A stretch of 31,192 nt of DNA, from the IMG/VR virus record IMGVR_UViG_3300047409_000506, positions 1-31,192 of that record. One strand, written 5' to 3'. A model generated the notes under the pieces. That model did no database searches. It was not told the DNA's origin and saw only the letters and a program-made list of their open reading frames with translations. Origin of the DNA: a virus. Numbering within the stretch: the stretch's first letter is position 1; every line of letters starts with the position of its first letter. Shown in pieces: positions 1 to 31,192 of the stretch. A program made the position numbers and the translations under genes.

Positions 1-127
1 AGAAGCGGGCGAGCGACATCATCGCATCGAGGTCGTACAGCCCCGGGTCGGCGTGCCCGCCGCCGGCGGCCCCGAGCTCCGAGTGCCGGATGACGCCGCT
101 CCTGGTGACCTGGGTGCCGCTGACGGC
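1..127. repeat. Terminal direct repeat, copy 1 (contig closure)
   Basis: The first 127 bases are identical to the last 127 bases (31066-31192). The amidase reading frame continues without interruption from position 1 into 31065 when one copy is removed, which shows the molecule is circular or circularly assembled. Exactly 127 bases is a common maximum k-mer length of short-read assemblers, so this is most simply an assembly overlap rather than a biological terminal repeat. Confidence 0.95.
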
Positions 128-529
128 GCCCTTGCGGATCGGGATGCCGTACATCTTCGACCACCTGGCGACCCAGCGCGCGGTTTCCCGGTACAGGTCG
201 CGGGTGAGCTGGCCCTTGTTCGCGGCGGTGCCGGGGAGGATCTGCTCGATGCCGAGGCTCATGCGGTTGAAGTTGCCGCAGTGCCACGCCTTCTCCGAGT
301 CCCGGACGTAGCGCGCCGAGTTGCCCTCGTTGTCGGTGCAGACGTGCGAGCTCGCCTGCGTCGAGGAGCGGCCGAACCATGAGCCGATGGCCTTGAGGTC
401 GGCGAGGCCCTTGACGTTGTTGGAGACCGTGGCGTGGATGACGATCAGCGTCGGGCGGCAGCCGTTGCGGCTCGAGCGGTTCGGTGACCACTCGGTGTAA
501 TCGACGTGCGGGCTGTAACGGTTGGCCAT
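1..529 (-). CDS. Endolysin, N-acetylmuramoyl-L-alanine amidase (N-terminal 176 codons; gene crosses the contig join)
   Basis: The full product is 181 residues, read from 529 down to 1 and then from 31065 to the stop at 31049. It fits the Amidase_2/AmpD-PGRP family, zinc enzymes that cut the bond between N-acetylmuramic acid and L-alanine in peptidoglycan. The zinc triad is visible as H32 (in IVIHATV), H149 (in VIRHSEL) and D161 (in GGHADPG). E95 in LGIEQ is the probable catalytic acid and AWHCG (81-85) the usual second loop. There is no signal peptide, so release should depend on a holin. The ATG overlaps the stop of the acidic protein gene (TGATG), and the stop overlaps the start of a tiny membrane peptide gene (GTGA). 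No separate cell-wall-binding domain is present. Confidence 0.9.
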   Translation of the reverse strand, partial: MANRYSPHVDYTEWSPNRSSRNGCRPTLIVIHATVSNNVKGLADLKAIGSWFGRSSTQASSHVCTDNEGNSARYVRDSEKAWHCGNFNRMSLGIEQILPGTAANKGQLTRDLYRETARWVARWSKMYGIPIRKGAVSGTQVTRSGVIRHSELGAAGGGHADPGLYDLDAMMSLARF

Positions 530-723
530 CAGACGCCTGCCTCGAGGCCCTTGTCGTCGTCGGGGTCGGCCTGGAAGTGCTGGCCGGTGAGGTCCATGTC
601 GCCCGTGTCGTCGTCGGTGTCGGCGTCGCCCTCCGCGTCGACCGGGGCGAGCTCGATGTCGGGCTCGGGGTCGTCGCCCTCGACGACGGGGATGTCCTCG
701 GGCGCTTCGGGGGTCTCGCTCAT
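529..723 (-). CDS. Small, extremely acidic protein of unknown function
   Basis: The product is 64 residues, with 24 Asp/Glu, one Lys and no Arg. It has no membrane segment, cysteine or recognisable domain and is probably largely disordered. A good ribosome binding site (GAAAGG) lies about 10 bases before the ATG, and the stop overlaps the amidase start (TGATG), so it is very likely translated. It lies between the tail fibre and the lysin, where phages often carry small fibre chaperones or accessory proteins. A DNA-mimic or chaperone role is conceivable from charge alone, but I do not recognise the family. Confidence 0.7.
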   Translation of the reverse strand: MSETPEAPEDIPVVEGDDPEPDIELAPVDAEGDADTDDDTGDMDLTGQHFQADPDDDKGLEAGV

Positions 724-750
724 GGGTGATCCCTTTCTGGTTTCGCGGCC

Positions 751-1554
751 TCAGCCGACGCGTACGGGCTCGAGCGCGATGCGCCGCGATGACACGGTCG
801 CGTTGCCGCCGCCGAGGGAGAGGTAGCGCAGGCGGGCCTCGTCGTTTTTGACGAGCGTCTTGCGCGTATACAGCGAATGGGTGTTCATGACCCCGGCCGC
901 GGCGGTGTACATCTGCGCCACGTCGCCGGTTATCGGGGCCGCCGAGTTGACCGACAGGGCCAGCACGGCGGAGGCGGCGGCCACGACCTGGATCAGCGCG
1001 AGGCCGGTGACGTCGTAGATGCCCGCGAGCGGGGCGGTGAGACGGACGATCGTCGTGGTGTCGTGGTACGCGCCGTCACCGGCGACGGTCTCGGATCCGA
1101 GCGCCTCGGCCTCCATTCGTGAGCCGCCGAGGAACTCCCACTTGTAGGTGCTGCCGGAGGCGTTGTAACGCAGGTGCCAGAGGATGCGGGCGGTGGCGTC
1201 GGCGACGAAGTAGCACTCCTGTCCGTCGACGGGCGTGACGGGCAGGCTCGTGACGAGCAGCGGTCCCGGCGCGACGGGCGTGACCGCGCTCCAGGTCGGT
1301 GCGGCGCCGCCGGCGTCGCGGTACAGCACCCCGGTGCTGCCGTCGATGCGCACGGCGTCCGTGGCGTAGTAGTAGCGGTCTGCGATCCCCGCGCCGGCGC
1401 TCGGACGACTAGAGAGGAGGCCGGAGCCGAAGATCGGGGCGGTGACGTCGATGCGGTCGACGGCCGCGTTGATGTCGCGCGGCACGTCGTCGGTGTCCGT
1501 CGAGGCGATCCGGGGGATCGCGTGGCGCGGCGTCGTGGCCGGTGTCCCCGGCAT
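751..1554 (-). CDS. Tail fibre / receptor-binding protein candidate
   Basis: The 267-residue product has an N-terminal segment (about 1-50; TPRHAIPRIA followed by DINAAVDRID) of the kind found at the virion-attached end of short tail fibres. A middle region (60-140) with YYYATDAVRIDG and LYRDAGGAAPTW resembles repeated fibre beta modules. The C-terminal 110 residues are rich in small and hydrophobic beta-strand-like stretches, as in jelly-roll head domains. It directly follows tail protein I (TAG then ATG with no gap) at the end of the baseplate genes, the usual fibre position. Receptor binding is inferred from position and composition; no enzymatic motif is visible. Confidence 0.7.
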   Translation of the reverse strand: MPGTPATTPRHAIPRIASTDTDDVPRDINAAVDRIDVTAPIFGSGLLSSRPSAGAGIADRYYYATDAVRIDGSTGVLYRDAGGAAPTWSAVTPVAPGPLLVTSLPVTPVDGQECYFVADATARILWHLRYNASGSTYKWEFLGGSRMEAEALGSETVAGDGAYHDTTTIVRLTAPLAGIYDVTGLALIQVVAAASAVLALSVNSAAPITGDVAQMYTAAAGVMNTHSLYTRKTLVKNDEARLRYLSLGGGNATVSSRRIALEPVRVG

Positions 1555-2160
1555 CTAGAACCCCCTGGCGGCGGCGTAGTTGGCGTAGGTCGCGGTCCGC
1601 GAGGCGTAGGTCGGGGCCGTGGTGGTGTTCTCGAGGTATGTGCGGACCGCGGTCACGACGTGCGTGAGCACGAGCCCGGCCGGCTTCTGGCTCTTCGCGG
1701 CGGCGAGCGTGACGGCCGCGTTCGGCGTCTCGCTGGTGCGGGTGACGATCGTGATGCGGTACGGGGAGCCCTGGCGCTCGAGCGCGAACACGTACCGGCT
1801 GGCTGTCAGGGTCTGCCCGATGGCGGCGACCATGCCGTCGAAGGTGCCGCGATCGAACGAAGGCGGCGAGCAGACCCGCTGGCGCTGCTGGGCCTCGGTG
1901 AGCCCGGGCGACAACGTCACGCCGGCGAACTGGGCCAGCCACGGCAGCGCCCACACGGGGGCGCGTTCGTCGCTGAGGACGGCCGACCAGCCGGGCCCGT
2001 CGTCCGTGTCGCGGACGAGGTCGAACAGGGGTCCGAGCGCCCGGGCGACGGCGCCGATGAACATGCGGGCGGGCCAGCCGCGCCGGTCGTCGCCGGGCTG
2101 GGCGACGCCGACCTCGTCCCACAGGAACTCGCCGGTCGGGGTGAGGTCCGGAGCCGGCAT
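1555..2160 (-). CDS. Phage tail protein I (P2 gpI-like baseplate wedge)
   Basis: The 201-residue protein carries the signature of the P2 gpI family around residues 70-83 (WALPWLAQFAGVTL), followed by a helix rich in Gln and Arg (EAQQRQRV), where family members show LPWLA and a conserved helical pair. In P2-like and PBSX-like tails this protein works with the gpJ-like wedge and connects fibres to the baseplate. Its ATG overlaps the stop of the baseplate J gene (TGATG). The fibre gene follows without spacing. The C-terminal part (150-201) is Thr/Ala-rich and may contact the fibre. Confidence 0.82.
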   Translation of the reverse strand: MPAPDLTPTGEFLWDEVGVAQPGDDRRGWPARMFIGAVARALGPLFDLVRDTDDGPGWSAVLSDERAPVWALPWLAQFAGVTLSPGLTEAQQRQRVCSPPSFDRGTFDGMVAAIGQTLTASRYVFALERQGSPYRITIVTRTSETPNAAVTLAAAKSQKPAGLVLTHVVTAVRTYLENTTTAPTYASRTATYANYAAARGF

Positions 2161-3314
2161 CAGCTCGGGTTAACCGTGACGTTCGGCTGGCCGGCGAACA
2201 GGACGGGGATCGCGCCGGGCCCGGCGAGCGTCAGGTCCGTGGTCGCGAGACCGGCGCCGTGCAGGGCGAGGGTGAGCGAGTCGACGCGGCGGACGCCGGG
2301 GGTGTTGTGGACGACCCAGACGAGGTCGTCGCGGCGGAGCTTGGTCTCCTCGACCCACGCGAACTCGTCGCTGCCGGTCGGGTTGCCCCAGCGGGCGGCG
2401 TTCATGAAGTCCGCGATCGCCTGCGTCGCGGCCGTGTCGACCGCCGCGACGTCGTAGCCGCTGTAGGCGGTCGCGGTGACGCTTATGTCGACGCTCGTGG
2501 TGGCCGGGTCGAGGACGTGCGGCACGAGGTTCAGCACCCGGTTGGCGTTCATCGCCGCGAGCACCCTGGCCTTCCCGGCCGGGCTGACCGCGGCCCCCGC
2601 GGCGTTCTGGACGATGACGGTGACGTGACCCTCGGCGTTCGTGACGATCGGCGGGCCCGGGTCGTAGTTGTCGATCGCGAGCGCGCGGTACACCTCGGCG
2701 TCGTCGCGCGCGAGAGTGGCGAAGTCGTCGATCAGGATCGCCTTGCGGCTGAGGGCCGGCGTGGTGTCGGCGAGCCGGTCGACGTAGGCGTCGTCGTCCT
2801 CGTCGTCCACACCGCCCGCCGTGGGCCCGGGGAGCGCGACGCCGGTGACGAACACGAGTGTCGGGGACACGAGCGTCGCCGGGGCCTGCACCCCGTTGGA
2901 GGCGGTCCCGGCGTCCAGGGCGACGATCCCGACCGACCCGCTGCTTGCGGCGGCGGGCACCACGAGGTCGGTGACGGTCTCGAAGCCGACGCCGTTGACG
3001 TCGAGCTGCGCGCCCGCTCCGATCGTGTGCCCGAGCGTGTCCGTCAAGGTGAACGTGGCGGTGGCTGTGGCGGCGATCGCGGTGATCGGCTGGACGCCGA
3101 GGACGTCGGTGCCGAACGTCTTGAAGATCCCCACGGGGACGCGGCCGGCGAGCACGACGACCTCGACGGCGATCCGGGCGACCGCGCTGAGGATCCAGGC
3201 GACCCAGACGGGGATGACGAACCCGGCGGGGGCCTGCGCGAGGAGCCAGTCCTCGGCGTCCTGCTGGAGCTGGGCGGGGTCGGCGTCGAGGCCGAAGTCC
3301 TGATAGGACGGCAT
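2160..3314 (-). CDS. Baseplate J-like protein (T4 gp47/P2 gpJ family wedge)
   Basis: The 384-residue length is typical of the Baseplate_J family. The hallmark acidic loop is seen near residues 170-182 as GGVDDEDDDAYVDRLAD, matching the family pattern GG.D.E....Y..R. The N-terminal third holds a hydrophobic helix (about 30-55) and the beta-rich middle (75-150) is the usual wedge domain. The protein forms the iris-like ring around the hub in contractile tails and transmits the contraction signal. Three bases separate it from the gp25-like gene upstream, and its stop overlaps the tail protein I start. Confidence 0.9.
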   Translation of the reverse strand: MPSYQDFGLDADPAQLQQDAEDWLLAQAPAGFVIPVWVAWILSAVARIAVEVVVLAGRVPVGIFKTFGTDVLGVQPITAIAATATATFTLTDTLGHTIGAGAQLDVNGVGFETVTDLVVPAAASSGSVGIVALDAGTASNGVQAPATLVSPTLVFVTGVALPGPTAGGVDDEDDDAYVDRLADTTPALSRKAILIDDFATLARDDAEVYRALAIDNYDPGPPIVTNAEGHVTVIVQNAAGAAVSPAGKARVLAAMNANRVLNLVPHVLDPATTSVDISVTATAYSGYDVAAVDTAATQAIADFMNAARWGNPTGSDEFAWVEETKLRRDDLVWVVHNTPGVRRVDSLTLALHGAGLATTDLTLAGPGAIPVLFAGQPNVTVNPS

Positions 3315-3317
3315 GGC

Positions 3318-3665
3318 TTACGCGGCCTCCCCGGGTGGTTCGACGGACCCGACGCGCGCGGTCAGCGTGCGGCGCGCGGCGTTCACAAGGTCGGCGGTCT
3401 CGGTCACGGTCAGGGCGAGGCGCGGGTCGGACTGCTGGATCTCACGGGCCAGGCGCTCGGTGTCCAGTGGGACGGTCTCGAACAAGGGCGTCGTGACTCC
3501 GAATGTCGCGTCGCCGAGGTGCGCGCCGCGCGGGGTCGCGGCGATCGTGGCGGCGGAGGCCTTGCGCTCGGCGTTCGTGTCCTGCTCGAGGTCGCCGTAG
3601 GTGATGGTGCCGTCGGCGTTCGTGACGAACTGCAACGGCCAGGAGGGGGCGGGGAGCTCGGTCAT
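3318..3665 (-). CDS. gp25/gpW-like baseplate wedge protein
   Basis: The 115-residue protein contains TPRGAHLGDATFGVTT (about 44-59), the region where gp25-like proteins have the conserved turn before FG, followed by a helix with ERLAREIQQSDPRL. In contractile injection systems this lysozyme-fold protein nucleates sheath assembly at the baseplate. It lies between the spike/fibre and baseplate J genes, exactly as in P2 and PBSX. Its ATG overlaps the upstream stop by four bases (ATGA). Confidence 0.82.
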   Translation of the reverse strand: MTELPAPSWPLQFVTNADGTITYGDLEQDTNAERKASAATIAATPRGAHLGDATFGVTTPLFETVPLDTERLAREIQQSDPRLALTVTETADLVNAARRTLTARVGSVEPPGEAA

Positions 3666-5002
3666 CCGGTGGTGATCTGGCCGTAGGTGGGTGCGAGCGG
3701 CACGAGGCGCCCGAGGGCCGTGCCGGGCCAGGCGCCGGCCGCCTTGGGCCCCCAGAGCCGCAGCGATGCGGTGTCGAGGTAGATGGCGCCGTTGAAGCCG
3801 ACCCCGGCCGTGGGGGCGCCGGTGCCGGCGAGGAAGCCGGTGCCGAAGCGCGCGTCGTTGCCAGGGGCGGCCTGCTGCGCCCCGGTGCCGAGCGTGCGGC
3901 GGGAGCCCGTCCCGACGGCGGCGTCGGTGGCGAGGTTGAGCTTGGACTCGGCGATCGCCGCCGCCGCGTTGACGTCGGCGTCGACGATGACCCCTGCGGC
4001 GATCTGGGGCGAGGGGTAGGACCCGGACAGGTCCCCGGAGGCGGTGCCGGTCGGTGCCCGGGCGTCCGTGAACCGGGTGTCGTTGCCGGCCGCCGCCTGC
4101 AGGGCCCCGGTCCCGAGGGTTCGGCGAGACCCGGTCCCTGCAGCGGCGTCCGTGGCCAGATTCAACTTGGATTCGGCGATGGCCGCGGCGGCGTTGACGT
4201 CGGCGTCGATGATCACGCCGGCGGCGATCTGCGGGGCGGCGGCGGTGCCGGCCAGGTCCCCGGCGAGCTGGATCGAGCCCTTCGTCGTGGTCGTCGCGTC
4301 GGGGGCACCGGCTCCCGGGTTGCCCTGCGGGCCCTGCGGGCCGGTGAGGTTGTCGCGCAGCGTGTAGGTCGACGCGCCGGTCTTCTCGTAGATGTCGCCG
4401 TTGGCGTCGTTCTCGTACCAGTCGCCGACGGCCCCGAGCGCGCCGGCCGGGGCACCGGTGCCGGAGCGCCAGAGGCTGCCCTGCGGCCCTTGCGCACCCG
4501 TGTTGCCGGTGGCTCCCTGAGGGCCCGTGTTCCCGATCGGTCCCTGGCTGCCGGTGGCGCCCGTCGCGCCCGGGTTGCCCTGCGGCCCCTGGGAGCCGGT
4601 CGCGCCGGTGGCGCCGGTGGCGCCTTGCGGGCCGGTGGGACCGGGCACGGTCGACGCGGCGCCGGTCGCGCCCGTGGATCCGGTGTCGCCCTTGTCGCCC
4701 TTGGGCCCCGTGGGGCCGGGCGGCCCCTGCGGGCCGGCAGTACCGCCGCCGCCGGCGACGCCGCCGGGCACGACGGCGACGATCGGGTTGCCGTTGGAGT
4801 CGTGCAGCAGCGCGGTCGTGTCCCCGGCGGTCGGCGTGCCGCCCGCGGATGGCACGTCCGCGTACACCTGGTCGGACGGGAATCCGTCAATCGTGACCGA
4901 CACCGTGCCGCCACTGACCCCGTGGACCCTGGCGGCGACGATCGCGTTGTACGGCGTCTGGTTCGGGCCGGCCGGGTTGACGAGCTCCTCGATGCCGGCC
5001 AT
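3662..5002 (-). CDS. Baseplate spike/fibre protein with OB-like N-terminus, collagen repeats and duplicated fibre modules
   Basis: The 446-residue protein has four visible parts. Residues 1-85 are beta-rich (YNAIVAARVHGVSGGTVSV, then NPIVAVVPGG), like the OB-fold at the start of gp5/gpV spike proteins. Residues 88-177 are Gly-X-Y collagen repeats. Residues 178-232 hold a DWYEN/IYEKTG beta module seen in many collagen-type fibres and a short second Gly-X-Y run. Residues 248-386 are two copies of a 64-residue fibre module, ending in a short head with WGPKAAGAWPG. It sits between the hub and gp25 genes, the gpV position, so it may both cap the hub and project a fibre. The exact role is inference. 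The start shares a base with the hub stop (TGATG). Confidence 0.75.
   Translation of the reverse strand: MAGIEELVNPAGPNQTPYNAIVAARVHGVSGGTVSVTIDGFPSDQVYADVPSAGGTPTAGDTTALLHDSNGNPIVAVVPGGVAGGGGTAGPQGPPGPTGPKGDKGDTGSTGATGAASTVPGPTGPQGATGATGATGSQGPQGNPGATGATGSQGPIGNTGPQGATGNTGAQGPQGSLWRSGTGAPAGALGAVGDWYENDANGDIYEKTGASTYTLRDNLTGPQGPQGNPGAGAPDATTTTKGSIQLAGDLAGTAAAPQIAAGVIIDADVNAAAAIAESKLNLATDAAAGTGSRRTLGTGALQAAAGNDTRFTDARAPTGTASGDLSGSYPSPQIAAGVIVDADVNAAAAIAESKLNLATDAAVGTGSRRTLGTGAQQAAPGNDARFGTGFLAGTGAPTAGVGFNGAIYLDTASLRLWGPKAAGAWPGTALGRLVPLAPTYGQITTG
3845..4261 (-). repeat. Tandem fibre module, two copies of 64 codons (4070-4261 and 3845-4036)
   Basis: Spike residues 248-311 and 323-386 are near-identical copies, each with GDL(A/S)G, PQIAAGVI, ADVNAAAAIAESKLNLATDA and RRTLGTGA. 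They start 75 residues (225 bp) apart. At the DNA level many third positions differ while the protein is kept, so the duplication is not fresh and has been under selection for its protein sequence. Confidence 0.9.
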
Positions 5003-6972
5003 CAGGTGTCGGGCGGGTAGTCGGGGCGGACGAACCGGCCGCTGCTCTTCGCGCGGGTGAGACGGGCGACCTTGTTCGCGCTCGTGTTGCCCTCGATTGT
5101 CCCGACGCTGTCACCGGAGACCTTCTCGACGAGCGCGACGTGGTCGTTGCCGAAGGTCATGAGGTCACCGGGCTGCGGGGTGGCGCGGAACCCGCGGGTG
5201 TAGCCGTTGCTGCCGGCGGCGGCCCATGCGTTGATCTGCGCGACCGCCGCCGTGCGGCACTCGCGCGAGACGCCGCCCATGACGATCGCGGTCGTGGCGA
5301 AGATCGCGCACCACGGGGCGCCCTGCATCCCGAACTTCTGCTCGAGCGCGTCGAGCTCGCTGCCGCGGTTGTTGCCGAACTCCTCGGCGTAGTGGCCGAT
5401 CCGGCCGACGGCCCACGCGATCGCCTTCTTCGCCCCGCCGCTGCCCTCCGTGGCCGGGGTGCCGTCGCCGACCGCGACCGTGAACAGCTCGGGGGCCGGC
5501 TCCTTCTTCGGCTTGGTCGGCTTGACCAGCGTGACGTGCGCCGCCGCGGCGTTGAAGAGGTCGAAGGTGAACTCCTGGACGATCCAGCGGCCGTCGACGG
5601 GGCCCATGTTGTCGAGGTCGACGCACGAGCCGGGGAGGACGCCCCACGCGTTCGCGGACACGTCGAGCTCGCACTCCGCGACGAGCTTGCGATGGTCCCA
5701 CTCATACGCCGGGCGGGAGAGGAGCCCGTCGGCGTCGAAGCCGTCGAGGGCGAAGTCGGCGGCCTGCGCGATCAGGTAGTAGTCCGAGACGAAGTACACG
5801 ACGGCGCCGACGGCGAAGAACCGCCAGGCGACGTCGTCGGCGAGCCGGGTGGCGGCCTGCACGGTGTTCTCGGTCTGGCCGGGCATGCCGCGGGTGAAGC
5901 GGAAGCTCTTGACGCGGACGGCCTCGTGGGTGGAGGCGCCGCCATCCCCGCCGTTCCATTTGCTCACGATCGCGGCGGCCTCGTCGTGGGCCTGGTCGTA
6001 GCGGTCCGGGAACGCCGAGCCCTGCACCTGCTGGGCGACCCAGCCGGCGCTCTGGGAGGCGTTGGCGCGCGCGAGCGCGATCGCGCCGCCCTTCCCCGTG
6101 AACCCGCTCTTGAGGAACGCGCGCGCCGACTCGGCGACGTCCCGGGCCAGCTTCTCGCCGTGCAGCCCGACGCGCAGCTGCAGTATCCCCTCGGAGTCGG
6201 CGTCGCCGCCGGGGAGGTTGCGCATCCTGCTCTCGACGATGCACGCCTCGACGAGCGCCAGCGTCGCCTTCGGCAGGGCCTCCTCCTGGTCGGCGACGCC
6301 GAGGACGGTCGCGGCGTTGCGCATCTGGTCGGGGTCCGCCGTGATCCCGGCGATCTTGAAGCGGGCGCCCTTGTCGAACCCGGTGCTGCCGCCGGACGGC
6401 TTGACGTCCGGGAAGTCGGGGTGCGCGACCGGCTGCTTCTTGCCCTTCTCCGGGGCGTAGTAGACGAGGTCGCGGAGCTTGACCTCGCCGACCATCTTCT
6501 CGATGAACTGCGCCCGGGTCATGGCGTTGCGGGACGTCGCGAGGTGCGAGCGGTGCGCGCGCAACAGGGCCCAGACCTCGTCCTCGAACGTGAGCTCCAA
6601 TGTGGCGTCGTCGTTGCGGGCGGCCTTGGCGAGCCGGAAGCGCAGGCTGTCGATCGCCATACTGACCGAGTCGAGGCGGCCGTTGGCGTCGCGGTCCAGG
6701 AGGCCGGAGCGCTCGAGCTCCCAGTCCGGGTCGTGGATGCCGATCGTGAGGCTCGAGGCGCCCTCGATCGTGAGCGTCACCTGCGCGCTGACGAGACTGC
6801 CCCCGATGTCGAGCTTCGGCTTGCGCTTCCCGCGCGCGGGCTTCGCCAGTGATTGCAGGCTCAAGGTGTCGATGCGCTCGTTGTGCGACAGGTTCGCCTG
6901 CTGGGCCACCAACAAGGGCGGGTTCTTGACGAACTTCGCGAACGCGCGCTGGGAGCGGGAGGGATCGGGCAT
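5002..6972 (-). CDS. Baseplate hub (gpD/gp27-like) with internal lysozyme/SLT-like domain and C-terminal CHAP domain
   Basis: This 656-residue protein is mosaic. Residues 40-145 and about 350-490 look like two halves of a gpD/gp27-type hub barrel (DGRWIVQEFTFDLFNAAAAH is typical of its C-terminal half). Between them, about 235-340, is a lysozyme/transglycosylase-like domain: E247 in VESRMRN is the candidate acid, followed by GGDADSEGILQ and the AQQVQGSAFPDRYDQA tract known from actinophage tail lysins. After a linker, 515-656 form a CHAP domain with C555 (GAPWCAIFA), H611 (NDHVALVEKV) and E627/N629 (GTIEGNTS). The hub would anchor the spike and degrade peptidoglycan during entry. It abuts the LysM gene (TAGATG). 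Confidence 0.85.
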   Translation of the reverse strand: MPDPSRSQRAFAKFVKNPPLLVAQQANLSHNERIDTLSLQSLAKPARGKRKPKLDIGGSLVSAQVTLTIEGASSLTIGIHDPDWELERSGLLDRDANGRLDSVSMAIDSLRFRLAKAARNDDATLELTFEDEVWALLRAHRSHLATSRNAMTRAQFIEKMVGEVKLRDLVYYAPEKGKKQPVAHPDFPDVKPSGGSTGFDKGARFKIAGITADPDQMRNAATVLGVADQEEALPKATLALVEACIVESRMRNLPGGDADSEGILQLRVGLHGEKLARDVAESARAFLKSGFTGKGGAIALARANASQSAGWVAQQVQGSAFPDRYDQAHDEAAAIVSKWNGGDGGASTHEAVRVKSFRFTRGMPGQTENTVQAATRLADDVAWRFFAVGAVVYFVSDYYLIAQAADFALDGFDADGLLSRPAYEWDHRKLVAECELDVSANAWGVLPGSCVDLDNMGPVDGRWIVQEFTFDLFNAAAAHVTLVKPTKPKKEPAPELFTVAVGDGTPATEGSGGAKKAIAWAVGRIGHYAEEFGNNRGSELDALEQKFGMQGAPWCAIFATTAIVMGGVSRECRTAAVAQINAWAAAGSNGYTRGFRATPQPGDLMTFGNDHVALVEKVSGDSVGTIEGNTSANKVARLTRAKSSGRFVRPDYPPDT

Positions 6973-7671
6973 CTAGGGCATCCGCAGCAGCGCGCCCTGC
7001 CGGATCGAGCGGGGGTCGCGGAGGTTGTTGAGTTTCGCGATGTCGTTCCAGCGCGACGGGTCGCCGAGCTGTTTCGCGGCGATCGTGACGAGCGTGTCCC
7101 CCGTCTTCACGCGGTAGCGCTTCTTCGCCGGCTTGCGGGTCAGGAACTGGTTCGCGCTCAGCGACGACAGCCGCTCGTCGGCGACGAACTGCAGCAGCGA
7201 CACCGTCACGGTCTGGCGGTAGCGGTTCCCGGCGCTGTTGACGAGCACCTCGTCGGTGCTGTAGTCGATCCCGGCGATCACCCAGCGCGTCCCCGGGTCG
7301 CCGTGGAGGTCGTGCGGCATGACGCCGGCCGAGTCGACCTTCAGCACCGGAGGCTCGTCGCCCTTGCGCTTCGTCCCGCGGCCCGCCATCGCCTCCAGGC
7401 ACGCCAGCGGCGCCTCGACGCTCGAGCCGTCCGGGTCGTCGAAGAACAGCTCGAGGTCGACGCCGTAGGGCTCATGACCGGTCCAGTGCGTGATCCCGGT
7501 CCGGCCGGGCCGGTCGATGATGTTCCAGCCGCCGACGCCCTGTGTGACCTGCGGGAACGGGTCGCCGAGCTCGACGCGGACGGCGACGTCGGTGTCGTCC
7601 TCCGGGGTCATGCGCACCCAGCCGGGCGGCACCGCGTTGACCCACGCCTGCGGGCCGGAGGAAGGCGGCAT
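6973..7671 (-). CDS. LysM-domain baseplate/tail hub adaptor protein
   Basis: The 232-residue protein has a beta-rich N-terminal domain (about 1-165; YGVDLELFFDDPDG and RWVIAGIDYSTDEVLVN) resembling tail proteins of the XkdP/T4 gp53 type, and a C-terminal LysM domain (about 184-232; RYRVKTGDTLVTIAAKQLG, then NNLRDPRSIRQGALLRMP). In contractile tails such LysM proteins join the tape measure end of the tube to the baseplate hub. Gene order, directly before the hub, agrees. The start faces the plus-strand moron 44 bases away. Confidence 0.85.
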   Translation of the reverse strand: MPPSSGPQAWVNAVPPGWVRMTPEDDTDVAVRVELGDPFPQVTQGVGGWNIIDRPGRTGITHWTGHEPYGVDLELFFDDPDGSSVEAPLACLEAMAGRGTKRKGDEPPVLKVDSAGVMPHDLHGDPGTRWVIAGIDYSTDEVLVNSAGNRYRQTVTVSLLQFVADERLSSLSANQFLTRKPAKKRYRVKTGDTLVTIAAKQLGDPSRWNDIAKLNNLRDPRSIRQGALLRMP

Positions 7672-7714
7672 CAGCGGATGTTGTTCATGTCGAAGTCACG
7701 TGCTGCCGATACGC

Positions 7715-8086
7715 ATGAGCATGAAGCTCGCCTTATTACTCGCCGTCGTCGGCTCACTCGTCCTGACGGCCACCGCCTCGGCGACGCCGGCCACGCGCGC
7801 GTGCGGTCCGACGTTCGCGTTCACCGGAACTCCCAGCGGTCAGGGGCGCGTGTGGGTGCGCGGCCCCGTCACCTGCACGTTCGCGAAGCGCGTCATCGGG
7901 GCCGCAGACGACAAGATGGACGCGACTGACCGCCTGGATGCTCTCGTGACCGTCTCGGGGCACGGGATGCGCTGCCGAATCCTCATGGGCGCCAACGGCC
8001 AGCAGCCGCCCGGCTACACCGACGAGAACTACCCGATCATGCTGTGCACCGGCGCGAACGGCCGGCGCGTCGGGCTGTACGCCTAG
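7715..8086 (+). CDS. Moron: small secreted four-cysteine protein on the opposite strand
   Basis: The 123-residue product starts with a Sec signal peptide: MSMK, a hydrophobic core (about 5-20) and a probable cleavage after ASA (21-23). The mature part has four cysteines (C30, C54, C87, C111) at spacings that suit two disulfides. The pattern, a V.V.GPVTC strand, a central helix and MRCRI...LC, resembles small secreted domains frequent in soil Actinobacteria, so a host origin is plausible. It is the only plus-strand gene in the late region, and its stop codon shares a CTAG palindrome with the tape measure stop (8083-8086). An ATG at 7721 is a second possible start. Lysogenic conversion or superinfection exclusion is inference. 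Confidence 0.72.
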   Translation: MSMKLALLLAVVGSLVLTATASATPATRACGPTFAFTGTPSGQGRVWVRGPVTCTFAKRVIGAADDKMDATDRLDALVTVSGHGMRCRILMGANGQQPPGYTDENYPIMLCTGANGRRVGLYA

Positions 8087-9723
8087 AAGCCCTTGCGCGC
8101 CGCGCGCGCGTTGTTCGCGGCGTGCAGCGTGGTCTGCGCGAGCGTCTTGCCGTCGACCTTCAGGTGGACCACGATCGGGGCCATCGGCGACGGGTTGATC
8201 CGGGCGGGCCGGGTGACCGGGCCGATACCGCCGACACCGCGCGGGCCGACCTTGTCGGTGCCCTGCGTGTACGGCCGGCCGGTGAGGCGGTTAATGCCGT
8301 GCGCGGTCCCCTTCGTCGGGCCGTAGTTGCCGAGCCCGTACGCAGCGGCAGCGGGGGCCAGGAGCGCACCGCCGGCGACGCCGGCGTCGCCGAGCGTCAG
8401 GCCGGCGGCTCCGGGCAGCAGCTTCTTGCCGAGCCTGGCGATCTTCCCCGGCCCCTTGCCCTTGCCGGGCCCGCCGGGCATGCCGCCCTGGTTGACGACC
8501 CACACGGGAACGGCGCCGGCGCGGCCGGTGATCTTGCCGCCGATGCCCTTGCCGAGCAGCCCGCCGATCGCGCCGCCCAATGCTTTGAAGCCGCCGAACT
8601 TCGCGCCGAGGATCCCGATGATCGCCGCCTGCCCGGCGGGTCCGGAGGACTTGAACGCGTCCCAGAAGGAGCGGGCGGCGACGGGGGCGGCGTGCCCGAA
8701 CGCCCGGCCGATCATCGGGGCGCCGGCCTGGATGGCGGCGCCGATGCGCTCGGGGATGTGCGCCTGGGAGACGGCGACGCCGAGCTCGCGCGCGAACGGG
8801 CCGAGCTTGCGCTTGATGACGCGCTCGCTCAGGTCGAGCTTGCTGGCGATGTCGAGGTCGTGGCGGCCGCTGATCCGGCCGATCGCCTTCGCCGTGTCGG
8901 TGAGGGCCGGGAGGACGTCGCGGCGGAGCTTGTCGAACGCGGGTTTGGCGATGATGCCGGCAGTCTGGTTGAACGTGTCGTGCAGCGTCGACATCTGCCC
9001 GTTGAACGTCTGGGCCTGTTTCGCCGACGCCCCGCCGAACGTGTCGTCGAGGGTCTTCTGCAGCGCGCCGATCGCCTTGTTCGCGCCGATGCCCTGATTG
9101 CCGGCGTCGGCGAGCTGCGCGGTCGTGATGTGGAGGTTCTTGGCGAGCTTCTCGCGGTTGACGAGGCCGAGCTCGCCGAGCTGGTTGAGCTCCTCGGCCT
9201 GCAGGGTGCCCTTGCCGCGGATCTGTCCGAACGCCCGCACCATCTGGTCGATCGCGTCCGCCCCCAGGCCCGCGCCGGCGGCGGCGTCGCCCATCGTGCC
9301 GAGGAGGCTGTTGGCCTGCTTGACGTTGAACCCGAACGCGAGCAGCTGCCGGGCCCCGGTGGTGATCTGCGGCAGCTCGAACGGGGTCTTGGCCGCCGTC
9401 TGCTGCAGGAACACGAGCTCCTTGCGAGCGGCCTTGGAGGATCCGAGCAGGCCGGTGAACGCGATCTGGGACTGCTCCTGGAAGGCGTCGAACTGGATGC
9501 CGGCCCGGGCGGTGAGCGCGGCCAGGCCGAGGACGCCGGCGCCGACGACCTTGGCCTGGCGGGCCAGGGCGCCCATCCCTGAGCCGAGGCTCCCGATGCT
9601 CGAGCGCGCGCGCCGCGCGGCCGGCGCGAGGGTCCCGATGGCGCCGGCCACGCGGCGGGTCTCCTGCGCGGACTGGCGGGCCCCGCGGGTGGTGATGCGG
9701 ATGCCGATGGTCTCGTCAGCCAT
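8083..9723 (-). CDS. Tail tape measure protein
   Basis: The 546-residue, Ala/Gly-rich protein occupies the slot after the frameshifted chaperone pair. The N-terminal half contains the conserved tape measure block around residues 110-130 (TAAKTPFELPQITTGARQLL) and helical stretches with periodic hydrophobics (DQMVRAFGQIRGKGTLQAEE). Hydrophobic Gly/Ala segments (about 365-400 and 440-470) may insert into the host membrane at ejection. At roughly 1.5 angstrom per residue the tail would be about 80 nm, short for a myovirus; this is a family rule of thumb, not a measurement. The start lies within the end of the chaperone extension frame (8-base overlap). Confidence 0.88.
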   Translation of the reverse strand: MADETIGIRITTRGARQSAQETRRVAGAIGTLAPAARRARSSIGSLGSGMGALARQAKVVGAGVLGLAALTARAGIQFDAFQEQSQIAFTGLLGSSKAARKELVFLQQTAAKTPFELPQITTGARQLLAFGFNVKQANSLLGTMGDAAAGAGLGADAIDQMVRAFGQIRGKGTLQAEELNQLGELGLVNREKLAKNLHITTAQLADAGNQGIGANKAIGALQKTLDDTFGGASAKQAQTFNGQMSTLHDTFNQTAGIIAKPAFDKLRRDVLPALTDTAKAIGRISGRHDLDIASKLDLSERVIKRKLGPFARELGVAVSQAHIPERIGAAIQAGAPMIGRAFGHAAPVAARSFWDAFKSSGPAGQAAIIGILGAKFGGFKALGGAIGGLLGKGIGGKITGRAGAVPVWVVNQGGMPGGPGKGKGPGKIARLGKKLLPGAAGLTLGDAGVAGGALLAPAAAAYGLGNYGPTKGTAHGINRLTGRPYTQGTDKVGPRGVGGIGPVTRPARINPSPMAPIVVHLKVDGKTLAQTTLHAANNARAARKGF

Positions 9724-10338
9724 GCGCGTCTCTGGTGTCGCGGACCATCTGGTTGCTCACCCAGACCATCACGACGGCCTCGATGTCGTCGGCCGCCGTG
9801 CGCGGGTCGGCGCCGAGGAACCGCATGCCGTCCATGCCGTTGAGCTGCAGGCGCGCGGCGTCGGCGATCAACGCTCGCGCCCCGGGTCTTTTCCCGCCTG
9901 CTCGACCGTCCGCGCGATCTCGGCCTCGACCCCTTGCAGCCACGGCAGCAGCAGCTCCACGTGCCCCGACACGGCCAATGGGTGGACGTCGAGCTGGTAG
10001 AGCTTGACGACCGCCTGGCGGGCGGTGCCGTTGTCCTCGAGGCCCCAGCGCGGGTCGGAGCCGTCGAAGCGGAGCGGGCCGCCTTCGGGGTCCACCGGTT
10101 CGGGGTCGCCGCCGCCGTTGCGGCGGACGACTTCGTCGTGGCAGTCGATGATGAACTGGACCTCCTCGTCTTCGGTCAGCGCGTTGGCGCGGACGCCGGC
10201 GAGGATCACGTCGAGCTTCTCCCGGTGTGGCGGCTTGAAGCGGACGGCGAAGCGGCTGCCGGGGACCGCGATCACCTTCTCGGCGTGGCGGCGGGCCTCC
10301 TCGGCCTCGTCGCGCAGCTCATCCAGAAACGACGTCAC
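9716..10338 (-). CDS. Tail assembly chaperone, long form made by -1 frameshift
   Basis: A second reading frame with no convincing start of its own overlaps the end of the short chaperone and reaches the tape measure start. A -1 shift at GGGAAAA (9889-9895) joins 150 zero-frame codons to 57 further residues (KRPGARALIADAARL, ending MVRDTRDAHG). The fusion is 207 residues and corresponds to gpG-T of lambda-type tails. The extension is rich in Ala, Asp and Met, as usual for the T part that binds tube subunits. The frameshift is supported by frame geometry and by the slippery heptamer; its efficiency cannot be judged here. Confidence 0.8.
9868..10338 (-). CDS. Tail assembly chaperone, short form (gpG/XkdN-like)
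   Basis: The zero-frame product is 156 residues, acidic and helical (FLDELRDEAEEARRHAEK, then ALTEDEEVQFIIDC). It starts at a GTG that overlaps the tube stop codon (GTGA at 10335-10338). The position between tube and tape measure is the constant place of tail assembly chaperones, which coat the tape measure during tube polymerisation and are absent from the mature virion. An in-frame TGA ends the short form 18 bases after the slippery site. Confidence 0.8.
   Translation of the reverse strand: MTSFLDELRDEAEEARRHAEKVIAVPGSRFAVRFKPPHREKLDVILAGVRANALTEDEEVQFIIDCHDEVVRRNGGGDPEPVDPEGGPLRFDGSDPRWGLEDNGTARQAVVKLYQLDVHPLAVSGHVELLLPWLQGVEAEIARTVEQAGKDPGRER
9889..9895 (-). other. Programmed -1 frameshift slippery site GGGAAAA
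   Basis: The minus strand reads G GGA AAA in the zero frame, so both tRNAs can re-pair as GGG AAA after a one-base backward slip. This fits the X XXY YYZ rule exactly. It lies 18 bases before the zero-frame stop (9868-9870), and the -1 frame is open to 9716. A GC-rich stretch downstream (CCCGGGGCGCGAGCG) could pause the ribosome. Confidence 0.85.
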
Positions 10339-10730
10339 GGCGTGTTGACGCCGACCGTGACCGTCGCGAACAGGATGTCGCCCTCGTTCATCGTGTCCGT
10401 GTCGTCCCACGACACGCCGAGCACGCGGCCGGTGTACTGGACCTGCTCGACCATCCTGGGGTTGCCGTCGTCGTCGCGCGGCGTGAAGTGCACCGAGGCG
10501 GGCTGGTTGATCTTGCCGCGCAGCCACGGCAGGGCGGGCGCGCCGGTCACCTCGTAGACGAGCTCGATGTCCGACGTGGTCTTCCGGCCGCCGCGCTCGA
10601 CCTCGCCGAGCCCGCCGTTCCAGCCCTTGTGGCCGGTGGCGGTCGTCTCCCCCCCGGAGCCCCTTTGGGCCTGCCCGATCGGGGTCCCGTCGATGCTGGC
10701 CGTCCAGATCGCCGTGTCCTGGCGAGACAT
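10335..10730 (-). CDS. Tail tube protein
   Basis: The 131-residue protein directly follows the sheath gene (TAGATG junction) and precedes the chaperone pair, the invariant tube position in contractile tails. Its sequence is beta-rich with a hinge of WNGGLGEVERGGRKTTSD (about 38-55) and a strand pair ending SWDDTDTMNEGDILFATVTV. This suits the single beta-sandwich of the XkdM/gp19 tube fold, which stacks as hexamer rings around the DNA channel. Residue-level identity to a named family cannot be confirmed by eye. Confidence 0.82.
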   Translation of the reverse strand: MSRQDTAIWTASIDGTPIGQAQRGSGGETTATGHKGWNGGLGEVERGGRKTTSDIELVYEVTGAPALPWLRGKINQPASVHFTPRDDDGNPRMVEQVQYTGRVLGVSWDDTDTMNEGDILFATVTVGVNTP

Positions 10731-12179
10731 CTAGAGCACCTCCGCGATGCCGGTGTTGGTCAGGGCGATGATCACGAACCGGGCATTGGGCGCGATCTTC
10801 ATCGACACGGCCGCCTTGAGCTGCCGCCCCGCGATCGTGACCGGCGTGTTCACGCTCGGGCCGGTCTCGACCCGAAAGGCGTCGGCCGGCGTGTCCCCGT
10901 ACAGCGGCCCTTGGCTCGAGTCGACGTACTGGGTGAGGAACGAGCCGATGTCGCCGTTGAAGCCGGCGAGGCTGCCGCTCCCGGCGACGGGCTCGAACAG
11001 GTGCGCGCGGCCGATCGCCTCGAGGTTGGCGACGACGAACATGATGAAGCGGTTGGCGCCGGCGCCGACCCATTCGGGGTCGACGGTCCCGTCCACGGGG
11101 GTGACGTCGTCGTAGGGCATGGTCGCGGTGGAGAACTGCCGCATGACGGTGACGCCGGCGTCCGCCAGGGCGGAGCGCTCGGCGTCGGTGCGGCTGTACT
11201 TCACTGCCGTCGCGAAGTTGCTCGTCGCGCGCGGCCCGGCGACTGCCCGGTTCGGGGTGGAGCCGGGGGCGGCGTCGTTGACGGCGGCGCGGCCCATGAA
11301 CACCCCGGACGGCGGCACCGTGCGCTGGGTGCTCGTCCCGCTCCCGGGCGCGTAGAGCCACGGGTCGAGCAGGATGACGTGCCGGGCGAGCTCGCGCCCG
11401 AGCGCCCTCGTGCTCGCGGCGAGCGCGGTGACGTTCGTGTACGTCGGGGTGTCCGGCGCGTCGGCGACCGCCATCCGGTTCCTATCCCGGGCGTGCGTCG
11501 CGATCATCGTGTACGCCAGCTGCCGGCCGTCACCCGGCAGCGCCACCTGGCCGGGCCCGAGGTCCCGGGCGAAGCGATCCAGGGCGGCCTGGATCTGAAC
11601 GTCGGTGACGTTCACCCGGTCGTCGTTGCCCGACGCGAGCGCCACGGCCGGCGAGTCGGACAGGGCGCCGGAGCCGACCGGGGTGATGTCGATGTACTGC
11701 GACGAGGCGGTCGCCCACGCCTGCGCCGCGACGACGTCCGCGAGCGCGGGGCTGACCTCGACGATCGTGGCGCCGTCCTTGACGGTGATGACGCCGGAGG
11801 CGACGGCCACCGTGACCGTGTTGTAGCTGGCGCCGGGGCCCCTGGCGACGGCGGTGAACTTCGTGCCCGCGGCCGGGATCGCGGCGCTCGCCTTGACGGC
11901 GGCGGGGCCGGCCTTGCGTGACCAGAACAGGCGACTGCCGCCCTCGGCGAAGAACGCCTCCATGGCGTCGTACTCGGGGCCGTTGTAGCTCTGGCGGGTG
12001 CCGTAGCGGGCGTCGAAGTCGCCCTTGGACGTGATGACGTCGGTCGGCTTGAGGACCGCCGTGGTGCCCGCGCTGCCGCGGTCGGAGAGTCCGACGATGA
12101 ACGCGGTGCCGGTCGCCGAGGCGGGGGCGGGCGGCGTCGGCGCGTCGATGATGTTGATGGTGACGTCGGGGGCGGGCAT
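10731..12179 (-). CDS. Contractile tail sheath protein
   Basis: The 482-residue protein shows classic sheath features. An N-terminal beta strand with FIVGLSDRGSAGTTAVL (about 27-43) leads to DFDARYGTRQSYNGPEY and FFAEGGSRLFWSRKAG (75-90), where sheaths carry the conserved FF.NGG...Y..R block. The middle has ILLDPWLYAPG and VPPSGVFMGRAAVNDA, the family's PPSG..AG...R.D motif. The C-terminal 120 residues (RFIMFVVANLEAIGRAHLFE onward) form the conserved polymerisation domain. This gene defines the phage as contractile-tailed. The TAGATG junction at its start abuts a 58-residue gene. Confidence 0.93.
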   Translation of the reverse strand: MPAPDVTINIIDAPTPPAPASATGTAFIVGLSDRGSAGTTAVLKPTDVITSKGDFDARYGTRQSYNGPEYDAMEAFFAEGGSRLFWSRKAGPAAVKASAAIPAAGTKFTAVARGPGASYNTVTVAVASGVITVKDGATIVEVSPALADVVAAQAWATASSQYIDITPVGSGALSDSPAVALASGNDDRVNVTDVQIQAALDRFARDLGPGQVALPGDGRQLAYTMIATHARDRNRMAVADAPDTPTYTNVTALAASTRALGRELARHVILLDPWLYAPGSGTSTQRTVPPSGVFMGRAAVNDAAPGSTPNRAVAGPRATSNFATAVKYSRTDAERSALADAGVTVMRQFSTATMPYDDVTPVDGTVDPEWVGAGANRFIMFVVANLEAIGRAHLFEPVAGSGSLAGFNGDIGSFLTQYVDSSQGPLYGDTPADAFRVETGPSVNTPVTIAGRQLKAAVSMKIAPNARFVIIALTNTGIAEVL

Positions 12180-12356
12180 CTACTTCTTCGCCTCCTCGGC
12201 CTCGGCCTTGGCGTCGATCAGGAGACCGTCGTCGAGGAAGCGCCGGTCGGCGTCCTCGTCGAGCGCCGAGACGGGGACACGGTCACCGGGGGCCACGGGA
12301 CGACCGCTGGAGAGCGTGTCCGAGTGTTCCCCGACGTAGAGATAGCGGTCGGCCAT
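12180..12356 (-). CDS. Small protein before the sheath (58 residues), function unknown
   Basis: The product runs from MADRYLYVG to EAEEAKK, with SSGRPVAPGDRVPV and DADRRFLDDGLLID between. Short proteins with this build (a beta hairpin with PGD, then an acidic region and ..DGLL.) are common beside head-completion and sheath genes of actinophages, but no role is established that I know of. A strong ribosome binding site (GAAGGAG) lies five bases before the ATG. The stop is directly followed by the sheath ATG (TAGATG). Confidence 0.72.
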   Translation of the reverse strand: MADRYLYVGEHSDTLSSGRPVAPGDRVPVSALDEDADRRFLDDGLLIDAKAEAEEAKK

Positions 12357-12375
12357 GTGGCTCCTTCGTGGGTGG

Positions 12376-13020
12376 TTACGGCGTCTCGCCGCCGGGTGTG
12401 GCGGTCACTTCGATGTCGACGTCGAGCGGCGGCAGCGGCACCGGGGGCGGAGCCGTCGGATCCAGCGGCGGCACGAGCACCCCGTCCGGATCGCGGGCCA
12501 GGTACGCGGGCACGGCGGACCGGGCGGTGACGTCAATGGTCGTGGCGTAGATCGCGACCTGGCCGCCCCCGGGCGCCGGGGTGCCGTAGTCGTGCTCGTC
12601 GGCGCCGGACCAGCGCACGTTCTCGGTCACGCCGCCGAGCGTCTCGTCGGTCGTCGCGGCCATCGCAACGGCGGTCAGGTACGGGGCGGCGAGCTGCCGG
12701 GCCTGCGTCTCATCGCGGCCGGCGATGATGATCGCGGCCTCGAAGCGCCAGGTCCGCCGCAGCGCGTCCGGGAGCACCTCGGGAGCGGCCGTGGTGCCCC
12801 CGGACACGATCACGACACTCGGGCGCTGCATCGTCACGTCGGAGCGGAACTCGCTGATCGTCGGCCACGACCGCGGGACCGGCAGGGTGCCGTGCGCCCA
12901 GCCGCGGCGGCGCTCCTCATGCGCGAGCCACGCGGGCAGCCAGGCCTGGATGCCGGCCCGCAGCGCGTCCTCGATGGTGTCGGCGTCAACCGCGTTCCCG
13001 AACGGGTCCGGGGTGCTCAC
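12376..13020 (-). CDS. Putative tail terminator/completion protein
   Basis: The 214-residue protein sits between the gpS-like completion protein and the sheath, where the tail terminator (gpU/XkdJ-like neck protein) is normally found. It has an alpha/beta core with DADTIEDALRAGIQAWLPAWLA (about 12-33), a strand PSVVIVSGG and FEAAIIIAGRDETQARQLAA, followed by a proline-rich C-terminal tail (PPLDPTAPPPVPLPP). The helix-strand-helix layout suits the terminator fold. The assignment rests mainly on position. The start is a GTG overlapping the upstream stop (GTGA). Confidence 0.6.
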   Translation of the reverse strand: MSTPDPFGNAVDADTIEDALRAGIQAWLPAWLAHEERRRGWAHGTLPVPRSWPTISEFRSDVTMQRPSVVIVSGGTTAAPEVLPDALRRTWRFEAAIIIAGRDETQARQLAAPYLTAVAMAATTDETLGGVTENVRWSGADEHDYGTPAPGGGQVAIYATTIDVTARSAVPAYLARDPDGVLVPPLDPTAPPPVPLPPLDVDIEVTATPGGETP

Positions 13021-13454
13021 CGGTCGTCCTCGACGAGGATGCGCTTGAGCTCGGCGACGAGCTGCTTGCGCTGGGTGCGGGTCGCGCCGACCGGGTTGCG
13101 GCCGAGCTTCTTGGCGAACCTGGCGTACCAGACGCTCGTCCCGAACGTCAGCGACGTCGGGGTGACCCGGACGACCTGGCCGGGCGCGTCGCGCGTCGTC
13201 AGCGACCGCATCATCCGGCCGGTCGCGATGTTCGGCCGCGGGTCGAGGTGCTGCTCGGCCTTGATGCGCCTCGTCTGCGGCGACAGCCGCCGCCAGCGGA
13301 CGCCGCGGCCGGCGAAGCGCTCCTGCTCGACCTCGAGGAGCTGGTCGACGAGGCCGCGCATCGCCGGCGTGCCGTCGTCGAGGCGGCCGGAGAGCCGGTC
13401 GAGGAGGCCGGAGGCCTGGCGGTCGCCGGTGACGAGGACGTCGACCTGCATCAC
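13017..13454 (-). CDS. Virion morphogenesis / tail completion protein (P2 gpS, Mu gpG type)
   Basis: The 145-residue protein has an N-terminal helical half (LLDRLSGRLDDGTPAMRGLV), then RWRRLSPQTRRIKAEQHLD and IATGRMMRSLT, then LTFGTSVWYARFAKKLG. This is the order W..LS..T...K, tG.m..Sl, fGt...YA seen in the Phage_tail_S/gpG family. Members join the tail to the head neck. GTG at 13454 (GTGA overlap with the connector stop) or ATG at 13451 may start translation. The basic C-terminus (RTQRKQLVAELKRILVE) forms a final helix. Confidence 0.75.
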   Translation of the reverse strand: MMQVDVLVTGDRQASGLLDRLSGRLDDGTPAMRGLVDQLLEVEQERFAGRGVRWRRLSPQTRRIKAEQHLDPRPNIATGRMMRSLTTRDAPGQVVRVTPTSLTFGTSVWYARFAKKLGRNPVGATRTQRKQLVAELKRILVEDDR

Positions 13455-14098
13455 GCGATCTGGATCGGCATCAGCTCGAGGCGCAGCGCCTCGACGGCCT
13501 GCAGGTACATGGCCGCGTACTGGGTGTAGGCGGAGCGGTCGGTGTCGAGGTTGTCGGGGAACCGTGAGGTCTGGATCAGCGTCGCGGTCTGCAGCGCGAT
13601 CAGGTCGCGCGCCTCCTCGGCGTGGGCGTCGGGGATCGGCACGGGGATCCGGGCGTGCAGGTCCGCGACGGCGACGTCGATCAGCATGTCGACCTCGGTG
13701 TCGGTGGGGCGGGTGTCCGGGGTGAACGTGCCGAGCTCCTGGCCCATCGAGGATGTGTAGGAGGCGACGAGGTTCGCGACGTCCTCGAGTGCCGGGCGGA
13801 TCTGATCATCCGAAGCGGCGCCGTTGTGGATCGCCGGGGCGGCCTGCTCGTTGGCGGCCTGGTCGATCCACACGACCCGGTACCAGCCGGCGGGCAGCGT
13901 CGCGTGGAGCGTCGTAAAGCTGTACGGCGTCGGGATCACCGGGTCGCTCGTGACCGGGTTGAGCGTGAACGCCGGCTCGATCGTCGTCCACGGCGCGCTG
14001 CCGTCGGCGGACTCCTCGATGCGCGCGCTCGTCCACGGCTGGTTCGCCGGCGGGAACCGCGGGGGCGGCGTGAGCGACAGCAGGGTGACGATGGTCAT
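13451..14098 (-). CDS. Head-to-tail connector with N-terminal Ig/FnIII-like domain
   Basis: Residues 1-90 resemble a fibronectin III/Ig-type beta sandwich (ESADGSAPWTTIEP, then LPAGWYRVVWIDQAANEQAA). Residues 98-215 match the helical connector (gp6/adaptor) family of actinophages: IRPALEDVANLVASYT, then GTFTPDTRPTDTEVDMLIDV and a long helix with EEARDLIALQTATLIQTSRF. The connector ring sits under the portal. The added domain may decorate the neck; this is inference. The gene comes after a strong hairpin (14123-14155), which lies 25 bases ahead of its start codon. Confidence 0.75.
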   Translation of the reverse strand: MTIVTLLSLTPPPRFPPANQPWTSARIEESADGSAPWTTIEPAFTLNPVTSDPVIPTPYSFTTLHATLPAGWYRVVWIDQAANEQAAPAIHNGAASDDQIRPALEDVANLVASYTSSMGQELGTFTPDTRPTDTEVDMLIDVAVADLHARIPVPIPDAHAEEARDLIALQTATLIQTSRFPDNLDTDRSAYTQYAAMYLQAVEALRLELMPIQIA

Positions 14099-14122
14099 GG
14101 TGAGCTCGATGTTGCGCGCGAC

Positions 14123-14155
14123 GGCGCCCGGGGGAACCGCAGTCCCCCGGGCGCC
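14123..14155 (-). terminator. Strong hairpin between capsid and neck genes
   Basis: A perfect 12-bp inverted repeat (ggcgcccggggg at 14123-14134, complement at 14144-14155) encloses a nine-base loop. There is no T-run after it on the minus strand, so it is not a classical intrinsic terminator. It may attenuate read-through or protect the upstream message, which would allow more capsid than neck protein. Confidence 0.55.
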
Positions 14156-14167
14156 CTCGCGACCACG

Positions 14168-14509
14168 TCAGTCCTTGGCGCGGCCCGCCTCGTCGTACTT
14201 CTCGGGGTCGGGCGGGACGTGCTGCCCGGCGCCGGTCGCCATGCTCACCGCGATCGGCACGTCCGGCCGCGTGGTGCGGACCGGGGGCTGCTCGGCCTCG
14301 GCGTCACCGGGGCCCGCGTAGGAGGACTTGTCGGCCTCGGCGGGCGGCTCGGCGGTCAGGATCGCCCCGTCCGCGCGCCCGCCGGCCACCGGCGAGTCGC
14401 CCGGCTTGTTGACGAACTCGGCGCCCTCGACGTCCTGCTGCTCGACGGTGCCGGGAGCGGCCGGCTCCTGGGTGACCTCGGCCGCCGGGGCATCCTTCTT
14501 TTCTGCCAT
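14168..14509 (-). CDS. Low-complexity acidic protein next to the capsid gene, function unknown
   Basis: The 113-residue product is rich in Ala, Pro, Glu and Asp, with no hydrophobic core, and is probably disordered. It has an AAAGGA ribosome binding site about 11 bases before the ATG and follows the major capsid gene by 20 bases. Small genes in this slot sometimes encode head decoration or neck-associated proteins, but nothing here proves that. The composition does not look like a shadow of another frame, and no competing minus-strand gene exists here. Confidence 0.6.
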   Translation of the reverse strand: MAEKKDAPAAEVTQEPAAPGTVEQQDVEGAEFVNKPGDSPVAGGRADGAILTAEPPAEADKSSYAGPGDAEAEQPPVRTTRPDVPIAVSMATGAGQHVPPDPEKYDEAGRAKD

Positions 14510-14529
14510 CTGGGATCAGTTCCTTTCGA

Positions 14530-15795
14530 TCAGGTGGCCGAGTGGGCGACCGCGACGCCGGCGGCGGCGAGGACGACCTTGCCGTCGACGCGCTCGTAGC
14601 CGCGGAAGCCGACCTGGCCGTTGTCGGAGTGCAGCTCGTTCTGGCGCTGCATCGAGAACCCGGCGACGCGCCGGATCATGTACGCGCGCTTCCAGTTGCC
14701 GAACAACACGCTGATGTTGCCGGCGGCCGGCGCGGGGACGTCGGGGTCGGTGTAGATCGGGTAGCCGAGGAACGTGTCCGGCCCGGAGGCCGAGACGTTG
14801 ACGCTCCACAGCGGGCGCTGCTGCCCGTCGACCATCAGGTACAGGTTGCGGGCGGCCTGGTCGGAGACGATGAACGACGCGCCCTGGCGGTACTGGTAGG
14901 GCAGCGAGAAGACCGCCGTCACCAGCCCCGCGTAGGTGAACGCCGCGGCGTTGCCGACGGCGGCGGTGACCGTCGTGATGTTCGACGCCGTCGGCGACGA
15001 CAGCAGCCCCTGCGGCTGGCCGGTGCCCGAGCCCTTGATGTAGGCGGTGTTCTCGAGCACGCCGATGCGCTCGCCGAACTCCTGCGACAGGAACGAGTCC
15101 AGCGCGAACGCCGAGTCCTGCAGGAGCTCCTCGCTGACGATGATCTTCGCGGTCGCCTTGTTGGCGCCGAGCGTGATCTGCGCGAACGTCTCGTCCGACG
15201 GGACGTAGGCGCTGTTCTCCGACAGCCACGACGCGCTGCCGTGCGCGGTGTTGGCCGGCACCTGGATCGAGTCGCCGCCCGAGGTCGTGACCTCCGTGGC
15301 GAGGTTCGCGACCGACCCCATGAACCGCAGCGATCGGATGACCTGGTCGTAGAAGTCGGTCGGGACCAGGAAGTTGCCGGCCGCGCCCGTCGCCCGCGAC
15401 AGCGCGCGCTTCTCCTCGACCTCGAGGTTGTCGGCGCCCTCGACCATGTAGTGGTAATAGGCGGAGCGGACCTCGGGCTCGTCCCACGGCGCCACGCCGA
15501 ACTTGCGGGCGCGGTACTCGGAGAACGTCGCGGGCAGCAGGTTCTCGGAGTCGACGCGCTGCTCCACGGGAGTGGTCAGCGTGCTCTGGATCTCGCGGTC
15601 CTGCACGAGCAGCCGCTCCGCGCGGGTGCGGCGCTCGCGGAGGTCGGTCACGCCGTCCATCATCTTGTCGAAGCGCTCCTGCTCCTCGGAGCTGAGGTTG
15701 CGCTCCTCCTTCTCGGCGGCGGCGTTGAGCTCCAGGATGTCCGCGTGCAGATGCGCCTCCTGCTCGGCCAGGCGCCGGACTTCGTCGCGCCTCAT
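14530..15795 (-). CDS. Major capsid protein, HK97 fold, with N-terminal scaffold (delta) domain
   Basis: The 421-residue protein begins with a charged coiled coil (about 1-75; RRLAEQEAHLHADILELN, then NLSSEEQERFDKMMDG), the scaffold-like delta domain cut off by the prohead protease in HK97-type heads. The shell domain follows: AAGNFLVPTDFYDQVIRSL, the E-loop region, VSEELLQDSAFALDSFL, EFGERIGVLENTAYIKGSGT with GQPQGLL, and a C-terminal FGNWKRAYMIRR. All are hallmarks of the phage major capsid family. The ATG at 15795 is chosen because it overlaps the protease stop (ATGA) and follows GAAAGGA; the same open frame runs further upstream without meaning. Confidence 0.93.
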   Translation of the reverse strand: MRRDEVRRLAEQEAHLHADILELNAAAEKEERNLSSEEQERFDKMMDGVTDLRERRTRAERLLVQDREIQSTLTTPVEQRVDSENLLPATFSEYRARKFGVAPWDEPEVRSAYYHYMVEGADNLEVEEKRALSRATGAAGNFLVPTDFYDQVIRSLRFMGSVANLATEVTTSGGDSIQVPANTAHGSASWLSENSAYVPSDETFAQITLGANKATAKIIVSEELLQDSAFALDSFLSQEFGERIGVLENTAYIKGSGTGQPQGLLSSPTASNITTVTAAVGNAAAFTYAGLVTAVFSLPYQYRQGASFIVSDQAARNLYLMVDGQQRPLWSVNVSASGPDTFLGYPIYTDPDVPAPAAGNISVLFGNWKRAYMIRRVAGFSMQRQNELHSDNGQVGFRGYERVDGKVVLAAAGVAVAHSAT

Positions 15796-16535
15796 GGCGC
15801 AGTCCTTTCGTCGGTGTGGGGCTCGATCATGGGACCGAGCATCTGCAGCCGGCGTCTCCTTGCTGCGGCCTGGATCTCCCAGTCCGCCCCAGAGCGCTGC
15901 TCGGGGTCCTGCGCGACCACATGGCCTTCGCCGTCCGCCCCGTCCCCCTGCTCCTCGGCCTCGGCCCGGGGGAGTTGCTGCGGTTCGACGAGGATGGTCG
16001 CCAGCTGACGTAGCGACCGGAGCTCCGCGCTCGTGTCCGGATACGCGGGGTTCCAGGTCGGGCTGACGTCGAGAAGTCTCTTGAAGCCGGTGAGCGTGCG
16101 GTGGACCTTGCCGTCGCGGCGGCTGATCTTGCTGTTGCCGTCGCCGACGACGAAGCCGAAGCTCATGCCGCGGACGTCGCCGCGCTCGAGCATCGACATC
16201 AGCGTCGGGCCGAGGATGTGGCGCTCGTCGATCTGCGCCTTGACGCGCAGGCCGCGCTGGTCCTCGGTGACCGTCATGGTGCCGCCGGCGGTCGTCGCCA
16301 GCGGCGGCAGGCCGTCGTTGTGGTTCCACAGCAGCGGCAGGTTGCCCGAGCGCTCCGCCGCCCCCCTGAGGGCGGGCGGGACGATGACCTCGGTGAAGTC
16401 GCCGAGGTCGGCCTCGCGGCCGTAGATGGCGGCGTACCCGTCGAAGCTGCGGCCGTCGGGGGCGACGTCGAGGTCGGCGAACGGCACCGAGCGCTTCTCG
16501 GGCCGGCCGGTCGCGAACTGCTGCTCGAGGTCCAT
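15792..16535 (-). CDS. Prohead maturation protease (HK97 U35 family)
   Basis: The 247-residue protein carries the catalytic His in LLWNHND (H72) and Ser in VRGMSFGFVV (S125), the diagnostic pair of the Phage prohead protease family. The N-terminal RSVPFADLDV and FDGYAAIYG tracts are also typical. The C-terminal 70 residues are acidic, then basic, and probably disordered, suiting removal during maturation. It cleaves scaffold and capsid delta domains inside the prohead. An AGGAGG ribosome binding site precedes the ATG. The order portal-protease-capsid is canonical. Confidence 0.92.
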   Translation of the reverse strand: MDLEQQFATGRPEKRSVPFADLDVAPDGRSFDGYAAIYGREADLGDFTEVIVPPALRGAAERSGNLPLLWNHNDGLPPLATTAGGTMTVTEDQRGLRVKAQIDERHILGPTLMSMLERGDVRGMSFGFVVGDGNSKISRRDGKVHRTLTGFKRLLDVSPTWNPAYPDTSAELRSLRQLATILVEPQQLPRAEAEEQGDGADGEGHVVAQDPEQRSGADWEIQAAARRRRLQMLGPMIEPHTDERTAP

Positions 16536-16554
16536 CGAGTCCTGTCCTCCTGGG

Positions 16555-17859
16555 TCAGTGGCCGCTGATGGCGGCGAGCTGCGGTGGCGGCGGGCCCGCG
16601 CCGGGGATCGGCGGCGGCGGCGTCGGCGGCGTGGTGCCCGGCGGCTGCGGCTCGGCGACGCTGATGCGCTCCGCCGTCGGGGCCTTCACCTCGTCGCCGC
16701 CGTCGGGCAGCGGCGGCAGGTTCTCGAGGTGGCGGATCTCGTTCGGGGTGATCGCCTGCACCTCGGTCATCGTCTTGTAGTACGCGGCTCGGGCGCCGGT
16801 GTCTGCCCGCAGCATCGCGTCGATCGAGAACTCGGCGTTGTAGATGCTCTGCGGGAAGATCCCCGAGTCGGTCGTCAGCGCCTTGGCGATCGCGTTCGTG
16901 ATCGGGGCGATGGCGTGCAGCGCGAACTGCAGCTGGTTGGACTCGACGGTCGCGTACGTCAGGCTGTCGCCGCTGGTCCCGCCGAGGTAGTTCGGGGGCA
17001 GCTTGAACATGACGGCGATGTCCGTCCGGCTCATCTGCTGGCTCTCGACGAACTGCAGATCCTTGAGCGGCGACCCGACGCTGACCCAGTCGGCGCCCTC
17101 CTCGAGCACCCCGACCTGGTGGGCCTTCGCCGACCCGCCGAAGATCGAGGAGATCGACTGCTTGAGGTTGACGATGGCGTCGGGCCCGAGGCGCGCCGGA
17201 TGCTTGACGAGCCCCGACAGCGTCGCGCCGCGGGCATAGAAGCCGCCCTCGTACTCGTCGCGGGCCAGCGCGGCGCCGAACGCCGCCTTACAGCGTGTGA
17301 TCACGGACTCGCCGAGGACGCCGTCGAGGCTGAGGCCGAAGATGTGCAGCACCTCGCCGGGGTCGAACTCGGTCATCTGCCCGGTCGGGGGCTGGTAGCG
17401 GTACTGCTTGATGAGCTGGTCGCCGTCCCAGTACACGCTCATGTAGGCCGGGTTGAGCAGCGACAGCTCGTCGACGAGCCCGAGGCCGTCGCGGTGCTTG
17501 CGCAGGAACGCGTTGCCGTAGAGCAGGATGTGCGTGGAGCAGGTCGACCAGAAGCGGTCGGCCGGAGTGTGCTCGTTGGGCCTGTCGTGCAGCATCGACC
17601 ACGCGCGGTGCTGACGCGCCTCCTCGCGGCCGTCGTCGGCCTCGCGGTAGACCTTGAGCGGCAGCTGGCCGACCTGCTCGGCGATCATCGACACGGCCGC
17701 CCATACGGCGCTGATCCCGAGGGCCCCGTGGACGGTGACGCGCTTGCCCGACGGTGACAGCGGGCCGCCGAGGGCGTCGGAGAGCCATGTCTGCGGCAGC
17801 GCCATCCCTGACGTCTGCGCGCGCCCCTCGACGGTCTCCTTGCGGTTCCAGAATGCCAT
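16555..17859 (-). CDS. Portal protein (HK97 family)
   Basis: The 434-residue protein has conserved portal features: SAVWAAVSMIAEQVGQLPLK (about 50-69), LLYGNAFLRKHRDG, VLHIFGLSLDGVLGESVI, then FVESQQMSRTDIAVMFKLPP (the stem/crown helix region) and LPPLPDGGD near the end. The dodecameric portal is the DNA gate and motor docking site. A Pro-rich tail (about 405-430) is likely disordered. The ATG shares one base with the terminase stop (TGATG). Confidence 0.92.
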   Translation of the reverse strand: MAFWNRKETVEGRAQTSGMALPQTWLSDALGGPLSPSGKRVTVHGALGISAVWAAVSMIAEQVGQLPLKVYREADDGREEARQHRAWSMLHDRPNEHTPADRFWSTCSTHILLYGNAFLRKHRDGLGLVDELSLLNPAYMSVYWDGDQLIKQYRYQPPTGQMTEFDPGEVLHIFGLSLDGVLGESVITRCKAAFGAALARDEYEGGFYARGATLSGLVKHPARLGPDAIVNLKQSISSIFGGSAKAHQVGVLEEGADWVSVGSPLKDLQFVESQQMSRTDIAVMFKLPPNYLGGTSGDSLTYATVESNQLQFALHAIAPITNAIAKALTTDSGIFPQSIYNAEFSIDAMLRADTGARAAYYKTMTEVQAITPNEIRHLENLPPLPDGGDEVKAPTAERISVAEPQPPGTTPPTPPPPIPGAGPPPPQLAAISGH

Positions 17860-19319
17860 CAGACGGTCAGGATCCCTCGCTGCTCGTACACGGACGGGGG
17901 CTGCTCACCGACGCCGCGGAGCGCCAGCGTGCACGCGACCAGCGGGCAGATGTCGACGGCCGAGGACTTGCGCGACCACGCCCACGCGTCCCCGAGGGGG
18001 CGTCGTGTCGCACCGAGCACCGCCGCCTTGAGCTCGGGCGTCCCGAGGTGGCGCAGGCCGTCCTCGTTGACCGCGTCGACGAGCTGGCCGCACGCCTGCG
18101 CGTACTCGGTCGTCGACACCGCCGTGACGATCATCCGGCGCTCGCGCATCCCCTTCAGCAGCGCGGCGGCCGGCGAGCGCTCATCGCACCAGATCCCGGC
18201 CACATCGTGGCGGTCCTGGAGCTCGGCCAGGCGCTGCGCCACCCAGCCCGTCCCGCGGCGGTGGTCGATGACCTCGACGTGCGCGCGGCCGTCGTCGCGC
18301 GTCCCGGCGACGCCGATCGCCGCCCGCGACCGGTCGGGGGTGACGTCGAACGCGACGCACACCGGCCCGACCAGCTGCGAGGCGTCGTCCTCGCACGCCT
18401 CCCATGCGGCGAGGGTGATCAGGTCGTCGTCGGCGGGGCGGCCCGACGGCCAGTCGCCGACGCCGAGGCGCTCGGTCGCGAACGTCCTGGGGTCCATCGC
18501 GCGCTGCTCGGCCGCGATCACATCCGCGCGCAGCCGGATCCCGAGTCCCGGGTTCGCCTGCGCCCACGTCCGCTCGTCGCCGGCGACCGCGTGGACGGTG
18601 TCGAGGTCGGCGTCGGCGGAATGCTCGAAGTACGCCAGCGCCTCCTCGCCGCCCTCGATGCCGCGCCGGCGCAACCGGGCCAGGGCCATGCCGTGGTCGT
18701 GGACGTTCTGGTCGACGGCCGACCCGGCGTACCAGACCTGCGGGTTCTCGCGGGCGGTCAAGGTGGGCCACAGCGCGCCGACCGTCGCCTCGGGCAGGAA
18801 CATCGCCTCGTCGAGGATCAGGCAGTCGCCGGAGAACCCGCGGCCGCCGCCCTTCGTGCGGGTCCGGAAGCGGATGCGCCGGCCGCCGCGGATCTCGATG
18901 CCCTCGTCGCCGTGCGACCGCGTCACGCGCTTGACCAGCCGGTCGAGATCCGGGGCGCCCTCGATCAGCGCGAGCAGCCGGTGGAACGCCTCCATGCTCG
19001 TGTCGAACAGATGCGCCGAGTGCGTGATGAGCCGCTCGCCGAGCAGGAACAGGCCGACGAGCGATCGGGCCTCCAGCAGCGCGCCCTTGCCGTTCTGGCG
19101 CGGGACCACGACGCCGACCTCCAGGGCCGCCCAGCGCCCGTCGGCGCGCTCGTTGAGGGCGTTGGCGAGGATGAACCGCTGCCACGGGTCGAGGACCAGG
19201 CCGGCGCGTTCCACGAGCTCGATCGCCTCCGCGCCGGTGCTCGACACGTACGGCGGGATCCAGCACAGGCGCGGGGACTGCTCACCCGTCGGCGACGGCG
19301 CGGCGGCGGCGCTTGGCAC
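17859..19319 (-). CDS. Terminase large subunit
   Basis: The 486-residue protein contains a terminase ATPase: WQRFILANAL (Q-motif region), Walker A VPRQNGKG (72-79), Walker B CLILDE (166-171) and the coupling motif in VWYAGSA. The C-terminal nuclease domain starts with VCVAFDVTPD (D325) and shows a late acidic site near SAVDICPLVACTLAL. It packages DNA with the small subunit. The frame begins at a GTG (19319) that overlaps the small subunit gene by 38 bases; a later start cannot be excluded, since the conserved region begins near residue 30. Confidence 0.92.
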   Translation of the reverse strand: MPSAAAAPSPTGEQSPRLCWIPPYVSSTGAEAIELVERAGLVLDPWQRFILANALNERADGRWAALEVGVVVPRQNGKGALLEARSLVGLFLLGERLITHSAHLFDTSMEAFHRLLALIEGAPDLDRLVKRVTRSHGDEGIEIRGGRRIRFRTRTKGGGRGFSGDCLILDEAMFLPEATVGALWPTLTARENPQVWYAGSAVDQNVHDHGMALARLRRRGIEGGEEALAYFEHSADADLDTVHAVAGDERTWAQANPGLGIRLRADVIAAEQRAMDPRTFATERLGVGDWPSGRPADDDLITLAAWEACEDDASQLVGPVCVAFDVTPDRSRAAIGVAGTRDDGRAHVEVIDHRRGTGWVAQRLAELQDRHDVAGIWCDERSPAAALLKGMRERRMIVTAVSTTEYAQACGQLVDAVNEDGLRHLGTPELKAAVLGATRRPLGDAWAWSRKSSAVDICPLVACTLALRGVGEQPPSVYEQRGILTV

Positions 19320-19557
19320 GGCGGGCTGTGAGGTCGTCGAGATGGTTGCTCTGCTCTCTGGGCGGCGCGAGCTCGCGCAGCCGGTCCAGCGTCTCGCGCA
19401 GCTCGCGCGTGCACGCCGCCCGCGCCGTCGGGCTGGTCTCCGGCGAGTCGATGTCAGCGGCCAGCGCCAGCGCCGTCAGCGCCAGCCCGGAGCCGCGCAT
19501 CCCCGGGTAGTCCCGCAGCTCGGCCAGCACCGCGCCGCGCACCGTGCGCGCCGCCAT
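19282..19557 (-). CDS. Terminase small subunit
   Basis: With the ATG at 19557, which overlaps the HNH stop (TGATG), the product is 91 residues. It contains DSPETSPTARAACTRELRET, LDRLRELAPPREQSNHLDDL and a basic RRAKRRRR end. This layout (helix, DSP turn, long helix pair, Arg-rich tail) is that of actinophage small terminases, which recognise the packaging site. An open frame continues to 19698 inside the HNH gene, so a longer form is possible but looks less natural. Position before the large subunit supports the call. Confidence 0.7.
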   Translation of the reverse strand: MAARTVRGAVLAELRDYPGMRGSGLALTALALAADIDSPETSPTARAACTRELRETLDRLRELAPPREQSNHLDDLTARRAKRRRRAVADG

Positions 19558-19826
19558 CACCAGACCCTCGAGGTGCGCCGCCACGGCGTCGTCCCGCGCG
19601 CCCGCGGCCGGCGCCGGGCCGCCGTCGCGCGGTTGCAGCGGCGATGCTCCGGGCCCGTGTAGCGCGAGCGGTCGAGGTCGTGATGGCCGAGGTCCCACGG
19701 CTCGCCGGGCAGGATCGCGCCGCCGCAGCGCGCGCAGCGCACGCCACCGGCGGAGACCTGCTTGGCCAGACTTGCCCGAAGGCGGCGATGAGCGGCACCG
19801 TAGCCGCGAGCAGTCGTCGAAAGCAT
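19557..19826 (-). CDS. HNH endonuclease next to terminase
   Basis: The 89-residue protein carries RGYGAAHRRLRASLAKQV, a zinc pair CARCGG, the HNH core GHHDLDRSRYTGPEHRRC and NRATAAR, typical of the short HNH proteins next to terminase genes in cos-type phages of Gram-positive hosts. In related systems (HK97 gp74 and others) the HNH protein helps the terminase cut cos. No strong ribosome binding site is seen before the ATG. A cos-type packaging mechanism is inferred from this gene. Confidence 0.85.
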   Translation of the reverse strand: MLSTTARGYGAAHRRLRASLAKQVSAGGVRCARCGGAILPGEPWDLGHHDLDRSRYTGPEHRRCNRATAARRRPRARGTTPWRRTSRVW

Positions 19827-19912
19827 GGGCGAACAGGGAAAACCTGAGCTATAGAGGGAAATAGCGGCGCGACTGCGCAGTCTCCTGCCGAGCCGCCTAA
19901 GAAAACGGCCCC
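19827..19912 (-). promoter_or_regulatory. Gap before packaging genes: palindrome and candidate cos/late control region
   Basis: This 86-bp non-coding gap separates early from late genes. It holds a perfect 12-bp palindrome, gactgcgcagtc (19871-19882), and an AT-richer dyad gctat...atagc (19848-19865) in an otherwise GC-rich genome. TATAGC on the minus strand (19848-19853) could be a -10 element for late transcription, but no matching -35 is visible. In cos phages the cut site lies beside the HNH/small terminase genes, so this is the first place to look. The role is inference. Confidence 0.4.
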
Positions 19913-20683
19913 TTATGCGTATTCGGTCTGACCGAGGTACGCCGTCATCACATCAGCGAGACCGGCTGCGGCGATTGCTTCCAAGTACCCGAGCCACGTG
20001 TTGCAGCGGTGACACAGCACGCCGCGGACACATCGGCCGCATGAGTTGGGACCAGCACAGCACGCATGGCTGTGGTCGATCGTTGGCTTGCGTGCTCCGG
20101 CGCTGCGGGTTAGACGATGGCCACAGATACCGCACTTCAGGTCGGGGCCCAGCTTTATCCACTCGATCGCCGTATCGACGGGCACGTTGTGGACGTTGAA
20201 TTGGGCAAGCGTCAGCGGTGTACCGCCGGTGCAGCCGACACAGAAGCGCGACCACGCATCGGACATCAGGGTGCGAGCCGTGTGCCGTCGCGTAAGTGGC
20301 GTGTCGCAGCCGAGGCATCGCACGTTCTGGACGGACGGGCCGGTGAGAACGCCGTCGATGCAGGTGGCGTGCTCGGAGCAGTAGCCGGCGCCCGCTACAC
20401 GGCGGCGTGGGTTCGTGCAGTCCGGACGCTTGCATGTGTTTCGTTCTGCGAGATGTTCGGCGCACAGGCGGTAGCCCTTGAGTCTGACCGCGTCGCACTC
20501 GTCGGCGGCGCATGTCGCCTTCCGTCCGTGGGTGTGGGCCTCCACTCTCTTGGCGTCCCGGCAGCGGAGGCAACGGCACCCGTAGCGGTAGCCGGTGAGG
20601 CCGGCCAGTTGCGGATGTAGGCAGGTATCCGCGACATCGAACAGCAGTGACTGTCGGCCGTCGGTGGCAGGCTGGTGGGACAT
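19913..20683 (-). CDS. Endonuclease VII-type HNH nuclease with cysteine-rich N-terminus
   Basis: The 256-residue protein ends in a recombination endonuclease VII domain (about 180-240): CGICG (184-188), IDHSHACC (202-209), RCVRGVLCHRCN (217-228) and WLGYLE. The first 155 residues hold several Cys pairs (GCRCLRC, CAADECDAVR, CKRPDC, CLGCDT, FCVGCTGG) suggesting four or five zinc knuckles for DNA recognition. Such proteins resolve branched DNA or act as homing nucleases. The start at 20683 follows AGGAGA 12 bases upstream; an upstream in-frame extension lies in the hairpin region and is unlikely. Base composition is visibly less GC-rich than neighbouring genes, suggesting later acquisition. Confidence 0.82.
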   Translation of the reverse strand: MSHQPATDGRQSLLFDVADTCLHPQLAGLTGYRYGCRCLRCRDAKRVEAHTHGRKATCAADECDAVRLKGYRLCAEHLAERNTCKRPDCTNPRRRVAGAGYCSEHATCIDGVLTGPSVQNVRCLGCDTPLTRRHTARTLMSDAWSRFCVGCTGGTPLTLAQFNVHNVPVDTAIEWIKLGPDLKCGICGHRLTRSAGARKPTIDHSHACCAGPNSCGRCVRGVLCHRCNTWLGYLEAIAAAGLADVMTAYLGQTEYA

Positions 20684-20707
20684 GGGAGGTCTGATCTCCT
20701 GTGTCGA

Positions 20708-20736
20708 GGGCGGGCCGCAGGCAATGCGGTCCGCCC
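20708..20736. terminator. Hairpin in the leader of the HNH gene
   Basis: A 12-bp inverted repeat (gggcgggccgca at 20708-20719 and tgcggtccgccc at 20725-20736) has a five-base loop. It is fully paired with one G-U on the plus strand and has one mismatch on the minus strand. It lies in the 203-bp intergenic stretch 20684-20886, which otherwise shows no gene. It could be a terminator or a packaging or recombination landmark. Confidence 0.5.
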
Positions 20737-20866
20737 TTCGTATCAGCCGGATCGGACGTCGAGCGCCCCGAATCAAGGACGCAGAAGGGGTAAGGCTTTT
20801 CTGCGCCTGGGGGCACGCCCGGATCCCTGGTCCTCACAGGCCTCGGGTCGGCTTGGGCGCAACCCT

Positions 20867-20887
20867 ACACCGCCGGGCAGGCGGTGT
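20867..20887 (-). terminator. Hairpin at the end of the early gene block
   Basis: An 8-bp perfect inverted repeat, acaccgcc and ggcggtgt with loop gggca, begins at the stop of the upstream winged-helix gene (20887-20889). On the minus strand it follows the TGA at once and is followed by AGGGTTG, not a long T-run. It is a plausible weak terminator for the early operon. Confidence 0.5.
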
Positions 20888-21228
20888 CAGGTGAGGGCTT
20901 CGGGCTCGGCGCGCATGGCGCGGTGCGGCTGGTGCGTGTAGGCCGGGACGCCGCGCTTGTGCAGGAGCGTGGGGATGTGGCCGACGACGATGGCGCGGCC
21001 GGTCTCGGTGACGCGCCAGGCGATGTGTCCCTTGCGACTGGTGCGCACGCAGATGAGCCCGGCGGTCGCGAGCAGCGTGGTCCTGGTCTGCGTGGCGAGC
21101 GGGTCGTCGAGGTCCACGCCCTGGGTGTGAGCTCGGCACAGCAGCTCCTGTTGGCGAGGCCCGAAGTCGGCGAGGACGCGCCGGCGGTAGCCGGCTGTCG
21201 GCTTTCCATAGGCCGCGTTATCGGTCAT
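20887..21228 (-). CDS. Small winged-helix-like protein, function unknown
   Basis: The 113-residue product has FGPRQQELLCRAHTQGVD (helix), TRTTLLATAGLICVRTS (recognition-helix-like), and a beta hairpin RKGHIAWRVTETGRAIV that resembles the wing of MarR/PadR-type domains (..G....LT..G). It lies downstream of the integrase block, where phages often carry excisionase or small regulators. DNA binding is inferred from this layout only. It overlaps the upstream gene by 11 bases. Confidence 0.6.
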   Translation of the reverse strand: MTDNAAYGKPTAGYRRRVLADFGPRQQELLCRAHTQGVDLDDPLATQTRTTLLATAGLICVRTSRKGHIAWRVTETGRAIVVGHIPTLLHKRGVPAYTHQPHRAMRAEPEALT

Positions 21229-21628
21229 TGCTCGCGGGTTCGTGGTCCTCGTCCTGCGGGGAACGAGCGGCCTTCAATCGCTCAAGTTCAGCCCTGGCCG
21301 CATTTCGCTGCGCCTTGAATCGCCCGCGCTGACGAACAAGTGACTCCATCACATCCCCCAGCGTCCGCCCACAGCCGGGGCAGCACACCTTCGTTCGCGC
21401 GCCACCTCGCTGCTTCGCGCCCTCCTGGTTCTGGGCGGCAGAGCCGGAGGAACTGAGGGCATCGAGAGCGGCAATGGCAGCCTCGGCTTCCTCGCGGTGG
21501 TCTGCCCACGGAAAGAGTTGATCGCCTGCGATGACTTGCAATGCTCGCGCGACCGCCTCGATCTTGGCCTCTCGGCCACCTACAGGATCAGACGTTCGCA
21601 TGTCTACGTAAGGGCCGTTCTCAGGCAT
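21218..21628 (-). CDS. Zinc-finger/coiled-coil small protein, function unknown
   Basis: The 136-residue product has a helical N-terminus (EAKIEAVARALQVIAGDQ, then WADHREEAEAAIAALDAL), a zinc-ribbon-like VCCPGCGRTLGDVM around 80-95, and a charged coiled coil (RGRFKAQRNAARAELERLKA). Only one Cys cluster is present, so any zinc site would need a partner. Its ATG overlaps the end of the upstream gene by 8 bases; an ATG at 21601 is an alternative. Codon use looks less GC-rich than in neighbouring genes. Confidence 0.6.
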   Translation of the reverse strand: MPENGPYVDMRTSDPVGGREAKIEAVARALQVIAGDQLFPWADHREEAEAAIAALDALSSSGSAAQNQEGAKQRGGARTKVCCPGCGRTLGDVMESLVRQRGRFKAQRNAARAELERLKAARSPQDEDHEPASNDR

Positions 21629-21860
21629 TGAGGAACGCCTCGAGCTCGGCCCGGTCGAGCACGATGCGCTCGCCGTCGAGACGCGTGACGGTCAGGCTGT
21701 CGCCGTCCAGGCGCAGCAGCAGGTCCTCGATCTCGGGCGTGTGCTCGGGGCGACCGGCGACCTCGGCGGCGAGCACGATCTCCGATGGGAGCTGCTGTGG
21801 TCGATACCGTGCGTTAACTTCCACAGCAGTGTTCATCGGGGGTTTCGGGTCCTGATTCAC
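21621..21860 (-). CDS. Small protein downstream of integrase, function unknown
   Basis: The 79-residue product starts at a GTG overlapping the integrase stop (GTGA, 21857-21860). It contains LPSEIVLAAEVAGRPEHTPE and a strand-rich end LLRLDGDSLTVTRLDGERIV ending DRAELEAFLNA. The C-terminal half looks like a small beta hairpin plus helix. Tight coupling to the integrase suggests a related regulatory role such as directionality control, but no HTH is evident and this is speculative. A second start is the ATG at 21836. Confidence 0.65.
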   Translation of the reverse strand: MNQDPKPPMNTAVEVNARYRPQQLPSEIVLAAEVAGRPEHTPEIEDLLLRLDGDSLTVTRLDGERIVLDRAELEAFLNA

Positions 21861-22771
21861 GGCGTCGCCTCCTTGGGTTGCGGGACGGCGCCGAAGAACG
21901 AGAAGCCGTGCAGGCTGACGGCGAGCTCGTCGAGGGTCGGCGCGTCGGTGTAGCGCTGGGTGGTCGAGATGTCCGCGTGGCCGAGCAGCGCCTTGGCGAC
22001 GAGGATGCCGCCGTGGCGGGCGACGTAGGTCGAGAACAGGTGGCGCATCGAGTGCGGCGTCACGTGCACGCCGATGCCGGCGGCGATGCCGAGGTCGACG
22101 ACGCGCTTGTAGAGCGTGGTCGCGCCGATCGGCCTGGTCGTGTCGCGCATGATCCCGGGCACCGGGTGGCCGGCGGAGCGCTGGCCGGGGAGCACGTGCT
22201 CGTCGAGGCCGGTGAGCGTGAGGATCTCCTCGACGACCGGCTCGAGGTCTGCGATGACCGGCACCCAGCGCTCGCGGCCGCCCTTGGCGATGTCGGCGCT
22301 GACCCAGACGAACCCGGGCCGCGCGAAGTGCCGGCCGCGCAGGCCGCGCAGCTCGCCGGAGCGCAGGCCGGCGCAGCAGCCGAGGTGCACGAGCCACCGG
22401 TCTCTGCGCACGGGCCGTGAGGCGACGAGCAGCCGCGCGCCCTCCTCGCGGGTCAGCCGCGCGATCTGCGGCGGCTTGGGCCGCGTCTGGCGGACCATGT
22501 CGGCCGGGTTGGATTCCCGCAGGCCTTCGGTCATGGCCCAGCGGAAGAACGAGCGGTAGATGGCGTGCGCCTGGCGGCGGCTCTCGCCCTGCCAGCGGCC
22601 GAGCGCGCGCTGCAGATCCTTGCCGGTGACGGTGGCCGGGTCGCGGTCGTCGACGGCGGCGGCGAGGTGCTCGAGCTTTGAGCGGTAGACGCGCTCGGTC
22701 AGCGGCGAGTTGATTCTGCTCTCCGCCTTCCAGTCGGCGATGAAGCGCTCGACGGCCTCGGAGAGCGTCAT
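21857..22771 (-). CDS. int: Tyrosine site-specific integrase
   Basis: The 304-residue protein has an N-terminal SAM-like core-binding domain (about 1-95; TLSEAVERFIADWKAESR, then RSFFRWAMTEGLRESNPA) and a catalytic domain with all conserved residues: R137 (AGLRSGELRGL), K163 (IAKGGRERWVPV), H240 and R243 (TPHSMRHLFST), H265 (LLGHADISTTQ) and the nucleophile Y274 (QRYTD). It lacks the arm-binding domain of lambda integrase. It integrates and excises the prophage. The start overlaps the methyltransferase stop (ATGA) and lies 17 bases after a perfect dyad (22788-22819). An attP core next to it could not be identified. Confidence 0.93.
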   Translation of the reverse strand: MTLSEAVERFIADWKAESRINSPLTERVYRSKLEHLAAAVDDRDPATVTGKDLQRALGRWQGESRRQAHAIYRSFFRWAMTEGLRESNPADMVRQTRPKPPQIARLTREEGARLLVASRPVRRDRWLVHLGCCAGLRSGELRGLRGRHFARPGFVWVSADIAKGGRERWVPVIADLEPVVEEILTLTGLDEHVLPGQRSAGHPVPGIMRDTTRPIGATTLYKRVVDLGIAAGIGVHVTPHSMRHLFSTYVARHGGILVAKALLGHADISTTQRYTDAPTLDELAVSLHGFSFFGAVPQPKEATP

Positions 22772-23532
22772 GCCGGACGCCGCCGATCTGTGACGCTAAG
22801 ACGGCCCTTAGCGTCACAGCGAAGGCTCGCCATGCGGCAGGCGCCCCGGCAGTAGCGAGCGGTCGATCGCCGACACGGGAACGGACGACGGCAGTGTTCG
22901 CACCTCGTCCACCGGGTGAACTCCGGCGGGGCGTCGAGGTCGAGCGCCCGGAGCACCTGCCCGGCGATGTGCCGGGTGTAGGCCGGCGGGATGGCCTCCC
23001 GCGCCTCGCGGCTGGTCATCCATGCACACTCCATCGCGTCGGCGTAGGAGCGCTCGCCCTTGTGCATGAACGGGAAGAGGTCGCCGTGTCGGCATCCGTC
23101 GGGCGGCGGGGTCAGCGGCACCGAGGACAGGAAGTGGCGGTGACGGCGGACGGTGATGCCGAACATCGAGCCGCAGAGCATGAGGTCGGGCTCGGGGATC
23201 GCCTCGGGGACGTTCTCCACCACCCACGGCGTCCCCCGGGCCTCCAGGGCCTCCAGCGTGAGCCCGAGGAGGTCCGGGTGGTCGTCGGGGTTGCCGCGCC
23301 ACCGGGTGACGTTGGCGTAGGCCTGGCACGGCGGCGAGGCATGGATGACGTCGAAGCGCTCCGGCCATTCGGGGACTTCGAGCTGTTCGAGGGCGTCGCC
23401 CTTGTGGAACTCGAAGGGGTAGTTGGGTTGCGGGTCGATGTCGTAGCCGATGACCTCGAAGCCGGCCATCGCGTAGCCCATGGCGGCGCCGCCGGCGCCG
23501 CAGAACAGGTCGAGCACCCGTGGCCTCGTCAT
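22768..23532 (-). CDS. DNA C5-cytosine methyltransferase with C-terminal zinc-finger-like tail
   Basis: The 254-residue enzyme has motif I DLFCGAGGAAMGY (8-20), motif IV ASPPCQAYA with catalytic C69, motif VI VVENVPEA (E106), motif VIII RRHRHFLSS and a motif X-like IPPAYTRHIAGQVLRAL. It transfers methyl groups from S-adenosylmethionine to cytosine C5. The target-recognition region is short. A C-terminal C211-C214...C228-C232 cluster (CEHCRRPFPC, YCRGAC) forms a probable zinc ribbon. No cognate restriction enzyme gene is adjacent, so protection from host restriction or regulation by methylation is likely. The start overlaps the upstream stop (ATGA). Confidence 0.9.
   Translation of the reverse strand: MTRPRVLDLFCGAGGAAMGYAMAGFEVIGYDIDPQPNYPFEFHKGDALEQLEVPEWPERFDVIHASPPCQAYANVTRWRGNPDDHPDLLGLTLEALEARGTPWVVENVPEAIPEPDLMLCGSMFGITVRRHRHFLSSVPLTPPPDGCRHGDLFPFMHKGERSYADAMECAWMTSREAREAIPPAYTRHIAGQVLRALDLDAPPEFTRWTRCEHCRRPFPCRRSTARYCRGACRMASLRCDAKGRLSVTDRRRPA
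22788..22819. promoter_or_regulatory. 13-bp perfect inverted repeat just before the integrase start
   Basis: ctgtgacgctaag (22788-22800) and its exact complement (22807-22819) flank a six-base spacer. It lies inside the last codons of the methyltransferase gene (residues 237-249), 17 bases ahead of the integrase ATG. As RNA it forms a strong hairpin close to the integrase ribosome binding region. As DNA it is a dyad whose half-site contains CGCTA, the same core repeated in the repressor control region. Operator, integrase/excisionase site or translational control element are the options. Confidence 0.6.
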
Positions 23533-23855
23533 CGTGCGCTGCTCTCGCGGCGCTGCGCGGCCATCCAGCGGCGGTGCTCGAGGTAGGCGGCGTGCTCGGG
23601 GTGTCGCGGGTCGGCGATGTCGCGGCGGTTGTGGCCGTGGACGGTGAGGGCGAGCCGGACGCCGGCGACCGGGTCGCGGACGTCGAGGCCGAGCGCGCGG
23701 AAGGCGTGGCGCAGGCCCTCGCAGGCGCTGTCGGGGCTCGCGTAGCCCCACTGCTCGAAGCGCATCCGGGCGAGCGCGCGGATCGACCAGCCGGCGGTGT
23801 GGGCGCGGTGGGCGGCGAGGACGTCGGGCATCGAGAGCTTGTAGTCGCGGGGCAT
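23529..23855 (-). CDS. Helix-turn-helix-like DNA-binding protein
   Basis: The 108-residue protein has SMPDVLAAHRAHTAGWSIRA with LARMRFEQWGYASPDSACEG (about 8-47), then HAFRALGLDVRDP. The WSIRALARM...GYASP segment has the spacing of an HTH as used in resolvase-like or sigma-like domains. The family occurs in actinophage early regions beside replication genes. It abuts the upstream gene (TGA then ATG), and its stop overlaps the methyltransferase start. The role, transcription control or recombination accessory, is open. Confidence 0.65.
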   Translation of the reverse strand: MPRDYKLSMPDVLAAHRAHTAGWSIRALARMRFEQWGYASPDSACEGLRHAFRALGLDVRDPVAGVRLALTVHGHNRRDIADPRHPEHAAYLEHRRWMAAQRRESSAR

Positions 23856-24110
23856 TCAGTGCTCGTGCAGCGCGTCGTCGAGCCGGGTGTCGAGCGCGTC
23901 GTGGCCACGCTGCGCGACGGCTCGCGACGCCCGGTCGACGGGCCGGCGGTTCCAGCCGAGCGTCTCACGGGCCCTGACGCCCCACACGCCGGAGTTCTGG
24001 TCGGCGATCCAGACGAGCGCCTTGCGCATCTCGGCGTAGTGCTCGGGGATGGTGCTGTAGCCGGCGTCGTTGGCGAAGCGCACGAGGGCGTCGAGCTCGG
24101 CCTGGTTCAT
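23856..24110 (-). CDS. Small early protein, function unknown
   Basis: The 84-residue product (MNQAELDALVRFANDAG, then EMRKALVWIADQ, ending DDALHEH) is helical and moderately charged, without Cys or a membrane segment. Its ATG overlaps the upstream stop by four bases (ATGA). No motif is recognised. Length and position suggest an accessory protein of the early operon. Confidence 0.62.
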   Translation of the reverse strand: MNQAELDALVRFANDAGYSTIPEHYAEMRKALVWIADQNSGVWGVRARETLGWNRRPVDRASRAVAQRGHDALDTRLDDALHEH

Positions 24111-24595
24111 TGGCCCTGCTTCCACTCGATGGCCTGGTCGTACTGGCCGGGCTCGAGGCGCCCGCACCCGTCGCAGCGCAGGACGCCCGCGGCGTCGATC
24201 GTGCACTGCGGCGAGCGCGGCACGCATTCGCAGACCTCCTCGCCCATCGCCACCCAGTCGAGCACGGCCTCGTAGGCGGTCGGCGTGTTGTCGGGCCTCG
24301 AGGTGATCCCGGCTGGCGGCCGCTGTTGCGCCGCGGCGACGGGCGGGTGGATGCGCTGGAAGATCTCGACGGGGCTCGGCCGCCACTGCGACGCGGTGGC
24401 GGGGAACGCGCGGATGGCGGTCACGACCTCGTCGACGTCCTCGTCGCCGAGCAGCGAGCAGTACGGGGCGAGCGTGTTGCCGGTCAGCTTCTTGGGCCAG
24501 TAGCGCAGGGCGTCGAGGATCGGGCGCCAGCCGAGCTGCTCCATGCGGGCCTCGTCACCGCGGTCGCAGGCCTCGAGCAGTTCTACGGATCTCAT
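24107..24595 (-). CDS. Early protein with C-terminal zinc ribbon, possibly replication-linked
   Basis: The 162-residue product has an N-terminal helical part (SVELLEACDRGDEARMEQLG), a middle with GDEDVDEVVTAIRAFPATA and WRPSPVEIFQRIHPP, and C-terminal cysteines C-E-C (CECVPRSPQC) and CDGCG. The AIRAFP...W.PSP segment resembles helicase-loader or replisome organiser partners found after initiator genes in actinophages, but only weakly. It follows the winged-helix initiator-like gene with one tiny gene between. I treat helicase loading as a hypothesis. Confidence 0.6.
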   Translation of the reverse strand: MRSVELLEACDRGDEARMEQLGWRPILDALRYWPKKLTGNTLAPYCSLLGDEDVDEVVTAIRAFPATASQWRPSPVEIFQRIHPPVAAAQQRPPAGITSRPDNTPTAYEAVLDWVAMGEEVCECVPRSPQCTIDAAGVLRCDGCGRLEPGQYDQAIEWKQGQ

Positions 24596-24687
24596 CCGAT
24601 GCCGTCGCCGCTCGGGCCGCCTTGTGCGCGCGCGCCCGCGGGGGCGCGACGGCGGCGACGGCGGTAGAAAGCCTGTAGGGCAACCAT
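24592..24687 (-). CDS. Possible tiny Arg-rich peptide gene (31 codons)
   Basis: An ORF from the ATG at 24687 encodes MVALQAFYRRRRRRAPAGAR and a Gly-rich end. Its TGA overlaps the ATG of the next gene (ATGA), the junction type used all over this genome, and AAGAG lies before the start. It fills the gap between two firm genes. It could be a leader peptide that couples translation rather than a functional protein. Confidence 0.4.
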   Translation of the reverse strand: MVALQAFYRRRRRRAPAGARAQGGPSGDGIG

Positions 24688-24698
24688 GGTTAGGGCTC

Positions 24699-25100
24699 TT
24701 ATGTTTGGGTTGGGTTGGGGGGCTCGAACTTCTCGCGCACTTCGCTTGAAGTTCGGCCGTTGTTCGAGCGAATGCGGCCCATACGGTCACGCGCCGACGC
24801 GCGCTCGTTCTCCACCTGTGTGCGGGACTTCTGGTACTTCGCGTAGTCGTGGATGAGCCAGCCGCCATCGACGATTTCCCAGAGGCCGTTATGGACCAGG
24901 TGACGAGCATCCGCCGGCGAGCCTTCGACCAGCTTCAACGCTTTTTTCGGCACGAATCCGTCCGTCAGGTGCCGGTTGGAGTAGGCCAGCGCGGCCACCC
25001 ACACCCACCGCGTGCCCTTCGACACCCGGATCAGTTTCGGGTGGTCGTAGACGTTGTCCTCGAGGCGGACCCAGCCCACGTCACTCACCCGCGGGGTCAT
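24699..25100 (-). CDS. Replication initiation-like winged-helix protein
   Basis: The 133-residue protein shows the layout of phage replisome organiser N-termini: VGWVRLEDNVYDHPKLIRVS, a helix with WVWVAALAYSNRHLTDGFVP, KALKLVEG, then ARHLVHNGLWEIVDGGWLIH and DYAKYQKSR. The HP...W...L.Y......DG.IP.....LV..GLWE...GG..IHDY order is characteristic. The C-terminal extension is basic and polar (RDRMGRIRSNNGRTSSE). It is likely to bind the origin, possibly inside or beside this gene, and to recruit host helicase. The start may be ATG 25100 or GTG 25088; both overlap the RecT stop. Confidence 0.72.
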   Translation of the reverse strand: MTPRVSDVGWVRLEDNVYDHPKLIRVSKGTRWVWVAALAYSNRHLTDGFVPKKALKLVEGSPADARHLVHNGLWEIVDGGWLIHDYAKYQKSRTQVENERASARDRMGRIRSNNGRTSSEVREKFEPPNPTQT

Positions 25101-25974
25101 GAACCGGAGGCTCGACGCCGGCCTGCAGGAACGCGATCAACTCGGACGCCTTCTCCTTGCTCAGCGTGTCCACCCAGCCGGCGACGAGCGCGGTGTCGCG
25201 CAGGCCCATGTGGTCGAGCTCGGCGCGCAGGATGTTCGAGGTCATGCCCCGCTGCATCGCCTCGCCGAGCAGCCGTTTGACCTCGGTGCTCTGAGCCTCG
25301 GTGATGGCGTACATGTGCACCACCGGCACGGCTTCTTCCGCGGCGTCCGGCAGCGTCGTCGGCATCGGGGTCGCAGGGGTGTCCTCCACCGTCTCTGGGG
25401 CACGTTCCTGCCCTCCCTGGGGTGACGGGTCAACCTGCGCCTCGGGCGGCTCAGAAGGCTCTAGGACCACCTCGCCGTCGACGAGCTCATCCGGGGTGTA
25501 GACGGCACCGACGAAGACCTCGGGGCAGTGCACCCGGGCGCCGTTGGTCATCGCCCGGGCGAACAGCATGTTGCGCGGGAACTTCTGATAGTTCGGGCCG
25601 GCCAGGCCCGCGCGCTTGGCGTCCTCGAGCGTGAACACCGAGGACGGGGTCAGCGGCCGCCGGTTGCGGGTGAAGACGATCTCGCACGCCTCGTTGTCCC
25701 AGCGCTCGACGCGGTAGTCGTAGACGCCGGAGCGCCGGACCATCGCGGCGACCATGCCGGCCGACAGGCTGACCTCGCCCTTGATGATGTCGATGCCGCG
25801 CATCGAGGCGATCGGCCCGATCCCGAGCTCGGCGCCGGCCATGATCTTGACCGCCGCCTGGGCGGCCTCGCGGGCGTCGGAGAAGTACGCCGAGGAGGCG
25901 ACGAGGGCGCCGAGCTGCTGCAGGTCGGCGGCGTGCGGCAGCGGGTAGCGGACCGTCAGGTCGGAGCCGGTCAT
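25081..25974 (-). CDS. RecT-like single-strand annealing protein
   Basis: The 297-residue protein begins LPHAADLQQLGALVASSAYF and contains KIMAGAELGIGPIASMRGI, DIIKGEVSLSAGMVAAMVRR, a beta region (CEIVFTRNRRPLTP), FTLEDAKRAGLAG, FPRNMLFARAMTNGARVHC and FVGAVYTPDEL. This order, G.GP..am..I.vi.G...lsa, then dA..AGL, P..ML..RA and G.vYT.eE, is that of actinophage RecT family proteins. It promotes annealing of single-stranded DNA. Residues 180-225 are a Pro/Glu-rich linker, followed by a helical C-terminal domain. No exonuclease partner is seen nearby. The start is taken at 25974 because it overlaps the upstream stop (ATGA). Confidence 0.85.
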   Translation of the reverse strand: MTGSDLTVRYPLPHAADLQQLGALVASSAYFSDAREAAQAAVKIMAGAELGIGPIASMRGIDIIKGEVSLSAGMVAAMVRRSGVYDYRVERWDNEACEIVFTRNRRPLTPSSVFTLEDAKRAGLAGPNYQKFPRNMLFARAMTNGARVHCPEVFVGAVYTPDELVDGEVVLEPSEPPEAQVDPSPQGGQERAPETVEDTPATPMPTTLPDAAEEAVPVVHMYAITEAQSTEVKRLLGEAMQRGMTSNILRAELDHMGLRDTALVAGWVDTLSKEKASELIAFLQAGVEPPVHDPAGE

Positions 25975-26120
25975 GCTTCCTCCACGACCCGGATCGGCGG
26001 GCCCCAGACGTCGCCGGAGTCCTCGCGGAAGCAGACCTCGACGAGGCCGCTCTCCCAGAAGCGCACGAGCACGGTGCGGGCCTCGTTGACCCACAGCCGG
26101 TAGGGCATCGCGTCGATCAC
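25971..26120 (-). CDS. Small early protein (49 residues), function unknown
   Basis: The product starts at a GTG overlapping the upstream stop (GTGA at 26117-26120) and ends with an ATGA overlap into the RecT gene. It reads MIDAMPYRLWVNEARTVLVR and then WESGLVEVCFREDSGDVWGP, a small all-beta pattern. Coupling on both sides makes it very likely real. No family recognised. Confidence 0.68.
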   Translation of the reverse strand: MIDAMPYRLWVNEARTVLVRFWESGLVEVCFREDSGDVWGPPIRVVEEA

Positions 26121-26446
26121 CGGCACGCCCATTCGCCGCCCCGGCCCACGTGATGCATCCAGGCGGCGGCCAGGGCGTTCCAGCGGGCCGACCAGATCGA
26201 CCGGCGGGCATACGGCGTCGTCCGCCAGGTCGACGGGATGAACTGGAAGAGACCGGAGCTACCGCTCGAGGCGTTATAGGCCCCGGGGTTCATCCGGCTC
26301 TCGCACCAGGCCTTGCGCCTGAGCATCGCCTCCGAGACGTTCCAGCGGATCGCGGCCCGGTGGATGCACTGCTGCACCGAGCACGGGCCCTGCGCCCGCT
26401 CGGGGCTCGGGGCGATCAGGACGGCGACCGTCATCAGCAGGGTCAC
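26117..26446 (-). CDS. Secreted SLT/lysozyme-like protein in the early operon
   Basis: With a GTG start overlapping the upstream stop (GTGA, 26443-26446) the product is 109 residues. Residues 1-20 form a short hydrophobic signal-like segment (LLMTVAVLIAPSPERAQ). The rest is a minimal transglycosylase SLT/Rpf-like domain: MLRRKAWCESRMNPGAYN with E49 as candidate catalytic acid, SSGLFQFIPSTW and WNALAAAWMHHVG. Four Cys (C22, C27, C48, C108) could form disulfides outside the cell. Peptidoglycan enzymes are usually late genes; here it lies between a membrane protein and recombination genes, unlike the usual order. Wall remodelling in the lysogen or exclusion of other phages are hypotheses. Confidence 0.75.
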   Translation of the reverse strand: MTLLMTVAVLIAPSPERAQGPCSVQQCIHRAAIRWNVSEAMLRRKAWCESRMNPGAYNASSGSSGLFQFIPSTWRTTPYARRSIWSARWNALAAAWMHHVGRGGEWACR

Positions 26447-26640
26447 GGGTGCTCCTCCTCGTGGTAGACGGGCCACAGCCACTCGGGCGCCCCGGCGTGG
26501 CCGTTACGGGCGGCGAGCAGCGCTCGCAGCCGGTCGAGCTCGGCCTCCTGGCGGCGGCGCTCGCGGCGCTCCAGGGCGGCGAGCGCGATGGCGAAGAACG
26601 CCAGCAGCAGCGGGACGACGGTCAGGCCATCGACGGTCAT
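26443..26640 (-). CDS. Small membrane protein with charged helical tail
   Basis: The 65-residue product has one membrane segment (about 6-23; LTVVPLLLAFFAIALAAL) followed by a charged helix (ERRERRRQEAELDRLRAL) and a short tail. The positive-inside rule places the charged helix in the cytoplasm. Its ATG overlaps the upstream stop (ATGA) and its stop overlaps the secreted SLT-like gene, so the two envelope proteins are probably made together. Family not recognised. Confidence 0.65.
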   Translation of the reverse strand: MTVDGLTVVPLLLAFFAIALAALERRERRRQEAELDRLRALLAARNGHAGAPEWLWPVYHEEEHP

Positions 26641-27671
26641 GCCGACTCGGCGACCTGCCCGTCGATTACCTCGAGCGCCGGGCGCCGCGAGGTCGCGCCA
26701 CCGAGCACCGTGTCCCAGCGCAGCGCCTCCTCGACGAGGCTCTCGACGATGCCGGCGAGCTGCTGCACGAACCGGTCGTCTGCGGGCAGGGCGGCGAGGT
26801 CGTCGTCGGTGATGCCGCGCAGGGCGATCACCCAGGCGTCGAGCTCGCTGACCATCTTCGGCACGAAGGCGGGCAGCGGCAGCGCCTGCGAGTTGCGGTG
26901 GTACTCGTTGCGCTCGCGTGCCTTACGCCGGCGGACGGCCTCCTTCTCATGCACGGCGTTGGTGACACGGCGGGCACCGAGGGAGCGATCGCGCGCGAGC
27001 GCCTCGGCGACGTCGCGGTCCTCGAGCTCCTTGGCCAGCCGGGCGGCCTTGGCCTCGGCGTCCTTGCGCCGGCGCTCATCGCGCCTGCGCTCGGCCTCCT
27101 CGTGCTCGCGCTCGAGTTGCCGCCGGCGGGCCTCGGCCTTGCGGGCCTGCTCCTCAGCCCGCGCGCGGGCCTGCTCGTCGAGGGCGGCCTGCGCGCGCGC
27201 GTGCGCCTTACGCTCGGTCTCCTCGGCGCGACGGCGCTGATCGGCCTGGCGCTTGCGCTCGGCGGCCTCCTGCTGCTCGCGAATCTCGCGACGTACCTGC
27301 TCCACGAATCGCCAGGAGACCGGCTTGCCGCCGTTGCGACGAATCGCCTCCTCGAGCATCTCCGGCGAGCCTGCTCGTTCGTAGGCGGCGAATGAGCAGG
27401 GCCTCGTCCTGGACGAAGGCCCGAAAGCATGCGCCGTACGACGCATGTGCACGATGGTCATCGGAGCCCATTCGGAATGCCCATGCTCGGCGAGAAAGCG
27501 GCTCATCTTGTCCGCGGCGCCGTTGTTGTTCACACCGGGTAGAGGCGCACCTAGCTCACGCAGGATCGCGTCGGCGATCTTCCACTTGCTCGTGCCCTCG
27601 TGCTCCTCGATTGCCGCCAGCGTGATCGGGAACTCGGGGGCGGCCGAAACCGCCCCCGTTCCCTTGCTCAC
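26637..27671 (-). CDS. Early protein with very long charged helix, function unknown
   Basis: The 344-residue protein has a compact N-terminal domain (about 14-110; IAEEHEG-type charge pattern, then KIADAILRELGAPLPGVNNN and APMTIVHMRRTAHAFG), a central stretch (about 125-265) of almost only Arg, Glu, Ala, Gln and Lys that should form a single charged helix or coiled coil, and a C-terminal helical domain (LPAFVPKMVSELDAWVIALR). The N-terminal part could be an HTH-type DNA-binding domain; this is not certain. It starts at a GTG overlapping the upstream stop (GTGA). A 9-bp hairpin (27635-27658) lies over codons 5-12, and the N-terminal coding part is less GC-rich than the rest, hinting at mosaic origin. 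Confidence 0.7.
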   Translation of the reverse strand: MSKGTGAVSAAPEFPITLAAIEEHEGTSKWKIADAILRELGAPLPGVNNNGAADKMSRFLAEHGHSEWAPMTIVHMRRTAHAFGPSSRTRPCSFAAYERAGSPEMLEEAIRRNGGKPVSWRFVEQVRREIREQQEAAERKRQADQRRRAEETERKAHARAQAALDEQARARAEEQARKAEARRRQLEREHEEAERRRDERRRKDAEAKAARLAKELEDRDVAEALARDRSLGARRVTNAVHEKEAVRRRKARERNEYHRNSQALPLPAFVPKMVSELDAWVIALRGITDDDLAALPADDRFVQQLAGIVESLVEEALRWDTVLGGATSRRPALEVIDGQVAESA

Positions 27672-28270
27672 GACTCGTCCTCGGGCGAGTCGGTGGACTC
27701 GCCGTTGTCGCCGGCGATGAGCAGCAGCTGCTCGATCTCGCCGGTGGTGCGGGACAGCATCCGCTGGTGGCGCTCGGCGAGCTCGGGCACGCGGCGCCCG
27801 GACAGGTCGAACGACGCGCGGGTGGTCTGCCCCTTGCGGATCAGCTCGGCCGCCTTGATGGCGTCGTGGTAGCGCTCGATGACGTCGGCGCTGCCGCTGA
27901 CGACTCGGCCACGGCCCTTCCTGATGTGCTCGACGCCGTTCTCGTCAGTGCGGCGGATCGTCGTCTTGCACAGGACGACGCCGTCCTCGAGGTAGTTCTG
28001 CACGGCGCCGTTCGCGCTGATGGCGAGCAGCTGGCCGGCGAACAGGTTGAGCTCGTGGACGACGAGCGGGTCCTCGCCGCCGTCGCCGAGGACCTCCTCA
28101 CGCCATTCGGCGACCGCCTTGGACTCGTCCTCGATACGGTCGAGGTCGTCGCAGCGGCCCGCCTTGAGGGTGGTGCCGAAGCGCGCGACGATCTCCTCGC
28201 GGTCGACGCGGCCGTCGCGAACGAGACCGCGCCCGTCGAGGTACTGCAGGGTTGCCTGATTCCAGGCCAT
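27668..28270 (-). CDS. Early protein of unknown function (200 residues)
   Basis: The ATG at 28270 follows a strong GGAGA ribosome binding site at six bases spacing; a longer open frame upstream crosses a terminator-like hairpin and is rejected. The protein starts MAWNQATLQYLDGRGLV and contains LVVHELNLFAGQLLAISANG, an SGSADVIERYHDAIKAAELI helix, then RASFDLSGRRVPELAERHQR and ends acidic. It is soluble and mostly helical. It is the second gene of the early operon, after the Cro-like gene. I do not recognise the family. Confidence 0.72.
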   Translation of the reverse strand: MAWNQATLQYLDGRGLVRDGRVDREEIVARFGTTLKAGRCDDLDRIEDESKAVAEWREEVLGDGGEDPLVVHELNLFAGQLLAISANGAVQNYLEDGVVLCKTTIRRTDENGVEHIRKGRGRVVSGSADVIERYHDAIKAAELIRKGQTTRASFDLSGRRVPELAERHQRMLSRTTGEIEQLLLIAGDNGESTDSPEDES

Positions 28271-28329
28271 TACTGTTCTCCAGTGCCGACCCGTTGACTC
28301 ATCAGGCGTACGCGGTCGGCTTGTACGCG

Positions 28330-28358
28330 ACGGGCGGCCGTTCCAAGCGACCGCCCGT
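28330..28358. terminator. Terminator-like hairpin between the Cro-like gene and the early operon
   Basis: acgggcggccg (28330-28340) pairs with cgaccgcccgt (28348-28358) over 11 positions with one mismatch (plus) or G-U pair (minus), loop ttccaag. On the plus strand it is followed by TTTCGTTTCCC, a fair intrinsic terminator. On the minus strand it would act as an attenuator after the first early gene. It lies in the 116-bp gap 28271-28386, which otherwise holds only the ribosome binding site of the next gene. Confidence 0.55.
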
Positions 28359-28386
28359 TTCGTTTCCCTAGGTCGCGGTGCCACGC

Positions 28387-28653
28387 TCACGCGACGGCCT
28401 CGATCGACTCGTCGCCGTTGGGATCGCGCTCGGTGAAGAACCACGCGAGATCGCGCCCGAGGACATCCGCGAGCGCGACGAGATTCCCCATCGACGGCTG
28501 ATAGACGCCGCGCTCCCAGTTGGAGACGGCCATCGCGTCGACGTCGAGGCGGACGCTGAGGTCCCGCTGCGTCATGCCTGCGGCCCGCCGGCTCGCCCGG
28601 ATGTTGAGTCCGACGATCCGGGCGAGTCCGCTACTTGCATCGCTACCGGTCAT
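28387..28653 (-). CDS. Cro-like HTH regulator (XRE family)
   Basis: The 88-residue protein is a single XRE-type HTH domain: LNIRASRRAAGMTQRDLSVR, then LDVDAMAVSNWERGVYQPSM and LVALADVLGRDLAWFFTERD. It has no oligomerisation or cleavage domain, so it is the size of a Cro protein. It is the first gene of the minus-strand early operon and diverges from a larger XRE protein. Its ATG lies only about three bases after the predicted transcription start, so the message is probably leaderless. Acting as Cro against the 28704-29141 repressor is the natural reading; the reverse assignment is possible. Confidence 0.85.
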   Translation of the reverse strand: MTGSDASSGLARIVGLNIRASRRAAGMTQRDLSVRLDVDAMAVSNWERGVYQPSMGNLVALADVLGRDLAWFFTERDPNGDESIEAVA

Positions 28654-28698
28654 GCCGCTACTTTTATACCAGCATGGCCGCTAGTGTCAAGGTCGCTA
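28629..28698. promoter_or_regulatory. Operator-like cluster of five CGCTA direct repeats
   Basis: CGCTA occurs at 28629, 28641, 28656, 28679 and 28694, all on the plus strand, within 70 bp covering the early promoter and both divergent starts. Three copies share the longer form CCGCTA. Spacings are 12, 15, 23 and 15 bases. Two XRE proteins flank the cluster, so these are probable binding sites. The same core lies in the inverted repeat before the integrase gene (22788-22819). Confidence 0.55.
28663..28690 (-). promoter_or_regulatory. Near-consensus early promoter, probably leaderless
   Basis: The minus strand has a perfect -35 TTGACA (28685-28690), a 16-bp spacer and -10 TATAAA (28663-28668). 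Transcription should begin near 28656, three bases before the Cro-like ATG (28653). It is the best sigma-70-type promoter in the window and the only obvious one for the early genes. CGCTA repeats overlap its spacer, its upstream edge and its start, so repressor control is expected. Confidence 0.8.
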
Positions 28699-28703
28699 AT
28701 GGA

Positions 28704-29141
28704 ATGGCGACGACAAATCGGCTCGACGCGCTTAGGTTGCGCCTCGTGGCCGGGGAAACCGCGAAGCGGGTCGGTGAGCGCATCCGCGACCGCCGGCTGG
28801 AGCTCGGGCTGAATCAGCGCCAACTCGCGGAGCGCATCCCGAACGATGCCGTCAACAATCAGCGCGTCTCGGACTGGGAGCGCGGGGTCCATCAGCCGAG
28901 CGAGCGGCATCTCGTGCAGCTCGCCGAGGCCCTTGAGGTCGACGTCGCGTACTTCTACGCCACGGCCGACACGGTGCCGCCGCTACTGAACGTGTTGGAA
29001 GGCGGCGCGGAGAAGGCCGACGAGATGCTGTCGATGCTCAAGCATCTCGTGAAGCGCCAGGACGAGCTCGCGAACGAGATCGCAGAGCTTCGGCGGCTCG
29101 TCGGGGGCGACAAGGGAAACCCACGCCGCCGCCCCGGCTGA
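28704..29141 (+). CDS. Putative immunity repressor (XRE HTH with C-terminal coiled coil)
   Basis: The 145-residue protein has an HTH domain (about 20-85: RVGERIRDRRLELGLNQRQL, then VNNQRVSDWERGVHQPSERH and LVQLAEALEVDVAYFYATAD) and a C-terminal coiled coil (about 95-135; EMLSMLKHLVKRQDELANEI) suited to dimer or higher-order assembly. It is transcribed away from the early operon, as CI repressors are. There is no LexA-type peptidase domain, so induction would need another route. Starts at 28674 and, as TTG, 28635 are in frame; 28704 is preferred because it leaves the operator cluster upstream. No clear plus-strand promoter was found. Confidence 0.82.
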   Translation: MATTNRLDALRLRLVAGETAKRVGERIRDRRLELGLNQRQLAERIPNDAVNNQRVSDWERGVHQPSERHLVQLAEALEVDVAYFYATADTVPPLLNVLEGGAEKADEMLSMLKHLVKRQDELANEIAELRRLVGGDKGNPRRRPG

Positions 29142-29181
29142 GGCTCATCCCCGGCGGCAGATCCGACCCCTGAACGACGAA

Positions 29182-29203
29182 GCGCCCGGCCGGGGCCGGG
29201 CGC
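29182..29203. terminator. Bidirectional terminator between repressor and lysis operon
   Basis: gcgcccggcc (29182-29191) and ggccgggcgc (29194-29203) form a perfect 10-bp dyad. It lies 40 bases after the repressor stop on the plus strand and directly after the last lysis-region stop on the minus strand (29205-29207), where it is followed by TTCGTCGTTC. Convergent transcripts meet here, so a shared terminator is expected. Confidence 0.72.
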
Positions 29204-29204
29204 G

Positions 29205-29303
29205 TCAGGTGCTCTGGGCGATCGCCAGCAGCAGGATCGCGACGACGAGGATCCCGGCGCCGATCAGCGCGACCATCGCGACGAATGCATCCCCCGGCCG
29301 CAC
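29205..29303 (-). CDS. Tiny membrane peptide (32 residues), end of lysis region
   Basis: From a GTG at 29303, ten bases after the collagen-like gene stop, the product is one membrane helix (AFVAMVALIGAGILVVAILL) with an N-terminal RPGD and a short AIAQST tail. An in-frame ATG at 29276 would give a shorter form. It fills the space before the terminator exactly. Holin or antiholin-like roles are possible from size and location, without sequence proof. Confidence 0.5.
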   Translation of the reverse strand: MRPGDAFVAMVALIGAGILVVAILLLAIAQST

Positions 29304-29313
29304 GGCGCGAACG

Positions 29314-30024
29314 CTACGGGATCGCGCACGCCGCGATCACGACCGGCCTCCCATTCGTATCGGTGACGGCGACCTGTGTCGGCGTCGTCCCGGCCGGGCA
29401 TGCTCCGCCGGGAGCGCCAGTCGGTCCGGCGGGTCCGGGGGGGCCCGCCGGACCCGTGGGCCCCGTCGCGCCTTTCGCCCCCGCCGGGCCGGCTGCGCCC
29501 CGTGCCCCCGTGGCACCGCCAGAGCCCGCGTCTCCCGCGCTGCCCGGTGGTCCCGCGGGTCCGGGGCCACCCTGAGCGCCGGGGCTCCCAGAGGCGCCGG
29601 GAGCGCCCGGGGCGCCGGTGGCGCCCTTCGCGCCGGTCTTCCCTCGTGGACCGGCTGGTCCGGTTTCGCCGGCCGGGCCGGGGTCGCCCTGGGCGCCGGG
29701 GTTGCCGGGGGCGCCGACGACGCCGTCCTTGCCGGGGACGCCGGGGAGGCCGTCCTCGCCCTTGAGGTAGCGGACGATGTCGTCGGACTGCGCCTTGACC
29801 TCGGTGGCCCGGTCCTGTGCCTGCTCGGTGCGGGCGTGCAGGTTGCTCAGCCCGATCGCGACGCCGAACCCGGCGAACGTCGCGAGCAGCGCGAGCGCCA
29901 GCCACGTCCACAGGAACCGGCGGCGGGTGCCGCGCGCCTGCTGTTCGATGGCGTCGACGCCGCGCGCGAGCAGGACGGTGGCCTCACCGTTCGCCTCCGG
30001 GGGGGAGCTGGTGGCGGCGGTCAT
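29314..30024 (-). CDS. Membrane-anchored collagen-like protein
   Basis: The 236-residue protein has a cytoplasmic N-terminus (1-36), one membrane helix (about 38-60; TWLALALLATFAGFGVAIGL), a short coiled-coil stalk (62-88; RTEQAQDRATEVKAQSDDIV) and about 115 residues of Gly-X-Y repeats (91-209). A small C-terminal head with two Cys (GGACPAGTTPTQ, AACAIP) ends it. The layout is that of a type II membrane, trimeric collagen-like protein exposed outside the membrane. It overlaps the upstream gene by 41 bases in a different frame. Function is unknown: spanin-like disruption, surface modification of lysogens or a virion component are all open. Confidence 0.75.
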   Translation of the reverse strand: MTAATSSPPEANGEATVLLARGVDAIEQQARGTRRRFLWTWLALALLATFAGFGVAIGLSNLHARTEQAQDRATEVKAQSDDIVRYLKGEDGLPGVPGKDGVVGAPGNPGAQGDPGPAGETGPAGPRGKTGAKGATGAPGAPGASGSPGAQGGPGPAGPPGSAGDAGSGGATGARGAAGPAGAKGATGPTGPAGPPGPAGPTGAPGGACPAGTTPTQVAVTDTNGRPVVIAACAIP

Positions 30025-30268
30025 GTCTCAGCCGCTCGACCTCGACGCCGAGCGCCTGCACCTGGCCGCGGAGCTCGTCACGCTCGGTGCGCAGGTCCAC
30101 GGTCGTCTTGCGCAGCTCGTCGTTGAGGGCGGCCATGTCATGCAGGACGCTCGACTGTGTCGCGACCGCGGCGGTCGTGTCGTCGCGGTTGAAGCGCAGG
30201 GCGGTGAAGACCAGCCCGCAGACTCCGAGGATGCCGGTGGCGAGGGCGATGATGCCGCCGACGTCCAC
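29984..30268 (-). CDS. Small membrane/coiled-coil protein of the lysis region
   Basis: The 94-residue protein starts at a GTG and has one membrane helix (about 4-24; GGIIALATGILGVCGLVFTA) followed by a coiled coil (about 40-85; MAALNDELRKTTVDLRTERD, then LRGQVQALGVEVERL). The shape resembles Rz-like spanins or holin partners, though spanins are a Gram-negative feature and the probable host has no outer membrane. The C-terminal end overlaps the collagen-like gene. It is probably part of the lysis set. Confidence 0.65.
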   Translation of the reverse strand: MDVGGIIALATGILGVCGLVFTALRFNRDDTTAAVATQSSVLHDMAALNDELRKTTVDLRTERDELRGQVQALGVEVERLRHDRRHQLPPGGER

Positions 30269-30277
30269 ACGGCGCGC

Positions 30278-30505
30278 CTATGGGCCCGGTCGTGTCAGGG
30301 TCTCGAGCTGCTCGTCGACCTTCGCGGTGGGCGTAACGAGCGGCCGGATCCCGAGCGCCGACACGAACGGCGCGGCGATCCCGACGATCGTCTGAGCGTC
30401 CCACTCGGCGCCGGAGAGCACGGCGAGCAGCGCGAGGACGACGCTCGCGACCAGGCCGATGAACACGGCCGGCTCGCGGTAGACCCGTTGCGCGATGACC
30501 TTCAC
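30278..30505 (-). CDS. Putative holin
   Basis: The 75-residue protein has VYREPAVFIGLVASVVLALL (first membrane helix, about 12-31) and a second hydrophobic segment (AQTIVGIAAPFVSALGIRPL, about 37-56), then a polar, charged tail (VTPTAKVDEQLETL). The pattern YREPA..IG...... then a second helix and R.LVTP is common among small actinophage holins near lysin genes. It would form the membrane lesion that lets the amidase out. GTG start overlapping the HNH stop (GTGA). Confidence 0.7.
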   Translation of the reverse strand: MKVIAQRVYREPAVFIGLVASVVLALLAVLSGAEWDAQTIVGIAAPFVSALGIRPLVTPTAKVDEQLETLTRPGP

Positions 30506-30972
30506 GCGCGCGCGTCCTTCCTGCGAGCGTGAGCCCGCCGCATTCCGTCAGTCCGACACGTACGACAGCGGCGGCTCCCGTCCTTTGCGACGTAAGTGTT
30601 GACCTCGTCGTAGGGGTGACCGTGCGGGCAGTGCGTCTCGTGGCCGTGTCCGCACGCGCGCCGGCCGCGCGCGAGGTTCTCGAGCCGAGAGACCACCTCA
30701 AGGTGGAGCGGATTGACGCAAGACGGCTCGCGGCAGAGATGATCGACTTCCGCCCCATCGGGGATCGTGCCGACCAGCATCTCGTAGGCCACGCGATGGG
30801 CCCTCAGCATCCTCCTCGTCTGCGGCCCGCTCTGGATGGTCCCGTAGCCGTCCTTGGTGCGATTCGCCGTCCAGATCCAGCAGCCCGCCGGCGACGTGCC
30901 TACGTCCACCTTGGCGAAGAACCGCTGCTCGAGCGGGACAGCGACAGACCCGTAGCCACGAGCGTCCTTCAC
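30502..30972 (-). CDS. HNH homing-type endonuclease within the lysis cassette
   Basis: From the GTG at 30972 (GTGA overlap with the tiny membrane peptide gene) the product is 156 residues. It has CWIWTANRTKDGYGTIQ, a beta segment with LRAHRVAYEMLVGTIPDGAE, then VDHLCREPSCVNPLHLEVVS, the classical HNH_3 core with H and N ligands. A C-terminal zinc cluster follows (ACGHGHETHCPHGHPY, CRTCRTDG). Such genes often insert as selfish elements. Its base composition is visibly less GC-rich in the C-terminal half. It separates the lysin from the holin. Confidence 0.82.
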   Translation of the reverse strand: MKDARGYGSVAVPLEQRFFAKVDVGTSPAGCWIWTANRTKDGYGTIQSGPQTRRMLRAHRVAYEMLVGTIPDGAEVDHLCREPSCVNPLHLEVVSRLENLARGRRACGHGHETHCPHGHPYDEVNTYVAKDGSRRCRTCRTDGMRRAHARRKDARA

Positions 30973-31052
30973 AGCGTGTGGACGACGTAGACGACGGCGA
31001 CGACGACGATCGCGATGTCGCGGCATACGGCGAGGAAGCTCGCGAGCGTCAC
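30969..31052 (-). CDS. Tiny membrane peptide (27 residues) coupled to lysin and HNH genes
   Basis: The GTG start overlaps the amidase stop and its own TGA overlaps the HNH start, both as GTGA. The product is MTLASFLAVCRDIAIVVVAV followed by VYVVHTL, a single membrane helix with one Cys and an Arg-Asp pair near its middle. Coupling on both sides strongly suggests real translation. A pinholin-like or regulatory role beside the lysin is possible; size alone does not prove it. Confidence 0.6.
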   Translation of the reverse strand: MTLASFLAVCRDIAIVVVAVVYVVHTL

Positions 31053-31192
31053 AATTTTCCGCGGTAGAAGCGGGCGAGCGACATCATCGCATCGAGGTCG
31101 TACAGCCCCGGGTCGGCGTGCCCGCCGCCGGCGGCCCCGAGCTCCGAGTGCCGGATGACGCCGCTCCTGGTGACCTGGGTGCCGCTGACGGC
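31049..31192 (-). CDS. Endolysin amidase, C-terminal part as seen at the right edge
   Basis: This is the end of the amidase gene that begins at 529. It carries the region of the zinc ligands H149 and D161 and finishes with residues ARFYRGKL and a TGA. Bases 31066-31192 duplicate 1-127, and only 31049-31065 are new sequence. The stop codon shares bases with the GTG start of the next gene (GTGA, 31049-31052). Confidence 0.9.
   Translation of the reverse strand, partial: AVSGTQVTRSGVIRHSELGAAGGGHADPGLYDLDAMMSLARFYRGKL
31066..31192. repeat. Terminal direct repeat, copy 2 (contig closure)
   Basis: This is the second copy of the first 127 bases of the window. It repeats the C-terminal coding part of the amidase gene. 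The unit genome is 31,065 bp once this copy is dropped. Confidence 0.95.

Follow-up and report, generated by a model that had tools for sequence, protein, structure and literature searches.

Can the hub of a contractile tail carry two different peptidoglycan hydrolases, one of them inside its own fold? The question is raised by a gene on IMG/VR virus record IMGVR_UViG_3300047409_000506, which was analysed in full (positions 1-31,192; 31,192 bases, GC 71.5%) and is called the window hereafter. The phage that carries this hub comes from soil and has a contractile tail. A sequence-only reading had described a tail hub split by a lysozyme/SLT-like domain and extended by a CHAP domain, and the residues it named were all found in their places (E247, GGDADSEGILQ at 255-265, SAFPDRYDQA at 319-328, C555, H611 and E627/N629). 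The reading frame starts with ATG at 6972, stops at 5002 on the minus strand and encodes 656 amino acids in a single open frame; the plus-strand frame of 5002-6972 is not the hub protein. Two fused genes or a frameshift were rejected, given one open frame and a domain order that recurs across dozens of contigs. The features of the locus are:

3662..5002, minus strand: presumed central spike, N-terminal domain and collagen-like repeats (Pfam Collagen, DUF5907; position after the hub)
5002..6972, minus strand: baseplate hub gene, hub / GH184-like lysozyme insert / hub / CHAP, 656 aa (ORF and synteny)
5005..5439, minus strand: CHAP domain at the C-terminus, residues ~512-656, preceded by a flexible linker (Pfam PF05257; 50% identical to a related phage's tape-measure CHAP)
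5140..5142, minus strand: H611, CHAP general base (Pfam CHAP match 550-629)
5308..5310, minus strand: C555, CHAP nucleophile (same Pfam match)
5467..5928, minus strand: second part of the hub fold, residues ~349-502 (AlphaFold2 pLDDT mostly 80-97; BLASTP Altadena gp20 E 7e-9)
5947..6366, minus strand: inserted GH184-like lysozyme domain, residues ~203-342 (AlphaFold2 pLDDT mostly 91-98; 8b2e TMt 0.75; profile vs 8b2h E 2e-16)
6232..6234, minus strand: E247, predicted catalytic acid, closing the second helix of the insert (aligns with KsGH184 Glu41; Glu in 52/55 hubs)
6367..6414, minus strand: flexible linker where the lysozyme domain is inserted, residues ~187-202 (pLDDT <50 at 188-196; insert-free homologues join here)
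6415..6864, minus strand: first part of the hub fold, residues ~37-186 (AlphaFold2 pLDDT mostly 80-97; Foldseek 1wru, 1k28; BLASTP Cantare gp26)
6973..7671, minus strand: LysM baseplate/tube-initiator-type protein, upstream neighbour of the hub (Pfam LysM E 5e-8; syntenic in isolate myophages)
10731..12179, minus strand: tail sheath of a contractile tail (phrog_23 E 2e-21; tblastn to Cantare and Gordonia sheaths)

The genes of the window follow the order sheath, tube, tape measure, LysM, hub, spike, gp25-like, J and I, an arrangement shared with four contractile phages from the hosts Arthrobacter, Brevibacterium and Gordonia, namely Altadena, Sicarius2, Cantare and ChisanaKitsune. Nearly all related contigs keep the LysM-hub-spike succession and the contractile-tail synteny. 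The N-terminal domain of the spike is presumed, from its sequence and position, to be an OB-fold. PHROG names had pointed to a tape measure protein or an endolysin at the hub gene, an identity that we rejected as those matches span the enzyme domains only. An amidase-type endolysin gene, separate from the hub, lies at 2-529 and is cut by the left edge of the contig; the genome may therefore exceed 31 kb, and contigs of relatives reach up to about 60 kb. The earlier description as a 31-kb contractile phage thus holds for the tail, given the phrog_23 sheath and the synteny, while the genome size is unproven with the contig ending inside the endolysin gene. A temperate lifestyle is probable, given a tyrosine integrase gene at 21857-22771 (minus strand, Pfam E 8e-19). 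Endonuclease genes of the HNH_3 homing type and of an endonuclease VII-like type were noted at 30502-31026 and 19913-20776 (minus strand), and a collagen-repeat protein with a membrane-like N-terminal segment is encoded outside the tail module (29314-30024, minus strand, Pfam Collagen E 1e-17). Distant from both lysis and tail genes, 26117-26482 (minus strand) encodes an SLT-type protein of 121 aa (Pfam SLT E 4e-7), which may have a signal sequence and is possibly a further glycan cutter.

Regarding the hub itself, the two halves gave no significant match in Pfam, PHROGs or NCBIfam. Single BLASTP comparisons with Cantare gp26, a hub of 285 residues, aligned residues 51-110 of the window protein with 18-77 (E 3e-5) and 366-472 with 154-263 (E 8e-4); the two blocks are spaced by 255 residues in the former vs 76 in Cantare. 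A match to Altadena gp20 covers residues 368-492 (E 7e-9). With tblastn the hub halves alone yielded one weak match (E 0.2), yet this match fell in Altadena's syntenic hub gene. An AlphaFold2 model built on 52 homologue rows reached a mean pLDDT of 79 (33 from the single sequence). The first 21 PDB matches of this model are all hubs or central spikes, with Mu gp44 on top (1wru, Foldseek E 1.5e-6) and T4 gp27 among them (1k28_D, E 8e-4), and the alignments cross the insert. The flanking halves thus form one hub fold, as the sequence-only reading had proposed, although its limits (residues 40-145 plus 350-490) are better drawn at about 37-186 and 349-502. Fold and gene position, the latter between tape measure/LysM and spike/gp25/J in the window, the isolates and the related contigs, are both those of a Mu gp44 / T4 gp27-type hub.

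The domain between the halves follows the conserved motif CPEL..xQPIA (PEKGKKQPVA in the window protein, P0001) and is all-helical in the AlphaFold2 model. It superimposes on the GH184 muramidases 8b2e (TMt 0.75, rmsd 2.7, 26% identity) and 8b2h (TMt 0.70), and a profile of 35 insert sequences matches both (8b2h E 2e-16, 8b2e E 6e-13). Pfam, including SLT and SLT_3, gave no match in this middle domain, and tblastn linked it to lysozyme domains in the tape measures of Streptomyces phages and in Mycobacterium lysin A (E 2e-8 to 1e-5). The profile alignment pairs E247 with residue 41 of 8b2e, and in the model E247 ends the second helix of the insert (H234-248). In KsGH184, Glu41 is likewise located at the end of helix 2 and is essential by mutation (PMC10394673). 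The catalytic Glu is kept in 52 of the 55 insert-bearing hubs and Gln265 in 51, and E43, Q61, Q113 and Y121 (domain numbering) are invariant across the 35 insert sequences. A chance resemblance of E247 to lysozymes was rejected on the grounds of this invariance and the fold. Fold, profile match and aligned catalytic Glu together make a GH184-like muramidase, with predicted glycan-cutting chemistry, a well supported assignment. The lysozyme fold anticipated around E247 is therefore present, over about residues 203-342 rather than 235-340, whereas the SLT part of the earlier label fails for the window protein: it is GH184-like, and an SLT / GH23 lysozyme was rejected as Pfam SLT and SLT_3 do not match.

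Behind a low-confidence linker (503-511) follows the CHAP domain, detected by Pfam PF05257 as expected (E 6.9e-8 when the entire chain is scanned, 2.5e-9 with its C-terminal piece; 33-38 bits vs a cut-off of 26) with C555 and H611 in place. Its model is poor (pLDDT 50-73, <50 at the end), as NlpC/P60 sequences dominate the underlying alignment. CHAP domains cut either amide or peptide bonds, and the window domain is a predicted amidase/endopeptidase by family membership. Glycan and peptide or amide cutting in one protein, as originally suggested, is thus supported by the match of E247 to Glu41 and by the CHAP family as a predicted activity. The window CHAP is the sole one among 60 hubs, and it is 50% identical to the tape-measure CHAP of a relative whose terminase is 58% identical; because of these two observations, sequence comparison suggests exchange of the domain between tape measure and hub, in either direction. 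In that related tape measure (L102:2420-6109, minus strand) a lysozyme-like stretch lies ahead of the CHAP domain.

Relatives were collected by a terminase search and a subsequent record-wise search of IMG/VR, which gave 79 hub loci, 63 without near-duplicates, 60 of them alignable by length. We measured the insert as the spacing between two anchors, CPEL..xQPI and E.SW....RLA.EV.WR. In 51 of the 60 hubs the spacing is about 174-241 residues, a share inflated for GH184-like inserts as the search patterns lie partly in the insert (EACIVE) and partly in the hub. One of the 51, L157, carries an SLT-type insert, judged by motif reading and as the single SLT member of a Pfam survey, leaving 50 with GH184-like inserts. 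Five hubs (L140, L142, L144, L156, L161) have a spacing of 15-29 residues and join their halves directly at one conserved site. Two others (L134 and L136, spacing 147-150) carry SLT_3 at the insertion site (Pfam E 9e-17 and 6e-12), and among the hubs scanned singly with Pfam this domain was found in these two only. The remaining two, with a spacing of 404-413, carry tandem domains (L159:4824-7628 and L160:4881-7481); in both, Asp replaces the catalytic Glu in the domain that belongs to the window's family. L134 and L142, one filled with SLT_3 and one empty, are sisters (support 100/98) with 80% identity in the N-terminal and 70% in the C-terminal hub part and 85% in the C-terminal domain. A further hub (L116:5914-8976, IMGVR_UViG_3300049456_000051, the same record as L101 and L119) is interrupted in frame by a stretch resembling an intein, CLALDTPIPTPDGW...MIPTHN|T, which shows a weak Pfam Hom_end match (E 0.003) and is absent from the close relative L115.

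These data also bear on whether the insert is an enzyme at all. It might instead be a wedge that binds glycan, anchoring the hub in this way and leaving the cutting of the wall to the C-terminal domain, a reading we regard as improbable. The Asp of L159 and L160, together with their additional upstream domain, indicates that loss of catalysis may occur, and the second carboxylate of classical lysozymes is absent from the insert, as it is from GH184 (PMC10394673). However, the retained Glu and the four invariant residues described above argue against a mere wedge, and the site has been refilled by an SLT_3 lysozyme and not by a binding module.

At the C-terminus, NlpC/P60 domains (49 hubs), M15-like HxH domains (8) and the CHAP domain of the window phage (1) were distinguished by motif (DCS; HxxHxH) and, for NlpC/P60, by Pfam matches in 23 of 52; the M15-like label is tentative and drawn from the motif. 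On a hub tree built without the insert and C-terminal columns, the insert changed state at least 7 times and the C-terminal domain at least 6 times, counts that do not distinguish gain from loss. The branch of the window hub is long and its placement unsure. The insert of this hub is about 50-57% identical to those of relatives and the hub halves about 35%; the insert may change more slowly than the halves or may have been transferred. Because both inserts and C-terminal enzymes vary across the family, the hub has two sockets at which enzymes are exchanged, namely a loop of its second domain and the C-terminus. We further favour, with some reserve, the view that this large uncultivated contractile group shares a two-socket hub platform, in which the loop takes glycan cutters (GH184-like, SLT-type, tandem or none), the C-terminus takes peptide or amide cutters, and independent exchange fits the enzymes to the wall chemistry of the host.

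For the window protein itself we hold it very probable that a hub of the Mu gp44 / T4 gp27 type, from a contractile actinophage-like virus, carries both entry enzymes, the GH184-like muramidase in a loop and the C-terminal CHAP, and cuts the wall for DNA entry. While domain order, folds, catalytic-residue conservation and exchange at both sockets were observed, we infer trimer formation, catalysis, timing and the cooperation of the two enzymes as follows. The muramidase would sit in the loop of the hub's second domain and the CHAP domain on its flexible C-terminal linker. The hubs of Mu and T4 are trimers between tube and spike, and by analogy each tail tip would be expected to bear the muramidase and CHAP in three copies each. 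Contraction of the sheath would drive tube and hub into the wall, where the muramidase would cut glycan strands and CHAP the peptide or amide bonds at the same spot, so that DNA could enter through the resulting hole. Support for the role of the C-terminal domain comes from the baseplate hubs of two Bacillus myophages, Deep-Blue Gp189 and Vp4 Gp110, as lytic activity was measured for these hubs with C-terminal NlpC/P60 (PMC11406892).

The gp5 protein of T4 is split after assembly. Cleavage of this kind in the hub, freeing CHAP and/or the lysozyme, or a use of the protein in lysis from within, seems to us an unlikely alternative; the low-confidence linkers at 188-196 and 503-511 would suit it, but a separate amidase-type endolysin is encoded at 2-529, one cut cannot free the insert without opening the hub chain, and the C-terminal arrangement is conserved across the family. 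HydH5 of phage phiIPLA88 is reportedly a dual-domain virion hydrolase. That the window protein is an ordinary hydrolase of this or the phi29 gp13 kind, on a hub that is nothing special, is very improbable: two-enzyme virion proteins are already known (PMC9863714), but here both enzymes sit on the structural hub chain itself, one within its fold at a defined exchange site, so that as a full description this account is ruled out by the fold and stays true of function.

The hub with both enzymes in the chain was absent from 50,697 isolate phage records searched with tblastn, a search that can miss divergent proteins, and open-licence papers gave no report of a hub-inserted lysozyme. A BFVD protein of 683 residues (A0A6J5NGX5) may have the same architecture. 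No relatives emerged when P0001 was scanned singly against viral contigs and genome contigs, or the sheath against viral contigs, and pattern-based scans of genome contigs found no prophage copy, which is weak evidence of absence. The double arrangement had been called uncommon; this agrees with the isolates, where we found no example, but it is not a singleton, as insert plus C-terminal enzyme is the usual form in the uncultivated group, with the insert share biased upward by the search patterns. Precedents exist in one-enzyme C-terminal hubs, dual-enzyme virion proteins and the lysozyme of the T4 spike; the split hub with both enzymes and exchange at each position was found in neither the isolate records nor the open-licence papers searched. 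The most conserved part of the contractile tip thus tolerates whole enzymes within its fold, and the family offers natural occupied, refilled and empty versions of one insertion site, which become visible only through many uncultivated sequences. How entry enzymes are matched to the chemistry of the wall, and whether the cutting of glycan and of peptide has to go together, becomes testable in this way.

Compared with known systems, the insert shares with KsGH184 and TtGH184 (8b2e, 8b2h) the fold, Glu41 (E247) and the Gln and VQ..A.P.xY motifs, but these are secreted fungal enzymes and not virion proteins. The closest structure to GH184 is the lysozyme of phi29 gp13 (PMC10394673). Like the window protein, phi29 gp13 combines two wall hydrolases (lysozyme-like and endopeptidase) on one tail-tip protein, although it is a podovirus knob protein without hub fold and its endopeptidase belongs to another family. 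T4 also places a lysozyme on its central puncturing complex and its gp27 has a related hub fold (Foldseek), but its single enzyme is part of the spike gp5 and not of the hub. Deep-Blue Gp189 and Vp4 Gp110 are Mu gp44-like hubs with a C-terminal cysteine peptidase, in their case NlpC/P60; in contrast to the window protein they carry a single enzyme, and a lysozyme within the hub was not reported (PMC11406892). Altadena gp20 and Sicarius2 gp22 of Arthrobacter phages are syntenic hubs after a LysM gene with a C-terminal CHAP (Pfam E 3e-12), but with 441 aa they lack the inserted lysozyme. In Gordonia phage ChisanaKitsune one hub-like protein (gp47) bears a lysozyme of the same family and another (gp48) bears NlpC/P60; there the enzymes are divided between two adjacent genes (L005:22844-25565) and both are C-terminal, whereas the window phage carries them on one gene with one of them inserted.
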